This document shows, piece by piece, positions 1 through 64,000 of a stretch of 64,000 nucleotides of DNA. This DNA comes from Immundisolibacterales bacterium (GTDB lineage: Bacteria > Pseudomonadota > Gammaproteobacteria > HK1). The translations under genes were made by a program, and so were the position numbers. Location: contig JAPOPW010000074.1 in the NCBI GenBank assembly GCA_026712715.1, forward strand, positions 62,001 to 126,000, written 5' to 3'. The notes below the pieces were generated by a model. It was not told the origin of the DNA and did not search any database. It was given only the letters and a program-made list of their open reading frames with translations. The first letter of the stretch is position 1. The number at the start of each line of letters is the position of its first letter.

Positions 1-2
1 AC

Positions 3-83
3 GCGGGCGAAGTCACCTGCGCGGAGGTCGCGAGCGCGCTCGGATACGAGCACCGCCCGCCCCTCGAAGCCCTCGCCGCCTGA
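3..83 (+). CDS. C-terminal fragment of an unidentified protein
   Basis: The window opens inside a reading frame that ends at TGA 81-83. The 26 visible residues read as an alanine- and glutamate-rich helical tail ending in PLEALAA, with codon use like the neighbouring genes. The start lies upstream of the window. Too little is visible to name a family. It is convergent with the lyase gene that ends at 240. The 156 bases between them show nothing clear. Confidence 0.45.
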   Translation, partial: AGEVTCAEVASALGYEHRPPLEALAA

Positions 84-239
84 CCGCCGAGAGCGGCTCC
101 GCTCTTCCGGACGTCGCTCCGAAACGGGGTTGCGGCCTGTGCACCGGACCCGGACGGCCCACTCCCCGGCCGTGGTGGACCAATCGACACTTCCCGGCTC
201 CGATGCGCCGGGAGGACGCTTCGCGCGACCCGGCCGGCC

Positions 240-1154
240 TCAGCGGCCCCAGCGCAGCACCACCGGATCGAGGGTCCGGAGGTGTTCCATCAATCCCGCC
301 CGGACCCCCGGCGCGAGCGGCGCGAGCGGCGCGCGCACGTGGTCGGACCGAATGACGCCCCCCGCCTGCATGGCCGCCTTGCAAGCGCGCAGGCCGGCCT
401 GGCGGTTTTCGTAGTTGATGAGGGGAAGGACGCGCGCGTAGGCGGCGGCCGCCTCGTCCCGGTCCCCGGCGCGATGCGCCGCCACGATCGGCTTCAGGAG
501 ATCCGGCACGAGGGCGCTCGGCATGGTGCCGGTCGCCCCGGCATCGAGGTCCGCCAGCAAGGTGATTGCCTCTTCGCCGTCGAACGGCCCCTCGATCGCT
601 TCGCCGCCGGCCGCGATCAGGGCTCGAAGCTTGGAGGCGGTCTGGGGAGTCTCGATCTTGAAGTACCCGACCTCGTCGATCTCGCGCGCGAGCCGGGAGA
701 GGAACGGAACGCCGAGCTCTACCCCCGAAAGGGGCGCGTCCTGGACCATGATCGGAAGACCGGCCTGCGCCGCCCGGGCGAACTGCTCGCGGGTCTGCTC
801 CTGCGTCCCCTTGAGCGCCGCGCCGTGGTACGGAGGCATCAGCATCACCATCGACCCCCCGAGCGAGGCCGCCCGGCGGCAGCGCTCGACGACGATTCGG
901 GTCGAGAAGTGCGAAGCCGTCACGATCACCGGGACCCGGCCGGCTACGTGCTCGAGACAGAGGCGGGCGAGCGTCTCACGCTCCTCGTCGGAGAGCAGGA
1001 ACTGCTCGGAATAGTTGGCAAGGATGCACAGCCCGTCCGACCCCTGGTCGACCATGCAGTCGAGCACCCGCTTCTGGCCCTCGAGATCGAGGTCCCCCTC
1101 GTCGGTGAAGACGGTCGGCACCACCGGCCAGACTCCGCGGTACGGCCTTTCCAT
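240..1154 (-). CDS. Dihydrodipicolinate synthase / N-acetylneuraminate lyase family protein
   Basis: This is a 304-residue class I aldolase-type TIM barrel, the usual DapA-family length. The Schiff-base lysine is probably K166 in GYFKIE. The family Tyr motif (YN.P) is replaced by QDAP at about 138-141, and the G-T-T-G-E substrate loop is NYSEQ, so it is unlikely to be the lysine-pathway DapA. A QDAP-type motif fits sugar-acid lyases or dehydratases such as 2-keto-3-deoxy-arabonate dehydratase, but that assignment is inference. The start at 1154 is chosen because a strong GGGAGGAG ribosome site precedes it. Upstream in-frame ATGs would give an arginine-rich tail unlike the family. It is divergent from pta. 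Confidence 0.85.
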
Positions 1155-1317
1155 CACTTGCGACTCCTCCCTTCGAATTCCGGTCCGCCGGCCGCCATGG
1201 TGCGCCCGTCGAGTTACCTTAAGAATACGCGGAGCGCCGGTCTCCGGGGCCGTCCCGAACCGGGTCGGCGCGTCCGCGGCCGGCATCTGGACCGGGCTAC
1301 GGGTAGGGAACCCGAAC

Positions 1318-2292
1318 ATGGACATCATCGAACGACTCGTGGAGCGCGCGAAGTCGCGGCGCCGGTCCGTCGCGCTGCCGGAGGGCGAGGACCCGAGAAT
1401 CCTCCGCGCGGCGCGGCGTCTGCGCGACGCGGGCATCGCCCGTCCCGTGCTGGTCGGAGACCGCCCGGCCCTCGCGGAGGCCGCCGCCGCGGCCGGAGTC
1501 TCCCTCGATGATATCGAGAGCGTGTCCCCTGCGGCGAGCGGCCGGCTCGACGGCTACGCGGCGCACTATGTCCGGGGCCGCCCGAAGACGAGCGAGCGCG
1601 TCGCGAAGCGGCTTCTCGCGCGCCCACTCTTCTTCGCGGCCATGGCCGTGCGGGCGGGCGACACGGACACGATGGTCGCGGGAGCGAGCCATCCCACCGC
1701 CCGGGTGATCGAGGCCGGGTTGATGTCCGTGGGGCTCGCGGAGGGCATCGCCACACCCTCGAGCTTCTTTCTCATCGCCCCCCGGGGGAACGCCGATGCG
1801 CTCCTCTTCGCGGACTGCGCGGTCAACGTCGACCCCGACGCGCAGACTCTCGCCGACATCGCGATCGCCTCGTCGCAGAGCGCCGAGCGGCTTCTCGGGG
1901 CGCAGCCGCGGGTGGCCATGCTTTCGTTCTCGACCCTCGGCAGCGCCAGGCACGAGCGGGTCGACAAGGTTCGAAGGGCGGTGGAAATCGTCCGTGCCGG
2001 GGCCCCCGAGCTCGCGGTGGACGGCGAGCTCCAGGCCGATGCCGCGCTCGTGCCGCGGGTCGCGGCGCAGAAGGTCACGGGCGCGAGCGAGGTGGCCGGG
2101 CGCGCCAACGTCCTCGTCTTCCCGGACCTCGACGCGGGCAACATCGGCTACAAGCTGACCGAGCACCTCGGCGGGGCGCGCGCGATCGGACCCTTCCTCC
2201 AGGGCTTCGCCCGGCCGGTGTGCGACCTCTCGCGCGGGGCGACCGTGGAGGACGTGGTGGCGGCGGCCGCGATCGCCGCCGTGATGTCCTGA
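1318..2292 (+). CDS. pta: Phosphate acetyltransferase
   Basis: Phosphate acetyltransferase interconverts acetyl-CoA plus phosphate and acetyl phosphate plus CoA in the cytoplasm. The protein has 324 residues, the length of the short, single-domain Pta class, and lacks the N-terminal DRTGG regulatory part of long Pta. Family motifs are clear: [12 protein letters not shown] at the N-terminus, the [12 protein letters not shown] segment, the [12 protein letters not shown] helix, LSFSTLGSA (the usual S-x-S-T-x-G-S loop) and DGELQADAA. The ATG at 1318 follows AGGGAA. No ackA is present in the window, so its partner is not visible. It converges on citrate synthase, and both genes act on acetyl-CoA. 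Confidence 0.93.
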
Positions 2293-2460
2293 AGCCATTC
2301 GGTCCGCTCCGATCCACCGGCCGGAGCCCGCGGTACCCGGCCGGGGTGGTGCACGGGACCCGCAACCGGCTCGCCGCCCGCAATGGGCGTGCCCCGGCCG
2401 GGCACCGGCCGATTGGACGGGATGCCGGGCGCCGGATGGCCCGTCGCGTACCGAACCGGA

Positions 2461-3603
2461 TCAGCCGCGCTCGTCGAGCGGAACGTACTCCCGCGCCTCG
2501 GGCCCGGTGTAGAGCAGACGGGGCCGGATCAGGATGTTGTTCTCGAGCTGCTCCATCGCCTGCACGGTCCAGCCCGGGATGCGACCGATCGCGAAGATCG
2601 GAACGAACAGATCCTCGGGGATCCCGTGCAGGTAGTAGACCACTCCGGCATAGAAGTCGACGTTCACGTTCACCCCATGCCGGGAATAGGGCCGCATCGC
2701 CTCGACGAGAGCCTGGAGAATCTCGTACCAGTGGGGCTGTCCCATCTCTTCGGACAGGCGCTTCACGCCGGCACGCATGTGCCGTGCCCTTGGGTCCTCG
2801 GCCCGGTAGACCCGGTGGCCGAAGCCCATGATCGGCTGGCGGGCCTTGCGCTTCGCCTTGACGTACGCGGCCGCCTCGGACGGGTCGCCAATCTCTCTTG
2901 CCATGTGCATCACGTTCTCCGCCGCCCCCCCGTGAGCCGGTCCGGAGAGCGCGGCAATCGCCGCGGTGATGGCGGCGTGCAGGTTCGCGTCGGTGCTGAC
3001 GACGACCCGCGCGGCGAACGACGACGCGTTCGAGCCGTGCTCCGCGTGCAGCACCATGTCGGTATCCATCAGCGACGCGGCGTCCGAGCTCGGCGCCTCG
3101 CCCTTCAGCATGTGGAGGAAGTTCGCGGCGTGTCCGAGCTCGTCGCTTGCCGGCACAGGCTCCTCGTTGCGGCGCAGGCGGTGATGCGCAGCGACGATCA
3201 TCGGGACCTGCGAGGTGAGCCGGACCCCCTTGCGGCGGGTGGCGTCGGGCGAGTTGTCCCCCGTCTCGGGATCGAAGGCGGCAAGCGCGGACACGGCCGT
3301 GCGCAGGACGTCCATCGGATGCGCGTCCTTCACCCGGCGAATGATGTCGAGGACGGAGCCGGGGAGCGAACGCGACGCCTTCAGCGCCGCGTCGAAGGCA
3401 TCGAGCTCGGACCGGGTCGGAAGCTCGCCGTCGAGGAGGAGGCAGGCGACCTCTTCGAAAGACGAGTGGACGGCAAGGTCATGGATCGAGTAGCCGCGGT
3501 ACCGGAGGTCCCCGGCCCGCCCGTCGATGAGGGTGGTGGGGGAACGGTCGAAGCACAGGTCCTTGAGACCGCGATGCACTTCGGGTTGGTTCGTGGCCGC
3601 CAT
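2461..3603 (-). CDS. gltA: Citrate synthase (short type)
   Basis: This enzyme condenses oxaloacetate with acetyl-CoA, the entry step of the TCA cycle. It has 380 residues, typical of the short dimeric bacterial, archaeal and methylcitrate-synthase-like group rather than the roughly 430-residue NADH-regulated enzyme. Active-site motifs are intact: HAEHGSNAS, GPAHGGAAE (catalytic His), GFGHRVY and NVDFYAGV (catalytic Asp). An AGGAGGT ribosome site lies just upstream of the ATG at 3603. A 2-methylcitrate synthase role cannot be excluded, but no prpB or prpD neighbours are present. Confidence 0.93.
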   Translation of the reverse strand: MAATNQPEVHRGLKDLCFDRSPTTLIDGRAGDLRYRGYSIHDLAVHSSFEEVACLLLDGELPTRSELDAFDAALKASRSLPGSVLDIIRRVKDAHPMDVLRTAVSALAAFDPETGDNSPDATRRKGVRLTSQVPMIVAAHHRLRRNEEPVPASDELGHAANFLHMLKGEAPSSDAASLMDTDMVLHAEHGSNASSFAARVVVSTDANLHAAITAAIAALSGPAHGGAAENVMHMAREIGDPSEAAAYVKAKRKARQPIMGFGHRVYRAEDPRARHMRAGVKRLSEEMGQPHWYEILQALVEAMRPYSRHGVNVNVDFYAGVVYYLHGIPEDLFVPIFAIGRIPGWTVQAMEQLENNILIRPRLLYTGPEAREYVPLDERG

Positions 3604-3938
3604 GCGACACCTCCTCTTTCGTCCCCTCGCCTGTTGCGGGCCGGAGGGGAACCAGGGAAGACCCTCGCCCGGACGGCCCGCCTCCCGAACGCCCGTGCGG
3701 GGCGCGTAGTGCAGATTCTATCGGGCGAATCCGGCCTCCGATAACGCGGCGGCCCTTCGCCGCGAACGGCACGAGGCGCGCGCGAACCCGGAGCCGGACG
3801 CAAGCCCCGAGCCGGCCGGTTCTCTGTCGCATTCACGTGCGGCCCGTGGCCCCCCGGCCGACGATCGGACGAGCCCGCCACTTTGCCGGGCACCCGCCCC
3901 CGCCCGCTCCGTCGGTGCTTCGGGAGCGGAGAAAGTGC

Positions 3939-3967
3939 TTGTCAGTGCGGGCCAGATCGACTAGTTT
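3939..3967 (+). promoter_or_regulatory. Candidate promoter for dksA
   Basis: A TTGTCA element at 3939-3944 is followed after 17 bp by TAGTTT at 3962-3967, about 25 bases before the dksA start. The -35 is close to consensus and the -10 is weak. The rest of the 388-bp divergent gap 3604-3991 shows no gene. This is pattern matching only. Confidence 0.3.
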
Positions 3968-3991
3968 CCGCGCCTTCGCTGATGAGAACCG

Positions 3992-4957
3992 ATGCCTTCG
4001 GAGACCACCGTGGCAACGACCGGCAAGATGGCCGAACCATCCATTGTGGACGCGAACGAGCCGGTCGGCGACGCCGACCGCCCCGCCGTCGCGTCGTCGG
4101 CTCGCGCATCCCGAAAGACGGCGGCGGAAAAGCCGGCGACGGCGGGAAAGTCCCCCCGGACGCGATCCGAGCGCAAGGCCGGCGCCGCCGAGCGACCGAC
4201 CCGAAAGGGCAGGAATCGCTCCGCGGCGACCGTCTCCGCCGACACGGATGCGGACCGGACACCGGCTCCCGTCGACCCCGGAGACGCCCCCCCGAGCTCG
4301 GGCGACTTGCAGTCCGAACCGGCGCCAGCCGAGTCTCGAAAGTCGACCCGGAAATCCGCCTCCACACGATCGTCCCGGCAATCGAAGAAGGAGGGCACGA
4401 CCGCGAAGTCCGGAAAGGCATCCACGGCGCGCAAGTCGAAGCAGGCCGCCGGCGGCAAGTCCGGCGCGCCGAAGTCGGCGGGGAAGACCTCCGGCAAGTC
4501 CCGAACCTCCCGGAAGGCGCCCCCGGCCGCACCGGCCCCCGCGGCGCCCCCCGAGCTGCCGGACGGATACGTGCCGAACGGTGAGGAGGAGTACATGGGC
4601 CCCATGCAGGCCGAGTACTTCCGCCGCAAGCTGATCGACTGGCGACAGGCGCTGCTGGACGAATCCGAGCAGACGCTGGAATCGATGCGCGACCAGCAGC
4701 GCGAGGTGAGCGACGAGGCCGAGCGGGCGAGCCGCGAGACGGAGATGAGCTTCGAGCTCCGGACCCGCGACCGTTACCGCAAGCTCATCCGCAAGATCAA
4801 CGAGGCGCTCATCCGCATCGAGGACGGCAGCTACGGCTTCTGCGAAGAAACCGGAGACCCCATCGGACTCGGTCGTCTCGAAGCGCGTCCGATTGCGACC
4901 CTGTCGGTGGAAGCGCAGGAGCGCCGCGAGATGCTGGAGCGCCAGTACCGGCCCTAG
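3992..4957 (+). CDS. dksA: RNA polymerase-binding protein DksA with long basic N-terminal extension
   Basis: DksA binds in the RNA polymerase secondary channel and works with ppGpp to retune transcription. The recognisable domain is only the last 125 or so residues: the coiled coil from about 205 to 265 and the C-terminal GFCEETGDPIGLGRLEARP region. The four-Cys zinc finger is reduced to one Cys, a pattern typical of alphaproteobacterial DksA. The first 190 or so residues are low-complexity, rich in Lys, Ser, Ala, Arg and Pro (for example KSAGKTSGKSRTSRK) and look disordered. Total length is 321 residues against about 140-150 for a standard DksA. The first ATG is used; an internal start near residue 201 (MGPMQAEYF) would give a normal-sized protein. 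Confidence 0.9.
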   Translation: MPSETTVATTGKMAEPSIVDANEPVGDADRPAVASSARASRKTAAEKPATAGKSPRTRSERKAGAAERPTRKGRNRSAATVSADTDADRTPAPVDPGDAPPSSGDLQSEPAPAESRKSTRKSASTRSSRQSKKEGTTAKSGKASTARKSKQAAGGKSGAPKSAGKTSGKSRTSRKAPPAAPAPAAPPELPDGYVPNGEEEYMGPMQAEYFRRKLIDWRQALLDESEQTLESMRDQQREVSDEAERASRETEMSFELRTRDRYRKLIRKINEALIRIEDGSYGFCEETGDPIGLGRLEARPIATLSVEAQERREMLERQYRP

Positions 4958-5224
4958 GAGTGTGCGCCGCAGGACGCTCCCGCGTGCGCGAGGTGGAGAT
5001 TCGACGCCAGAAGATTGCCCGGATTGCGTCTGGTCGGGTTTCGGATCCCTGGAATAGACAAAATGGCAGAGAATTCAGAGGCTTCAGTGGGGAAATTGTT
5101 CACGAGAACTTTCTGCGGCGCACGCTTGTAGCTCGGAAGAATCACCGGTTTCCCGCTGCGGGCGCCGTCAAGGGCGGACGAAGCGGGCGCCGGACCGGAA
5201 TGGGCCCGGAAGGCCAACAAGCAG

Positions 5225-5782
5225 GTGACTGCTTTGAGGAACGAGGGGAAAGCCGGCCGTGAGACCCCGAACCGCCCGAATTGCGGAGGGGATGCACCGC
5301 CAATCTTGCCGATCCCGGAGCAAGGCCACGCCGTGCAGGCGGCCCTGCTCGCTCTCAACAATGCGAACGCGCGCGAGACTTCATTCCTGGCGGCGGAAGA
5401 CTGGCGCGCACTCGTCGCGGGCTCGTTCGCCGCGACCTGTACGACCGGCGCGACCGCCCTGCTGATCGCATTCGATCAGGACGCGCGGTACGACAGTGTC
5501 AATTTCAAATGGTTCCAGGCGCGCCGGCGGCGCTTCGTCTATGTCGATCGCATCGTCGTTTCCGAGCGCCATCGCGAACGGAGCCTCGCCACCTGTCTTT
5601 ACCGCGACCTGTTCGAGCGCGCGAAGGAAGCGGGGCACGACCGCATCGCCTGCGAGGTCAATCTCGAGCCGCCGAATCCCCGCTCCGACGCGTTCCACGC
5701 AAAGATGGGGTTCGTCACGGTAGGACGCGCCGATTTGCACCCGAGCGGGAGAACCGTGCGGTACTGGGAGAAGCTGCTGTAG
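5225..5782 (+). CDS. GNAT-family N-acetyltransferase
   Basis: The protein has 185 residues. The second half has the GNAT core: VYVDRIVVSERHRERSLATCLYRDLFERA resembles the beta4-alpha3 acetyl-CoA pyrophosphate loop (a variant of R/Q-x-x-G-x-A), followed by CEVNLEPPN and FHAKMGFVTVG, the usual beta5 and beta6 signatures. The substrate is unknown. The GTG at 5225 is the first start. The first 25 residues are unlike the family, so a downstream start near residue 28 is possible. The 267 bases before it are AT-richer than the surroundings and contain no gene that I recognise. Confidence 0.75.
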   Translation: MTALRNEGKAGRETPNRPNCGGDAPPILPIPEQGHAVQAALLALNNANARETSFLAAEDWRALVAGSFAATCTTGATALLIAFDQDARYDSVNFKWFQARRRRFVYVDRIVVSERHRERSLATCLYRDLFERAKEAGHDRIACEVNLEPPNPRSDAFHAKMGFVTVGRADLHPSGRTVRYWEKLL

Positions 5783-6340
5783 CGTCAGCCTGGCGCGCCG
5801 CCTGCCGGCGGTCTCGGGTCGAAGCACTCGCCGGCCGCTGCCATGCCTCGAAACCCGTCAGCGGAACTCGAGCGCGGCCGCTCCTTCCCATCCGGCCCTT
5901 GCGCGGCGAGCCGAGGGCGGCTTCGCTTCATTCACATCTTCGCGCACCTCGACACGCCGGAAATCCTGACCGGGGCGCAGGTTGCGCGGTACGCCGCGCT
6001 TCGCGGCTACCACGCCCATCGTCGCGGTACCGATCACGGGAGGCATGGCCCGAAGGGAAACTGAATCGATTTCCGTCGCCGAGCCCGCTCGGTACCCGGC
6101 GGTCGCCCACCAGGATTCACGGAACTCCCGGCTGCCGACGGTTCCGGCCCGGCGGGCCGGGGTTTCGATCGAAGCGCCGGGAGTCGTCGTGCGGACTCGA
6201 GCGTAGGGGCTGCTCGTGCAGCGAAGCGTGACCCCATTCGGGCACGACGCGTCGCATGAGGACAAGTCTTCAGTCCCGCCAGCGCCCACGATATGCCCTG
6301 CTCAATGGAGCAACCCCATCAATCCATCCGGAGCGGAAAC
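5783..6340 (+). other. No gene recognised
   Basis: This 558-base stretch has open frames on both strands, as expected at this GC content, but none has a recognisable domain or a credible ribosome site. The last 20 bases hold a GGAG motif that serves the small peptide gene starting at 6341. Confidence 0.4.
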
Positions 6341-6451
6341 ATGAAGCAGCAACGCACGCGGAGAATCCTCACCACACTCGCCGCGATCGGAGTCGTCGCG
6401 ACAGGCATCGCATCGGCCAACGCATGCCTGTTCTACGGGATTCCCTGCTGA
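6341..6451 (+). CDS. Putative secreted Cys-bounded micropeptide (36 aa)
   Basis: A short frame with an ATG preceded by CCGGAGCGG encodes 36 residues. Residues 1-8 are basic (MKQQRTRR), 9-24 form a hydrophobic stretch (ILTTLAAIGVVATGIA), and SANA at 25-28 is a good signal peptidase I site. Cleavage there would release CLFYGIPC, eight residues with Cys at both ends. The signal-peptide architecture and ribosome site are seen in the sequence. Secretion, a disulfide ring or metal binding are inference. I know no family for it. It lies about 4 kb from the bufferin operon and is unlikely to be part of it. A non-coding origin cannot be excluded for so short a frame. Confidence 0.55.
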   Translation: MKQQRTRRILTTLAAIGVVATGIASANACLFYGIPC

Positions 6452-6945
6452 GAACGCTTTCGAGGCACTGCCGAGGAACGAGAATCTGCCCTGCCGAGCT
6501 TCCCCGGAACGGCAAGTGTGACGTGATTCCCGAGCGGCGGTGCCTCCGGGAGTCCGACTGAAGGCTCCAGCGTTCCGCAGCGCGTGTGCGGGAGATTCGC
6601 CAACGCACGAGCCGGCACCCCTGACGACACATCGGGGGTCGTGCCGGCCCTCCACCTGCGTACGAAGCGGGCTCAGCCCTGGCTCGCACCGGTGTTGACG
6701 GGCGGGGTCTGCTTCGAGTCCGAGCCGGTTTCCGAACGGACGCTGCGCGCCCGATGGCAGGAAGCCGGTGGCCGGTCGTCACGGCGGGAGATGTAGCGCC
6801 AATCGTCGCAATCCGTCAACCGATTGATCTCTTCACGAAGCGGCACAAGCGACACGCCGGAACTGACAAGCAGGGACGTTGCGCACGACGTTTCGCACGC
6901 TCTTGGTGGCGATGTTTCGCGCGTGCCTGGATTCAGGTCGGCCCT
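6452..6945. other. Intergenic stretch, no gene recognised
   Basis: These 494 bases lie between the micropeptide and the stop of the RuBisCO-like gene. Apart from the hairpin at 6611-6648 nothing is supported. Open frames here are short and compositionally like antisense shadows. Confidence 0.4.
6611..6648. terminator. Possible hairpin terminator
   Basis: The arms GCCGGCAC at 6611-6618 and GTGCCGGC at 6641-6648 form a perfect 8-bp stem, and inner CCC/GGG bases can add pairs. No T-tract follows on either strand. It could end transcription from the micropeptide gene or from the opposite direction. Confidence 0.3.
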
Positions 6946-8529
6946 TCAGGCGGGAAGCGGCCGGTCCCGGTCGTGGTCGACGATGCAATAGAAGCCGAAC
7001 GGCTCGCCCGTTTCGTTCCTGAGCTGGTGGGTCGCGAGAGGCGGAAGGAAGGCCACGTCGTTCGGCTTCACCACCACTTCCCGGTCTTCCGTCACCAGCC
7101 GTCCTTCTCCCCGGGCACCGATGATGATGTGGGGGTGGACGTGCCTCTCGCGGCTCGTATGGCCGCCCGCCTCCACTTCGAAGTAGCGCAGGTCGCTTCG
7201 CGACGGCTCCCCGGAACGGCCGACCAGCTCGACCCGACGGACCCCCCGGAACGGCGGCACCCTGGAGTCGGGCGCGGCCGACTTGTAGGGGGAACTCTCC
7301 CGGCCGCCCCACTCGAATTCCGCCCGGAAAGGCAGGTACGAGAACCCGTCGCTCGGCTCCTCTGCGTCCGAGGGCTCGACCCGATGGGCCGGGAAGCACT
7401 CCGCGACGCGTTCCGCGAATGCCCGCGTACCGTCCTCGATCCGCGGCGCATGGCCCAGCAGGGCGCCGCCGACGAGCAGCACCGCGTCCGCGCCGTACTC
7501 CGCGCAGGTCCCGCCGATTCCGTCGAGCTGGAGCCCGCCGGCCGGACACGGCCACGCCGGAGCCAGCCCGCCCAGAGGGGCGGCGAGACGGTCGCGAATT
7601 GCGCCGCACGTTTCGCGGTCGAAGCCGAAACGGCCGCTCGCGTCCGGGAACACCGAGACATCGACCCCGGCCAGCCGGAAGAGGGTCCCGAACACGAGCG
7701 GCAGGCTCATCCCCCGCGCGAGCCCGCCGGTGAGGCTCGGGTGCCCCATCTGGACCAGTCCGTGCCGCGCGGCAAGCGAGCGCGCCGTATCGAGCCCGAG
7801 AACGGCGGGGCACAGCAGGACCCCGCGAAGGCCGGCGGCCCGCACGAGGTCGAAGTGAAGGTCGACCGATTCGAGGGGCGCTGACACGAGCGGAAAGTAG
7901 AGGCAGCTCCGACCCGTGCGCGCGTTCGCGTCTTCCACCGCGTCCCGGCATCGCAGCACCCGCTCGCGAAACCCCTCGAAATCGGTCACGAGGTTCTGAT
8001 CGTCCTTGACCAGGTCGCCGCCCCCGAGGGCGAACCCGCCGGCGAGGCGCGCGTACTCCGCGACCGGCAGCCCGCGCGGCTTGAGCGCGGTGGCGAGCAG
8101 CGGCCTTCCCCGAACCCCGGTGAGCCGCCGCAGTCCCTCGATTCCGAATCGGGGTCCCGCGAACGCGGACGCGACCGGAGGAGGGAGGGTGAAGTCCACG
8201 AGACGCACGGACGGGTAGATCGACACGTTTCCGTAGAGCAGGTTGAGGAGCTGCGGAAGCTGCCCGCTCGCGAGCTCGCCCGCGTAGCTGATCGTGACGC
8301 GGTGGGAGGCATCCGAAGAGTGCGATCCCACCGGTTCCGGAACCGTGGATTCGAGGGAGGAGACGGTCTCGACCCGACCGAGAACCCGGTCGCGAACGAC
8401 CGGGTCCGTCACCAGCGAAGGCGGCACCTCGACCGTCTGCTCGTAGGCGATGCGGCGGGCGAGGTCCGCCACCTCGTCGCGGCGCGCCTGCACCTCGTAG
8501 GTTGCGACGATTCGTCCGGATTCGCTCAT
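6946..8529 (-). CDS. RuBisCO-like protein fused to a C-terminal cupin domain
   Basis: The protein has 527 residues in two domains. Residues 1-125 and 130-395 are a RuBisCO large-subunit-like protein (type IV). TALKPRG carries K150, equivalent to the substrate-binding Lys. GGGDLVKDDQNL carries the carbamylation Lys K175 and Asp 177, but the third metal ligand, normally Glu, is Gln178. HPSLTGG around H263 resembles other RuBisCO-like isomerases and enolases, so this is not a CO2-fixing enzyme. Residues 430-527 form a cupin with HVHPH at 463-467 and PPLATHQLRN around 497-505. In Rhodospirillum rubrum a RuBisCO-like isomerase and a separate cupin act in succession to turn methylthioribulose phosphate into deoxyxylulose phosphate. 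The fusion suggests the same two-step methylthioadenosine-isoprenoid route, which is inference. Confidence 0.85.
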   Translation of the reverse strand: MSESGRIVATYEVQARRDEVADLARRIAYEQTVEVPPSLVTDPVVRDRVLGRVETVSSLESTVPEPVGSHSSDASHRVTISYAGELASGQLPQLLNLLYGNVSIYPSVRLVDFTLPPPVASAFAGPRFGIEGLRRLTGVRGRPLLATALKPRGLPVAEYARLAGGFALGGGDLVKDDQNLVTDFEGFRERVLRCRDAVEDANARTGRSCLYFPLVSAPLESVDLHFDLVRAAGLRGVLLCPAVLGLDTARSLAARHGLVQMGHPSLTGGLARGMSLPLVFGTLFRLAGVDVSVFPDASGRFGFDRETCGAIRDRLAAPLGGLAPAWPCPAGGLQLDGIGGTCAEYGADAVLLVGGALLGHAPRIEDGTRAFAERVAECFPAHRVEPSDAEEPSDGFSYLPFRAEFEWGGRESSPYKSAAPDSRVPPFRGVRRVELVGRSGEPSRSDLRYFEVEAGGHTSRERHVHPHIIIGARGEGRLVTEDREVVVKPNDVAFLPPLATHQLRNETGEPFGFYCIVDHDRDRPLPA

Positions 8530-8648
8530 TCCAGGATTGTAGTCGCTATTATCCGGCGATCTCCGCGGCGCGTCGGACCGGCCGGCCCGGCCCCCGGACT
8601 CCGGACCGCCGTGCCGGGAGCAGGACCACGCAATGGAGGAAACGAGGC

Positions 8649-9545
8649 ATGACGCTCGAGAGCCATGGACGCTACGCGTACCGGAGCATCCTCGATCGGC
8701 CGGACTACGATTGGCCGGGCGGCAAGCGGCTCGCGGTCTACGTCGCCCTCAACATCGAGGCATTCCGCTTCGGCCGGGGCAAGGGCGCGGCCATCGCTCC
8801 GCCCGACCAGGCGCAAAGCCACAGCATCTACTCCTGGCGCGACTACGGGAACCGGGTCGGCATCTGGCGTTTGCTGGAGCTGTTCGACGATCTCGGCATC
8901 CCCGCCGAAGCCCAGATGAACACCGCGGTCTACGATCTCTGCCCGGACATTCCCGAAGCGCTGCGGCGACGCGGGGACGAGGTCCTGGGGCACGGGTTCA
9001 CCAACAGCGACGAGCAGGGAGGGCTCGACGAGGACGCGGAACGCGCCCACATCGACGAAGTAACCCGCACCATCGAGCGGAACGAGGGTGCGCGTCCCGC
9101 AGGGTGGATGAGCCCGTGGCTGTCGAACTCCGCCGTGACCGCGGACCTGCTGCAGGAGGCGAACTACCGCTACTTCATGGACTGGACCTGCGACGACCAG
9201 CCCGTCTGGATGAAGACCCGGGGCGGACGGATTCTCTCCATGCCCTACCCGATCGAATGCAACGATACCCGCGGCATCATCTGGTACCGGCACACCTCGG
9301 GCGAGTTCGCGGACATGCTCGTCGACGGATTCGACGAGATGCTGCGCCAGAGCGAGGGACAGCCGCTCGTGTGCCCTATTTCGCTGCACCCCTTCGTGGT
9401 CGGACGCCCGTACCGGATCCGGCAGCTTCGCCGGGTGTTCGAGCATCTGAATCGCCATCGCAGCGACATCTGGCTGACCCGCCCCCGCGACATCTGCGGG
9501 CACGTCGAGGGTCTTCCGCCGGGAATCGTACCCGGCGACGACTGA
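8649..9545 (+). CDS. Polysaccharide deacetylase-family protein, PuuE (allantoinase)-like
   Basis: This 298-residue NodB-fold protein starts at an ATG preceded by GGAGGAAACGAGG. The classical metal ligands are altered: the first motif reads ALNIEAF rather than TFDD, and the second reads GHGFTNSD rather than H-x3-H. This is the pattern of metal-independent PuuE-type allantoinases and related amidases. MSPWLSNS and SLHPFVVGRP are matching C-terminal motifs. It therefore probably hydrolyses a cyclic or linear amide rather than chitin. No purine genes flank it. The gene is divergent from the RuBisCO-like gene. Confidence 0.75.
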   Translation: MTLESHGRYAYRSILDRPDYDWPGGKRLAVYVALNIEAFRFGRGKGAAIAPPDQAQSHSIYSWRDYGNRVGIWRLLELFDDLGIPAEAQMNTAVYDLCPDIPEALRRRGDEVLGHGFTNSDEQGGLDEDAERAHIDEVTRTIERNEGARPAGWMSPWLSNSAVTADLLQEANYRYFMDWTCDDQPVWMKTRGGRILSMPYPIECNDTRGIIWYRHTSGEFADMLVDGFDEMLRQSEGQPLVCPISLHPFVVGRPYRIRQLRRVFEHLNRHRSDIWLTRPRDICGHVEGLPPGIVPGDD

Positions 9546-9703
9546 GGGAGGCCGGCGCGCGCGGGCGATGCGGGGCAGGAATTCGCCCCGGCTCCTGCGG
9601 GTCGAATTCCTGCGGAGAGCGGGTCGGCACGCGCTATTCACCCGGCCGCGTTCCGGGGATGATCGGTGGCCTCTGCCGGGACTGGACTACAGGGAGAGTA
9701 GCG

Positions 9704-10306
9704 ATGACGATACGCGGAATCGACACGCTGGCGGTGGCCAGAAGGCTCGAGTCCGCCGGCATCGACCGCGGGCAGGCGGAGGCGCACGCGGAAGCGCTCA
9801 ACGAGGTGGTGGTGACCGAGTATTCCGAGCTCGCGACGAAGACGGATCTCGAACGGTTCGCCACCAGGGAGGATCTGGAACGGTTTGCGACCAGAGAGGA
9901 CCTGGAGCAGTTCGCCACCAAACAGGATCTGGAACGATTCGCCACCAAGGAAGAACTGCACCAATTCGCCACCAAGAAGGACCTGGAGCGGTTCGCGACC
10001 AAACAGGATCTGGAACGGTTCGCCACCAAGAAGGATCTGGAGCGGTTTGCGACCAAACAGGATCTGGAACGGTTCGCCACCAAGAAGGACCTGGAGCGGT
10101 TCGCGACCAAGCAGGATCTGGAACGGTTCGCGACGAAAGAGGACTTGGCGCGGTGCGCGACCAAGGAGGACCTCCGGGACTACCCCACCCGGGACGAGAT
10201 GAACGCGGCCCTCGCCCGGCTGGAGAAGCGGATCGTTGCGATGTGGGCCGTGAGTACCGTGTCCCTCGCCGGCCTCATCGTCGCCATGCCGTTCGTCGCC
10301 GGTTGA
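9704..10306 (+). CDS. Coiled-coil protein of DUF1640 type with 13 nonapeptide repeats and one C-terminal membrane segment
   Basis: The protein has 200 residues. The N-terminal 40 (TLAVARRLESAGIDRGQAEAH) match the head of bacterial DUF1640/CCDC90-like proteins. Residues 49-165 are a run of nonapeptides with consensus DLERFATKx, which read as a long charged helical rod. The last 25 residues (VSTVSLAGLIVAMPFVAG) form one membrane helix, so the rod probably stands in the cytoplasm with its C-terminus in the membrane. AGGGAGAGTAGCG precedes the ATG. A short paralogue with the same head and a single ATKGDL unit is encoded at 28353-28598. The function of bacterial members is unknown. Confidence 0.7.
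   Translation: MTIRGIDTLAVARRLESAGIDRGQAEAHAEALNEVVVTEYSELATKTDLERFATREDLERFATREDLEQFATKQDLERFATKEELHQFATKKDLERFATKQDLERFATKKDLERFATKQDLERFATKKDLERFATKQDLERFATKEDLARCATKEDLRDYPTRDEMNAALARLEKRIVAMWAVSTVSLAGLIVAMPFVAG
9848..10198 (+). repeat. Tandem 27-bp coding repeat, 13 copies
   Basis: Thirteen consecutive 27-bp units each encode nine residues, with no spacer. In the middle the units alternate in codon use, GCGACCAAACAG against GCCACCAAGAAG, so the actual amplification unit there is 54 bp. The outer units have diverged (LEQFATKQD, LHQFATKKD, LARCATKED, LRDYPTRDE). This points to recent slippage or unequal crossing-over in the centre. Loss or gain of units would keep the frame. Confidence 0.9.
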
Positions 10307-10327
10307 TCGGAGCCGGCGACCCCGCGC

Positions 10328-10786
10328 TCACCCGCGAAATCTCTTCGCGACGAGGTGGTCCAGCGAGATGCATCCCGGTCCGCGCGCCATGATGAACAGG
10401 AGCAGGAAGAACCACAGGCTGTGGTGATTCCAGAACCCGCCCGGGTAGATGAACTGAATCACGATGGTCATCACGAACAGGGCGAGAGCGGAGAGCCGGG
10501 TCGCGAATCCCGCGACCAGCAGGATCGGCAGGACGTTCTCGGCCAGCGCCGCGAGGTGCGCAGCCAGCACCGGCATCGGCAGACCGAACTCGTGCTCGAA
10601 AAGGAAGATCGTGCTGTCGGTGACGGTGAAGCCGGTGACCTTGGCCCGACCGGAAATGAAGAACACGGGGGCGATGGCGATTCGTGCGAAGAGCTGGAGA
10701 AACCAGTCCGGAACGCATGCCGGAATTGCATACAACCGGTCGAGGAGGCCCGCGAGCCCGCCCGGGTTGCCGATCTCTTGTTTCAT
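10328..10786 (-). CDS. DoxX-family membrane protein of the bufferin operon (BufD/GigT-like)
   Basis: This 152-residue integral membrane protein has four hydrophobic segments. WFLQLFARIAIAPVFFISG is the typical DoxX first helix, followed by MPVLAAHLAALAENVLPILL and LSALALFVMTIVIQFIYPGGF. An AGGGAGAG site precedes the ATG at 10786. It is the last gene of a four-gene minus-strand operon, 37 bases after the DUF2063 gene. This order (DUF2282, DUF692, DUF2063, DoxX) is that of bufferin and gold-induced gig operons. DoxX members there are thought to support redox or metal handling at the membrane, but the role is not defined. Confidence 0.85.
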   Translation of the reverse strand: MKQEIGNPGGLAGLLDRLYAIPACVPDWFLQLFARIAIAPVFFISGRAKVTGFTVTDSTIFLFEHEFGLPMPVLAAHLAALAENVLPILLVAGFATRLSALALFVMTIVIQFIYPGGFWNHHSLWFFLLLFIMARGPGCISLDHLVAKRFRG

Positions 10787-10823
10787 GGTCTTTCTCTCCC
10801 TGTTCGAGGATTGAACCCGCGGG

Positions 10824-11660
10824 TCACGGCGCGAGCCGAAATCCGGAGAACGTGTCCCCCGTGAGCAGCCCGGCGACGTGGCTCTGCAGGTCGAACTCCC
10901 TGTCAACCGCGCAGACCGATTCGTAGGCTGCGCCAAGGGAGCGCCCTTGCGCAAGCGCTCCGAGGAAGGCGAAGCCGGACTCCTCGAGGGTGCGCACCTC
11001 GACTTCCGCCCCGGGCCGAACCACCAGCAACCATTCCGCGCCCCCCGCGATCTCGACTTCCCTTTCCGTCTCCTCTTCCTCGAGCGCGACCCGCCAGATG
11101 CGCGACACCGGATAACGCGATGCCAGCATCCGACAGGACGGATGCGGCTCGAGCACGAGATCGGCCATCCGCTCCGGGGGAACCCCCACGAGATCTTCCG
11201 CCCGGAGCGGCACCGCCTCGGCGGCGAGATAGGCCCGATGCCAGGCGAGCTCCAGCCTTCCCACGTCCGCGAACCAGGGGTAGCCGCGGGCCGCCTCGTA
11301 GCCCGCGACGAAGTCGGGGAAATCGAAGCCGTACTCGAGAAGACGGCCGTGCGCCGGGGGGTGGGCACGGGCGTAGTCCCGGGCGAGCCGGTTGAAGAAC
11401 TCGGAACCCATCAGTCGTACGAGGGCGGGATAGAGCCCTTCGAGCGCCCGGACGAGGGCCGACGCGATGTTGTTGCGATAGATGCCGAGACGGGTGCTCG
11501 CGCGCGGGCCGGCGCGTCTGGCAAGGAGAGCGGCCACCGCGTCGTCGCCCCGCCCGGCCATCGCCGCCGCGAATTCCGCCTGCATCGCGGCCAGCCCGCC
11601 CGCCGCACCTGTCGTGTCGGCGTCGCTCGGCGGGACGGGGGCGGCGGCGCGGCCCGGCAT
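10824..11660 (-). CDS. bufC: DUF2063 protein, bufferin maturation partner BufC
   Basis: The protein has about 278 residues. The N-terminal half has the DUF2063 core (RLGIYRNNIASALVRALEGLYPALVRLMG, then FFNRLARDYARAHPP and LLEYGFDFPDF). BufC proteins act as recognition partners that present the precursor peptide to the DUF692 enzyme. The start at 11660 gives a one-base gap after the bufB stop; a further ATG at 11714 would overlap bufB by 53 bases and adds only a basic, unconserved stretch. The genes are therefore translationally coupled. The C-terminal half is a compact beta-rich domain around LLVVRPGAEVEVRTLEE. Confidence 0.88.
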   Translation of the reverse strand: MPGRAAAPVPPSDADTTGAAGGLAAMQAEFAAAMAGRGDDAVAALLARRAGPRASTRLGIYRNNIASALVRALEGLYPALVRLMGSEFFNRLARDYARAHPPAHGRLLEYGFDFPDFVAGYEAARGYPWFADVGRLELAWHRAYLAAEAVPLRAEDLVGVPPERMADLVLEPHPSCRMLASRYPVSRIWRVALEEEETEREVEIAGGAEWLLVVRPGAEVEVRTLEESGFAFLGALAQGRSLGAAYESVCAVDREFDLQSHVAGLLTGDTFSGFRLAP

Positions 11661-11661
11661 C

Positions 11662-12582
11662 TCACGCGCGCCGGGCGGGCGCTTCTTGCGGGATGCCGAT
11701 CGCCTCGCCGGCAATCCGGTCGGCGTGACGGGCTTCGGCGAGCAGCTCGTCGAACGGCGGGAGGTTGGCGTCCCGCTCGATGAGGGTAGGAACGGGTCCC
11801 CGGCGGGCGATCACTTCCCGGTACAGCGACCACACCTCCTCGATGACGGGAGAGCCGTGGTTGTCCACCCGGATGGGGTGACCGTCCGCGTCGTCGACCG
11901 CATGCCCCGCGACGTGAATCTCCTCGACCGCCTCGAGCGCGAACGAGTCAATCCACTTCCGGGGGTCGAATGCATGGTTGCTCGCGCACACGAACAGGTT
12001 GTTCACGTCGAGCAGAAGCCCGCAGCCGGTGCGCCGGACGAGCGCGGCGAGAAACTCCGGCTCGGGGATCTCCTCGCGGCCGAACTCGAGATAGGTCGAA
12101 GGGTTCTCGATCAGGATGCGCCGCCCGAGATGGTCCTGGGTGCGGGCCACGTTGTCGGCCGTCACCTCGAGTGCCTCCGGCGTCATCGGCACCGGCAGCA
12201 GGTCGGCGAGGAAACGGTCGCCGAACCGGCTCCACGAGAGGTGCTCCGAGACCACGAACGGCTCGAAGCGCTCCACCAGCCGCTTCAGACGCGCCAGATG
12301 GTCGAGCGGCGGTGGGTCGCAGGAGCCGAGCGACAGGCCCACCCCGTGCAGGGAAAGCGGGTAGTCGGCCCGGACCGCTTCGAGGAAACGAAGCGGCGGT
12401 CCGCCATCGACCATGTAGTTCTCGGGATGAACCTCGAACCAGCCGAGGTCCGGACGGGTCGCGAGCACGGTCCGGTAGTGTTCGGACTTCAGACCAACCC
12501 CCGCCCGGTCGGGCGGGGGTCGCGAGCTTTCCCGGGCGCCGGCCGGCGCCCGGGCCGGGGCACCGTCACGCACGGCCGGCAT
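11662..12582 (-). CDS. bufB: DUF692 multinuclear non-heme iron oxidase, bufferin maturase BufB
   Basis: This 306-residue TIM-barrel enzyme belongs to the MNIO family, which uses two or three irons and O2 to remodel cysteines in RiPP precursors. The family metal motifs are all visible: EVHPENYM, H79 in SLHGVG, SEHLSW at 112-117, IENPSTYL at 158-165, LLLDVNNLFV at 189-198 followed by SNH, EIHVAGH (H223, H227), DNHGSPV and LIERDANLPP. The expected substrate is the DUF2282 peptide encoded 36 bases upstream. Bufferin enzymes convert conserved Cys residues of the precursor to thiooxazole heterocycles that bind copper; that chemistry is transferred from the family. Confidence 0.92.
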   Translation of the reverse strand: MPAVRDGAPARAPAGARESSRPPPDRAGVGLKSEHYRTVLATRPDLGWFEVHPENYMVDGGPPLRFLEAVRADYPLSLHGVGLSLGSCDPPPLDHLARLKRLVERFEPFVVSEHLSWSRFGDRFLADLLPVPMTPEALEVTADNVARTQDHLGRRILIENPSTYLEFGREEIPEPEFLAALVRRTGCGLLLDVNNLFVCASNHAFDPRKWIDSFALEAVEEIHVAGHAVDDADGHPIRVDNHGSPVIEEVWSLYREVIARRGPVPTLIERDANLPPFDELLAEARHADRIAGEAIGIPQEAPARRA

Positions 12583-12618
12583 CCCGTCGTATGAGGTGAG
12601 TCCGCGAGACTCCGGTGC

Positions 12619-12885
12619 TCAGCCCTCGGTCAGGCTCCCGCCGACGAGCTTCTCGCACAGGCCCTTGGGCGTGAGAACCCACGCGTTCGCCTGGGCGTCC
12701 GTGGTCGACGACCCCTGACAGGTGGTGCCTTCTCCGGCCTTGCAGTCGTTCATGCCGGCCTTCGCCACGCCGTAACACTTTTCCATGTCGGCGGCGAGCG
12801 CGCCGGAGACGGGAGCGGCGGCGAGTGCGGCGGTCAGCGCGCCGGCGACCGCGAGCTTCGTGAGAGTGGACGTTTGATCGGTCAT
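12619..12885 (-). CDS. bufA: DUF2282 bufferin precursor peptide BufA
   Basis: The precursor has 88 residues. Residues 1-32 are an export signal (hydrophobic [21 protein letters not shown], cleavage after ALAA). The mature part has four Cys at 37, 48, 56 and 77: [25 protein letters not shown] and [19 protein letters not shown] is the DUF2282 hallmark. The ATG at 12885 is chosen because GGAGG lies 8 bases upstream; the in-frame ATG at 12900 overlaps that ribosome site. The exported, modified peptide is expected to buffer copper in the periplasm. It leads the operon, with a candidate ECF promoter upstream. Confidence 0.92.
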
Positions 12886-12968
12886 TGCCGAATCCTCCAT
12901 GCAAGCAGTTGTAGAGCGCCCCGACGGAGAGCCGGAGGCCGGCCTCCTTCGGTCCGAACTCCGGGGCC

Positions 12969-12995
12969 GTCGGTTGACAGCGCACCCGTGGTTAC
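12969..12995 (-). promoter_or_regulatory. Candidate ECF sigma-type promoter of the bufferin operon
   Basis: On the minus strand GTAACC (12995-12990) is followed after 17 bases by CGAC (12972-12969), about 84 bases before the bufA start. GTAACC with a CGA-type -10 at about 16-17 bases is the pattern of ECF promoters, including SigF-type promoters that drive copper-responsive bufferin genes in Caulobacter. The sequence match is direct; regulation by such a factor is inference, and no sigma gene lies in the window. Confidence 0.45.
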
Positions 12996-13057
12996 GGTAG
13001 GAGGGGATAGTAGAGGAACGCAGGTGGCGCTTCCATCACGCCGTCCGTTACTCACCA

Positions 13058-14908
13058 TTACAGGTCGCTTCGGGTGGAACCCTGCACGGCCAGCCGCTCG
13101 AGGTCGCCCCAGCGATCGAAAGCGCCTTCGAGCTCGGCCTCGGCCTGGACGAGATCCCGCCGCGCCCCGGCGATGGCCGCGGACGGCTCGCGGTAGAAGG
13201 AAGGATCCGCGAGCCGCTCGTGCAGCTCCCCGATGCGGCTCTCGAGGGACTCGATCCGCTCGGGCAGGGCCTCCATCTCGCGCCGTTCCGAGAAGGTGAG
13301 GCGCCGAGGTCGGCCGTTCCCGCGCTTGCGCCGCTCCCCGCGGGACTCCGGAGCCGGCCCGGGACCACGCGGCGTCGGGGACTCGACGGGTTCGCGCCCC
13401 CTCGCCGACCTCGACCATGCAATCCAGTCGGAGTATCCCCCGGTGTGCTCCCGAACCCGCCCCCCGCCTTCAACGACGAACAGGCTCGTGACAAGGCGGT
13501 CGAGAAACGCGCGGTCGTGGCTGACCAGAAGGAGCGTTCCGTCGAATTCACCGAGCCGCTCCTCGAGCACGTCGAGCGTCTCCATGTCGAGGTCGTTGGT
13601 CGGCTCGTCCAGCACGAGCAGGTTCGCCGGCCGCGCGAACAGGCGCGCGAGGAGGAGCCGGTTGCGTTCGCCCCCGGATAGCGCCCTGACGCGGTCCCGC
13701 GCGCGCCGCGCGGAGAACAGGAAGTCCTTGAGGTAGCCGATGACATGGACCGACCGGCCGCGAACGGTCAGGAACTCTCCCCCGTCCGCCACCGCGTCCT
13801 TGACGGTGGCCTCTTCGGGAAGCCGCTCGCGCTCCTGGTCGAAGTAGGCGACCTCGAGGCCGATGCCGAGCCGGATGCGGCCCCGGTCGGGGGCCGTTTC
13901 ACCGACCAGGAGCCGAACGAGGGTGGTCTTGCCGATTCCGTTCGGACCGATGATCCCCACCCGGTCGCCCCGCTCGATGAGGCAGGAGAACCCCTCCACC
14001 ACCGGCCGCGTCCCGTAACCGAAGGAAACGTCTTCGGCCTCGATCACCCGCTTCCCCGACCGCTCGCCCTCCGTGAGACCCAGCTTGAGGGTCGACGGAT
14101 CGGGGCGGGTCCGCCGCGTGCGCCGCTCCTCGCGCATCTCGAGGAGCCGCCGGAGGCGGCCCATGTTCCGGGTGCGCCGGGCCGTCACCCCTTGGCGAAG
14201 CCAGGTCTCCTCGCTCGCGAGCCGCCGTTCGAAACGAACCGTTTCGCGTTCCTCCGTTTCCCACCGCTCGTCGCGCCGGCGAAGGAAGTTCGCGTAGTCA
14301 CCCGGCCAGGACGTCACCCGGCCCCGGTCGATCTCCACGATCCGTGTCGCCAGCCCCTCGAGGAATGCGCGATCGTGGGTCGTGAACGCAAGGCCGCCGC
14401 CGAAGCCCGCGGCGCGTCCCTCCAGCCACTCGATGGCCGGGAGGTCGAGATGGTTGGTCGGCTCGTCCAGCACGAGGAGATCGGGCTCGGTCACCAGGGC
14501 ACGGGCGATCAGCAGGCGCCGCCGGTAACCCCCCGACAGGGAGTCGAAGGTGCAATCGGGGTCGATTCCGACTTCCTCGAGGGCACGATCGGTCCGCCAG
14601 TCCCGCTCCCACGCCTCGGTCTCGGAATCTCCCGCGAAGCCCCCGTGGACGATCTCGCGCGCCGTCCCCGCGAGCCCCTCGGGAAGCACCTGGGGAACGA
14701 CGGAAACCCGGAGCTCCGGCCGGCGCTCGATGAAGCCCGAATCGGGTTCGCGATGGCCTGCGAGAATGGCGAGGAGGGTCGACTTTCCGGCCCCGTTCCG
14801 GCCGGTCACACAGACCCGTTCGCCCGCGTCCAGGGCGAGCTCGGCTCCTTCGAACAGGACGTCGGCCCCGATGGCGGCGCCAACCCCGCGGGTGTTGAGC
14901 AACGGCAT
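13058..14908 (-). CDS. uup: ABC-F family ATPase, Uup-type
   Basis: This 616-residue soluble protein has two ATPase cassettes in one chain and no membrane domain, as in ABC-F translation or ribosome factors. Cassette 1 has GRNGAGKST, LSGGYRRR and LLVLDEPTNHLD. The linker (about 225-300) is long, charged and Arg-rich. Cassette 2 has GPNGIGKTT, LSGGERNR and LLVLDEPTNDLD. The C-terminal 120 residues form a basic coiled coil (RKRGNGRPRRLTFSERREMEAL onward), typical of Uup, which binds branched DNA and ribosomes. The MPLLNT start at 14908 matches the family; the open frame upstream is antisense overlap. No good ribosome site is visible. Confidence 0.9.
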   Translation of the reverse strand: MPLLNTRGVGAAIGADVLFEGAELALDAGERVCVTGRNGAGKSTLLAILAGHREPDSGFIERRPELRVSVVPQVLPEGLAGTAREIVHGGFAGDSETEAWERDWRTDRALEEVGIDPDCTFDSLSGGYRRRLLIARALVTEPDLLVLDEPTNHLDLPAIEWLEGRAAGFGGGLAFTTHDRAFLEGLATRIVEIDRGRVTSWPGDYANFLRRRDERWETEERETVRFERRLASEETWLRQGVTARRTRNMGRLRRLLEMREERRTRRTRPDPSTLKLGLTEGERSGKRVIEAEDVSFGYGTRPVVEGFSCLIERGDRVGIIGPNGIGKTTLVRLLVGETAPDRGRIRLGIGLEVAYFDQERERLPEEATVKDAVADGGEFLTVRGRSVHVIGYLKDFLFSARRARDRVRALSGGERNRLLLARLFARPANLLVLDEPTNDLDMETLDVLEERLGEFDGTLLLVSHDRAFLDRLVTSLFVVEGGGRVREHTGGYSDWIAWSRSARGREPVESPTPRGPGPAPESRGERRKRGNGRPRRLTFSERREMEALPERIESLESRIGELHERLADPSFYREPSAAIAGARRDLVQAEAELEGAFDRWGDLERLAVQGSTRSDL

Positions 14909-15131
14909 GCAGGCAAGGATACCGCGGGCGGGCGTCCCGACCCCCCTCCGACCCGCGGATCGGGGCGCACAATGGAGGCTACAATCGCGCCCGCCCGTCT
15001 CCCGGCAGACTTCGGACCATTTCCATGATCGAAATCGCGTGTGCTCCGCGTCCCGCTCCGCCTTCCCGCCGGCGCGGCCTCCCCGGGCGGCCGTGCCATT
15101 CCGGATTCGCCGGCCGTGCGAGCGGCGGGCG

Positions 15132-16817
15132 ATGAGCAACGTTCGCCACGGCGGGCGCATCCTCGCCGACCAGCTCGCGCTCCAGGGATGCGACCGGGTC
15201 TTCCTCGTGCCGGGCGAGAGCTTTCTCGCCGCCCTCGACGGGCTGCACGACCGCCCGGGGGTCGGGACCGTCGTCTGCCGCCAGGAGGGCGGGGCCGCGA
15301 TGATGGCCGAGGCGTACGGCAAGCTGACCGGCCGCCCCGGGGTGTGCATGGTCACTCGCGGTCCGGGGGCGACCAACGCGGCGGCCGGGGTCCACGTCGC
15401 GTTCCAGGACTCGACCCCGCTCGTGCTCTTCATCGGCCAGGTCGGCCGCGACATGCTGGACCGCGAGGCGTTCCAGGAGATGGACTACCGCCGCATGTTC
15501 GGCGAGATGGCCAAGTGGGTGGCCCAGGTCGACCGGACCGAACGGATCCCGGAGTACGTGAGCCGCGCCTTCCACACGGCTTCCTCCGGACGCCCCGGAC
15601 CGGTGGTCCTCGCCATGCCCGAGGACGTGCTTGCGGCCCGTGCCGACGTGCCCGACGCGCGTCCCGCGGTTCCCGGGATACCGAAGGCGGCGGCCGGCGA
15701 GGTGGAGGCGTTCGGCGCCCTCCTCGCCGAATCCGAGCGGCCGATGCTGATCGTCGGGGGCGGGGGCTGGTCGCCCGCCGCCGCCCGCGACCTCGCGCGT
15801 TTCTCGGAAGTCCACCAGGTGCCGATCAGCGCCTCGTTCCGCTGCCAGGACTACATCGACAATCGCCACCCGAACTACTGCGGCCACGCCGGAATCGGAA
15901 TCGGTCCGGGGCTGGCGGAACGGTTTCGCCGGTGCGATCTCCTGATCGGGCTCGGGAGCCGGCTCGGCGAGATCACGACGAGCGGCTACACCCTCGTCGA
16001 CATCCCCAATCCGGCCACCCGGTTCGTGCACGTCCACCCGGGAGCGGAAGAGCTCGGCCGGGTGTACCGGCCGGATCTCTCGGTGAATGCCTCCGCCGCA
16101 TCGTTCGCGGCGGCGATCGCGGAGCTCGATCCGGGCGACGGACCCGACCGTCGGACCTGGGTCCGGGAGTGCGCGGCCGAGTTCCGGGCGGGCACGAGAC
16201 CGCGCACCACTCCCGGACGGGTACGGCTCGAGCACGCGGTGGCGCGTACCCGGGAGCGGCTCGACGACGACGCCATCGTGTGCAACGGGGCCGGCAACTA
16301 CGCGGCGTGGGTGAACCGCTACTTCGAGTACCGCACGTACCGCACCCAGCTCGCCCCGACCTCCGGGTCCATGGGCTACGGAGTGCCGGCCGCGGTGGCC
16401 GCCGCCCTCGCGCACCCGGACCGACAGGTGGTCTGCTTCGCCGGCGACGGATGCTTTCTCATGACCGGGCAGGAGCTCGCGACGGCGAGCCAGTACGGCG
16501 CCGATCTCACCGTGATCGTCGCGAACAACGGGATGTTCGGGACGATCCGGATGCACCAGGAACGCCACTACCCGGCGCGGGTGCACGGGACCGCCCTCGG
16601 CAACCCCGACTTCGCGATGCTCGCCCGCAGCTACGGCGGGCACGGCGTCCGGGTGGAGACGGACGAGGAGTTCGACGCGGCGCTCGACGACGCCCTCGCC
16701 CACCGGGGGCTCTCTCTCATCGAGGTGACGATGGACCCGCAGGCCCTCTCCCCGGTCGCGACCCTGGACGAGGTCCGGGCGGCCGGACTCGCCCGTCATA
16801 CGGAGGCGCCGGCATGA
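15132..16817 (+). CDS. Acetolactate synthase-like ThDP-dependent enzyme
   Basis: This 561-residue protein has the full three-domain ThDP fold of acetolactate synthase large subunits. The catalytic Glu is in CRQEGGAAMMAEAY near residue 58. The ThDP/Mg motif begins at CFAGDGCFLMTGQEL and ends at VIVANN. No ilvN-type small subunit is adjacent, and the neighbours are a HAD hydrolase and a DUF924 protein, so it is probably a decarboxylase, carboligase or lyase of the same superfamily rather than the branched-chain enzyme. It starts a coupled set: its TGA overlaps the next ATG by four bases. The substrate is unknown. Confidence 0.82.
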   Translation: MSNVRHGGRILADQLALQGCDRVFLVPGESFLAALDGLHDRPGVGTVVCRQEGGAAMMAEAYGKLTGRPGVCMVTRGPGATNAAAGVHVAFQDSTPLVLFIGQVGRDMLDREAFQEMDYRRMFGEMAKWVAQVDRTERIPEYVSRAFHTASSGRPGPVVLAMPEDVLAARADVPDARPAVPGIPKAAAGEVEAFGALLAESERPMLIVGGGGWSPAAARDLARFSEVHQVPISASFRCQDYIDNRHPNYCGHAGIGIGPGLAERFRRCDLLIGLGSRLGEITTSGYTLVDIPNPATRFVHVHPGAEELGRVYRPDLSVNASAASFAAAIAELDPGDGPDRRTWVRECAAEFRAGTRPRTTPGRVRLEHAVARTRERLDDDAIVCNGAGNYAAWVNRYFEYRTYRTQLAPTSGSMGYGVPAAVAAALAHPDRQVVCFAGDGCFLMTGQELATASQYGADLTVIVANNGMFGTIRMHQERHYPARVHGTALGNPDFAMLARSYGGHGVRVETDEEFDAALDDALAHRGLSLIEVTMDPQALSPVATLDEVRAAGLARHTEAPA

Positions 16818-17560
16818 AGCTCGCCGACTTCGACACCCTCACCTTCGACTGCTACGGCACCCTCATCGACTGGGAGACGGGTATCGCGGCCGCCCTCGAG
16901 CCACTCGCCGCGCGAGCCGGCCGCGAGATCGCGCCGGACGAGCGGGTCGCCGCGTTCGGGCACCACGAGCACGACGAGCAGGCGCGGACCCCGGACGCGC
17001 GCTACCCCGAGATCCTGGCCGCGGTCCACGCCGCGATCGCGCGTGACTGGGGGGTCGACCCCGACCCCGGGCTGGCGCGCGCGTTCGGCGCCTCCGTCCC
17101 CGCCTGGCCGGCGTTTGCGGATTCCGCGAAAGCCCTTCGTTACCTCAAGCGGCACTATCGGCTGGTCATCCTCTCGAACGTCCACCGGGACGGGTTCGCG
17201 GCCAGCAACGAGAAGCTCGGGGTGGAGTTCGACGCGATATACACCGCCGAGGACATCGGCTCGTACAAGCCCGACCCGCGCAACTTCCACCACATGCTGG
17301 ACCACCTCGCGCGCGACTTCGGGGTGACCCGGGACCGCATCCTGCACACCGCGGAGAGCCTCTTCCACGATTGCGCGATGGCCCGGTCCCTCGGTCTCGC
17401 CACCACCTGGATCCACCGGAGGGCCGCGGCGGGAGGGTTCGGGGCGACCCGCGCGGTCGAGGAGCCGCCGGACGTGGACTTCTACTTCACCTCGCTCGCC
17501 GAGATGGCCGCCGCGCATCGCAAGGATGCCGCCGGGGCCGGAGGAGACGGATCGAAATGA
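16814..17560 (+). CDS. HAD-superfamily hydrolase, type II haloacid dehalogenase-like
   Basis: This 248-residue HAD protein has motif I FDCYGTLIDWETG at residues 10-22 (nucleophile Asp11), motif II LVILSNVHRD, motif III Lys in IGSYKPDPRNF and motif IV HTAESLFHDCAMA. The D-x-Y-G-T-L-x-D variant is typical of type II 2-haloacid dehalogenases and related phosphatases, but the exact substrate cannot be read from sequence. The ATG overlaps the stop of the ThDP enzyme and its own stop overlaps the next ATG, so the three proteins are translationally coupled. Confidence 0.82.
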   Translation: MKLADFDTLTFDCYGTLIDWETGIAAALEPLAARAGREIAPDERVAAFGHHEHDEQARTPDARYPEILAAVHAAIARDWGVDPDPGLARAFGASVPAWPAFADSAKALRYLKRHYRLVILSNVHRDGFAASNEKLGVEFDAIYTAEDIGSYKPDPRNFHHMLDHLARDFGVTRDRILHTAESLFHDCAMARSLGLATTWIHRRAAAGGFGATRAVEEPPDVDFYFTSLAEMAAAHRKDAAGAGGDGSK

Positions 17561-18117
17561 GCACAATCTCCGATCCGGCGCGGATCGACGAGGTGCTCCG
17601 GTTCTGGTTCGAGGAGCTCACCGCCGACGACTGGTTCGGGGGCGGAGACGCGGTGGACGACCGGATCCGGGCGCGATTCCGGGAACTCCACGAAGCGCTT
17701 CGGGACCACGTGCCGGAGAGCTGGCGGGAGAGCGCGCGCGGCATGCTCGCGGCGGTCATCGCCCTCGACCAGTTCCCGCGCAACCTGTACCGCGGCGACC
17801 CGCGGGCGTTTGCGGCGGACCGGACGGCGCTCGCGCTTGCGCAAGAGGCGATCGAGCGCAGGTTCGACCGGGAGCTGTCGAACGACGAGCGCAAGTTCCT
17901 CTATTTGCCGTTCGAGCACAGCGAGGACCCCGCCGTCCAGGCGCGGTCGGTCCAGCTCTTCGCCACCGTCGACGACGGCGAGTCGCTGGGATACGCCGTC
18001 CGCCACAAGGAGATCGTCGACCGATTCGGGCGCTTCCCGCACCGCAACGACGTGCTTGGACGCGAATCGACCCCGGAGGAGATCGAGTTCCTGAAGGAGC
18101 CCGACTCCTCCTTCTGA
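17557..18117 (+). CDS. DUF924 family protein
   Basis: This 186-residue soluble helical protein has the DUF924 signature: VLRFWFEEL near the N-terminus, ADDWFGGG, LAAVIALDQFPRNLYRGDPRAFAAD and FLYLPFEHSED, then LGYAVRHKEIVDRFGRFPHRN. The fold is TPR-like and the function is unknown. The ATG overlaps the HAD stop (ATGA). A strong hairpin starts on its stop codon. Confidence 0.88.
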   Translation: MSTISDPARIDEVLRFWFEELTADDWFGGGDAVDDRIRARFRELHEALRDHVPESWRESARGMLAAVIALDQFPRNLYRGDPRAFAADRTALALAQEAIERRFDRELSNDERKFLYLPFEHSEDPAVQARSVQLFATVDDGESLGYAVRHKEIVDRFGRFPHRNDVLGRESTPEEIEFLKEPDSSF

Positions 18118-18139
18118 CCCCCGCCATCGTGCGGGGGTC
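18116..18139. terminator. Hairpin between convergent genes
   Basis: GACCCCCGC at 18116-18124 and GCGGGGGTC at 18131-18139 form a perfect 9-bp stem with a six-base loop. It starts within the DUF924 stop and lies ten bases from the stop of the convergent GNAT gene. There is no T-run, so it is likely a terminator or RNA-protecting hairpin serving both directions. Confidence 0.55.
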
Positions 18140-18148
18140 GTACCCGCA

Positions 18149-18682
18149 TCAATTCGCCAGCGGGGGCGGAGACGTGAAGCTCATCACGTTGCGAAGGACG
18201 TTGGCGCGTTCGGGCTCCGGGATGAGCCGTTCCTCGAAGGCGCCCCCGGTCCAGAAGTCGATCGTGTTTCGCCAGAACGCGATGGCGCCCGAGTTCTCGG
18301 CAACCTGCATCACCTGCCAGCGCCCCGGAAAGCGCCCGAAGGCCGCCACGGCCGCCCTTCGGCCGACTCCCCGCCCGTTCCAGGGGCCCATCACGTAGAA
18401 CTGGCTCATGTTCCAGTCCGTCCCGGGCACCAGGGAGTAACGGTCGATCAGGCAAAAGCCGGCGAGCGTGCCGCCGACCTCGATGAGGAACGGGTGGTTC
18501 CCTTCGTTCCACGCGTACGACAGGTCTTTCGGCTCGCGCCGCCACCCATGGTTCGCGACCCACTCGTCGTCCGGTCCGATCTGGCGCGCGATGTCGTAGA
18601 GGTAGAAGCGTGCCAGGTCCTCGACGAGCGGAATCTGTGCGCGCGTCGCCCCGACGAGCGCCACCTCGCCAGCGTCAACCAT
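18149..18682 (-). CDS. GNAT-family N-acetyltransferase
   Basis: This 177-residue protein has the GNAT pattern FLIEVGGTLAGFCLIDRY (beta2-beta3), then FYVMGPWNGRGVGRRAAVAAFGRF, which holds the R/Q-x-x-G-x-G/A acetyl-CoA loop (NGRGVG), and QVMQVAENSGAIAFWRNTIDFW for the last strands. It resembles uncharacterised acetyltransferases, and the target is unknown. It is convergent with the DUF924 gene. Confidence 0.75.
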   Translation of the reverse strand: MVDAGEVALVGATRAQIPLVEDLARFYLYDIARQIGPDDEWVANHGWRREPKDLSYAWNEGNHPFLIEVGGTLAGFCLIDRYSLVPGTDWNMSQFYVMGPWNGRGVGRRAAVAAFGRFPGRWQVMQVAENSGAIAFWRNTIDFWTGGAFEERLIPEPERANVLRNVMSFTSPPPLAN

Positions 18683-18828
18683 GCCCCGGACCGGTCATCG
18701 CTCTGAACCAGATACGGGCCGGGCCGCGCTTCCGTGGCCGGAGGGGCGCCCGCGCGAGGCGGCGGCAGTCCGAGCCGCCCGAGGGAGAGAAATGGCTCGG
18801 GGCATTCGATTGTGCAGCACGCTCCCCT

Positions 18829-19329
18829 TCAACCGCCCGGGTCGAGCGCGAGTCCGTCGACGATTTCGACGCCCGGGGTCCGCTCGAAGATGGCCGGCGG
18901 GACCCGGATCTTCGAGCGGCGCGTGCCGCCGCCCAGGATGATCTCCGGTCTCTCCATGATCCGGGCATCCACCCAGAGCGGCAGGTCCGGTGGCAGCCCG
19001 AGCGGCGTGACTCCGCCGACCGTCATCCCGGTCACCCGCTCGGTCTCCTCGGCGGAGGCGAACGATACCCGCCGCGAAGCGAGGCGCTTTCGCACGCAGC
19101 GGTTCACGTCGAGACGGGTGGGAGCGAGGAGCGCGCAGGCGACGAAGCGCTCGCCACCGGTCTTGGCCTTGACGACGATGGTGTTGACTGAATCCTCGGC
19201 GGGAATTCCGTAGTGCTCGCAAAAGACCGCGGTGTCGGCGAGCGCCGGGTCGCACGGCATCACCTCGTAGTCGAGCCCGGAAGCCCGGAGGAGCTCCGTG
19301 ATGGCCGGCGGGACGATGTCCTGGTTCAT
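18829..19329 (-). CDS. YbaK/EbsC-type aminoacyl-tRNA deacylase
   Basis: The 166-residue protein has the YbaK/ProX fold, which clears mischarged tRNA (Cys or Ala from tRNA-Pro, for example). It shows the core NTIVVKAKTGGERFVACALL with the conserved Lys, VNRCVRKRL, ETERVTGMTVGGVTPLGLP (the glycine-rich GG-V-P-LG loop) and LWVDARIMERPEIILGGG. The substrate class within the family cannot be fixed. It is divergent from the ABC permease gene. The 146 bases between it and the GNAT gene hold nothing recognised. Confidence 0.85.
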   Translation of the reverse strand: MNQDIVPPAITELLRASGLDYEVMPCDPALADTAVFCEHYGIPAEDSVNTIVVKAKTGGERFVACALLAPTRLDVNRCVRKRLASRRVSFASAEETERVTGMTVGGVTPLGLPPDLPLWVDARIMERPEIILGGGTRRSKIRVPPAIFERTPGVEIVDGLALDPGG

Positions 19330-19634
19330 GGGACGGCGGCTGCGAGAACTGCCGCGCAGTATACGGGCGGACGACCGCCCGATCGGGCGCGGCGCCGGGG
19401 CTTGCGGATCGTCGAAACCGTCCCTGGCGGCACCGATGGCGGCAGACCCCCGGGGTCCGGGAGCCTGCCGCATTCCGCCCCGTGCCTCCCGCCTGCGCGC
19501 ACGGTCGCGGTCGGCTCGCGCGCCCCTCGCCCCGCGCTGCGGTCCCCGACGCGAACGGGCGCGGGCAACCGGAAGAAGCGGGCGTGTTTTCCGTCCGAAC
19601 GATCGATGTCCATCGCGCCGCCCGAGCGAGAAAG

Positions 19635-19665
19635 TTGACACCCCGCCTGAAGTCCGTGTTCTAAT
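19635..19665 (+). promoter_or_regulatory. Candidate promoter of the ribose-type ABC operon
   Basis: A perfect TTGACA at 19635-19640 is followed by TCTAAT at 19660-19665, with a 19-bp spacer; a weaker -10, TTCTAA, gives 18 bp. The element lies 38 bases before the GTG of the permease. Long spacers often need an activator. The rest of the 374-bp gap 19330-19703 holds no gene. Confidence 0.45.
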
Positions 19666-19703
19666 CGGGCCGAACGACCGACGCAGCGAATCGGAGAAGG
19701 GCA

Positions 19704-20717
19704 GTGGCGGATACGGGAGTTCCCGTGGAAGAGCGGCACCCGTCCACGGCCGCGGCCGCGGCGCGGGAACGGTTCGGGTGGCGCCTCTTCGCGCGGCCGG
19801 AGTCCGGCGTCATCATGGCGGCGGTGGTCATCTTCCTGTTCTTCGCGATCTTCGCGCCCCGCTTCCTCAGCGTGAACGTCATGTCGAACATCCTGCTGCT
19901 CTCCGCGGAGCTCGGGATCGTCGCGGTCGGGGTGACCATGCTCATGGTCTCGGGGGAGTTCGACCTCTCGGTCGGCTCGGTCCTCGGTCTCGGCGCCGGG
20001 ATGGTGGTCGTCTGGCTCAATGCCGGGTGGCCGGTGCCGCTCGCGATCCTCGTCGCCCTTGCGGTCGCCGCCGGCATCGGAACCCTGAACGGCCTCCTCG
20101 TCACCCGAATGCAGATCCACTCGCTCATTGTGACCCTGGGCGGCCTCATGTTCTATCGCGCGGCGGTGCTCGCGATCACCGGCGGCTTCCCCATCCGGCT
20201 CGGCGAGGACTATCCCTTCCTCGAGCTCTTCAACTTCTGGTGGGGGCCGATTCCGGGGACCTTCCTGTGGTTCGTGGGCTTCATCGTCCTGTTCACGATC
20301 ATCATCACCTCGACCCGGTTCGGAAACTGGGTCTACGCCTCCGGAGGAGGTCGCGAGGCGGCCAACGAGATGGGCGTCCCGGTGAGCCGGGTCAAGGTCC
20401 TGTGCTTCGCCTGCGCCTCGATGCTCGCGGCCTCCGCCGGCATCATCCAGATGAGCCGGCTCAACTCCGTCGACGCCCTGCGGGGCACCGCTCTCGAGCT
20501 CGAGGCAGTGCTCGCGGTGGTCGTCGGGGGCGCGCTCCTCACCGGCGGCCGGGGGAGCATCGTCGGGGCCGCTCTCGGGGTGATCATGGTTTCCATGATC
20601 AAGCAGGGGCTCATTCTGATGGGCATCCCCGCCTTCTGGTTCAAGGCGGGAATCGGGGTCGTCCTCATTCTTGCCGCCTACATCAACCACCGCGTACAGC
20701 AGGCGACCCTCCAATGA
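19704..20717 (+). CDS. ABC sugar permease, ribose/inositol type
   Basis: This 337-residue integral membrane protein has about nine hydrophobic segments and belongs to the RbsC/FrcC family. Family motifs are VGVTMLMVSGEFDLSVGSVLGL, GTLNGLLVTRMQIHSLIVTLG and GREAANEMGVPVSRVKVLCFACA. The GTG start follows GAGAAGGGCA. Its stop overlaps the ATP-binding gene by four bases, and a periplasmic binding protein follows. With iolD facing the operon 187 bases beyond its end, myo-inositol is the favoured substrate, by inference. Confidence 0.9.
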   Translation: MADTGVPVEERHPSTAAAAARERFGWRLFARPESGVIMAAVVIFLFFAIFAPRFLSVNVMSNILLLSAELGIVAVGVTMLMVSGEFDLSVGSVLGLGAGMVVVWLNAGWPVPLAILVALAVAAGIGTLNGLLVTRMQIHSLIVTLGGLMFYRAAVLAITGGFPIRLGEDYPFLELFNFWWGPIPGTFLWFVGFIVLFTIIITSTRFGNWVYASGGGREAANEMGVPVSRVKVLCFACASMLAASAGIIQMSRLNSVDALRGTALELEAVLAVVVGGALLTGGRGSIVGAALGVIMVSMIKQGLILMGIPAFWFKAGIGVVLILAAYINHRVQQATLQ

Positions 20718-21523
20718 CCGCGCCAGCACCAGACAACGGCCCCCCTCCCCGCCTCAGCGTCCGGGACATTTCCAAGTCCTTCGGCCACGTCAAGGCCCTC
20801 ACCAACGTCAGCTTCGACGTCATGCCGGGCGAGGTCGTCGGCCTCCTCGGCGACAACGGCGCCGGCAAGTCGACCCTCATCAAGACCCTGTGCGGGGTTC
20901 ACAAGCCCGATACGGGCGGGTTCGTGTGGGAAGGAGAGGAGGTCATCTTCGAATCTCCCCGTCACGCGATGGCGACCGGCATCTCGGTGGTCTACCAGGA
21001 CCTCGCGGTCATCCCGATCCTGAGCATCTACCGGAACATCTTCCTCGGCCGGGAGTCGGAAGTCTGCCGGAAGGTGGCCGGCATTTCGTTCATGATGAAA
21101 GAGAAGGCGAAGGAGATTGCCGCGGACGCTCTCTCCGGGCTCGGCATCCACGTTCCCGACGTGGAGTCCCCGGTGGCCGTGCTCTCGGGCGGCGAACGAC
21201 AGTCGATCTCTCTCGCCCGGGCGGTCTACTTCCAGCACCAGCTTCTGATCCTCGACGAGCCGACCGCCGCCCTGAGCCTGAAGGAGACGGCCAAGGTCCT
21301 CGGATACGTGGACGAGGCGCGGCGCAAGGGCGCCAGCGTCATCATCATCACCCACAACCTCAGCCACGCGTGGCAGGTTTCCGACCGGTTCGTGGTCCTC
21401 TATCACGGGGGAGTCGCGGACACGGTTCGAAAGGACGAAGTGGACCTTGACGATCTCGCGGACCTCATCAACACCGGCCGCCGCAACGGCGAGCGCGGCG
21501 TGGAAGAGGAAGCCGCTGCCTGA
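20714..21523 (+). CDS. ABC transporter ATP-binding protein, single-domain, sugar type
   Basis: This 269-residue ATPase has Walker A GDNGAGKST, Q-loop VVYQDLAV, signature LSGGERQS, Walker B LLILDEPTAAL and H-loop IIITHN. Unlike RbsA-type proteins it has one cassette, not two, so the transporter must use a homodimer, as in FrcA-type systems. It overlaps the permease by ATGA and precedes the binding protein by 78 bases. Confidence 0.9.
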   Translation: MTAPAPDNGPPPRLSVRDISKSFGHVKALTNVSFDVMPGEVVGLLGDNGAGKSTLIKTLCGVHKPDTGGFVWEGEEVIFESPRHAMATGISVVYQDLAVIPILSIYRNIFLGRESEVCRKVAGISFMMKEKAKEIAADALSGLGIHVPDVESPVAVLSGGERQSISLARAVYFQHQLLILDEPTAALSLKETAKVLGYVDEARRKGASVIIITHNLSHAWQVSDRFVVLYHGGVADTVRKDEVDLDDLADLINTGRRNGERGVEEEAAA

Positions 21524-21601
21524 ACCATCCGATGCGGCCGATGCCCCGGCAGGCGGCTGCGTTCGGCACAAGAATCCCCAAGGAGAAACAGGAGTACGAC
21601 C

Positions 21602-22639
21602 ATGAGTTCAACCAAGATTCCGCGCAGGCATCGGACCTTGGGTCCCGCGCTCGGAGGGGCGGCCGCCCTTTCGATGCTGGCCACGAGCTTCGGAGCGCTG
21701 GCCCAGGCGGACCACCTGCCGATCCACGAAGAGGTCTGCCACCCGGATCGCAAGCCGGCGGTGGTGTACTTCGCGACCCACGCCATCCCGCACCCGTTCT
21801 GGTCGATCGTCATCAAGGGAGCCATGGAGGGGGCCCGGGACGCGTGCCTCGAGTACAAGTGGACCCAGGACGTCGAGTTCTCGCCGACGACGACCGTCGA
21901 ACGCCAGGAGATGGCGATTGCCGAAGATCCGGACGTGCTCGTCATCACCGCCGTCGAGCCGAAGATGCAGCAGCGGACCATCCAGCGGGCGCGTGACAAG
22001 GGCATCCCGATCATCGCCATCAACGTCGAGGACCCGGGGCCCGACCAGGGAGGCCTCGACTACCTCGTCTACATCGGGGGCGACGAGGAGAAGGGCGGCT
22101 ACGCCGCGGCCAATCAGATCGTGACCCGCGGAGCGGAGCCGAAGCGCGCTGCGTGCTTCAACTCCTTCCCCGGCCACGTCGGCCTCGAGGCCCGGTGCAA
22201 GGGCTTCACCGACCGCATGCGCGAGGCCGGAGTCGAGACCGATACGCTCGACGTGAGCGGCGGCCCGGCAAACGCCGAGGGCGCAATCTCGGCCTACCTC
22301 ATCGCCAATGAGGACGCGAACGCGTTCTTCACGGTCAGCCCGGGGCCCGAGAACTACGAAGTCGCCCACCGGCTGCTCGGGGAGCACGGCCGGGCCGAGG
22401 GGTCGAGCCTGACCACGTTCGATCTCACGCCGTACATCCTCGAGAACATCAACAACGGCACCACCCTCGCCGCAATCGACCAGCAGCCGTATCTCCAGGG
22501 CTATCTCGCCTCGGTTCTCGCCCGCACCTACATCGACTGGGGCGCGATTCCGGGCGGCGACATCCTGACCGGACCCGGCGTGGTCAACTCCGACAACGTC
22601 GAAGTGGTCATCGCGGGCGCGAAGGCCGGCCGCCGGTAG
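21602..22639 (+). CDS. Periplasmic sugar-binding protein of the ribose-type ABC transporter
   Basis: This 345-residue type I binding protein has an N-terminal Sec signal (ALGGAAALSMLATSFGALAQA, cleavage near residue 36). The mature chain has the LacI/RbsB-like folds: VVYFATHAIPHPFWSIVIKGAMEGA, DPDVLVITAVEP, KGIPIIAINVEDPG, VSGGPANAEGAISAYLIANEDANAF and LAAIDQQPYLQGYLASVL. AAGGAGAAACAGG precedes the ATG. A terminator follows. The ligand is unknown; inositol is suggested only by the neighbouring iolD. Confidence 0.9.
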   Translation: MSSTKIPRRHRTLGPALGGAAALSMLATSFGALAQADHLPIHEEVCHPDRKPAVVYFATHAIPHPFWSIVIKGAMEGARDACLEYKWTQDVEFSPTTTVERQEMAIAEDPDVLVITAVEPKMQQRTIQRARDKGIPIIAINVEDPGPDQGGLDYLVYIGGDEEKGGYAAANQIVTRGAEPKRAACFNSFPGHVGLEARCKGFTDRMREAGVETDTLDVSGGPANAEGAISAYLIANEDANAFFTVSPGPENYEVAHRLLGEHGRAEGSSLTTFDLTPYILENINNGTTLAAIDQQPYLQGYLASVLARTYIDWGAIPGGDILTGPGVVNSDNVEVVIAGAKAGRR

Positions 22640-22661
22640 GCCGACACCTCTTCGCCTCTTC

Positions 22662-22700
22662 ACGGGGCGGGCGGCGAACGCGCCGTCCGCCCCGTTCTTC
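22662..22700 (+). terminator. Rho-independent-type terminator
   Basis: ACGGGGCGGGCGGCG at 22662-22676 pairs with CGCCGTCCGCCCCGT at 22681-22695, giving a 15-bp stem with one G-U and an AACG tetraloop, followed by TCTTC. It ends the ABC operon 22 bases after the binding-protein stop. Confidence 0.75.
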
Positions 22701-22825
22701 ATTGCGATCTCCGCCGTGCGGTGCGGGCGAAGACCCATGGAACGAAGCGATGTTCGGGAATCGCAACGGACCACCCGCGCGAGAGCCGCCCATGGCGATG
22801 GCAGGGCTCCCGGGCGCGCCGCGCA

Positions 22826-24721
22826 TCAGTTGTAGAAGCGCTGCTTCGCGCGGCCCGCCTCCCGTGCCTCGACCAGCTTCCGAGTCTCCGCGTCTCCAGT
22901 GACCTCCGCACCGACGACTTCCCACCACACCCCGGAATCCGGGGCGAAGCGGTACTTCTCCGTCTTGACGACGATCATGCACGACCGCGTCTCGTCCCGC
23001 GCTGCGGCGAGGGCGTCGCGGACCTCCCGCTCCGTGTCGGCGAGCCACGCGCGAAGCCCGATGCTCTCGGCGTTCTGGACGTAGTCGATCTCGAGGAACG
23101 GCCCGTCGTCGAGGCGGCCGCTCTCGGGGTCGCGGACCCTGAACTCGTTGCCGAGGCTGTGGCCGACCAGCGCCTTCTGGTGGCCGTGGATGGACTGGAA
23201 GCCGTAGTTGACGTTGAGCACCACGGTCACCTTGGTGCGCTCCTGCATGGCGGTCACCAGCTCCATCGGGTGCATCTGGTAGTTGCCGTCGCCCATCAGG
23301 ATCAGCACTTCGCCGCCCTCCTGGGCGAGGCGGACGCCGATGGCCGCGGGGATGTCGTAGCCCATGCACGAGTTGCCGAACTCGAGGTGGAGGTTCCGGC
23401 CCCCGCTCGCATCGAACAGCTTGGTGAGGTCGGCGGGGATCGTGCCCGCGGCCGCGACCAGGGTGTCCCCGTCACGCATGGAGTCGTTGATGATCCCGAT
23501 GAGATGGCCCTGGCTCATCCGCTCGTTCGATCGTTCCCGGAAGACCTCTTCGCTCAGCAGCTCGTTCCAGGCGCGCTTCCGGGAGGCCACCTCCTCGGCA
23601 TATGCCGGGTTCGGGCGGATGCCGGCGGCGGCGGCCTCCTGCGCGAGCGCCCGCAGCGCTTCCCGGGCGTCGGCGAGGATCGGCAGCGCCCCAATCTTGA
23701 ACGCGTCATGCGCGCCCACGTTGATGCTCACGAACCGCACATCGGGATGCTGGAAGGCCGAGTTCGAGCCCGTGACGAAGTCCGCGAGGCGCGTCCCGAC
23801 GCACACGACGAGGTCCGCGGTCTCGCCGAAGTGCCCGGCGGGCTGCGTCCCGAGATGGCCGGTGCCGCCGACCAGCATCGGCGAGTCGTTGCGGATGGCG
23901 CCCCGCCCGGCATGGGTCTCGCCGACCGGGATTCCCAGATTCTCGGCAAGGTGGGTCAGCTCGTCCCAAGCCTCCGCGTAGTGCACTCCGCCTCCGGCGA
24001 TGATGTAGGGGCGCGTCGCCGCCTTCAGCAGCGCCACCGCCTCCGCGATGCGCCGCGAATCGGGTTGGCGGCGTTCGACCCGCCAGACCTTCCGGTCGAA
24101 GAAGTTCGCCGGATAGTCGAAGGCGTATCCCTGGATGTCCTGCGGAAGCGCAATCGTCGCCGCCCCGGTCTCCGCCGGATCGGTCAGGACGCGCATCGCC
24201 TCCGGCAGCGAGAACAGGATCTGTTCCGGCCGGGTGATCCGATCGAAGAATCGGGACACCACCCGAAAGCAGTCCGTCACGCTCATGTCCATGGATACCG
24301 GATGCTCGATGTCCTGCAGCACCTGGCCCTGGTACCGCGACGCGTAGTAGTCGGAAGGGAGAAGGAGGACGGGCAGGCGGCAGATCGTGGCCGTCGTCGC
24401 CCCGGTCAGCATGTTGGTCGCTCCCGGGCCGATGGAGGACGTGCAGGCCATCGTCGCGAGGCGCAGATTCGCCCGCGCGAAGCCGGACGCCGCGTGCACC
24501 ATGGACTGCTCGTTCGCGGGCTGGTGAAACGGGAGCTCCCGACCGTACTCGACGAGCGCCTGGCTCAGTCCGGAGACATTGCCGTGTCCGAGGATCCCCC
24601 ATACCCCCCGGATGAACCGCCGCTCCACCCCGTCGCGTTCGCTGTACTGGGCCTGCAGGTACTTCACGATCGCCTGGGAGAGCGTCAGCCGGACGGTCTC
24701 CTGCGCCGAATAGAACTTCAT
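22826..24721 (-). CDS. iolD: 3D-(3,5/4)-trihydroxycyclohexane-1,2-dione acylhydrolase
   Basis: IolD opens the ring of the inositol-derived dione in the myo-inositol catabolic pathway and uses ThDP. The protein has 631 residues, the expected size. Family features include the start TVRLTLSQAIVKYLQAQYSE, WGILGHGNVSGLSQAL, PANEQSMVHAASGFARA (catalytic Glu), ACTSSIGPGATNMLTGA and the ThDP motif LILMGDGNYQMHP to VVLNVNYGFQSI. No other iol gene is in the window. It ends tail to tail with a ribose-type ABC operon, a common transporter class for inositol. The 181 bases separating its start from the desaturase form a divergent promoter region. Confidence 0.9.
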   Translation of the reverse strand: MKFYSAQETVRLTLSQAIVKYLQAQYSERDGVERRFIRGVWGILGHGNVSGLSQALVEYGRELPFHQPANEQSMVHAASGFARANLRLATMACTSSIGPGATNMLTGATTATICRLPVLLLPSDYYASRYQGQVLQDIEHPVSMDMSVTDCFRVVSRFFDRITRPEQILFSLPEAMRVLTDPAETGAATIALPQDIQGYAFDYPANFFDRKVWRVERRQPDSRRIAEAVALLKAATRPYIIAGGGVHYAEAWDELTHLAENLGIPVGETHAGRGAIRNDSPMLVGGTGHLGTQPAGHFGETADLVVCVGTRLADFVTGSNSAFQHPDVRFVSINVGAHDAFKIGALPILADAREALRALAQEAAAAGIRPNPAYAEEVASRKRAWNELLSEEVFRERSNERMSQGHLIGIINDSMRDGDTLVAAAGTIPADLTKLFDASGGRNLHLEFGNSCMGYDIPAAIGVRLAQEGGEVLILMGDGNYQMHPMELVTAMQERTKVTVVLNVNYGFQSIHGHQKALVGHSLGNEFRVRDPESGRLDDGPFLEIDYVQNAESIGLRAWLADTEREVRDALAAARDETRSCMIVVKTEKYRFAPDSGVWWEVVGAEVTGDAETRKLVEAREAGRAKQRFYN

Positions 24722-24902
24722 TGCCTCACCTCGCGGTTCGAGTGAACGCTGCCGGTCGCGGTCGTCGCCGCGAGCCTACGACGGGGGTCGGTTCGCCGCA
24801 ACGGGTGTCGGACGCATGTCCGCGTGCCGTCACCCGTTTCGCGATTGCGGCATGATATGGGGACCGGGGCCCAAGCCGCCCCGCTGTCGGGAGGGAGAAC
24901 GA

Positions 24903-26030
24903 ATGGCGGCCGTCGAAGAATCTCTCGGGGCGCTGCTCAAGACGTACCGGGTGGAGTGGTACCGCTGCCCCATCGATCGGCAAACCCTCCTCGGCCTCAT
25001 GCGAAGGAGCGATGCGCAAGGGTGGTTCCAGGCGGCCGGGCACCTCGCCCTCGCCGGGTGCACCGCCGCCCTCGCCATCCTCTTCTTCCTGCAGGAGCAA
25101 TGGTTCGCGATGCTGGTCGCGCTGTTCCTTTACGGCACGGTGGCGTCGAACTTCATCTATGCGTGCCACGAGCTCGGCCACGGCACCGTGTTCCGGACCC
25201 GGTGGCTGAACGGTCTCTTCCTGCGGGCATTCAGCGTTCTCGGGTGGTGGAACTTCCACGAGTACGCCATGAGCCATACCTACCACCACATCTATACCCT
25301 GCACCGGCGAGCCGACAAGGAGGTCCTGCTTCCGGCCGAGCCGTCGCTGCGACCGCTCTACCTGCTGCAGCTCTTCACCGTGAACATCACCGGGGGTTTC
25401 GCGACCCGCGGGGTCGGCATCACCATCGTCGGGACCCTCCGGACCGCGTTCGGCGGCTACAGCGTCTTCAGCACGCCCGGGTGGCTCGAGGACCTCTACG
25501 CGAACCGGCCGGAGGCGCGCCGCCGCGCCGTCAACTGGGCTCGTCTCCTCGTCGCGATCCACGCCGCGGTGGCGGTGGTCTCCATCGCGAACGGATGGTG
25601 GATCGTGCCGATCCTCTTCAGTCTGGGGCCCGACATCGCGAACTGGCATGCCTACTTCGTCGGTGCACCGATGCACTGCGGACTGCGCGACGACGTTCCG
25701 GACTTCCGGAAATGCGTGCGCTCGATCACCCTCGACCCGCTCTCGGAGTTCATCTACTGGCGCATGAACTGGCACCTGGAGCACCACATGTACGCCGGAG
25801 TGCCCTGCTACAACCTCAGGAAGCTGCACCGGGCGGTGGAGCACGACATGCCCGCGGTGCGGAGCTTGTTCGGCGCTTGGCGGGAGATGCGCGAGATCTG
25901 GCGCCGCCAGCAACGCGAGCCGCACTACCAGTTCGACACGCCGGTGCCCTCGGATGCCGGGGCCGCACCGCCCTCCGGCGAGCCGGAAGCCGCATCGGTG
26001 GGCGAGCTGGCCCCGAAGGAGCTGCGCTGA
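24903..26030 (+). CDS. Membrane fatty acid desaturase-family protein
   Basis: The 375-residue membrane protein has the three His boxes of di-iron desaturases and hydroxylases: HELGHG, HTYHH and HLEHH. Hydrophobic pairs lie at about 45-85 and 215-255. The last 50 residues are Pro/Ala/Glu-rich and probably soluble. The ATG follows GGGAGGGAGAACGA. The substrate (acyl lipid, alkane or other) cannot be read from sequence, and no ferredoxin or reductase gene is adjacent. Confidence 0.82.
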   Translation: MAAVEESLGALLKTYRVEWYRCPIDRQTLLGLMRRSDAQGWFQAAGHLALAGCTAALAILFFLQEQWFAMLVALFLYGTVASNFIYACHELGHGTVFRTRWLNGLFLRAFSVLGWWNFHEYAMSHTYHHIYTLHRRADKEVLLPAEPSLRPLYLLQLFTVNITGGFATRGVGITIVGTLRTAFGGYSVFSTPGWLEDLYANRPEARRRAVNWARLLVAIHAAVAVVSIANGWWIVPILFSLGPDIANWHAYFVGAPMHCGLRDDVPDFRKCVRSITLDPLSEFIYWRMNWHLEHHMYAGVPCYNLRKLHRAVEHDMPAVRSLFGAWREMREIWRRQQREPHYQFDTPVPSDAGAAPPSGEPEAASVGELAPKELR

Positions 26031-26051
26031 GCGGCCCGACCTCCGGGGCCG

Positions 26052-27299
26052 TCAGTCGAGAAGCATGTTCGCGGCGGCGGTCGCGAACACCTGGCAGCCG
26101 AGCACGAGGTCCTCTTCGCTCGTGTCTTCCTCGAAGGCGTGGCTGATCCCGCCGATACTCGGAACGAACATCATCGCGGCCGGCATGTGGCGGGAGAGGA
26201 CCTGGGCGTCGTGGATGGCGGCGCTCGGCATCGGGATCCAGTCCCCCGGGGCGTGCCGCTCCGCGGCCCGCTCGATGTGGCCGCGCAGGCGCTCGTCCAT
26301 GATCGCCGGGAGGGATCGCTTGCCGAACTCGGTCATGTGCACTTCGGCACGGCCCCGTGCGCCGGCCTCGGCCACCAGCGCGCGCGCCTGCGCCTCGAGC
26401 CGGTCGAGCACCGCCACGTCCTGATCGCGGAACTGGAGGTGCATCTCGGCCCGTCCCGGCACGATGCTCTGGACCCCGGGGTCGAGAGCAATCCGGCCGA
26501 TGGTCCACACGCTCCGCTCCCCCGCGTGCTCCGGAAACGTATCGTAGACCCGGTGGGCGAGCTCCACGAGGGCGTGCCCCGCGTCGCGCCGGAGCGCCAT
26601 CGGGGTGGTGCCGGCGTGGTTCTGCTGGCCCTTGAACTCGATCACGAAGTTGCGTGAGCCGACGATGCCGGTGACCGCCCCGACGCGCTTTCCCTGGTGC
26701 TCGAGCCACGGCCCCTGCTCGATGTGCGCTTCGGCGTACCCGGCGTAGCGGCCCGGTTCGCGCCGCATGACCGGAACCCCTTCGAGCCCGGCCTCGCGAA
26801 TGGCCTCGCCGAGGGTCTTCCCCTCGTTGTCGGTGAGATCGCGAGCCGACTCCGGTGCCAGCTCGCCACAGAAGGTGAGGCTCCCGAGGCAGGTCAGGAA
26901 GGCGCCCTCCTCGTCGATCCACGAGGCGACGTCGACCGCGAGATGGCGCGTCGCCTCGCACTCCGCGACGGCCCGGGCCACCTCGAGGCCGTAGATCACC
27001 CCCATCGCGCCGTCGAGCCAGCCACCGCGCGGCTGGGTGTCGGTGTGCGAACCGAGGAGGATGGCCGGCCCGGGGTTGCGCGAGCGCCCGAGCACGGTGC
27101 CGACTCCGTCGATACGCGCTTCGAGCCCCGCATCGCGCATCCGCTCGCAGAGCCAGTGGCGCGACTCGACGTCGATCGGGCTCAGCGACTGCCGGACGAC
27201 GCCGACCCCGCAGGCGCCGAATTCGCGCAGGCGCCGCAGATCCGAGAGCAGGCGGTCTGGATTGATCGTGACGCCGGCGGCGCCAGGTGCAGGGTTCAT
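26052..27299 (-). CDS. M20-family amidase (hydantoinase/carbamoylase type)
   Basis: This 415-residue zinc-dependent amidohydrolase resembles N-carbamoyl-amino-acid hydrolases and allantoate amidohydrolases. Metal motifs are LLGSHTDTQPRGGWLDGAMG (with HTDT in place of the usual HLDS), DEEGAFL, AHIEQGPWLE and, at the end, IGGISHAFEE. The dimerisation domain contains GQQNHAGTTPMALRRDAG. Start ATG 27299 is chosen; an in-frame ATG 45 bases upstream is possible. The PuuE-like gene is 17 kb away, so a purine pathway link is not supported. Confidence 0.87.
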   Translation of the reverse strand: MNPAPGAAGVTINPDRLLSDLRRLREFGACGVGVVRQSLSPIDVESRHWLCERMRDAGLEARIDGVGTVLGRSRNPGPAILLGSHTDTQPRGGWLDGAMGVIYGLEVARAVAECEATRHLAVDVASWIDEEGAFLTCLGSLTFCGELAPESARDLTDNEGKTLGEAIREAGLEGVPVMRREPGRYAGYAEAHIEQGPWLEHQGKRVGAVTGIVGSRNFVIEFKGQQNHAGTTPMALRRDAGHALVELAHRVYDTFPEHAGERSVWTIGRIALDPGVQSIVPGRAEMHLQFRDQDVAVLDRLEAQARALVAEAGARGRAEVHMTEFGKRSLPAIMDERLRGHIERAAERHAPGDWIPMPSAAIHDAQVLSRHMPAAMMFVPSIGGISHAFEEDTSEEDLVLGCQVFATAAANMLLD

Positions 27300-27627
27300 T
27301 TCCGATCCGGTCCCGTTCCTGAATTGCGATGCTGGAGAATTCATTGTGCCCGCGAGCCGCGCCGTGTCAAATTGCCGGCGTGACGCGCCTTGTCGCGACC
27401 CGAACCCGGCAGGACCGATGGAGCGGATCGCGCGCGGACCGGACAACCGGGCGAAGCGCAAGTCGACGCCGGACGTTCGTTGCCGTCGCCGGCCGGCGCA
27501 AGTCCGGGTCGCGTGTCCGGGCGGCCGGCATCCACAGGCTGCGTGCGATAACCGAAACTGGGACACTACGCGGCGACGGCATGCGCGGGCAGCCGCGGAC
27601 CCGTTCGGGTCGCAAGGGAGGAAGGAC
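27300..27627. other. Divergent intergenic region, no gene seen
   Basis: These 328 bases separate the M20 amidase and thpR. Long open frames cross it because of GC content, but no domain or ribosome site supports them. AAGGGAGGAAGGAC at its right edge is the thpR ribosome site. Confidence 0.4.
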
Positions 27628-28188
27628 GTGCCGCGGCTCTTCGTTGCGCTGGAACCGCCGGAGGTCCTGAAGCGGGCCATCGACGAGCTGCAGTCCGGAC
27701 TCCGGGACGCGCGCTGGCTGGATGCGGAGGCGCTGCACGTCACCCTCGCCTTCATCGGCGAGGTCGATCCGTCGGCCCAGCGCCGGATCGAGGAGGCGCT
27801 GGACCGGGTGGAAGCCCCGGCTCTCGAGCTCGCCCTGCATGGCCTCGGACACTTCCCGCCCCGGGGACCGCCCCGGGTGCTGTGGACGGGAGCATCCCCG
27901 GCCCGGGAGCTCGGATCGCTCGCCGCCGCCGTCCGGCGCGAGCTCGCGCACGCGGGCCATCCCCCGGAGCGACGGAAATTCGCCCCGCACGTCACCTTCG
28001 CCCGCTTTCGCCGTCCGCCGCCGTCGCCCGCCCTTCAGGACTATCTGGGAACGCACTCTCTCTTTCGGACCTCCGCCGTCGCCATCGGATCGTTCCGGCT
28101 CGTCTCGAGCGTGCTGCGGCCGTCCGGCGCCCGGTACACGGTCGAAGCCGACTATCCGCTGGCCCGAGAATCTCCGCCGGTCTCATGA
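27628..28188 (+). CDS. thpR: RNA 2',3'-cyclic phosphodiesterase
   Basis: This 186-residue member of the 2H phosphoesterase family opens 2',3'-cyclic phosphates on RNA ends. The two catalytic motifs are HVTLAFIGEV near residue 38 and HVTFARFR near residue 118. MPRLFVALEPPEVL is the family start, and GTG is chosen because AAGGGAGGA lies just upstream. The protein is cytoplasmic. Its neighbours give no pathway clue. Confidence 0.9.
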   Translation: MPRLFVALEPPEVLKRAIDELQSGLRDARWLDAEALHVTLAFIGEVDPSAQRRIEEALDRVEAPALELALHGLGHFPPRGPPRVLWTGASPARELGSLAAAVRRELAHAGHPPERRKFAPHVTFARFRRPPPSPALQDYLGTHSLFRTSAVAIGSFRLVSSVLRPSGARYTVEADYPLARESPPVS

Positions 28189-28352
28189 CCGGCAGTGCCG
28201 CGCCCGCCCGCGACCTTGGTGCCGGAGTCGCCGTCCGCCGGAATCTGCCTCTCCGCGGTCACTCCGCAAACAGGAGAAACCGGATTACAATCCGACGCGG
28301 TCGGGCGACCTTGCCGCCGATGGGCTCGCGGACCGCACTACCGGGGACGAAT

Positions 28353-28598
28353 ATGCGCTCATCCACTTTCGACGCTCTCACCGCTGCCCGCGAGCTCGAA
28401 GCGGCCGGCGTCGAACGCGCCCACGCCGAAGCCATTGCCGACCAGCCCCGCACCGCGGCCGGCGCCGATCTAGACCAGCTCGCCACCAAGGGCGACCTCG
28501 CCGAGCTGCGCGCCGAGCTTCGCATGATGCGATGGGCAATCAGCTTCCTCGCCGCCCTCATGCTCGCCGTCGCCGCGCGCCTGTTCGGTATCGTTTGA
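28353..28598 (+). CDS. Small DUF1640-type coiled-coil membrane protein
   Basis: The protein has 81 residues. The head FDALTAARELEAAGVERAHAEAIA closely matches the N-terminus of the repeat protein at 9704-10306, followed by one LATKGDLAELRAELRMMR unit and a C-terminal membrane helix (AISFLAALMLAVAARLFGIV). It is thus the single-unit form of the same family. Function is unknown. A possible ribosome site, GGGGACGA, precedes the ATG. Confidence 0.7.
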   Translation: MRSSTFDALTAARELEAAGVERAHAEAIADQPRTAAGADLDQLATKGDLAELRAELRMMRWAISFLAALMLAVAARLFGIV

Positions 28599-28771
28599 CC
28601 TTCGCCGGCCGGGCCCCCGGGAACAGACCACCCACGGGAGAACCCGCGATGCTCTGTCCAGCTCGCTCGTGTCCCTACCTCGCCAAGCCGCTTTGATCCG
28701 GACGAAGGACCGGCCCATCCACTCTCCAGCTTCCGGATACGCAAGAGGCATGATCTCGGGGAGGAGGGGCG

Positions 28772-29788
28772 GTGCCCCCCGCTGAGGTCCGGTCCGGCAC
28801 AGCCGGCGCAGGCGCCGGCGCCCCCTCCGGGCAGCAAGCGCCGGCGGCGCTGCCGGAGTGGTTCACGAGCAAGAAGACCCGCCCCAACCTGATCGTCAGT
28901 CGCTGGGTGCCGCTCGCCCTCGTCGGGGCGCCGGTCCTGGTCCTGTTCGCGATCGTCGTCTATCCGACCGTGTGGATGTTCTACCACGCGTTCCAGAACA
29001 CCAACATTATGCGGCTCTTCCGGGGCAACTGGAGCTACGTCGGCTGGGAGAACTTCGAAACCGTCCTCACCTCCGAGCGCTTCTGGGACAGCGTCCAGCA
29101 CCTGGTGCAGTACCTGGTGTTCGGGGCGTGCCTCCAGGTGCTGCTCGCCACCGTCCTCGCGCTGACCCTCTACGAGGTGGTGAAACGCGACTGGGTGCGC
29201 GTGCTTTTCCTCATCATCCTGGTGCTGCCGATGATGCTCCCGCCCTCGATCGTCGGGGTGCTGTGGAAATTCCTCCTCACCCCGTCGAACGGAGCCATCA
29301 ACGCGGCGCTTCTCGAGCTCGGCCTCATCAGCGAGCACATCGAATGGTTCAACGCGGGGATGTCGCTGTGGTCAATCATCATCGCGGACGTGTGGAACTG
29401 GACCGCCCTCCCGCTCCTCATCATCTACTCCGGGCGGGTGTCCCTCCCGCCCGCGGTCTACGAGGCCGCCCGCGTGGACGGAGCGGGCGGCTGGCTCGTG
29501 CTCCGGCGCATCACCCTCCCGATGCTGAAGGAGGTGATCGCGATCGCCTTCATCATCCGCTTCATGGACGCGTTCAAGTTCGTCGACCTCGTCTACGTCA
29601 TGACCTCCGGGGGGCCGGCGCAGACCTCGGAGCTCCCGACCTACATCGCGTTCCAGCGCGGCATCCGCGAGTTCGAGGTGGGCGAGGCGGCCGCCTACGC
29701 AATCATCATCTTCGCCTTCTCGGCGATCCTCATCACCCTGTTCCTTCGCTATCTCAAGAAGGTCCTCAAGGCGCAGGGCATCGCATGA
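28772..29788 (+). CDS. ABC carbohydrate permease, MalF/UgpA type
   Basis: This 338-residue inner-membrane protein has six helices and the EAA motif YEAARVDGAGGWLVLRRITLP near residue 230. The first 45 residues are Pro/Ala-rich and cytoplasmic. GTG start, preceded by GGGGAGGAGGGG. It opens an operon of two permeases, two ATPases and one binding protein with short gaps. Confidence 0.9.
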   Translation: MPPAEVRSGTAGAGAGAPSGQQAPAALPEWFTSKKTRPNLIVSRWVPLALVGAPVLVLFAIVVYPTVWMFYHAFQNTNIMRLFRGNWSYVGWENFETVLTSERFWDSVQHLVQYLVFGACLQVLLATVLALTLYEVVKRDWVRVLFLIILVLPMMLPPSIVGVLWKFLLTPSNGAINAALLELGLISEHIEWFNAGMSLWSIIIADVWNWTALPLLIIYSGRVSLPPAVYEAARVDGAGGWLVLRRITLPMLKEVIAIAFIIRFMDAFKFVDLVYVMTSGGPAQTSELPTYIAFQRGIREFEVGEAAAYAIIIFAFSAILITLFLRYLKKVLKAQGIA

Positions 29789-29813
29789 CGGTCCGGCTCG
29801 CGAGGACGCGGCG

Positions 29814-30653
29814 GTGAGCGAGGCGAACTACCGGCTCGTCCGGGGACTTCTCCTCGCGTTCCTCGGCCTGTGGCTCCTCCTCACCCTGTTCCCGTTCTAC
29901 TGGCAGATCATCACCGCCCTCAAGGACGCGGCGGAGACCAATCGGACGGTTCCGACCTTCTGGCCGGACGTGTGGCACCCCAGGAACTTCAAGCTGGTCT
30001 TCGCCGAGGCGTCGAACTTCCAGGCCCTCGTCGACAGCTTCATCGTCGCGACCGGAAACACCCTCGCCTCGCTGGTGCTCGGCACCCTCGCCGGCTACGC
30101 CTTCGCCCGCTTCCCGCGCCAGGCGGGGGGCGAGAACCTCGCGTTCTGGATCCTCTCGAACCGCATGTTTCCGCCGGTGGCGGTGCTCATCCCCATGTTC
30201 TTCCTCTTCGACGCGACGCCCTGGGGCACGGACAGCCACCTCTCGCTCATCATCCTCTACCTCGTGTTCAACATGCCGCTCGCGACCTGGCTCATGATGG
30301 TGTTCTTCCGGGACGCGCCGCGCGAGCTCGAGGAGGCCGCGTACCTCGACGGCTACCCGCCCCTCAGGGCGTTCTTCAAGGTAACCCTTCCGCTCGTCCT
30401 TCCGGGAATGATCTCGGTCGCCATGCTCTGCTGGATATTCGCGTGGAACGAGTATCTGTTCGCCAACCTGTTCGTCGGGACCGAGGTGAAGACGTTCACC
30501 ATCGTCATTCCCACCTTCACCCACGGCAGCCAGACCCTGTGGAACCTCCAGATGGCGTTCAGCCTCATCGCCATGCTGCCGCCGCTGGTGCTCTTCGTGC
30601 TCCTTCGCCGCTACATGGTCCGGGGGCTCTCCCTCGGCGTCGTCAAGGGCTGA
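29814..30653 (+). CDS. ABC carbohydrate permease, MalG/UgpE type
   Basis: This 279-residue partner permease has six helices and the EAA loop EEAAYLDGYPPLRAFFKVTLP near residue 180. AYAFARFP and FFRDAPRELEEAAY are typical MalG-like segments. GTG start 26 bases after the first permease. The two should form the heterodimeric channel of the importer. Confidence 0.9.
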   Translation: MSEANYRLVRGLLLAFLGLWLLLTLFPFYWQIITALKDAAETNRTVPTFWPDVWHPRNFKLVFAEASNFQALVDSFIVATGNTLASLVLGTLAGYAFARFPRQAGGENLAFWILSNRMFPPVAVLIPMFFLFDATPWGTDSHLSLIILYLVFNMPLATWLMMVFFRDAPRELEEAAYLDGYPPLRAFFKVTLPLVLPGMISVAMLCWIFAWNEYLFANLFVGTEVKTFTIVIPTFTHGSQTLWNLQMAFSLIAMLPPLVLFVLLRRYMVRGLSLGVVKG

Positions 30654-30673
30654 CCGGGGGGAGATCCGGAACG

Positions 30674-31867
30674 GTGGCCGACCTTCGCATCGAGGGCCTG
30701 TGCAAGGGCTGGGACTTCCCCGTCATCGACCGCCTCGACCTCGCGGTGGAGGAGGGAGAGTTCTTCGTCGTCGTCGGCCCGAGCGGCATCGGGAAGACGA
30801 CCCTGCTCAGGCTCGTCGCGGGCCTCGAGCGGTGCGACGCGGGCCGGATCCTCGTCGGCGGCCGCGACGTGACGGCGCTCCCGCCCTATCGGCGCAACGT
30901 CGCGATGACCTTCGAGAGCTACGCGCTCTACCCGCACCTGAGCGTGTTCGAGAACATCGCGAGCCCCCTGCGGGCGCAGAAGCGTCCACGCTCGGAGATC
31001 GAGACCACCGTGCGACAGGTGACCGACATGCTGCGGATCCACGAGCTGCTCGAGCGCCGTCCGGGGGAGATCTCGGGCGGGCAGAAGCAGCGCACCGCCC
31101 TTGCCCGCACCCTGGTCGCGAACCCCGAGGTCTACCTCCTCGACGAGCCGATCAGCCACCTCGACGCGCGCATCCGCCACGAGCTTCGGCAGCAGTTCCA
31201 CGACCTCGAGGAGCTGCGCCGGGTCGCAACCCTCTACGTGACCCACGACTATGCGGAGGCGCTCTCGCTCGGCGACCGCATCGGGGTGATGGGCGCGGGC
31301 GGGCTCGTCCAGATCGGCACCGCCCGCGAGCTCTTCGAGCGGCCGGGCTCGCTCTTCGTCGCCCAGCATCTCGGACAGCCCTCGATCAACGTGGTGGAGG
31401 CGAAGCTGCGAAGCGCGCCCGGCGATGCCCTGACCTGCGTCGCCGCGACCGGGGACGGGCAGGGTGGCGAGGGGCTGGCGATCCCGGTCGCGGATGCGCA
31501 TCGGGCCGCGCTCCTCGCGGGCGGCATCGATACGGTCACCCTCGGGATCCGGCCCCAGTTCCTCTCGGTGCTGGAGAACGGAGCGACGGCCGGCGCCGGC
31601 GCCCATGCGGGCGCTTCCGGGGAGGCCGGCGCCGGACGGGAGGGGCAATCCGCCCCTTTGCACGGCTTCGAGTTCGACGCCACGGTGGAGCTCTACGAGC
31701 CGCTCGGCGCGACCGGTGTCCTTCTCGCCGACGCGGGCGGCGTCCCCCTCACTGCCCTCACCGCCCCCGACCGCACGTTCGACTACGGGGCGCGGGTCAC
31801 GCTTCGCCTGCATCCCGAGACGCTCCTCTATTTCGACCCCCGGAGCGGGGCGAGTCTGGTGCAATAG
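30674..31867 (+). CDS. ABC ATPase, MalK/UgpC type, subunit 1
   Basis: This 397-residue ATPase with a C-terminal TOBE-type regulatory domain has Walker A GPSGIGKTT, signature ISGGQKQR, Walker B VYLLDEPISHLD and H-loop YVTHDYAEAL. The Q-loop Gln is replaced by Glu (FESYALYP). A stretch near residues 310-335 (AGAGAHAGASGEAGAGREG) is a low-complexity insert in the regulatory domain. GTG start. The next gene is a second, different ATPase, so a heterodimer is likely. Confidence 0.88.
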   Translation: MADLRIEGLCKGWDFPVIDRLDLAVEEGEFFVVVGPSGIGKTTLLRLVAGLERCDAGRILVGGRDVTALPPYRRNVAMTFESYALYPHLSVFENIASPLRAQKRPRSEIETTVRQVTDMLRIHELLERRPGEISGGQKQRTALARTLVANPEVYLLDEPISHLDARIRHELRQQFHDLEELRRVATLYVTHDYAEALSLGDRIGVMGAGGLVQIGTARELFERPGSLFVAQHLGQPSINVVEAKLRSAPGDALTCVAATGDGQGGEGLAIPVADAHRAALLAGGIDTVTLGIRPQFLSVLENGATAGAGAHAGASGEAGAGREGQSAPLHGFEFDATVELYEPLGATGVLLADAGGVPLTALTAPDRTFDYGARVTLRLHPETLLYFDPRSGASLVQ

Positions 31868-31871
31868 CGCC

Positions 31872-32984
31872 ATGGCGTCGGTCAGCCTCACGGGGGTCAA
31901 CAAGATCTACCGCTCGCGCGGGGAGGCGGTGCATGCGGTGAGGGACCTCGACCTCGCGATCGCGGACGGCGAGTTCGTCGCGCTGCTCGGTCCCTCCGGC
32001 TGCGGCAAGACCTCGACTCTTCGCATGATCGTCGGGCTCGAGGAGATCACCTCGGGCGAGATCGCCTTCGACGGCCGGCGGGTGAACGAGCTCGATCCCC
32101 AGCGGCGCAACGTGGCGATGGCGTTCGAGACCTACGCCCTGTACCCCGGCTTCACGGTCGCCGAGAACCTCGCGTTTCCGCTCGAGGTGATGGGGTTGCC
32201 GGAGGCGAAGCGCTCCGTGCGAGTGCGCGAGATGGCCGCGATGCTGCGCCTCGAGGACATCCTGGATCAGACCCCGGCCGCGCTCTCCGGCGGCCAGCAG
32301 CAGCGGGTGAGCCTCGGGCGGGCCCTCATCCGGGAGCCGGCCGCGTTCATCCTGGACGAGGTGATGAGCCACATCGACGCGCATCTGAAGTTCCGGATGC
32401 TCTTCGATCTCAAGCGGATCCACCGGGACCTCGGCCGCACCACCATCTACGTGACCCATGATCAGGTCGAAGCGCTCGCCCTCGCGGACCGGGTCGCGGT
32501 GATGAGCCAGGCCGAGCTCCAGCAGGTGGGGACCCGGAACGAGCTCTACCACCACCCGGCGAACGTGTTCGTCGCCGACTTCATCGGCGAGCCGCCGACC
32601 AACTTCTTCGCCACGCGCCTCGAGTCCTCGGGCGGTACGGCCCGGTTGCGGGTCGAGGACTCGGAGCTCGTGTTGGAGCTCGCGCCGGAGCGCGCCGCCC
32701 GGCTCGCGGAGACCGGCGACGCGCGCTTCATCGCGGGCATTCGCCCGCAGAACCTGCACCTCGAAGGCGGCCGGGACGGCCGCTCCGCGAGCGTGGCCGC
32801 GGCAGTCGCGATCAACGAGTACGTGGGCGAGCAGGTGATCCTGACCCTCGGAAACGGTGCGAGCGTGTTCCGGGCGCTCGCGGCTCCCGAAACGCGCGCG
32901 GCGCGCGGAGAGCCGGTGCGGATGCACTATGCTCCGCGGGACGTGATGGTATTCAGCGAATCGACGGAGGAGCTGATCGCCTGA
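31872..32984 (+). CDS. ABC ATPase, MalK/UgpC type, subunit 2
   Basis: This 370-residue ATPase has Walker A GPSGCGKTS, signature LSGGQQQR and H-loop YVTHDQVEAL. Walker B reads AFILDEVMSHIDA instead of the usual DEPLSNLDA, and the Q-loop again has Glu (FETYALYP). The catalytic Glu after Walker B is present, so both sites may be active. The C-terminal regulatory domain begins near residue 240. The gene starts four bases after the first ATPase stop. Confidence 0.88.
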   Translation: MASVSLTGVNKIYRSRGEAVHAVRDLDLAIADGEFVALLGPSGCGKTSTLRMIVGLEEITSGEIAFDGRRVNELDPQRRNVAMAFETYALYPGFTVAENLAFPLEVMGLPEAKRSVRVREMAAMLRLEDILDQTPAALSGGQQQRVSLGRALIREPAAFILDEVMSHIDAHLKFRMLFDLKRIHRDLGRTTIYVTHDQVEALALADRVAVMSQAELQQVGTRNELYHHPANVFVADFIGEPPTNFFATRLESSGGTARLRVEDSELVLELAPERAARLAETGDARFIAGIRPQNLHLEGGRDGRSASVAAAVAINEYVGEQVILTLGNGASVFRALAAPETRAARGEPVRMHYAPRDVMVFSESTEELIA

Positions 32985-33068
32985 GTGACGGGCGGCGGGC
33001 CGCGGCGGCCCGGCGCGCAATCCCGGGCGCGGCATGAACGCGCCCCGAACGAAGAAGGAGGAAAGTCC

Positions 33069-34613
33069 ATGAGCATCTTCAGCGCCTACACGCGACGCAA
33101 GTTCCTGAGGAATGCGGCGGCCGGCGCCGGTGCGGCGGCGGCCGCGTCGGTCTTGCCGCGGAGCGCGTTCGGAGCCCAGGCGGTGCCGCCCGGCAAGAAG
33201 CTCTTCAACGACATCGATCTCACCTACTTCCAGGACTCCAACTGGCTGCACGCGCCGCTGTGGCTGTCCCCGCACCTGAAGAAGGAAGCGGGGGTCGGCA
33301 TCAAGAGCCGCGAGAACTACGGCGGCGGCGACGCGGTGGCGAAGATCCTGCCGCAGCTTCTCTCCAAGCGGCCCCGTTTCGACTGGGTGCAGTACCCGAG
33401 CCTGTTCTTCGGCGCGTTCGCGGAGACCGGCCAGCTCGAGCCGCTGGACGACTACCTCGCCAAGTACGAGGGAACGTCGGACTACCTCGACTGGGTGATG
33501 CCCGCCTACCGCGAGTTCTATACCAAGTGGGACGGCAAGACCTACGGGATGATGCTGGACGGAGACATCCACATCCTCCACTACCGCAATCAGTACTTCA
33601 ACGATCCCATGCTGCAGAAGAAGTACTCCAAGCGCTTCCAGCGCGAGCTCGCGGTCCCCAAGACCTGGAACGAGTTCATCGACGCCACCCAGTTCTTCAC
33701 CGAGGAGCTCAAGAGCCAGAACGTGTACGGCACGTCGATGGTGGTGAACCCCCCGAACTTCGGGTGGGGCTTCTGGATGGACATCGCGGCATCGGCCGGA
33801 GTGAACTACTTCGACGAGAACATGAACCCCACCATCAACCAGGGCAAGGCCGCCGAGGCCCTGGACATGTACAAGGAGATCATCAAGTTCGGCCCCCCCG
33901 GGGCGGAAGCGATGGACATCGGCACCACCATCCAGCGCTGGCAGTCCGGCTCCGACGTCATGTCCGTGTGGTGGATCGACCTCTCCGAGTTCACCGTGCA
34001 GCAGCAGGGGGTGGAGCTCGCCGAGGACCAGCGCGGAGCCATCGTTCCCGGCTGGGAGAACGACGACGGCTCGATCACCAACCGGGCGATCTCCCTCTGG
34101 TGCCGGACCGCATCGGTTCCGAAGAACATTCCGGAGGACGTCAAGGAAGCCGCGTTCTACTTCATCTACCGCATGTCCCATCCGGACTACTCGAACGACA
34201 TCGTCGCGGACGAGTACTGCGGGTCGGACCCGTTCGGGAAGAGCCACTACGGCGACGAGGCGGCGAAGCTCTATCTCGGGGCCAATCCGCAGCGCGGGAC
34301 GGACAACGAGCTCTGGCCGACCAACGCCGGCATCTTCAAGAACTTCGACACGGCCAAGAACCACCTGGACGCGGGACTCGCCAACGTCGAGGTCGGCTAT
34401 CCGCAGTTCTTCTGGGAAGGCGCGCCGGAGTACGCGGACGCCCTGGGGCGCAACATCTCCAAGGCGATCTCCGGAGCGCTGACCAGCCAGCAGGCGCTGG
34501 ACGAGGCGGCCGAGGAGTGGGTGAAGATCTCCCAGAACCTCGGCCTCGACAGCCAGAAGCGCCAGTACCGGAACTTCGTCGACGGCGCGCGCAAGCTCGG
34601 ATACAAGATCTGA
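33069..34613 (+). CDS. ABC carbohydrate-binding protein with Tat signal
   Basis: The 514-residue extracellular solute-binding protein is larger than the usual 420-450 residues. The N-terminus TRRKFLRNAAAGAG is a twin-arginine signal with cleavage after SAFGA, so it is probably exported folded. The mature chain has family-1 binding-protein features: SLFFGAFAETGQLEPLDDYL, YGMMLDGDIHILHYRNQYFND, PKTWNEFIDATQ and SVWWIDLSEF. AAGGAGGAAAG precedes the ATG. The ligand is unknown; abundant aromatic residues suggest a sugar or polyol. Confidence 0.9.
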   Translation: MSIFSAYTRRKFLRNAAAGAGAAAAASVLPRSAFGAQAVPPGKKLFNDIDLTYFQDSNWLHAPLWLSPHLKKEAGVGIKSRENYGGGDAVAKILPQLLSKRPRFDWVQYPSLFFGAFAETGQLEPLDDYLAKYEGTSDYLDWVMPAYREFYTKWDGKTYGMMLDGDIHILHYRNQYFNDPMLQKKYSKRFQRELAVPKTWNEFIDATQFFTEELKSQNVYGTSMVVNPPNFGWGFWMDIAASAGVNYFDENMNPTINQGKAAEALDMYKEIIKFGPPGAEAMDIGTTIQRWQSGSDVMSVWWIDLSEFTVQQQGVELAEDQRGAIVPGWENDDGSITNRAISLWCRTASVPKNIPEDVKEAAFYFIYRMSHPDYSNDIVADEYCGSDPFGKSHYGDEAAKLYLGANPQRGTDNELWPTNAGIFKNFDTAKNHLDAGLANVEVGYPQFFWEGAPEYADALGRNISKAISGALTSQQALDEAAEEWVKISQNLGLDSQKRQYRNFVDGARKLGYKI

Positions 34614-34675
34614 GCCCGGGGCGCCCGGGCCGCCGGTTGCGTGGCCGGCGCCCGGACCGGCCGGAAAGATGCAAC

Positions 34676-34704
34676 CGCCCCGCCCGCGGACCGCGGGCGG
34701 GGCG
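34676..34704 (+). terminator. Very strong GC hairpin after the ABC operon
   Basis: CGCCCCGCCCGCG and CGCGGGCGGGGCG flank a three-base loop in a perfect 13-bp stem, 62 bases after the binding-protein stop. There is no T-run after it. The rest of 34614-35032, about 400 bases, shows no gene. Confidence 0.55.
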
Positions 34705-35032
34705 CGGCGAGCGGATCCGCCGGGACAGGCGACGGGTTGCTCTGCGCTCTCCAGTCCGGATCATGCCCGTTCCTGATCGCGACCACCCCTCATCCGGTCC
34801 GTCGGCCCGGACCCGGAACCCCGCGCCGGCCCGGACTTCCCGCCCGGCTCTCATTCGCGTGCGCGTGACGGGGCGGGAGCACGGGATTCGTACGCAAACG
34901 GGTACGCTCTCTCCGTGGCGTGAGCCATCCAAGCGCGGACGCGAACGGGTGTCCGCGCGCGTACGGGTCTGACCGAACGGCCCGGGCATTCCCGGGGAGG
35001 TTGCCATCGACGCCCTCTCGATCACGATCGTC

Positions 35033-35740
35033 ATGCTCGTCTTCCTGCTCGCGGGCGGGGTGAAGGGGGTGGTCGGCCTCGGCCTCCCGACGGTCGCGGT
35101 CGCGCTGCTCTCGGCCACTTTCGGCATCGAGGCGGCGCTCCCCCTGCTCGTCATTCCGTCCTTCGTGACGAACGTCTGGCAGGGAGCGATCGGGGGCCAC
35201 GCGGCGGCGTTGTTCCGGCGCTTCGGAATCGCGCTCGCAATCGTTCCCGTCACGACCTGGGTGGGCTACCACTACGTCTTCGTTGCGGCTCCGGACGCGA
35301 TGGAACGGGTGCTCGGGGCCGTACTACTCTTCTACGCGGCCCTCGGGCTTCGCAGCGCACGGTTCCGCGTGCCGTCGCGGGCGGAGGCGGTGCTGACCCC
35401 GGCGGTCGGCATCGTCAACGGCCTCGTCACCGGTGTGACCGGCACGTTCGTGGTCCCCATCGTGATGTACCTCGAGGCGCTCGGTCTCGACCGCGACCAG
35501 CTCGTGCAGATGATGGGCATCGCGTTCAGCGTGTCCACCGCGGCCCTCGCGGTGGTGCTCGTCCTGCACGGGGCGTATCGGCTCGAAGCGGGGTACGTGT
35601 CGGCGGTCGCGGTCCTTCCCGCCATTGCCGGCATGGTCGCCGGGGCGCGCCTGCGCGTGCGTCTGACCCCGGCCGCGTTCCGGAAGTGGCTGCTCGTCGC
35701 CCTCGCCCTCCTCGGTCTCAAGCTCCTGGTCGCCGGCTGA
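35033..35740 (+). CDS. Sulfite exporter TauE/SafE-family (TSUP) permease
   Basis: This membrane protein of about 235 residues has seven or eight hydrophobic segments. Signatures are GGVKGVVGLGLPTVAVALL at the start and VGIVNGLVTGVTGTFVVPIVMYLEALGL, the second repeat of the family. Members export sulfite, sulfoacetate or other organosulfur anions. The start is uncertain: ATG 35033 has no ribosome site, while GGGGAGG at 34994-35000 sits ahead of in-frame codons that include no ATG, GTG or TTG. A rare ATC start at 35006 would fit that site and supply the first helix. Confidence 0.82.
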   Translation: MLVFLLAGGVKGVVGLGLPTVAVALLSATFGIEAALPLLVIPSFVTNVWQGAIGGHAAALFRRFGIALAIVPVTTWVGYHYVFVAAPDAMERVLGAVLLFYAALGLRSARFRVPSRAEAVLTPAVGIVNGLVTGVTGTFVVPIVMYLEALGLDRDQLVQMMGIAFSVSTAALAVVLVLHGAYRLEAGYVSAVAVLPAIAGMVAGARLRVRLTPAAFRKWLLVALALLGLKLLVAG

Positions 35741-35960
35741 GAACGAAAGCCGCGCCGCCCGGACTCGGCACCGGAGGACCGGAACCGGTCTGCCCTTCGC
35801 CAATCCGACCGGTCCGTGTGAAGTCCCCCCCATTCGGCCCTCGGGCTTCAAGCCGGACCTTGCGGGCCATCGCGTCCGGCTTTCGCGGAATTTCGCCCGG
35901 AGTAGCCGGAGTAGAATGCGCCGCTTCCGCTGGACCGAGCGAACCCGAAGGACCGAATCC

Positions 35961-37193
35961 ATGGCGCGACTCTGCGACCTCCCCGAGGCGATGGCAGAAC
36001 ATCTCCGAAGTCTGCCGCTCCCCGAATTCGACGATACCGCCCTCGCGGCCGGACCGCCGCTCGCCGAGCGCCGGGTGGCCATCGTGACGAGCGCCGGCCT
36101 CGTGCGCCGCGGCGAAGACGCGTTCGCGCCCGGGGACGCCGACTACCGGGTCATTCCCGGGGACGTCCAGGGCGCGGACCTCCTCATGAGCCACATCTCG
36201 GTCAACTACGACCGCTCGGGCTTCGTCGAGGACACGAACGTGGTGTTCCCGATCGACCGATTGCGCGAGCTCGAGGCGGAGGGAACCATCGGCTCGGTCG
36301 CCGAACATCACTACAGCTTCATGGGCGCGACGGACCCCGAGAAGATGGCCGCGCCGGCCGCCCGGGTCGCGGGTCACCTCGCGGCCGACCGGGTGGATGC
36401 GGTCCTCCTCACCCCGGTCTGACCCAACTGCACGCGCGCCGTGAGCGCGCTCGCCCACTACTTCGAACGGGCCGGGATCCCCACCGTCGTCACCAGCCTC
36501 GTGCGCGAGCACAGCGAGTCGATCCGGCCGCCCCGGACCCTCTGGACCTCCTTCGAGCTCGGCCGCCCCCTCGGCGCGCCGGGGGATGCGACATTCCAGC
36601 GCCGGGTGCTCCTCGCCGCCCTCGGACTTCTCGCGGAGACGGCGGGACCGGTGCTCGCGGATTTCCCCGAGGACGCACCGGGGGTCTCGACAGGCGATGC
36701 GGGGAACGCCGGCTGGGCCTGTCCCGTGAGCCTTCCGAAGCCGGAGGGGTCCGACCCCGGGAGCCTCGTGGCGCAGGTTGCGCAGGAGGTACGAAGCCTC
36801 GCCCCGTGGCACGAACGGGCGCGCGAGCGCCGCGGCGGCCGCACCACGGTCGGCCTTTCGGGTCTCCCACCCGATGGGATCGTCGAGTTTCTCGCGGGCT
36901 ACGCCGAGCGCGGCGAGGAGACGAGCCCGCGCGACGGCATCGCCTTCTCCCGCTTCCTCAAGCACGCCCTCGACGACCTCCTCGCCTGGTATCAGGAGGC
37001 GGCGACGGCGCAACCGGGTGCGACTCCGTCCGGCCGGGAGCTTGCGGCGTGGTTCTGGGGCGAGACGCGGGCGAGCCGCCTGTTTCTCGCCGTACGCGAC
37101 CGCGGGGCCGCGAGCGAGGACCCCGCGATACGCCTGGTCGCGAAGCTCCTCCTCGTCCCCCGCAGCGCGAGCGCCTGGATCCCCCCCGCCTGA
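35961..37193 (+). CDS. Selenoprotein of the glycine/sarcosine/betaine (D-proline) reductase B family, UGA-encoded Sec154
   Basis: One 410-codon gene is interrupted by an in-frame TGA at 36420-36422. The flanking frames are in phase and read LLTPV-U-PNCTRAVSALAHYF, giving a U-x-x-C redox motif (Sec154, Cys157) like the UxxC of GrdB and PrdB. Upstream VAIVTSAGLVRRGEDAF, DYRVIPGDV and HYSFMGATDP, and downstream GIPTVVTSLVREHSESIRPPR and ELGRPLGAPGDATFQRRVLLAAL, match the family on both sides of the UGA. A GC hairpin 11 bases after the UGA fits a bacterial SECIS. Family members reduce substrates through a selenol; the substrate here is unknown. Conventional calling would leave two fragments, 35961-36422 and 36441-37193. 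No selA, selB, selC or selD lies in the window. Confidence 0.85.
36434..36450 (+). promoter_or_regulatory. Candidate bacterial SECIS hairpin
   Basis: GCGCGC at 36434-36439 pairs with GCGCGC at 36445-36450 around a five-base loop, CGTGA, which has G as its second base. The loop begins 18 bases after the UGA, inside the spacing that bacterial SelB-binding hairpins use. Stem and spacing are seen directly; SelB binding is inference. Confidence 0.55.
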
Positions 37194-37338
37194 CGGGGGC
37201 GCGACCCCCGCGCGCGGGGAGGGTAGAGGGAACCACGTTGACCCACATCGTTCGCATTGCCCAGGGTCACGCAGGCTGGCCGAGTGTGAAACCAGCGCTC
37301 GACGCCTGCCGTCACCCGACACGAAGGGGAGCCGTACC

Positions 37339-38541
37339 TTGAAGCGAAACGAGCTCATGGCGGGATTCCCGCCGAGCGCGGCGGGCCAGGTCACGCTCGC
37401 TAACTGGCGCCGGGCGCCGTTCAACAAGTGGTCGTTCACGCACTTGCGCGAGCTGATCCCGAGCGCCGGGATCGCCGCCGATCCGGGCGCCGTCTCGCAG
37501 ATGCCGGTCGCGGGCGTCGAGCTCGAAGGGGTGGAGTTCGAGTTCGACGGCTCGCGCTACGACCTCGGGCGCTTTCTCGCCGAGACGGACACGGACGGAA
37601 TGCTCGTCCTGAGGGCGGACAGGATCGTCCACGAGCACTACGGGGCCGGCATGGATGCGGCGACCCCGCACTTCTTCGCGTCCGTCACGAAGTCGGTGCT
37701 CGGGCTCGTCGCGGGCATCCTCGCCGGCCGTGGCACGATCGACGCAGGAGCCCCGGTGACCGATTGGATCCCCGAGGTCGCGGAGACCGCCTGGGCCGGC
37801 GCGACCCTGCGCGACCTCCTCGACATGCGGGTGGGCATCCGGTTCGACGAGGACTACCTCGCCACGTCGGGCGCGATCATCGAGTACCGGAAGGCGCAGG
37901 GCTGGGACCCCCTCGCGCCCGGGGAGGAGCCGTCGGACCTGCGCTCCTTCTTCCGGACCCTGACGGCGCGGGACGGCCCGCATGCCGGAGCCTTCCACTA
38001 CGTCTCGCCCAACACCGACCTCCTCGGCTGGGTCATCGAGCGGGCGGCCGGGCGGCGCTACGTGGACCTCGTGAGCGAGCTCCTGTGGAAACCTATGGGC
38101 GCGGCGGCCGACGCGTACGTCACCGTCGACCGGCTGGGCGCCCCCCGGGCCGCCGGCGGCATGTGCGCGACCCTTCGCGATCTTGCGCGGATCGGACAGC
38201 TCGTCGCCAACCGGGGCCGCCGCGACGGGAAGGAGGTGGTCCCCGCCGACTGGATCGAGGACATCCTCGGCGCGGGCGATCCGTCGGCCTGGGACGCGGG
38301 CGACTTCGCGCCCTACTTCCCGGGCCTGGACGCCCACTACCGCAGCAAGTGGTACGTGCGCCGCGGCGCCGCTCCGTTGGCGTTCGGCGTCGGCGTGTAC
38401 GGACAAAACGTCTTCGCGGATCCCGAGAACGGCATCGTGATCGCCAAGTTCTCGTCGCAGGCCCCGCCCCTGGACGAACGCCTCATTGCGCTCACCATGC
38501 GCGGCGTCGAGTCCATCCGCCACCATCTCGCGGGGGGCTGA
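37339..38541 (+). CDS. Serine hydrolase, beta-lactamase class C / 6-aminohexanoate-dimer hydrolase type
   Basis: The protein has about 400 residues. The active-site motifs are FASVTKSVLGLVAG (S-x-x-K), HYVSPNTDLLGW (the Y-x-N equivalent) and the C-terminal AKFSSQAPP strand. VTLANWRRAPFNKWSFTHLRELIPSA is a conserved N-terminal signature of cytoplasmic esterases and amidases of this group. No signal peptide is present, so it is not a secreted beta-lactamase. TTG 37339 is preferred because GGGGAG lies 8 bases upstream; ATG 37357 is the alternative. The 299 bases after it hold no gene I recognise. Confidence 0.83.
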   Translation: MKRNELMAGFPPSAAGQVTLANWRRAPFNKWSFTHLRELIPSAGIAADPGAVSQMPVAGVELEGVEFEFDGSRYDLGRFLAETDTDGMLVLRADRIVHEHYGAGMDAATPHFFASVTKSVLGLVAGILAGRGTIDAGAPVTDWIPEVAETAWAGATLRDLLDMRVGIRFDEDYLATSGAIIEYRKAQGWDPLAPGEEPSDLRSFFRTLTARDGPHAGAFHYVSPNTDLLGWVIERAAGRRYVDLVSELLWKPMGAAADAYVTVDRLGAPRAAGGMCATLRDLARIGQLVANRGRRDGKEVVPADWIEDILGAGDPSAWDAGDFAPYFPGLDAHYRSKWYVRRGAAPLAFGVGVYGQNVFADPENGIVIAKFSSQAPPLDERLIALTMRGVESIRHHLAGG

Positions 38542-38840
38542 AGCGCGGGGCGCCTGTTTGGCGAGGCCGTGCTCAAGGCCGCGATCCGGCCGGTGCCCCC
38601 GATGCGGAACGGGCGCAATGGGGACACGATGCGAATACCCTCCCGCACCCCCCGTCCAGACGCCGGCGTCGATCCGCCAGCGGTCCAACCATTCTCGAGA
38701 GACGACCGGGTGCCTTGTCCGGCTGGCTCCTTGATGTCGGCGCTTCGACCGACATCGCTTCCGAATGCGAACGGGACCGGACGGCGTGCGGGGGGTCGAG
38801 TGCTCGGTCGTCGCCTTGCGGCAGGCTGAGGCCGGCCGAT

Positions 38841-40568
38841 TCAGCCCTGCGCGGCGCCCCCGTTCTCTCGGCGGAGGGCGCTCGACGGCGCGAACCGATC
38901 GAGCACCTGCCCCGGTCCCCGCCCGTTCGTGACGTAGTCGGAGCCGTCGAAGACCTCGACCCCGTTGCAGAACACCCCGTGGATCCCGAGCGGCCGGCGG
39001 ATCGTGCGCCGGCCGCCCCCCGGGAGGTCCGCGACCCGTTCGCTCGCGGTGACCCCGACCGTCTCCGGGTCGAACAGCAGGAGGTCCGCCCAGGCGCCCG
39101 TCTCGATCCGCCCGCGGTCGGGGATCCCGTAAAGGTCCGCGGGGTGGCTGGTGAGACGCCGCACCCCGTCGGCGATGTCGAACTCGCCGAGCTCCCGCAC
39201 CCAGTGGGAGAGGAAGTGAAGGCCGTAGCCCGCTTCGCACATGAAGGTGAGGTGCGCCCCCGCGTCGGAAAGGGCGACGACTCCCGCCTCGTGCTTCAGC
39301 AGCCGCGCGACGCCCTCGTCGCCCACGTTGAGGAACTGCCCGATGAACATGGTCTCGAGGTTCTCCTCGAGACCGAGGTCGAACATCGTGTCGAGGGGGT
39401 CCGCTCCCCGCTCCGCCGCGATGTCCGCGATGGTCCGGTCCGCGAGCCCGTCGTTCTTCGCGAGGGCGGGGACCGCGACCACCACCCGGTCCCAGTTGCC
39501 CTGGAAGATGAGACCGGGCCGGGGGTTGGCGAGGCTCGCGCGGAAACGGTCCCGAAACTCCCGGCTGCCGAAGTAGGGAACGAGCCGTTCGCGTCCGTAC
39601 GCCTTCACCTCCGAGAAAGCGTCGTGGCTGAAGAAGGGATACGCGTTCGCCAGGGTGAAGTCGAACGACAGCGGCTGGCAGGGGATCTGGATGTACACCG
39701 GGTTGCCGCGCGCCTGCGCGGCCCGGCACGCCTCGAACATCCCGATGGAGCGCTCGGGCGCCTGCTCGTTGTACATCGCCGCTCCCGTCCCCTTGAACAC
39801 GGCCCGTCCGTGGCGGCCGGCGACCGCCTCGATCTCTTCGACGGTCTTCGCCCCGGAAGCGAGCTGCACGATTCCGGCCGGACGGGACCCCATGGCGCCG
39901 ACGAGCGCATCGAACTCCGAGAGATCGGTGATCGTCGAGGGCATCGGGACGCCCCCGTAGCCCGAGTGGTTGAGGGAATACGACGCTCCGAGCCCGATGG
40001 CCCCGCCGTCCATCGCCTCGGCCACCAGCGCCTTCATCCGCGCGAGCTCGTCCGGGGTCGCCTCGGCCCGTTCGGACGCCGCCTCGCCCATGACCGTGGT
40101 GCGGATGACGGAGTGGCCGGCGAGCACCGCGACGTTCGCCGCGGGCGCGATCGCGCGGAGCGCCGCCAGGTACTCGCCGAAGGTTTCGAATTCCCAGCGC
40201 ACCCCGGCGCGGAGAGCCTCGAGGTCCATGCCCTCGACGACCGAAAGATTGCGCAGGATGAGGTCCCGCACCGGCGGGGCGGCCGGCACGATCCCGAATC
40301 CGCAGTTGCCCATGACCACCGTGGTCACGCCGAGCGAGGGTGAGGGCGAGAGGGTGCGGTCCCAGGTAATCTGCGCGTCGTAGTGGGTGTGCAGGTCGAC
40401 GAATCCCGGCGCGAGGGTGAGGCCGCCCGCATCGATCTCGCGCTCCGCGGACTCGCGGACCGCTCCGACCTCGCCGATGCGCCCGTCGCGCACCGCGACG
40501 TCCGCCCGGACCGGTTCGTTGCCGAGGCCGTCGACGACGGTCGCCCCGCGGATGACGAGCTGATTCAT
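38841..40568 (-). CDS. N-acyl-D-amino-acid deacylase family amidohydrolase
   Basis: This 575-residue metal-dependent amidohydrolase has GFVDLHTHYDAQITWD (the HxH motif), GHSVIRTTVMG, GAIGLGASYSLNHSGYGG and LSDAGAHLTFM (the last metal Asp), all typical of D-aminoacylase/dihydroorotase-like enzymes. The length is right for the family. It is cytoplasmic. It is divergent from the GMC oxidoreductase. The exact N-acyl substrate is unknown. Confidence 0.87.
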   Translation of the reverse strand: MNQLVIRGATVVDGLGNEPVRADVAVRDGRIGEVGAVRESAEREIDAGGLTLAPGFVDLHTHYDAQITWDRTLSPSPSLGVTTVVMGNCGFGIVPAAPPVRDLILRNLSVVEGMDLEALRAGVRWEFETFGEYLAALRAIAPAANVAVLAGHSVIRTTVMGEAASERAEATPDELARMKALVAEAMDGGAIGLGASYSLNHSGYGGVPMPSTITDLSEFDALVGAMGSRPAGIVQLASGAKTVEEIEAVAGRHGRAVFKGTGAAMYNEQAPERSIGMFEACRAAQARGNPVYIQIPCQPLSFDFTLANAYPFFSHDAFSEVKAYGRERLVPYFGSREFRDRFRASLANPRPGLIFQGNWDRVVVAVPALAKNDGLADRTIADIAAERGADPLDTMFDLGLEENLETMFIGQFLNVGDEGVARLLKHEAGVVALSDAGAHLTFMCEAGYGLHFLSHWVRELGEFDIADGVRRLTSHPADLYGIPDRGRIETGAWADLLLFDPETVGVTASERVADLPGGGRRTIRRPLGIHGVFCNGVEVFDGSDYVTNGRGPGQVLDRFAPSSALRRENGGAAQG

Positions 40569-40636
40569 GAATTACCATCCCCACCGGAACTCGGATGTCC
40601 CAGAGGATAACCGCTCGCGATAGAGGATTGAGAGCA

Positions 40637-42235
40637 ATGGAATTCGACTACGTCATCGTCGGAGCCGGCTCGGCCGGCTGCGTGCTTGCCCACCGTCTCT
40701 CCGAGGACCCGCGCAACCGGGTGGCCCTCCTCGAGGCGGGAGGCCGCGACAAGAACATCTGGATCCACCTTCCGGTCGGCTTCGCGAAGACCCTGAACGA
40801 TCCGACGGTGAACTGGCTCTTCGAGACCGAGCCGGACGAGAAGACCCGGAACCGCCCGATCCCGATCCCGCGCGGCAAGGTCCTCGGCGGGTCGAGCTCC
40901 ATCAACGGGATGCTCTACATCCGGGGCCATCCCCGCGACTACGACATCTGGGCTCAGCTCGGAAACCGGGGCTGGTCCTTCGACGACGTGCTCCCCTACT
41001 TCAAGCGTTCGGAGAATCAGGAACGGGGGGCGGACGAGTTCCACGGGGTCGGCGGCCCGCTCAACGTCTCCGACCAGCTCGAGACGCACCCGATGTGCGA
41101 CGCGATCATCGAAGCGGCGGAGAATTGCGGCTACCCCCACAACCGGGACGTGAACGGCGCGTCCCAGGACGGCTTCGGCTACTGCCAGGCCACGATTCGG
41201 AAGGGACGGCGCGCGAGCGCCGCCCAGGCGTTTCTCGCCCCGGTGCGGTCACGCCCGAACCTCACCGTGCTGACCCAGGCGCCCACCACCAGGGTCCTGT
41301 TCGAGGGGAAGCGGGCGGTCGGGGTGGAATATTCGCAGCACGGCGAGCGCAAGACGGTCCGCGCCGCGCGGGAAGTGATCCTGTGCGGCGGCGCGATCAA
41401 CTCGCCGCAGATCCTCGAGCTCTCGGGGGTCGGGGACGGCGAACGCCTGCGCGGGCTCGGCATCGAGGCCGTCCACCACCTGCCGGGAGTCGGAGAGAAT
41501 CTTCAGGACCATTTCGCGGTCCGGATGTCCTGGCAGGTGACCGGGACCGTCACCTACAACGAAAGGACGCGGGGGCTCAGTCTGGTTCGAGAGGGCCTGC
41601 GCTACCTGTGGAACCGCACCGGCATCCTCGCCCTGTGCGCCGCGAACGTCACCGGCTACGTCCGGACCCGGGAAGAGGTGGAGACGCCGGACGTCCAGTA
41701 CTTCATGGCCCCGGCAAGCTTCGCGGACTCGCAGGACCGGGCCCTCGACACGGAGCCCGGAATGTCGATCGGGTTCTGCGTCCTTCGACCGGAGTCGATC
41801 GGCACGGTGCACGCGAAGTCGTCCGACCCGTTCTCCGCGCCCGCAATCCGGCCGAACTTCCTGGACTCGAAGGTCGATCGCGATGCGATTGTCGAAGGCA
41901 CCCGCATCGCGCGCCGGATCGTGGAGGCGCCGCCCATGGACCCCTACCGGGGACCGGAGCTGATGCCGGGAGGCGAGGCGCAGACGTACGACGAGCTGCT
42001 CGACTACGCCCGCGACACCGGGACCACCGTGTATCACCCGGTGGGCACCTGCAAGATGGGGAGCGATCCCAGGGCGGTGGTGGACGATCGGCTGAGGGTT
42101 CACGGGCTCGACGGCCTCCGGGTTGCGGACGCGTCCATCATGCCGACCCTGGTCTCGGGAAACACCAACGCCCCCGTCATCATGATTGGAGAGAAGGCGG
42201 CGGACCTCGTCCGCGAGGACGCCGGGATGCGGTGA
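40637..42235 (+). CDS. GMC-family FAD oxidoreductase (choline dehydrogenase-like)
   Basis: The 532-residue protein starts with the FAD-binding [23 protein letters not shown] signature 1 is [24 protein letters not shown], signature 2 is [16 protein letters not shown], and the catalytic His region is [13 protein letters not shown]. It belongs to the BetA-like alcohol dehydrogenase group; the alcohol it oxidises is unknown, and no betaine aldehyde dehydrogenase is next to it. AGAGGATTGAGAG precedes the ATG; two earlier in-frame ATGs would add unconserved residues. Confidence 0.9.
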
Positions 42236-42475
42236 CGGCGCGGGAATCCGGGGATTTCGGCGCAAGCGGGCAGGACCGGCCGGAAGCGCGCGTCCGCGCC
42301 GGCCGGCGGCCGCCGGCCTCGCCGATTCCGGCGCTTCGCGCCGTTGCAGCGGCCCGAAGGAGCACGGTTCAACACCACGAGCGAATTGGCGTTCGGCCGG
42401 CGGGATGTCGGCGGAGCCCACGGGATAGAATGCGGGCCGCGCGCGACGGCGCGCGACGCACAAGGGGGAAGTTCG

Positions 42476-43477
42476 ATGTCCGAGAGCCGCGATCCGGTCG
42501 AATGGTACCGGCGCATGCGGCGCCTTCGCCGCTTCGAGATGCGGGCAGCGGAGCTCGTCGGGGAAGGCGAGATCGCCGGGCCGGTACACGAGTACATCGG
42601 CGAGGAGGCGGTCGCGGTCGGGGTGTGCGCGGCGCTTCGCGCGGACGACGTCATCACGAGCACCCACCGGGGGCACGGCCATATCCTCGCCAAGGGGGGA
42701 GCCCCCGACCGCATGTACGCGGAGCTGCTCGGGCGCGACAGCGGGTACAACCGCGGGCGCGGGGGCTCCATGCACATCGCGGACTTCGCGCTCGGCATCT
42801 TCGGCGCGAACGGAATCGTCGGCGCGGGGGCCCCGATGGCCTGCGGCGCCGCGTACACCTTCAAGCTCCGGGGCGAAGACCGCGTCGCCGTCCCCTTCTT
42901 CGGCGACGGCGCCATGAACCAGGGAGTCCTGCTCGAGTCGTTCAACCTTGCCGTGGTTGTCGATCTCCCGGTGGTCTTCGCGTGCGAGAACAACGGGTAC
43001 GCGATTTCGTCGCCGATCGATGAAATGCTCGGGGGCGAGCTCGTCGAGCGGGCGGCGGGATTCGGGCTCCCCGTCCGGTCGGTGGACGGCATGGACGTGC
43101 GCGCGGTGCACGCCGCCACCAGCGCCGCCGTCGAGCGCGCTCGGGCGGGCGGCGGTCCGACCTTCCTCGAATTCCGGACCGCCCGGTACTCCGTGCACAA
43201 CATCGCGACCGGCGCGCGGATGCGCGACAGCCGTTCGGAAGAGATGCTCGCGCAAGCGCGCGGCCGCGACCCGCTCGAACGGCTCGCGGGCGAGCTCAGC
43301 GGCAACGGCGGCTGGGGCGCGGGCGGCCGCGAAGCGGTCGACGACGAGATCGAGCGCGAGCTCGAGGGCGCAATCGGGTTCGCCCGCAACAGCCCCCGGC
43401 CGCGCCCCGAGACCGCCCTCGACTACATGTACGCCGACACCTATCCGGACTTTCCCGCACCGGGCTGGGAGCAGTAG
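42476..43477 (+). CDS. 2-oxo acid dehydrogenase E1 alpha subunit
   Basis: This 333-residue ThDP-binding alpha subunit belongs to the PDH/acetoin dehydrogenase class. The signature ITSTHRGHGHILAKG and the ThDP motif FFGDGAMNQGVLLESFNLA to VFACENNGYA are intact. AAGGGGGAAG precedes the ATG at 42476. The beta subunit follows four bases after the stop. No E2 or E3 gene is in the window, so the pair must borrow them or act differently; the substrate is not resolved. Confidence 0.88.
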   Translation: MSESRDPVEWYRRMRRLRRFEMRAAELVGEGEIAGPVHEYIGEEAVAVGVCAALRADDVITSTHRGHGHILAKGGAPDRMYAELLGRDSGYNRGRGGSMHIADFALGIFGANGIVGAGAPMACGAAYTFKLRGEDRVAVPFFGDGAMNQGVLLESFNLAVVVDLPVVFACENNGYAISSPIDEMLGGELVERAAGFGLPVRSVDGMDVRAVHAATSAAVERARAGGGPTFLEFRTARYSVHNIATGARMRDSRSEEMLAQARGRDPLERLAGELSGNGGWGAGGREAVDDEIERELEGAIGFARNSPRPRPETALDYMYADTYPDFPAPGWEQ

Positions 43478-43481
43478 TTCC

Positions 43482-44450
43482 ATGCGCGAGATGACTTACA
43501 TTCAGGCGCTCAACGAGGCGCTCCACCAGGCGATGTCCGAGGATTCCGCCGTGTTCGTCCTCGGCGAGAACATCCGCGGCGGCATGCGCCCGGAGACGGC
43601 CGGGCTCGACGATGCGTTCGCGCCGGGACGGGTGCTGGACATGCCGATCTCGGAGGCCGCGTTCACGGGTTTCGCCAACGGGGCGGCGCTTGCCGGGATG
43701 CGGCCGGTGGTGGAGTTCCAGGTCGCGTCCCTCATGTTCCCCGCCTTCGATCAGATCGTGAACCAGGCCGCGAAGCTGCCCCTGATGCTGGGCGGGCAGG
43801 CGCACATTCCGATCACGTTCTTCCTCATGGGGGCGGGCGCCGGGGGCGGGCGCGCCGGCCAGCATTCGGACAACCCCTACACCTTCCTCATCCACGCCGG
43901 GATCAAGACGGTCTGTCCTGCGACCCCCGCCGATGCGAAGGGTCTCATGCTGGCCGCGATCTTCGAGAACGACCCGGTGGCGGTCGTCGTCAACGCCAAC
44001 CTGCTCCGGACGACCGGCGAGGTGCCGGCCGGGAGCGAACGAACGCCGCTCGCGAACGGGAAGGTGCGCCGCGCCGGCCGGGACGCGACGGTCTGCGCGA
44101 TCGGAAGCCTCGTGCCCGCCGCGCTCGAGGCGGCGGAACGGCTCACCGCCGACGGCATCGAGGTGGAGGTCTGGGACCCCCGCAGCCTCCTCCCCTTCGA
44201 CAAGGAGGGGCTCGCCGCGTCGGTCGCGAAGACCGGAAGGCTCGTGGTCGCGGACGACTCCGCGCGGACCTGCGGGTTCGCGGCGGAGGTCGCGGGTCTC
44301 GCAGCCGAGCGCTGCTTCGACTCCCTCCGCGCCCCCATCAAGCGGGTCACCCGGGCCGACGTGACCGTGCCGTACAGCACCCCGATCGAGCACGCCATGC
44401 TGCCCGCGGCCGGCGAGGTCGAAGCCGCCGTCCGTGCGATCGCGGCCTGA
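43482..44450 (+). CDS. 2-oxo acid dehydrogenase E1 beta subunit
   Basis: This 322-residue beta subunit has transketolase-type pyrimidine and C-terminal domains. Motifs are FVLGENIRGG, VLDMPISEAAFTGFANGAAL, RPVVEFQVASLMFPAFDQIVNQAAKL and, in the C-terminal domain, GRDATVCAIGSLVPAALEAAE. It is co-transcribed with the alpha subunit. The 176 bases after it hold nothing clear. Confidence 0.88.
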   Translation: MREMTYIQALNEALHQAMSEDSAVFVLGENIRGGMRPETAGLDDAFAPGRVLDMPISEAAFTGFANGAALAGMRPVVEFQVASLMFPAFDQIVNQAAKLPLMLGGQAHIPITFFLMGAGAGGGRAGQHSDNPYTFLIHAGIKTVCPATPADAKGLMLAAIFENDPVAVVVNANLLRTTGEVPAGSERTPLANGKVRRAGRDATVCAIGSLVPAALEAAERLTADGIEVEVWDPRSLLPFDKEGLAASVAKTGRLVVADDSARTCGFAAEVAGLAAERCFDSLRAPIKRVTRADVTVPYSTPIEHAMLPAAGEVEAAVRAIAA

Positions 44451-44626
44451 CCGCGCCCCGGGTCCGGTGCGCGGCCGAAGCGGATTCGCATCCACCCGAT
44501 GAGTTCCGCCGTCCGCTTGCACGGCGGCGGCATCGGGGCGCGGGCGGCGACGAAACACCGCTCGTCCGGCGACCGGCACCCCCGCCCTCCCCCGTCCCCC
44601 GCCGCGTCGAACGGCAGCGCCGGGCG

Positions 44627-46234
44627 ATGACGAACATCCTGTTCATCATGGCGGACCAGCTCCGCTTCGACTACCTCGCGTGCTACGGACACCCGACCAT
44701 CCGCACTCCGAACATCGACGCGCTCGCCGCGCGCGGGGTGCGCTTCGAGCGCGCCTACGTGCAGTCGCCGATCTGCGGGCCGAGCCGGATGAGCTTCTAC
44801 ACCGGACGCTACGTGCACAGCCACGGCGCGACCTGGAACGGCGTCCCCCTGCGGGTCGGGGAGATGACGCTCGGTGACCACCTGCGCCCGCTCGGGGTGC
44901 GAACCGTGCTGTGCGGCAAGACCCACATGCAGGCGGACCGGGAGGGCATGGCGCGGCTCGGCCTGGACCCCGAGAGCGTGGTGGGGGCGCGGGTCGCCGA
45001 GTGCGGGTTCGACGTCTGGGACCGGCTCGACGGGCTCCATCCGAGCGCGAACGCGCAGCCAAGCCACTACCAGGAGCACCTGACGGGGCTCGGCTACGAC
45101 GGGCCCAACCCGTGGGAACAGTGGGCCAACTCGGCCGCGGGCGACGACGGGGAGATTCTGTCCGGGTGGCTGATGCGCCATGCCGATCGCCCCGCCCGCA
45201 TCGCGGAGAAGGACAGCGAGACGCCATACGCGACCTCCCGCGCAATCGAGTTCATCGAGCAGGCGGGCGACGCTCCCTGGTGCCTGCACCTGAGCTACAT
45301 CAAGCCGCACTGGCCGTACATCGTACCCGCGCCGTACCACGCGATGTACGGCAGGCACGACATTCTGCCCGCGGTAAGGAGCGAGGCCGAGCGCGAGAAC
45401 GCGCACCCGGTGCTCGCGGCGTTCCACGAGCACCGGTTCTCGAAGGCGTTCTGCCGCGACGAGGTGCGCGAACGGGTGATCCCCGCCTACATGGGCCTCA
45501 TCACGCAGATCGACGACCAGATCGGCCGGCTCGTCGCGTACCTCGACGAGAGCGGGCGGACGAACGACACGATGATCGTCTTCACCTCGGACCACGGGGA
45601 CTATCTCGGCGACCACTGGCTGGGGGAAAAGGAGCTCTTCCACGAACCTTCCGTCAGGGTCCCGCTCGTGGTCGTCGATCCGTCCGGGGACTCCGATCCG
45701 ACCCGCGGCACCGTTTCGCACGCGCTGGTCGAGGGCATCGACCTCGTGCCGACCTTCGTAGAGGTGGCGGGGGGAACGCCCCGACGTGAGGTGCTCGAGG
45801 GCCACTCCCTCGTGCCGCTCCTCCACGGGACCGCCGAGCGCCTCCGGGACCACGTCGTCAGCGAGTACGACTATTCGTTCCGGGCCGCGCGGGCGGTGCT
45901 CGACCAGCCCGTCGAGGCGGCCCGGCTGGCGATGATCTTCGACGGACGGTTCAAGCTCGTCCACGCGGAGGGCTTCCGGCCGATGCTCCACGACCTCGAG
46001 GCGGACCCCGACGAGCTCGAGGACCTGGGCGTCGATCCGGCTCTCGCCGCGGTCCGCGACCGGCTGCAGGGAGCGCTCGACCGGTGGTTCCGGCGCCACC
46101 ACATGCGGACGACGATCTCCGACGAGACGATCCTCGCGCGTGCGGGGAGCGAGCTCGACCGGGGCATCGTCATCGGCTTCTGGGACGAGTCCGAGCTCGC
46201 GGACGCGAGCCGCCGGGGCCACTCGGGGAACTAG
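44627..46234 (+). CDS. Sulfatase-family hydrolase, phosphonate monoester hydrolase-like
   Basis: This 535-residue alkaline-phosphatase-fold enzyme has metal Asp10 in FIMADQLRFDY and the formylglycine motif CGPSR with Cys50, so it needs oxidation by a sulfatase-modifying enzyme to be active. Other motifs are LCGKTHMQ, LHLSYIKPHWPY and FTSDHGDYLGDHWLGEKELFHE. The pattern NILFIMADQLRFDYLACYG with PICGPSRMSFYTGRY is that of the phosphonate monoester hydrolase/arylsulfatase group. No signal peptide is visible, so it is cytoplasmic. Its stop abuts the end of the convergent transketolase region. Confidence 0.87.
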   Translation: MTNILFIMADQLRFDYLACYGHPTIRTPNIDALAARGVRFERAYVQSPICGPSRMSFYTGRYVHSHGATWNGVPLRVGEMTLGDHLRPLGVRTVLCGKTHMQADREGMARLGLDPESVVGARVAECGFDVWDRLDGLHPSANAQPSHYQEHLTGLGYDGPNPWEQWANSAAGDDGEILSGWLMRHADRPARIAEKDSETPYATSRAIEFIEQAGDAPWCLHLSYIKPHWPYIVPAPYHAMYGRHDILPAVRSEAERENAHPVLAAFHEHRFSKAFCRDEVRERVIPAYMGLITQIDDQIGRLVAYLDESGRTNDTMIVFTSDHGDYLGDHWLGEKELFHEPSVRVPLVVVDPSGDSDPTRGTVSHALVEGIDLVPTFVEVAGGTPRREVLEGHSLVPLLHGTAERLRDHVVSEYDYSFRAARAVLDQPVEAARLAMIFDGRFKLVHAEGFRPMLHDLEADPDELEDLGVDPALAAVRDRLQGALDRWFRRHHMRTTISDETILARAGSELDRGIVIGFWDESELADASRRGHSGN

Positions 46235-47314
46235 GCTCCTCGAGGGGCCCCGATCTTTACCGATGAGTCCAGGTTGCAGTTCGGTATCGGGAACGAAACG
46301 TACGAGGCGACTACCGCTGCGAAGCGGCCGGGTTTCGAACCGGGAAGGGTGGCTTCGAACCGGTCTCGTAGGTCCGAGGCGCAGCCTCTCAAGAGCCGGA
46401 TTCCGTTTGCGGATTCCCGCCAGGAATCCGTCGATGCTCGTACGCAGTCCCGCAACGTCGAGGCCATGCGCGGCGTCGTGCTCGGCCGCGACGCCGTATC
46501 GTCGAAGCGCCCGGCGCCCGACCCCGAGGGCCAGGATCCGTTGTGGACGATGTGCCAGCGCTTCTGCCACCGCGGCAGTGGACGTACCGGCAAGATACGG
46601 CTCGACCAGCACGATGTCGGTACCCGTCGCGACCTCGCGCAACGTCCTCTGGTCGAGCGGATGCACCGTGGACGTGTAGAGCAGGTTGACCCCACGGCCG
46701 GCGACCGCTTCACGGACCCGGTCGAGCATGGGTCCAACGGCAATCACCGTGCAGGCGGCGGAGCGCTCGCGCAGCTCGATCTGCAACCGGCCGCGGTCCG
46801 TCGACCTCGGGCGCGCGTTGGCGGCGTCGGAGAGGCGCAGGTACGTTGGCTCGCACCGGGTGGCGGCATCCCTCAGCAGCGCCTCCGCTTCATCCGGGTG
46901 TCCCGGCACGTGCAGGCGCCAGCCCGGCAAGGTCGAGAGGCAGGCGATGTCTCCGGGGGCGTGGTGCGTGTAGCCGCCGGCGGCCCAGTCATGGCTTGCC
47001 CCGACGGAGACCAGGATCGCGCCGACACCCTGGTGACCGAGATCGAGCTTCACCTGCTCGAATGCACGCTCCACGAGAAACGGGGCGTAGGAGTGCACGA
47101 TCGGGCGAAGACCCTCGAGGGCATGGCCTGCGGCGACTCCAATCAGGAGCTGCTCTCGGATGCCCAGGTTGCGCAGTCGTTCGCGGTGGCGGCCCGCGGC
47201 GCCGGAGGCACTGAACCGATCGACACCGATGTCCGCGAGCAGCAGCACGATCCGCGGATCCGTGTCGAGCAGATCCGTCGCGACGGCCGTGAAGCGGTCT
47301 CGCATCGTTTCCAT
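46231..47314 (-). CDS. Transketolase C-terminal subunit, 3' end unresolved
   Basis: The conserved protein runs for about 300 residues from 47314: IVLLLADIGVDRF, GIREQLLIGVAAGHALEGLRPI, LDLGHQGVGAILVSVG and a C-terminal domain with LVEPYLAGTSTAAV, ending near SIDGFLA at about 46420. This is the pyrimidine-binding and C-terminal part of a two-gene transketolase. The frame then has no stop and stays open antisense through the whole sulfatase, to 43877. The -1/+1 related frame stops at 46231, abutting the sulfatase stop, so a small frameshift is suspected; the span here assumes that end. An ATG at 47320 overlaps the upstream stop, but ATG 47314 is better spaced from GGAGGG. Confidence 0.7.
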
Positions 47315-47316
47315 CC

Positions 47317-47997
47317 TCATCCCTCCTTCGGTTGGGCATGACAGACGACGACCCGGGGCCGTCCCGGTGACCGGGCAGCGAACGCCGAGGCCAGCGCCGC
47401 GTGATCGCGGCCGTTCACGACGGCCGTCTCCCAACCCTCGATTGCAAACCGCGCTTCGATGCCGCCCGGCCAGCCGTGCGTGGCCGATGCGTTGTCAACG
47501 ACGATCGCCGTGAGCCGGTCCAGGCGCATTCGCCCCGCGAGCGCGATCGCCTCGTGGTTGCTCCCCTCGTCGAGCTCCGCATCGCCGAGCAACACGAACA
47601 CGCGGGGACTCGCCGCCGCGCAGGCATCGAGGGCAAGCGCGACTCCGAGCGCGATCGGGAGACCGTGACCGAGCGAACCGCTGGCGATCTCGACCCCGGG
47701 AACGAGGTTGCGGTCCGGATGATGACCAAGGGGCGATTCGAATCGGCCGAAATCGGCGAGCCACTCCCACGGGATGAACCCCTTGGCGGCCAGGACGGCG
47801 TAAAGGGCCATCGGGCCGTGGCCCTTCGACATCAGGAACCGGTCGCGGTCGGGGGCTTCGACGGTCTCCGGGGTCGTCCGCAGCACCCGGTCGTAGAGGG
47901 TCCAGAGCACGTCCAGGGTCGATGTCGCGCTCGGCGAATGCTTCTCGTCGCCGGTCATCATCGTCATGAGCGCCGGCAGGTCTTCGTAGCGATTCAT
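47317..47997 (-). CDS. Transketolase N-terminal (ThDP-binding) subunit
   Basis: This 226-residue subunit carries the ThDP pyrophosphate half of a split transketolase. Motifs are FLMSKGHGPMALYAVLAAKG, GHHPDRNLVPGVEIASGSLGHGL and VLLGDAELDEGSNHEA, with GDA in place of the usual GDG and Asn in DNASATHG. GGGAGGC precedes the ATG at 47997. Its stop overlaps the start of the C-terminal subunit. It is divergent from soxR, with a SoxR-type promoter between. Confidence 0.85.
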   Translation of the reverse strand: MNRYEDLPALMTMMTGDEKHSPSATSTLDVLWTLYDRVLRTTPETVEAPDRDRFLMSKGHGPMALYAVLAAKGFIPWEWLADFGRFESPLGHHPDRNLVPGVEIASGSLGHGLPIALGVALALDACAAASPRVFVLLGDAELDEGSNHEAIALAGRMRLDRLTAIVVDNASATHGWPGGIEARFAIEGWETAVVNGRDHAALASAFAARSPGRPRVVVCHAQPKEG

Positions 47998-48033
47998 GGA
48001 AGCGGCCTCCCGATTCGGGCATCCGAGTGGTCA

Positions 48034-48064
48034 ATTCTGCAACTTCAAGTAAACTTCAAGTCAA
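48034..48064 (-). promoter_or_regulatory. SoxR-type promoter for the split transketolase
   Basis: On the minus strand TTGACT (48064-48059) and CAGAAT (48039-48034) are separated by 19 bp, the overlong spacer of MerR/SoxR-activated promoters. The + strand 48043-48060 reads CTTCAAGTAAACTTCAAG, an 18-bp dyad (one mismatched pair) that matches the enterobacterial SoxR box CCTCAAGTTAACTTGAGG at 14 of 18 positions. It lies between soxR and the transketolase gene, about 37 bases before the latter's start. Confidence 0.7.
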
Positions 48065-48101
48065 GACCGGCTCGACGGGACCGTGAACGGAGGGCGCCGC
48101 C

Positions 48102-48581
<480 letters not shown>

Positions 48582-48755
48582 CGTGCCCGCGCCTCGGGAT
48601 CGGCGCGGCAGCATGGATTGCTCGCGCCCGCGACGACCGAGCGGTTCCATGGGGTACCCGCCAACGGCATCACCGGCGCGACGGACCCTCATGCCGATGT
48701 CGGCGAGCCACGAAATCGGTGCGATATCGCTGCCTGCCGCCAGTCCGGGACCGGA

Positions 48756-50114
48756 TCATCCGGCGCGGGCGGGCGGGCGGAATCTGCGTCCGAGGCCCTC
48801 CCAGCAGTCCGCGTAGGCGGTGTCGAGCCGATCGAGGCTCGATGCGTAGGCGGTCGGCTCGAGCGCGTAGCGGGTCTCGAACATGAACGCGAGGGTGCCC
48901 GAGAGTCTTTCGGGCTCGAGATCCTTCGCGCGCGCCGCTTCGAAAGCCTGCGTGTCCGGTCCATGGGCGACCAGGGAGTTGTGGAGGCTCATCGCGCCGG
49001 GCACGAACCCGCCCGGCTTCGCATCGTAGACCCCGTGGACCAGGCCCATGAACTCGCTCATGACGTTCGCGTGGAACCACGGCGGGCGGAAGGTGTCCTC
49101 CATCACCAGCCACCGCTCCGGGAAGATGACGAAATCGACGTTGGCGGTTCCCGGGGTGTCCGAGGCCGCGGTCAACACCGTGAATATCGACGGATCGGGG
49201 TGGTCGAACAGGGTGGAGCCGACCGGGGAGAAGCGCCGGAGGTCGTACTTGCAGGGGGCGCAGTTGCCATGCCAGGCCACCACGTCGAGGGGCGAGTGCG
49301 GCAGCACCGACCGGAACATCCGCCCGCGCGCCTTGACGAAGAGCTCGCACCCGGTCTCGCGATCTTCGTACGCCGCGGCCGGGTACAGGAAGTCGCGCTC
49401 GTTCGCCAGGCCATTCGCGCCGAGCGGTCCGCGCTCCGGGAGCGCCAGGGCCGCGCCGTAGTTCTCGCAGAGGTAGCCGCGGATCGGCCCGTCCACCAGC
49501 TCGACGCGGAACCTGACGCCACGCGGGATCACCACGATCTCGCCCGGTTCGGCAACGATGATCCCGAACTCGGTCAGGAACCGCACCCGGTTCTGCTGGG
49601 GCACGACGAGGAGCTCGCCGTCGGCGTCCTGGAAGAACCGGTCCTCCATCGAGGCATCGGCGACGTAGACGTGGCTCGCCATGCCGGCCTGCATCGCCGC
49701 GTCGCCGCAGGTCGCGATCGTGCGTAGGCCGGAGAGGAAGTCGGTCCGGCCACCGGTCGGGACCGGAATCGGATGCCAGCGAAGCGGCATGAGGGGGAGG
49801 TCGCTCTCGCGGCACGGGGCGGTCCGGATGCGGCCGGTGCCCACCTCCTCGAACCGCGCGCCGTGTCTGACGGAAGGGAGGATCCGGTACAGCCAGGAAC
49901 GGCGGTTGCGCGCGCGCGGCGCGGTGAACGCGGTCGCGCTGAGCTGCTCCGGATACAGGCCGAGCGGCGGGCGCTGAGGGGAGTTGCGTCCGACGGGGAG
50001 CGCCCCCTCTTCGGCCTCGGTCGAGTGAGTGTTCCCGAAACCGGGAAGGTAGCCGTGATCGGGGTCCGCATCGTCGATGCGCCCGCCCCGGGCAATGACT
50101 TCGTCGAACCTCAT
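48756..50114 (-). CDS. hmgA: Homogentisate 1,2-dioxygenase
   Basis: This 452-residue enzyme cleaves homogentisate to maleylacetoacetate in tyrosine and phenylalanine breakdown, with one Fe(II). The ligand region [12 protein letters not shown] gives the His and Glu, and SLVAHGPD the second His. N-terminal [14 protein letters not shown] and [13 protein letters not shown] are family-specific. No hmgB or fumarylacetoacetase gene is adjacent. AGGAGCGTCCCGC precedes the ATG. Confidence 0.93.
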
Positions 50115-50224
50115 GCGGGACGCTCCTTGATTTGGGTGTCGGTCGCGCCGTGACCCGGCACGGAGTCCGGGCCGACCCGGTCAACCGTACCCGAATTCCC
50201 GAAGACTCCCATCCCTTGGCGACC

Positions 50225-50398
50225 CTCGCGGCGACCTTCGTCCAGATCGGCTCGGCGGACCCGGTTACGGAGGGTCTGGTCCGAGCACTCGAACTCTCGG
50301 GCCAGCTCGCGAAACACGCGCCCCGAGCGGACCAGCTCCACTATCCGGCGGCGAAATTCGGGCGGGTCCGGAAGGGATATTCGTGGCTTCGGGGATTT
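50225..50398 (-). pseudogene. IS3-family transposase OrfA remnant
   Basis: A 58-residue segment reads KPRISLPDPPEFRRRIVELV, then RELAREFECSDQTLRNRVRRAD and LDEGRREG, the helix-turn-helix part of IS3-type OrfA. It has lost its start context, the leucine zipper and OrfB. The surrounding 50111-50638 frame is open but otherwise unrelated. No terminal inverted repeats were found. It marks an old insertion between hmgA and the toxin-antitoxin pair. Confidence 0.65.
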
Positions 50399-50681
50399 CT
50401 CCACCCAAGAAGGGTTCAACAACCACGAATGCCGGTCAACTCCCTCCCGGCCCTTTGCGCACAGCTTGCTCACCCGCGCGCCGGGGCACATCGCCACCAC
50501 CAGCGCCGCCGCCCGAACTCCGGTCCGTGCTTCGCCTTCGCCGTCGTCGTCAGCGCATCTTCCTCCCGTCGTTCCGGTGCCCCGCGGCCGCAGAAATCCG
50601 CTACCGATCCCGGCACAATGCCAGCCGCCACACACCACTTCACCGATATCCGGTTGAGCGATCGGGAGCGCAAAGTGGTGC

Positions 50682-50696
50682 TATATTGATCACATC
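50682..50696 (+). promoter_or_regulatory. Candidate -10 element, near-leaderless antitoxin start
   Basis: TATATT at 50682-50687 stands out in this GC-rich window and lies nine bases before the antitoxin ATG, so the transcript would have a very short leader. No good -35 is found at 16-18 bp. AT-rich flanks (TATATTGATCACATC) could also be the operator of the RHH repressor. Confidence 0.35.
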
Positions 50697-50957
50697 ATGG
50701 TGCGTACTCAAATACAGCTCACCGAGGTCCAGCACCGAGAACTGACCCGTTATTCCCGGCGACTCGGCATCTCCCTCTCGGAAGCCATCCGGCGTTGCGT
50801 GAACACGCAGCTCGAGCATGACAGGACCTCCCCGGCGCGCGAGGATCGCGTTCGTGCGGCACTGGCGGTTTGCGGCAAGTATCGCGACATCCACGGCGAG
50901 GCCCGGGTAGCCCTGGAACACGACCGCTTTCTCGAAGACGCCTACAGCCGATCGTGA
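50697..50957 (+). CDS. Ribbon-helix-helix antitoxin
   Basis: This 86-residue protein starts with VRTQIQLTEVQHRELTRYSRRLGISLSEAIRRCVN, a ribbon-helix-helix DNA-binding domain, followed by a charged tail that should bind the toxin. It overlaps the toxin gene by four bases (GTGA). Such antitoxins repress their own operon and neutralise a PIN RNase. Confidence 0.8.
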   Translation: MVRTQIQLTEVQHRELTRYSRRLGISLSEAIRRCVNTQLEHDRTSPAREDRVRAALAVCGKYRDIHGEARVALEHDRFLEDAYSRS

Positions 50958-51364
50958 GCGTATTTGCCGACACCTCCGGTCTGTATGCATTGCTGGTCGG
51001 ATCGGAGGACGGTCACGCCGATCTCGTCCGTGCATTTCGAAACGTCCTAACCGGCGACCGGCCGCTCCGGACCACGTCCTACGTGCTGATTGAAACGATC
51101 GCGCTCCTCCAGAGTCGTATCGGACTGGAGCCGGTGCGCGACTTCGATGAGCATGTGTTTCCGCTGCTCTCGGTGGAGTGGGTATCCGAAGACCTGCATC
51201 GGCGCGGTGCCCGCCGTCTGTCGACGGAGAACCGCCGGCGTCTCAGCCTCGTCGACTGCGTCAGCTTCGAGTTCATGCGTCAACAAGGGATCAGTGACGT
51301 GCTCGGGCTTGACCGCCACTTTGAAGAGGCCGGCTATCGACTACTTCCCGCACGGCGGCCATAG
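50954..51364 (+). CDS. PIN-domain toxin (VapC-like RNase)
   Basis: This 136-residue PIN protein has VFADTSGLYALLVGSEDGH (first catalytic Asp), a conserved Glu in SYVLIETIALLQ, and SLVDCVSFEFMRQQGISDVLGLDRHFEEAGY (second acidic cluster). Together with the RHH antitoxin it forms a type II toxin-antitoxin module. GTG start coupled to the antitoxin stop. It sits next to the IS3 remnant, consistent with acquisition. Confidence 0.82.
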   Translation: MSVFADTSGLYALLVGSEDGHADLVRAFRNVLTGDRPLRTTSYVLIETIALLQSRIGLEPVRDFDEHVFPLLSVEWVSEDLHRRGARRLSTENRRRLSLVDCVSFEFMRQQGISDVLGLDRHFEEAGYRLLPARRP

Positions 51365-51416
51365 CCGGAGACGATTGCGTTGCAGGGAGATCAATCCATG
51401 ATCGAGACGATTGAGA

Positions 51417-53522
51417 ATGAATGAACCGCAAGGCGGATACTGCGTCGGCGTTGACATCGGCGGCACGTTCACCGACGTGGTGTGCGCGCGGGACGGGCAC
51501 CCGCCCCTCGTGTTCAAGGTCCCGAGCACGCCGGCGAACCCCGGAGAGGCCGCGCTCGCGGCGGTGGAGCGCCTTGCGGCGGCCGGGGTGCGGCCCGACT
51601 CCCTGGCCCGGATTGCGCACGGGACCACCATCGCGACCAACGCGGTGCTCGAGCGCAAGGGGGGCCGCCTCGGGATCCTGACCACGGAAGGGTTCCGCGA
51701 CACGCTCGAGATCGGACGCCAGATGCGGCGCGAGATGTACGAGGTCCGGCTCGACCCCCAGACCCCGGTGTTCCTTGCCCCGCGCGCCATGCGGCTCGGG
51801 GTTCGGGAAAGGGTGGGACCCGCGGGCGAGGTCATCCTGCCGCTCGACGAGGAGTCGGTGCGGTCCGCGCTCGACCGCCTTGTCGCGGCGGGCGCCGAGG
51901 GCGGCGCGGGCTGCCTGCTCTTCTCCTTCGTCAATCCGGAACACGAGCGCCGCGTGCGCGCGATTGCACGTTTGGAGCATCCGGAGCTCGAGGTATCGCT
52001 CTCGAGCGAGGTGGATCCGGCGTTCCGCGAGTACGAGCGCACGGCGGTAACCTCCTTCGACGCGTACATCAAGCCGACGGTTCGCCGCTACCTCGCCGAA
52101 CTCGCGGGACGGCTCGTCGACTCGGGGGTGCGCGCGCCGCTTCAGGTAATGCAGTCGCGCGGGGGACTCGCGGGCGCCACTATCGCCGGCAACCGCCCGG
52201 TGAGGCTCTTTCTTTCCGGCCCGGCGGCCGGGGTAATCGGCGGTCAGGCGACCGGGGCGGCGAGCGGCCACGACGATCTCATCACCCTCGACGTGGGAGG
52301 AACCAGCTCCGACATCGCGCTCGTGTCCGAGGCCAAGCCGCTCATCCGGAGCGAGGGCGTCATCGACGGGTTTCCGGTCCGGGTGCCGATGGTGGACGTG
52401 AACGCCATCGGGGCGGGCGGAGGGAGCATCGCCTGGATCGACGATGCGGGCGGGCTCCGGGTCGGACCGCACTCCGCCGCCTCGGATCCCGGGCCCGCCT
52501 GCTACGCGCGCGGCGGAAGCGAGCCGACGGTGACGGACGCTTCCGTCGTGCTCGGCTACCTCGATCCGGGGAGCTTCGCCGGCGGCGCCGTCGAGCTCGA
52601 CGTGGAACGGGCTCGCGCCGCGATCCGCGAACGCATCGCGGGGCCGCTCGGCGTCGACACCGAGGACGCGGCCGCCGGCATCCACCAGGTGGTCAACGCG
52701 CAGATGGCCGAAGGCATCCGGCTCGTGTCCGTTCGCCAGGGCTTCGACCCGCGCGAGTTCACCCTGGTCGCGATGGGCGGGGCGGGCCCGCTCCACGCCT
52801 GCGCGCTCGCGACCGACCTCGCCATGTCGCGCGTGCTCGTGCCCCGCCACCCAGGCGTGCTCTCCGCGGCCGGGCTCCTCGCCGCGCCGATCGAGCACGA
52901 GGTATCGACCGCGTACGCGGAGCCGCTCGCCGGGCTCGACATGGCGCCCGTGCGAAGCATCGTGGCCGAGCTCGACTCCGCCGGGCGAAGGCTGACGGAG
53001 CGCGAGGGACTCTCCCCGGACGAGGTCGAGGTGCTCCACTTCGCCGACGTGTGTCACGTCGGGCAGGGCTATCACCTCGAGGTGCCCTTCGAGCCGGGCG
53101 CGGACGACGCGCTCGAACGCCTCTATGCGGGCTTCCTCGAGGCCCACGAGCGGGTGCACGGACACGCGGTGGAGGCGCCGGCCCGATTCGTCAACATCCG
53201 GGCCGTGCACCGGCAGAGGATGCTGGACGGCAGTGGCGCGCCCCGTCCGTCATCGGGGGCCGTCCCTTCGGGAAGCCCGGGCACCGGAGGGAACGAAGGT
53301 GCCACCCCGGGTCGCCGCGAGCGGCGCATGGTCCGGTTTCCCGACGAGCCGTCCCCCGTCGAGACGCTCATCGTCGCACGGGACGCGCTCCTCCCCGGCG
53401 ACCGGCTGGCCGGACCCGCGATCGTCGAGCAGGACGACACCACCACCCTCATCCCGTCCGGCTGGACCGCCCTCACCGGAGGCACGGGAACCATGACCCT
53501 GGTACCGGACGCCTACGGGTAG
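51417..53522 (+). CDS. Hydantoinase/oxoprolinase A-type protein (HyuA)
   Basis: This 701-residue ATP-dependent amidohydrolase subunit has VGVDIGGTFTDVVCARDG (actin-like phosphate 1 loop), IAHGTTIATNAVLERKG, SGPAAGVIGGQATGAA, LDVGGTSSDIALV and the Gly-rich VNAIGAGGGSIAWID. It usually pairs with a HyuB subunit of about 500-600 residues, but no such gene follows. ATG 51417 is chosen over TTG 51411. A 25-residue Ser/Gly/Pro-rich insert lies near residue 610. The substrate (methylhydantoin, oxoproline or ketone carboxylase type) is unknown. Confidence 0.87.
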   Translation: MNEPQGGYCVGVDIGGTFTDVVCARDGHPPLVFKVPSTPANPGEAALAAVERLAAAGVRPDSLARIAHGTTIATNAVLERKGGRLGILTTEGFRDTLEIGRQMRREMYEVRLDPQTPVFLAPRAMRLGVRERVGPAGEVILPLDEESVRSALDRLVAAGAEGGAGCLLFSFVNPEHERRVRAIARLEHPELEVSLSSEVDPAFREYERTAVTSFDAYIKPTVRRYLAELAGRLVDSGVRAPLQVMQSRGGLAGATIAGNRPVRLFLSGPAAGVIGGQATGAASGHDDLITLDVGGTSSDIALVSEAKPLIRSEGVIDGFPVRVPMVDVNAIGAGGGSIAWIDDAGGLRVGPHSAASDPGPACYARGGSEPTVTDASVVLGYLDPGSFAGGAVELDVERARAAIRERIAGPLGVDTEDAAAGIHQVVNAQMAEGIRLVSVRQGFDPREFTLVAMGGAGPLHACALATDLAMSRVLVPRHPGVLSAAGLLAAPIEHEVSTAYAEPLAGLDMAPVRSIVAELDSAGRRLTEREGLSPDEVEVLHFADVCHVGQGYHLEVPFEPGADDALERLYAGFLEAHERVHGHAVEAPARFVNIRAVHRQRMLDGSGAPRPSSGAVPSGSPGTGGNEGATPGRRERRMVRFPDEPSPVETLIVARDALLPGDRLAGPAIVEQDDTTTLIPSGWTALTGGTGTMTLVPDAYG

Positions 53523-53684
53523 CACGCGGACCGGTTCCGGGGAATCGGCTTCCGGACCGCGGCGTCGACCGTGCCCCGCAGGTGCCCTCCGCCGACATCA
53601 CGGGCGCGAAGAGCGACAGCGAACGCGGGGACGGACGGCGTGTCCGTGGCTTGCGAGCGCCGGCATTGAACGCCGGCCGGAGCT

Positions 53685-54206
53685 TCAGGCGTCGGGGTAG
53701 CGCCAGGGCGGGTCGGGCTGCTCCGCCTCCTCGTCGATGGTCCAGTGGGGGATCGACATCCCCTCGCACACCTCGACGAAGACCATCCGCACCCGGGTCC
53801 CGATGCCGACCCGCTCGATCGTCTCCGGAGGTGCGAACGTTCCCTCCGGGGTGACCAGGTTGCCCGCGACGCGCAGCGCCTCATGCTCGGTCGGCTCCCC
53901 CTTCTGGGTATCGAGGTCCACGAGGAGGATCAGGTAGGGGACGAGCTCCCGGAACGCGGGCTGAATGGGGTGGTGAACTTCGGCGTAGGTGTGCACCGTC
54001 CCCTTCCCCTCCACGGACACCCACTCCGACTCGCGGTCGCTCGTCCATGGACACGCGGTGGTCGGGGGATAGCGAAGGAGGCCGCTCTCGCGCCCGCGCT
54101 GGAGGCGAAAGTCCCCCGCATGGCAATAGCGGAAGAACTCGCGGTTCTCCTCGTCCACGTCGTCGATGGTGAGGGCCATCCCGAGGTACTCGCCCCTTAG
54201 CGGCAT
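53685..54206 (-). CDS. OB-fold (DUF35-type) thiolase partner protein
   Basis: This 173-residue protein has NREFFRYCHAGDFRLQRGR and RYPPTTACPWTSD, then the OB strands WVSVEGKGTVHTYAEVHHP and IGTRVRMVFVEVCEG. DUF35/ChsH2-type partners bind acyl-CoA and work with SCP-x-like thiolases. The N-terminal rubredoxin-like zinc knuckle has lost Cys: only YCH and ACP remain. The start at 54206 follows GGAGGAGCGGACG. It is downstream of a thiolase gene on the same strand. Confidence 0.78.
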   Translation of the reverse strand: MPLRGEYLGMALTIDDVDEENREFFRYCHAGDFRLQRGRESGLLRYPPTTACPWTSDRESEWVSVEGKGTVHTYAEVHHPIQPAFRELVPYLILLVDLDTQKGEPTEHEALRVAGNLVTPEGTFAPPETIERVGIGTRVRMVFVEVCEGMSIPHWTIDEEAEQPDPPWRYPDA

Positions 54207-54367
54207 CGTCCGCTCCTCCGTATCCGTTTCGTGTTCGTTTGCGCGTTCGAGTTCAGATCCTGGCCCGGTGTCGCCGGCACGGGCGGCCGGGCGGCCGGCC
54301 GGCTTCGTTCGTGGCCCGGCTGGGCGGGTGCCCGTACGCCCCCGCCACCGCCGCCGCGGCCGTCGCC

Positions 54368-55618
54368 TCAGCCCCGCTCCAGGACCATCGCGGAGCCGAG
54401 CCCCGGGGTCCCCCAGCCGAGGTTCGCGCTGATCTCGGCGCCGCGCACCTGCCGGCACCCCCCTTCGCGGTAGTCGTAGGTGTGCTCCCGGCTCCCGTCC
54501 GACCCGATCGGGCAAGAGTCGTCCACCTCGCCCCGGAGCTGGCGCACGTTCTCGATGACCATGTTCATGCCGTGGGTGTAGCCCTCGCAGAGGTGGCCGC
54601 CCGAGGTGTTGTTGGGCCGCGCGCCACCGAGCTCGATGGTGCCGTTCGATACGTACTCGCCCCCTTCGCCCTTGGAGCAGAAGCCGTAGTCCTCGAGCTG
54701 GAGCATGGTGGTGAAGGTGAACGCGTCGTAGGAGCCGGTGAGGTCGACCTCGGACGGCCCGAGCCCCGCGTTCGGCCACAGGATGTCCTTCGCGTAGTGG
54801 CCCGCGACGGTCGCGAGCGGCCCGTGCTGGTAGTAGCTGTCGGCGCGCGGCTTGCAACAGCGCCCGACCACCCCCCGGACGAGGGCGGGGCGGGGCCGGA
54901 GATCGCGGGCCTGGTCCGTCCGGGTCACGATGATGCAGGTCGCGTTGTCCGTCTCCACGCAGCAGTCCAGGAGGTGAAGGGGCTTGCAGATGATGCGGCT
55001 CGCGAGGACGTCCTCCACCGTGTAGCGCTTGCGGTAGTACGCCTTCGGGGTGTTGGAGGCATGCTTGCTGTGCGCCACCTTGACCCCCGCGACCTGGGCG
55101 GGAGTGGTGCCGTAGTCGTAAAGGTGGCGCATGAACGTCGGGGCGAACATCTGGCCCGCGCTTTGCCAGCCGTAGGCGCGCATGTGGATCTGGTCGCCGG
55201 CGATGGGCACCGCGGAACGCGCGCCGGTGCCGCCGATCCGCACCTGCGAGTAGCCGTTCATGGCCCGGAAGATCGCGACCGTGTTGCACATCCCGGCCTC
55301 GATCACCCCGGTCGCGATCCCGACGAGGGCCTCGGTGCTCGAGCCCCCGCCGTGCACGTCCATGTAGAAGTTGAGGCGGATCCCGAGATCGCCCGCGACG
55401 AAGGTCGAGAACGTCGAGTCGTTGCCGGAATAGGAGAGCATGCCGTCGATGTCCGCCGCGCCGAGCCCGGCGTCCTCCATGGCGTTCTTGACCGCCCAGG
55501 TCGCGAGCGAGCGGGTGGTGTACTTCGAGCCGCGCATGTAGGGGGTCTCGCCGACCCCGCAGATCGCGTAACGGTTGCGAAGTCCCTTGGTGGTGGTGGC
55601 GTCGAGGTCGCTGGTCAT
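54368..55618 (-). CDS. Thiolase-family / lipid-transfer (SCP-x-like) protein
   Basis: This 416-residue thiolase fold has IDGMLSYSGNDSTF, YMDVHGGGSSTEALVGIATGVIEAG (the usual nucleophile Cys position has Gly/Ser), SYDAFTFTTMLQLEDYGF, and GGHLCEGYTHGMNMVIENV near the C-terminal active site. The group is non-decarboxylating and often needs a DUF35 partner, which follows 161 bases downstream. The ATG at 55618 follows GGAAAGGAAC. Substrate unknown. Confidence 0.82.
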   Translation of the reverse strand: MTSDLDATTTKGLRNRYAICGVGETPYMRGSKYTTRSLATWAVKNAMEDAGLGAADIDGMLSYSGNDSTFSTFVAGDLGIRLNFYMDVHGGGSSTEALVGIATGVIEAGMCNTVAIFRAMNGYSQVRIGGTGARSAVPIAGDQIHMRAYGWQSAGQMFAPTFMRHLYDYGTTPAQVAGVKVAHSKHASNTPKAYYRKRYTVEDVLASRIICKPLHLLDCCVETDNATCIIVTRTDQARDLRPRPALVRGVVGRCCKPRADSYYQHGPLATVAGHYAKDILWPNAGLGPSEVDLTGSYDAFTFTTMLQLEDYGFCSKGEGGEYVSNGTIELGGARPNNTSGGHLCEGYTHGMNMVIENVRQLRGEVDDSCPIGSDGSREHTYDYREGGCRQVRGAEISANLGWGTPGLGSAMVLERG

Positions 55619-55714
55619 GTTCCTTTCCGGTTGGCGGGGGCGAGCATCGGGGATGGGTCGAGTCAAGGGCGCGATCTTACCGGCTGCCGTCCGTAAAGCG
55701 TGACGGTCCTGTTT

Positions 55715-55759
55715 CAGGGGTCGGAGCGCGGCTTCCCGGAGAGTGCGCTCCGACCCCTG
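55715..55759. repeat. Perfect 15-bp palindrome (REP-like or terminator)
   Basis: CAGGGGTCGGAGCGC at 55715-55729 is exactly mirrored by GCGCTCCGACCCCTG at 55745-55759, with a 15-base loop. It abuts the MFS stop and lies between two minus-strand genes. No T-run is seen on the minus strand; TCATTTCC follows on the plus strand. No second copy was noticed in the window. Confidence 0.6.
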
Positions 55760-57151
55760 TCATTTCCTTCGAGCCGCGCCGAGGACCGCGATGCCGAGGA
55801 AGACAGCGCCGGCGGCGGCGAGGAACGTCGCCCGGTAGGCGTCGAGAAACGCATCCCGCCCCCCGGTCTCCCCCCCGAGCGCCGAGAAGAGCAGGGTGCC
55901 CGTGCTCGCGACGAGCACCACGCCGACCGTGCGGGTCACCATGTTGAGGCTGCCTGCGACGCCCTGCCGGCTCCGCGGGATGCTGCCCATGACGAAGTCC
56001 ATGCTCGCGACCTGGAACAGTCCCTGCCCGCACCCGTGGGCGAGGAGCACGGCGACGAGGGCGGCCGCCCCCGCCTCCACCGGCAGGAAGGCGATCGCGC
56101 AAAGGGATGCTCCGAGGATGGCGAGGCCCGCGACGCTGAGCCGGAACGACCCGGTGTAGCGGAGCAGATGTCCCGCAACCGGCGAGGCCGCGATCATTCC
56201 GAGCGGCGAGGCCGCGAGGAGGAGCCCGGCCACCGCCGTCCCCGCCCCCAGGACCCGGACGAGGTAGTAGGGCGTCAGGAGGTAGACCATGAAGCTGCCG
56301 ACGTTCATGAGCACGTGGGCGGTGTTGGCGGCCGCGAACGGGCGGATGCGGAAGAGCCGGACGTCGATGACGGGGTGCGCGGTGCGAATCTCGTGGCGGA
56401 TGAACCAGGCCGCGATGAGAGCGGCTCCGGCGACGACGAGGAACGCCGCCCAGCCGAGGCGGGGGCCCTGGTTGAGGGCGAGGAGGGCGGCCGCGAGCGC
56501 GGCGCCGAGTCCGAGGGCGCCGCGCAGGTCGAAGGGCTCGTCCGGCGTCGCATGGCCCGGGTCCGGCACCAGCGCGACGACGAGCGCGGCCGCGAGGAGG
56601 ACGAGGGGCACCCGGTACCAGAACACGGCCGGCCATCCCCAGATGTCGACGAGGATGCCCCCGACGACCGGCCCGAGCATGAGGGCGGCCGCGAACCCCA
56701 TGGTGAACCAGCCGACGACCCGGCTGCGCTCGCGTTCCGGAAACGAGAGGGTCGCGAGGGCGGGTCCGCAGCTCAGCAGGAAGGCGTTCCCCGCGCCCTG
56801 GAGGACCCGGGCGACGAGCAGCCAACCGAAGGTGGACGCGAGGGCGCAGAGGACGAGCCCGACCGCGCACCAGAGGAGCCCGGTCAGAAACACCCGCTTG
56901 TGGCCGACGATGTCCGCGAGGCGGCCGAGTCCCGGGATGAGGGCCGCGTAGGTGAGGACGTTGCAGATGATCACCCACTGGATGGCGGCCACGTCGTTGT
57001 CGAACGCGGCCGTGATGGCGGGGAACGCGATGTTGACCGAGGTGTCGAGCGGCGCCGCCGAGATCCCGATGGCCACGACGAAGAGCGTGAGCCGGGACCG
57101 GGATCGGGGCGGGCGGGTCGCGCGCGACCGGGTTTCGCGGGCTATCGGCAC
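55760..57151 (-). CDS. MFS transporter, EmrB/QacA-type
   Basis: This 463-residue membrane protein has many hydrophobic segments, probably 14. Signatures are [19 protein letters not shown] (motif D1), [20 protein letters not shown] (motif A) and [17 protein letters not shown], then [31 protein letters not shown] (motif C, antiporter). It is a drug or metabolite proton antiporter; the substrate is unknown. GTG 57151 is used because AAGGGGAGGA is next to it; earlier in-frame codons add a basic, unconserved tail. Confidence 0.85.
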
Positions 57152-57286
57152 TCCTCCCCTTCCGCATGCGCCTGGACGACCCGGTCTCCGGCCCGTCCCC
57201 GGCGGCCGCCGCACCTTATACTGTTTGTCTTCATCCTCGGCGATTCCCAGGCCCCGCCCGCCGGCACTCACGATCGATCGTTCGCC

Positions 57287-58558
57287 ATGACCACTGCCCC
57301 CGCATCGCTTCGCTCCGTGTTCCTGCGTACCCTCGTCGAACGCGGCTACATCCACCAGTGCACCGATCTCGAGGGCCTGGACGCAGCCGCGGCCAGCGGC
57401 CGGATCACCGGCTACATCGGGTTCGACGCGACGGCCGATTCACTGCACGTCGGAAGCCTCGTCCAGATCATGCTGCTCCGCCACATGCAGCGCAGCGGAC
57501 ACCAACCCATCGTGCTCATGGGTGGCGGAACGACCAAGGTCGGCGACCCGTCCGGCAAGGACAAGAGCCGGCAGCTCCTCTCCGCGCAGCGCATCGAGTC
57601 GAACATCTCGGGCATTCGCCGGGTGTTCGAGCGCTTTCTCGCATTCGAGGACGACGCGGCCCTGATGGTCGACAACGCGGACTGGCTGGACGCCCTGCAC
57701 TACATCCCGTTCCTGCGAGAGTACGGGCGGCACTTCTCGGTCAACCGGATGCTCGGCTTCGAGTCGGTCAAGCTCCGGCTCGATCGCGAACAGCCCCTCT
57801 CGTTCCTCGAGTTCAACTACATGGTGCTCCAGGCCTACGACTTCCTCGAGCTCGGGCGCCGCTACGAGTGCCGCCTGCAGATGGGGGGCTCCGACCAGTG
57901 GGGCAACATCGTGTGCGGGGTGGAGCTCGGGCGCCGGGCGACGGGGCTCGACCTCTACGGGCTGACCTCGCCGCTCATCACCCTCGCGAGCGGCGCCAAG
58001 ATGGGCAAGACGGCGGCCGGGGCGGTGTGGCTCAACCCGGAACGCTTCTCGCCCTACGAGTACTGGCAGTACTGGCGCAACACCGAGGACGCGGACGTGG
58101 GGCGCTTCCTTCGCCTCTTCACCGAGCTTCCCCTCGACGAGATCGCCCGGCTCGAGGCGCTCGCGGGGGCGGAGATCAACGAGGCGAAGGCGATCCTCGC
58201 GACCGAGGCGACGGCCCTTTGCCACGGGCCGGAGGCGGCGCGCGAGGCGGCGGAGACGGCGCGGCGCACGTTCGCATCCGGCGGCGGGGACGCCGCGTTC
58301 GCGGACGGGCTCCCGACCATCGAGATCCCGCGGGCGCGCCTCGACGATGGAGTTCCGCTCTACGATCTCCTGCGCGAGGCGGGGCTCGTCAAGAGCAACA
58401 GCGAGGCGCGCCGCCTCATCCGGGGCGGCGGCGCGCGGGTCAACGACGCGCCGGTCGGCGACGAGACCGGCACCGTCGGCCCGGCCGACCTCACCGCCGA
58501 AGGCGCCGTCAAGCTCTCCGCCGGCCGCAAGCGCCACGCCCTCGTCCGCCCCGCCTGA
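57287..58558 (+). CDS. tyrS: Tyrosyl-tRNA synthetase
   Basis: TyrRS charges tRNA-Tyr. The 423-residue protein has the class I HIGH-like motif LHVGSL after [44 protein letters not shown] and the KMSKS-like [13 protein letters not shown]. The C-terminal S4 domain runs from about 355 ([20 protein letters not shown]). It is divergent from the MFS gene. Confidence 0.96.
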
Positions 58559-58647
58559 CCGTCCCTGACGGCATCGCGTCGCCCGGCCCCGCGCCGGGTA
58601 CGGATATTGCCTGCGCAATGGACGCTGCGGCCCGGCAGGCGGCGGGC

Positions 58648-60126
58648 TCAGGGGGCGTCGAAGCGGCGCATCTCGGGACCAAGGACGCGGTAGAGAGCGC
58701 GCCAGCGCTCGAGGCGCGGGGCCATGCGTTCGGCGAGCGCCGTGTCGGGATTGGCCACCCGGTCGACGGGGGGCGGGGTGCAGACCTCTTCCGGGCGCTC
58801 GCCGGTCGCGGCGAGGCGCGCGAGGCGGGCCGCGCCGAGGGCCGGACCGACCTCGCCCCCGGCGTGATACGTGAGTGGACAGCGAAGCGCGGCGGCGAGG
58901 ATGCGACCCCAGAGCGCGCTCCGCGCCCCGCCGCCAATGACCGAAGTCTCGTCGATCTCCGTCCCCGCCTCGAGAAGGGCGTCATGGCCGTCCGCGAAGG
59001 CGAAAGCGACGCCTTCCAGGACCGCCCAGCCGAGGTCTCCGCGGCTCGTCGCCTGGTCCAGGCCGAAGAACACGCCCTTCGCGTGCGGGTCGTTGTGCGG
59101 GGTGCGCTCGCCGGTGAGGTAGGGGAGGAAGAGGGGGGCGCGCTCGAGTCCGTCTTCCGCCTTCGCCGCTTCCGCGACCAGGGCCGCCTCGTCGCCCGCG
59201 CCCGTGACGGAGGCGGCCCATGCGAGGCAGGCGGCGGCGCTCAGGATCACCGACATCTGGTGCCAGGTGTCCGGCAGGCAGTGGCAGAACGCATGCACGG
59301 CGCGCTCCGGGTTCGGCGCGAAGGCCCGGTTCGCGGCGAAGAGGACGCCCGAGGTGCCGAGGGAGAGGAAGGCGCGGCCCGGCGACACGGTGCCGACCCC
59401 CGCCGCCCCGGCCGCGTTGTCCCCCGCCCCGCCCGCGATGACCACCTCCCCCGACATCCCCCACCGCCGGGCGAGCGATGGCGCGAGGGCAGCCGACGGA
59501 GCGGAGCCCTCCACGAGGCGCGGCATGTGGCCGAGATCGAGTCCGGTGGCGGCCAACATCTCCTGCGACCAGCGCCGGTTCGCGACGTCGAGCCAGAGCG
59601 TCCCCGACGCGTCCGACATCTCGGCCACGTGCTCGCCGCTCAGCCGGTACCGCAGGTAGTCCTTGGGCAGCAGCACCTTCGCGACCCTGGCGAACAGCTC
59701 GGGCTCGTGCGCGGCCACCCACATGAGCTTCGGGGCGGTGAAGCCCGGCATCGCGAGGTTGCCGGTGATCCGGCGCGAGTCCGGCACCGCGGCCTCGAGG
59801 GCCGCGCACTCGGCGCCCGAACGCCCGTCGTTCCAGAGAATGGCGGGGCGCAGCACCTCCCCCGCCGCGTCGAGGAGGGTGGCGCCGTGCATCTGGCCGG
59901 AGAGCCCGATGGCCCGGGTCGCGGCGAGCGCCGATCCGTGCCCGGCCGCGAGCTCGTCGACGGCCCGGCCCGTGGCCGTCCACCACTCTTCCGGCTCCTG
60001 CTCCGACCACAGCGGCCGGGGCGTCGAGACCTCGAGCGGTGCGGCGCACTGCCCGACGATCCGGTCGCCGCCGTCCAGCAGGACCGCCTTCACCCCCGAT
60101 GTGCCGAGATCGATACCGAGATACAC
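58648..60126 (-). CDS. xylB: Xylulokinase
   Basis: This 492-residue FGGY-family kinase phosphorylates D-xylulose to enter the pentose phosphate pathway. LGIDLGTSGVKAVLLD is the phosphate 1 loop, GLSGQMHGATLLD carries the catalytic region with MHG, ILWNDGRSGAEC binds the sugar, and AGGAGDNAAGAAGVG and LGTSGVLFAA are the second ATP motifs. GTG start, with GGAGGAGGAAAACGC upstream. No xylA or sugar transporter is adjacent, so the substrate could be another ketose. The transketolase pair at 46-48 kb would act downstream of xylulose 5-phosphate. Confidence 0.88.
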   Translation of the reverse strand: MYLGIDLGTSGVKAVLLDGGDRIVGQCAAPLEVSTPRPLWSEQEPEEWWTATGRAVDELAAGHGSALAATRAIGLSGQMHGATLLDAAGEVLRPAILWNDGRSGAECAALEAAVPDSRRITGNLAMPGFTAPKLMWVAAHEPELFARVAKVLLPKDYLRYRLSGEHVAEMSDASGTLWLDVANRRWSQEMLAATGLDLGHMPRLVEGSAPSAALAPSLARRWGMSGEVVIAGGAGDNAAGAAGVGTVSPGRAFLSLGTSGVLFAANRAFAPNPERAVHAFCHCLPDTWHQMSVILSAAACLAWAASVTGAGDEAALVAEAAKAEDGLERAPLFLPYLTGERTPHNDPHAKGVFFGLDQATSRGDLGWAVLEGVAFAFADGHDALLEAGTEIDETSVIGGGARSALWGRILAAALRCPLTYHAGGEVGPALGAARLARLAATGERPEEVCTPPPVDRVANPDTALAERMAPRLERWRALYRVLGPEMRRFDAP

Positions 60127-60303
60127 CGCGTTTTCCTCCTCCAGCCCCGGGACCGCGACTCCTTCACCGAAGGCTAGACGGAACCACGCCGGAAAATCCA
60201 GGAGCGAGGCGGGCGCCGCCGGTTCCGCGGGAGACGGACTGGCCGGGGGGCGCGCAACGCCACTATCATTGCGGGTTCACGCGGATTCGCGAGCGAGATC
60301 GAA

Positions 60304-61707
60304 ATGGCGAAGAACACGCTCTACGACAAGGTCTGGGACGCGCACGTGGTAACCCGGCTCCCGACCGGGCAGTACCAGCTCTTCATCGGGCTGCACCTCA
60401 CCCACGAGGTCACCACCCCGCAGGCCTTCGACATGCTCGAGGAGCGCGGACTCGGCGTCGCCTACCTCGACCGGACGGTGGCGACCGTCGATCACATCAT
60501 CCCGACCGACAGCATGGCCCGGCCCTACGCGGACGAGCAGGCGGAGGCGATGATGGCCGCCCTCGAGACCAACGCGAAGCGCCACAACCTCAACTTCTTC
60601 GATTTCGCCTCCGGACGCCAGGGCATCGTGCACGTCATCGGGCCGGAGCTCGGCCTGGTCCACCCCGGGATGACGGTCGCGTGCGGCGACTCCCACACCG
60701 CCACCCACGGCGCGTTCGGGACCCTCGCGTTCGGCATCGGCACGAGCCAGGTCCGCGACGTGCTCGCCTCGCAGTGCCTGAGCGTGGACCCGCTCAGGGT
60801 TCGGCGCATCGAGATCGGCGGGGCGCTCCGCCCGGGGGTGGAGCCGAAGGACGTGACCTTGCACGTCATCCGCCGCCTCGGGGTCAAGGGCGGCATCGGC
60901 TACGCCTACGAGTACGCGGGCTCCGTCATCGAGTCGATGTCCATGGAGGGGCGGATGACGGTGTGCAACATGGCCATCGAGGGCGGGGCGCGGGTCGGTT
61001 ACGTCAACCCGGACGAGACCACCTTCGACTATCTGCGCGGCCGCGAATACGCCCCGGACGAGAGCGCCTGGGACGGGGCCGTCACGCACTGGAAGTCGAT
61101 GGCGTCCGACGCGGACGCGCAGTACGACGACCTCGTGCGGATGGACGGAGCGGACATCGCCCCCACCGTCACCTGGGGCATCACTCCGGGGCAGAGCGTG
61201 GGGGTCGGCGAGCCGCTCCCCGCGGTCGAGGAGTTCGAAGAGGCGGACCGGCCGACCGTGGAGCGCGCGTACGCGCACATGGACCTTCGCCCGGGCCAGA
61301 AGATGACCGAGGTGCCGGTGGATGTCGTGTTCATCGGGAGCTGCACCAATTCGCGGTTGAGCGATCTGCGGGCCGCGGCGGAGATCGCGAAGAAGGGAAC
61401 GGTGGCGGCCAGGGTCAAGGCCATCGTGGTGCCGGGCTCGCAGCAGGTGAAGGCGCAGGCCGAGGAGGAAGGACTCGACGACGTGTTCCGGGCGGCCGGC
61501 TTCGAGTGGCGCAACGCCGGGTGCTCGATGTGCCTCGGCATGAACCCGGACAAGCTGGTCGGACGCCAGATCTCGGCGAGCACCAGCAACCGCAACTTCA
61601 TCGGCCGCCAGGGGAGCGCGGAGGGCCGCACCCTCCTCATGTCGCCCCCCATGGCCGCCGCGGCCGCCATCGAGGGCCGCGTCACCGACGTGCGCGAGCT
61701 CGCCTGA
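60304..61707 (+). CDS. leuC: 3-isopropylmalate dehydratase large subunit
   Basis: LeuC isomerises 2- to 3-isopropylmalate in leucine synthesis with a 4Fe-4S cluster. The protein has 467 residues. The cluster Cys are in FIGSCTNSR and [34 protein letters not shown] is the other hallmark. [16 protein letters not shown] is the usual start. It is followed 42 bases later by leuD. Confidence 0.96.
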
Positions 61708-61749
61708 GCCGGCGCCCGCGCGCACGAATCGAACGAGAGGGAAGCAACC

Positions 61750-62358
61750 ATGTCCGAGCTCGGCGTTAGCTCCATCTCCGGGACGGCGATCGCCATCCAC
61801 GGGAACGACATCGACACCGACCGCGTCATCCCCGCCCGTTACCTGAAAGCCATCACCTTCTCGGAGCTCGGGCGGTACCCCTTCCAGGACGAGCGCTTCG
61901 AGCCGGACGGCACCGCGCGCGAGCACCCGTTCAACCGCGACGAGTGCCGCGGCGCGAAGCTCCTCTTCGTGAACGAGAACTTCGGCTGCGGATCGAGCCG
62001 GGAGCACGCTCCGCAGTGCCTGCGGCAGTGGGGGATCGAGGCGGTGGTCGGGGTCTCGTTCGGCGAGATCTTCGCCGGCAACTGCGAGATGATCGGAGTT
62101 CCCGCGGTGCGGGCGCGGCCCGAGGACATGGTCCGGCTCCAGGCCGCGGCCGATGCCGATCCCTCCATCGAGTTCACCGTCGACCTCGATGCGATGCGGA
62201 TCACGGGCGGCAACGAGACGGTCGAGCTCGAGATGCCCGAGAACCGCCGCCGATCCCTTCGCGAAGGGCACTGGGACACGACCGGGATCCTGGTCGGCAA
62301 CGCGCCGACGGTGCGCGAGGTCTACGAACGGCTCCCCTACACGAGCGGCTACCGGTAA
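61750..62358 (+). CDS. leuD: 3-isopropylmalate dehydratase small subunit
   Basis: This 202-residue swivel-domain partner of LeuC has NDIDTDRVIPARYLKAI near residue 20, NFGCGSSREHAPQCLRQWGI near 80 and VVGVSFGEIFAGNCEMIGV, all family hallmarks. AGAGGGAAGCAACC precedes the ATG. It forms the heterodimeric isomerase with leuC. The 283 bases after it hold no gene I can support. Confidence 0.96.
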   Translation: MSELGVSSISGTAIAIHGNDIDTDRVIPARYLKAITFSELGRYPFQDERFEPDGTAREHPFNRDECRGAKLLFVNENFGCGSSREHAPQCLRQWGIEAVVGVSFGEIFAGNCEMIGVPAVRARPEDMVRLQAAADADPSIEFTVDLDAMRITGGNETVELEMPENRRRSLREGHWDTTGILVGNAPTVREVYERLPYTSGYR

Positions 62359-62641
62359 CCCGGCCACCCGGACGGCGCCGGGCGCGCGGCATGTCCGAGG
62401 GCCCGGCTCGGGCCGGCGAGGCATCGCGAGTGGACGCCCCCGGCCGCCTCGGCGCGCAAGCGGCTCGGCTTCCGCGGCCGCGGGAGATGCCGGGGGTGCC
62501 TGGCGCGGGGCGTTCGGCGGACCCGCGGCGATGGAACGCGCGGATGCGTGCCACGACGGGCGCGGGACCCGGCCCTCCGGGCAATCGGTGCGGACGGCCG
62601 CACCGGTCGCTTCTCCCCGGGTCCTTGCACGGCCGCCGGCC

Positions 62642-62845
62642 ATGATCGCGGCGCAAGGCGGCTTCGGCGCCGGCCGCCCGCGCCCCTGGTCTTCCCTTCC
62701 CCGCCCGGTCCGCGAGGTGGAGCACGCGTGGATCCCCCTCGCGGACGGCACCCGGCTCGCCGGCCGCTACTGGCTGCCGATCGATGCCGGGGAGCGACCC
62801 GTGCCCGCGATCCTCGAGTACATCCCGTACGGCAAGCGCGACCGT
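62642..62845 (+). pseudogene. Truncated CocE/NonD (X-Pro dipeptidyl-peptidase) hydrolase, N-terminal fragment
   Basis: About 68 residues match the start of CocE/NonD hydrolases: VREVEHAWIPLADGTRLAGR, then YWLPIDAG and AILEYIPYGKRD. After the last Asp the homology stops and the frame runs into antisense of a peptide permease. The catalytic domain is missing. It is the left side of a deletion or inversion join. Confidence 0.7.
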
Positions 62846-63175
62846 CATCGCGGTCGCCACGGGCAGCACCGTGGGCCCCAGGCGCTCGAGGATGAGATCC
62901 GGAACCGGCGCGTTGAAGAACAGCGATTATCCGAGATCGCCCGAGAGCACCCGTTCCAGGTAGAGGAGGAGCTGGTCGTGGAGGGGAGCGTCGAGGCCGT
63001 AGGCCCTGCGGATGTCTCGGAGGATGTCTTCGGTGACGCCGCCCATCCCGCCTGCGATGGTGAGCGCGGGGTCGCCGGGCGCGAGGTGGATCAGCACGAA
63101 GTTGAGAACGAGAACCGCCGCGACGAGGGCGGCGGCGCCGAGGAGGCGGTGTGCGAAGATCAGGGCGAGCCGCAC
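62831..63175 (-). pseudogene. Truncated dipeptide ABC permease (DppB-like) with nonsense codon
   Basis: From GTG 63175 the frame reads LIFAHRLLGAAALVAAVLVL, then VLIHLAPGDPA, YGLDAPLHDQLLLYLERVL and SGDLG, typical of DppB. TAA (62929-62927) replaces the conserved Tyr of GDLGYS, and the frame then continues SLFFNAPVPDLILERL before homology ends near 62835. The remaining five or so helices are absent. It is downstream of the peptide-binding gene on the same strand. Confidence 0.75.
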
Positions 63176-63267
63176 GTCTGCCCTATCCGTGGGACGCTCA
63201 GCGGGAGGCGGCCGGCGGGAAGACGCCCGGGCCCGGTTCAATGCGGCCGCTCCGGCTCAGGGCCGGC

Positions 63268-64000
63268 TCAGCGGTCGAGCCAGACCTCGTCCCACGGCTG
63301 CATGGGACCCCACACCGTTTCGGGCGGATCCATGACCGTCCGGTGCGATACGGTGACATAGGGCTCCTCGTTGATGAAGTAGAGGGGCAGCTCGTCGCTG
63401 ACGATTCGCTGAAACTCTTCGTAGAGCGCCTTGCGTCGTCCAACGCCGAGGGTGGCCCCCGCTTCCCGAAGCAGCGCATCCACCCTCTCGTTGCAATAGC
63501 CCTGAGTGTTGGACCAGACCGTCTTCTTGATGTTGGCGCAAAGGTAGATGCGGTGGACCCCGATGACGGGATCGGGATAGGTCCAGTGGGTGTTCATGGT
63601 GAATTGGTAGTCCCAGGACGCGATGCGCCGCGCCCAGCTCGGGAAGTCGGCGGCCGCGCGCAGATCGACCGCGATGCCCACCTTCCTCAGCTGGGACTTG
63701 ATGTAGGCTGCGCCGGTTCCGAGGCTGTCGGCGTGGAACGGGGGGTAGTCGAGAACGACCTTCAGCCGTACGCCCTCCCCATCCGGTCGGTAGCCGGCCT
63801 CGTCGAGCAGCCTCCGTGCGCGCTCCAGGTCCACCGGGTAGCGGTTCAGGCTGTCGCTGTGGAAGGGGCTCGAGCTGTGCAGCGGGCCGTAGCCCGGCCG
63901 CGGCAGCCCGCCGTGCAGCGTGTTTACCATGAAATCCTGGTCGATGGCGTAGGCGACGGTCTGGCGAACCCGCAGCTCGTCGAACGGAGGCGCGCGCAGG
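63268..64000 (-). CDS. Peptide/nickel ABC transporter substrate-binding protein, C-terminal part
   Basis: The gene runs in from beyond the window end and stops at 63268. The 243 visible residues match family-5 (DppA/OppA) binding proteins: FDELRVRQTVAYAIDQDF, YPVDLERARRLLDEAGYRPDG, KSQLRKVGIAVDLR and LPLYFINEEPY. The N-terminus and signal are outside. The permease next to it is broken (62831-63175), so the importer is probably non-functional unless other copies exist. Confidence 0.85.
   Translation of the reverse strand, partial: LRAPPFDELRVRQTVAYAIDQDFMVNTLHGGLPRPGYGPLHSSSPFHSDSLNRYPVDLERARRLLDEAGYRPDGEGVRLKVVLDYPPFHADSLGTGAAYIKSQLRKVGIAVDLRAAADFPSWARRIASWDYQFTMNTHWTYPDPVIGVHRIYLCANIKKTVWSNTQGYCNERVDALLREAGATLGVGRRKALYEEFQRIVSDELPLYFINEEPYVTVSHRTVMDPPETVWGPMQPWDEVWLDR

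What the first reader, a model, noticed from the sequence alone, without database searches (positions are those of the whole stretch)
35961..37193. Selenoprotein hidden by an in-frame UGA (U-P-N-C)
Two adjacent open frames (35961-36422 and 36441-37193) are in phase across a TGA at 36420, and both halves match the glycine/proline reductase B family. The join reads LLTPV-U-PNCTRAV, a UxxC redox motif. A 6-bp GC hairpin with a CGTGA loop starts 11 bases after the UGA, the position of a bacterial SECIS. Conventional calling would lose or split the gene. Related UxxC proteins occur in marine and alphaproteobacterial genomes, usually with unknown substrates. The join is seen in sequence; selenocysteine insertion is inference.
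Basis: partly seen in the sequence, partly recalled or inferred. Interest (0 to 1): 0.9.

Follow-up and report, generated by a model that had tools for sequence, protein, structure and literature searches.

The report
Selenocysteine gene split by a UGA
A gene that looks cut in two by a stop codon is really one selenium-containing redox protein, belonging to a widespread and unstudied branch of a known selenoprotein family whose target molecule is still unknown.

Summary
Window 35961-37193 is one 410-residue frame interrupted by a TGA at 36420-36422, very likely read as selenocysteine. The genome carries selA, selB, selD and a tRNA-Sec. Every full-length long-form relative examined (83 distinct rows including the window, several phyla, 44-86% identical to it) keeps the TGA in a V/I-U-P-x-C-T motif; selB is over cut-off in 42 of 46 carrier genomes tested. 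In the related short form the same position alternates between Sec and Cys. The hairpin meets the published bSECIS criteria and is held by synonymous codon choice and coordinated base-pair changes. It is not a D-proline or glycine reductase subunit: it falls far below the PrdB cut-off (102 against 300 bits), lacks GrdB's second cysteine, and no PrdA/GrdE-type partner was found. It belongs to a distinct 'long form' clade: a PrdB-like half plus a helical C-terminal domain with no Pfam and no clear PDB match. No Cys long form was found. UxxC 'PrdB' selenoproteins have been reported in ocean metagenomes since 2005, so the kind is known; this branch, its extra domain and its substrate are not described in the papers I could search. 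Most likely a partner-free, thiol-recycled selenol reductase.

The parts
35961..37193 (+). Complete long-form PrdB-like selenoprotein gene (410 residues, Sec154; stop TGA at 37191-37193)
   Evidence: relatives start at the equivalent M-x-R
36420..36422 (+). In-frame UGA, codon 154, read as selenocysteine
   Evidence: TGA in every full-length long-form relative examined; Cys in short-form homologues
36429..36431 (+). Cys157, second residue of the U-P-N-C motif; invariant in the 55-row alignment
36434..36450 (+). bSECIS hairpin: 6-bp stem 36434-36439 / 36445-36450, loop CGTGA 36440-36444
   Evidence: published criteria
36057..36638 (+). PrdB/GrdB-like alpha/beta domain (residues 33-226), spanning the UGA
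   Evidence: TIGR04483 alignment 33-226; model
36744..37190 (+). C-terminal all-helical domain (residues 262-410), no Pfam family

Best explanation
One gene encodes a 410-residue selenoprotein. SelB brings Sec-tRNA-Sec to UGA 36420 through the hairpin 36434-36450. The predicted fold places Sec154 just after a central strand (147-151) and directly before a helix (155-170), a usual site for a reactive nucleophile, with Cys157 three residues on. Best-supported mechanism: the selenolate attacks an oxidised or electrophilic small molecule, Cys157 resolves the intermediate as a selenenylsulfide, and a cellular thiol system such as thioredoxin regenerates it. It works without the pyruvoyl PrdA/GrdE partner of the Stickland reductases; the C-terminal helical domain may shape the active site instead. 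Shown from sequence: reading through the UGA, conserved U-P-x-C, selected hairpin, decoding genes, no detectable partner. Inferred: selenium in the protein, the chemistry, the recycling route, the role of the C-terminal domain. Unknown: the substrate. Sec insertion alone I put at about 0.97; the proposed partner-free selenol reductase chemistry at about 0.6.
For: Decoding set in the same genome: tRNA-Sec 72.5 bits, selB 414 bits, selA 546 bits, selD 292 bits, all over cut-off; selA-selB adjacent on C80, tRNA-Sec and selD about 1.5 kb apart on C66. TGA in all full-length long-form copies examined. selB over cut-off in 42 of 46 carrier genomes against 2 of 14 control genomes. Sec/Cys exchange in the short form, e.g. 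LVANUPVCHQ (own genome) against LVPNCPVCHQ. Profile aligns through the UGA. Purifying selection on both sides. Hairpin: 5.46 of 6 pairs on average against 3.37 with synonymous codons redrawn, highest of 100 replicates 3.63; Thr ACG 74 of 80 against 33% background. Second stem pair: 82 of 83 paired, 64 C-G and 18 T-A, 4 changes on the tree. A selD-like gene lies next to the gene in 7 loci. No PrdA or GrdE-type gene in the genome; PF09338 over cut-off in only 7 of 24 carrier genomes, which also shows that the search works. Cytochrome oxidase present.
Against: No protein-level or selenium data. On the window sequence alone the hairpin is not exceptional: 12% of synonymous redraws also give 6 pairs. 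About half of the relatives carry a G.G mismatch in the stem and fail my strict perfect-stem test (40 of 80 pass). The C-G to T-A change has at most 3 independent contrasts on the tree, 1 on well-supported branches. No conserved operon partner points to a substrate. The redox mechanism rests on motif and fold position, not on an assay.
Confidence: 0.65

Rival explanations
1. It is a true D-proline reductase PrdB or glycine/betaine/sarcosine reductase B subunit, working with a pyruvoyl-type partner in a Stickland reaction.
For: Best profile match is PrdB (E 2.7e-29); TIGR01918 and PF07355 over cut-off.
Against: 102 bits against the PrdB cut-off of 300, and far under the GrdB, GrdF and GrdH cut-offs. 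The second Cys of GrdB's UxxCxxC is absent (U-P-N-C-T-R-A). No PrdA or PF09338 in the genome, and 16 of 24 carrier genomes have no PF09338 match at all. The organism has a haem-copper oxidase. No prdA/grdE-like gene stood out among recurrent neighbours.
Confidence: 0.05
2. The TGA is a genuine stop: two separate genes, a frame-broken pseudogene, or a sequencing error.
For: Conventional calling gives two ORFs, and a GTG start exists at 36441.
Against: Same TGA in all full-length relatives from independent assemblies; the motif before GTG 36441 (U-P-x-C-T) is conserved; purifying selection on both sides; complete Sec machinery.
Confidence: 0.02
3. It is a selenoprotein, but a detoxification enzyme (peroxide, disulfide or sulfoxide reductase) rather than an enzyme that cleaves a C-N or other C-X bond of a metabolite.
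For: Aerobic-type genome, UxxC motif, an AhpD-like small gene just upstream in three betaproteobacterial loci (L051, L083, L097, family named from sequence resemblance only), no substrate-specific operon.
Against: The sequence family is PrdB/GrdB, whose characterised members cleave C-N bonds and, for the GrdB-like FarB, are proposed to cleave a C-F bond (PMC10838667); no thioredoxin-fold match among the structural hits.
Confidence: 0.35

Closest known systems
'Proline reductase PrdB' UxxC selenoproteins of ocean metagenomes (Sargasso Sea 2005, PMC1088965; GOS 2008, PMC2398784)
   Same: PrdB/PF07355-type, UxxC motif, bacterial SECIS, mostly Sec; 42 and then 235 sequences reported
   Different: Those papers do not separate a long and a short form in the passages read; GOS lists 110 Cys homologues, whereas no Cys copy of the long form was found here. 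Whether their set contains this long form could not be tested.
D-proline reductase PrdB (TIGR04483)
   Same: Alignable over residues 33-226 through the Sec
   Different: Scores 102 of the 300 bits needed; no PrdA found; extra C-terminal helical domain
Glycine/sarcosine/betaine reductase selenoprotein B (GrdB/F/H; TIGR01918 group)
   Same: Over the TIGR01918 subfamily cut-off (73.6 against 65.45) and the PF07355 gathering score; matches the Sec-bearing C-terminal half of GrdB
   Different: Lacks the N-terminal ~200 positions of the GrdB model and the second C of UxxCxxC; no GrdE found
Short-form PrdB-like (Sec/Cys) proteins in the same class and phylum, including a second copy in this genome (G000:C29:81012-81644)
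   Same: Same domain, U/C-P-x-C-H motif, hairpin at a similar position
   Different: Separate clade on a 100%-supported branch; no long-form C-terminal domain; Cys versions common

Membership tests
Bacterial selenoprotein gene (Sec-decoded UGA) | selA, selB, selD and tRNA-Sec in the organism | tested here: met
   all over curated cut-offs
Bacterial selenoprotein gene (Sec-decoded UGA) | bSECIS: loop 3-9 nt, upper stem 4-16 bp, G in first two loop positions, UGA-loop spacing 16-37 nt, MFE <= -7.5 kcal/mol (PMC13188914) | tested here: met
   Loop CGUGA (5 nt), stem 6 bp, G at loop position 2, spacing 17 nt, hairpin -10.3 and region -12.8 kcal/mol
Bacterial selenoprotein gene (Sec-decoded UGA) | Homologues with Cys or Sec at the UGA | tested here: met
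   Sec codon in all full-length long-form copies; Cys/Sec alternation in the short form
Bacterial selenoprotein gene (Sec-decoded UGA) | Selenium in the protein (75Se label or mass spectrometry) | not testable with these tools
   Needs experiment
Glycine/betaine/sarcosine/D-proline reductase selenoprotein B superfamily (PF07355, TIGR01918) | Curated score cut-off | tested here: met
   PF07355 53.2 > 22 bits; TIGR01918 73.6 > 65.45; all 55 family members match TIGR01918 at E <= 0.001
D-proline reductase PrdB (TIGR04483) | Equivalog cut-off of 300 bits | tested here: not met
   102.3 bits
D-proline reductase PrdB (TIGR04483) | Pyruvoyl partner PrdA in the genome | tested here: not met
   No TIGR04480 match (no positive control rang for this model); no PF09338 match, and PF09338 does ring in other genomes; the draft genome is 98% complete
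Glycine reductase selenoprotein B (GrdB) | UxxCxxC motif (PMC13188914) | tested here: not met
   U-P-N-C-T-R-A; A or V at the place of the second Cys in all copies
Glycine reductase selenoprotein B (GrdB) | Activity on glycine, sarcosine or betaine | not testable with these tools
   Needs purified protein

The most novel reading that the evidence does not exclude
The long form is a separate selenoenzyme: an apparently obligately Sec-dependent, stand-alone reductase, spread across Pseudomonadota, Desulfobacterota, Chloroflexota, Nitrospinota and others, whose C-terminal helical domain replaces the PrdA/GrdE partner and which carries out a reductive cleavage not known for this superfamily.
Probability: 0.3. 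Interest if true: 0.75.

Novelty: new variant of a known kind. Interest (0 to 1): 0.45.

Why it matters
Standard ORF calling splits the gene and hides both its active site and its extra domain. The clade is widespread in marine, sediment and groundwater genomes, has the Sec codon in every copy examined, and has no assigned substrate. [quoted passage not shown] The conserved residues and the missing partner make its chemistry directly testable.

Tried and rejected
Operon reasoning: neighbours in 80 loci give no constant partner; a selD-like gene next door in 7, tandem long-form copies in 4, TctC-like, short-chain dehydrogenase and TetR-type genes sporadically. Structure search: the full model (pLDDT 90.8) and the C-terminal domain alone (pLDDT 93.7) gave no Foldseek match at E <= 0.001; the second look gave best Z 8.4 (rmsd 3.4, 136 aligned) for the whole, an ordinary alpha/beta arrangement, and 5.9 (rmsd 4.9, 107 aligned) for the helical domain; neither is informative. 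PDB sequence search with the family profile: nothing. Pfam on the C-terminal domain of 55 members: only chance-level hits. Literature searches for PF07355 selenoproteins and SAR202 selenoproteins gave no functional study. Truncated copy L026 was checked as a possible stop-type homologue: it lacks the whole N-terminal half and the UGA region, so it is a remnant, not a counter-example.

Full report
OBSERVATION. The window reads as described: ATG 35961, in-frame TGA 36420-36422, stop 37191-37193, join LLTPV-U-PNCTRAV. The hairpin GCGCGC-CGTGA-GCGCGC lies at 36434-36450, 11 bases after the UGA. The first half alone matches PF07355 (57 bits) and PrdB (78 bits). The second half alone matches nothing. 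The joined protein lets the PrdB profile run through the UGA to residue 226 at 102 bits. So only about 70 residues of the second half belong to the known family, and residues ~227-410 are outside it.

SEC DECODING. The genome (5.05 Mb, 82 contigs, 98% complete) has tRNA-Sec, selB, selA and selD, all over curated cut-offs. selA and selB are adjacent; tRNA-Sec and selD lie about 1.5 kb apart. The weaker tRNA-Sec and selB hits are below cut-off and of the kind that the control genomes also give.

CONSERVATION. In the window's GTDB family, 8 full-length copies (window included, the others 46-86% identical) all keep one in-frame TGA and no other stop. A scan of one genome for each of 84,980 species found at least 495 relatives; the best 80 were kept, and with 2 more from the class search all 82 carry TGA at the aligned codon, in the motif [VI]-U-P-x-C-T. 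These sets overlap slightly; the tree holds 83 distinct long-form rows. They come from bins labelled Alpha-, Beta- and Gammaproteobacteria, Desulfobacterota, Chloroflexota, Nitrospinota and Gemmatimonadaceae. selB is over cut-off in 42 of 46 carrier genomes tested. Searches of 369 class-level and 398 phylum-level genomes found no Cys version of the long form. Those searches did find short-form homologues with Cys at exactly this position (LVPNCPVCHQ) beside others with Sec (LVPTUPVCHQ, LVANUPVCHQ): the classical Sec/Cys exchange. Between the window and its 86%-identical relative, dN/dS is 0.30 before and 0.25 after the TGA.

HAIRPIN. The published model asks for a 3-9 nt loop, a 4-16 bp stem, G in the first two loop positions, 16-37 nt spacing and MFE <= -7.5 kcal/mol (PMC13188914). 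The window has 5 nt, 6 bp, G at position 2, 17 nt and -10.3 to -12.8 kcal/mol. Because the amino acids are conserved too, I redrew synonymous codons by each gene's own usage. The 80 natural sequences form 5.46 of 6 pairs on average, the redrawn sets 3.37, and the highest of 100 replicates 3.63. Codon choice is skewed exactly in the stem: Thr ACG 74 of 80 (33% in the genes overall), Arg CGC 60 of 61 (40%), Ala GCC 70 of 79 (41%), while the loop valine codon varies freely. The second stem pair is C-G in 64 and T-A in 18 of 83 rows, with 4 changes on a tree built without the hairpin columns. L025 carries changes on both sides of two neighbouring pairs, with Arg replaced by Ser, and still forms all six pairs. 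Limits: for the window sequence alone 12% of redraws reach 6 pairs; about half of the relatives have a G.G mismatch at the third pair; independent contrasts for the T-A pair are 3 at most, 1 on strong branches.

WHAT IT IS. Long and short forms are cleanly separated, each one side of a 100%-supported branch. The long form is uniformly about 390-430 residues and mostly begins M-x-R. AlphaFold2 gives a confident two-domain model (pLDDT 90.8): an alpha/beta domain with Sec154 between strand 147-151 and helix 155-170, then a helical domain (269-405). The helical domain alone is also confident (93.7) but has no useful Pfam match in 55 members and no clear PDB match; an unlisted structural relative is not excluded. 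Its conserved residues include E276, W283, R294-T295, D339, Y344, E346-A347, P352-G353 and W364. C254 is conserved in 98% of rows and could be a third redox residue (inference).

WHAT IT IS NOT. D-proline reductase needs PrdA, and glycine-type reductases need GrdE (established knowledge of these enzymes; PMC10838667). Neither PrdA nor PF09338 is found here. PF09338 is over cut-off in 7 of 24 carrier genomes, and one more has a sub-threshold match, so the search can see it, and most carriers do without. The UxxCxxC of GrdB is not present. The organism has a haem-copper oxidase, so it is probably capable of aerobic respiration.

MECHANISM. By analogy with characterised relatives, where the Sec attacks a carbon bearing a leaving group (C-N in the Stickland reductases; C-F proposed for the fluoroacetate reductase FarB, PMC10838667), I propose that Sec154 makes a nucleophilic attack on an oxidised or electrophilic substrate and that Cys157 releases it as a selenenylsulfide, recycled by a thiol system such as thioredoxin. 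Peroxide or disulfide reduction is the main rival for the substrate class. The N-terminus shows no signal peptide by eye, so the protein is probably cytosolic (inference). Context gives no substrate: the immediate neighbours are a TauE/SafE-type exporter (35033-35737) and a beta-lactamase-family hydrolase (37354-38538), and neither stood out as a recurrent neighbour.

NOVELTY. UxxC 'PrdB' selenoproteins have been counted among the commonest marine selenoproteins since 2005 (PMC1088965; PMC2398784). The finding is therefore of a known kind. What is not described in the papers I could search is the long-form clade, its extra helical domain, its apparent Sec-only state and its lack of a PrdA/GrdE partner.

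Noticed in passing
G000:C29:81012-81644 (L034, L127, L155): A second UGA-containing PrdB-like gene in the same genome, of the short form (LVANUPVCHQSV); its relatives in families f52 and f154 use Cys at that codon.
   Followed up: partly
L026 (G005:C1:3136933-3137544): Truncated remnant of the long form without its N-terminal half and the UGA, abutting an alcohol-dehydrogenase-like gene.
   Followed up: partly
L040, L044, L052, L094: Two long-form copies in tandem in these loci, suggesting duplication and possible heteromers.
   Followed up: no
L096, L112, L117: MAG records titled 'Bordetella parapertussis' carry the gene but group with Betaproteobacteria/Burkholderiales bins; probably a mislabelled bin name.
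   Followed up: no
window 35033-35737: TauE/SafE-family exporter directly upstream on the same strand; not a recurrent neighbour of the selenoprotein.
   Followed up: partly
window 38841-44447: Amidohydrolase, GMC oxidoreductase and a two-subunit E1 dehydrogenase set, an ordinary catabolic neighbourhood.
   Followed up: no
G000:C66:19507-21953 and C80:58447-61876: tRNA-Sec and selD lie about 1.5 kb apart, while selA-selB are adjacent on another contig.
   Followed up: no
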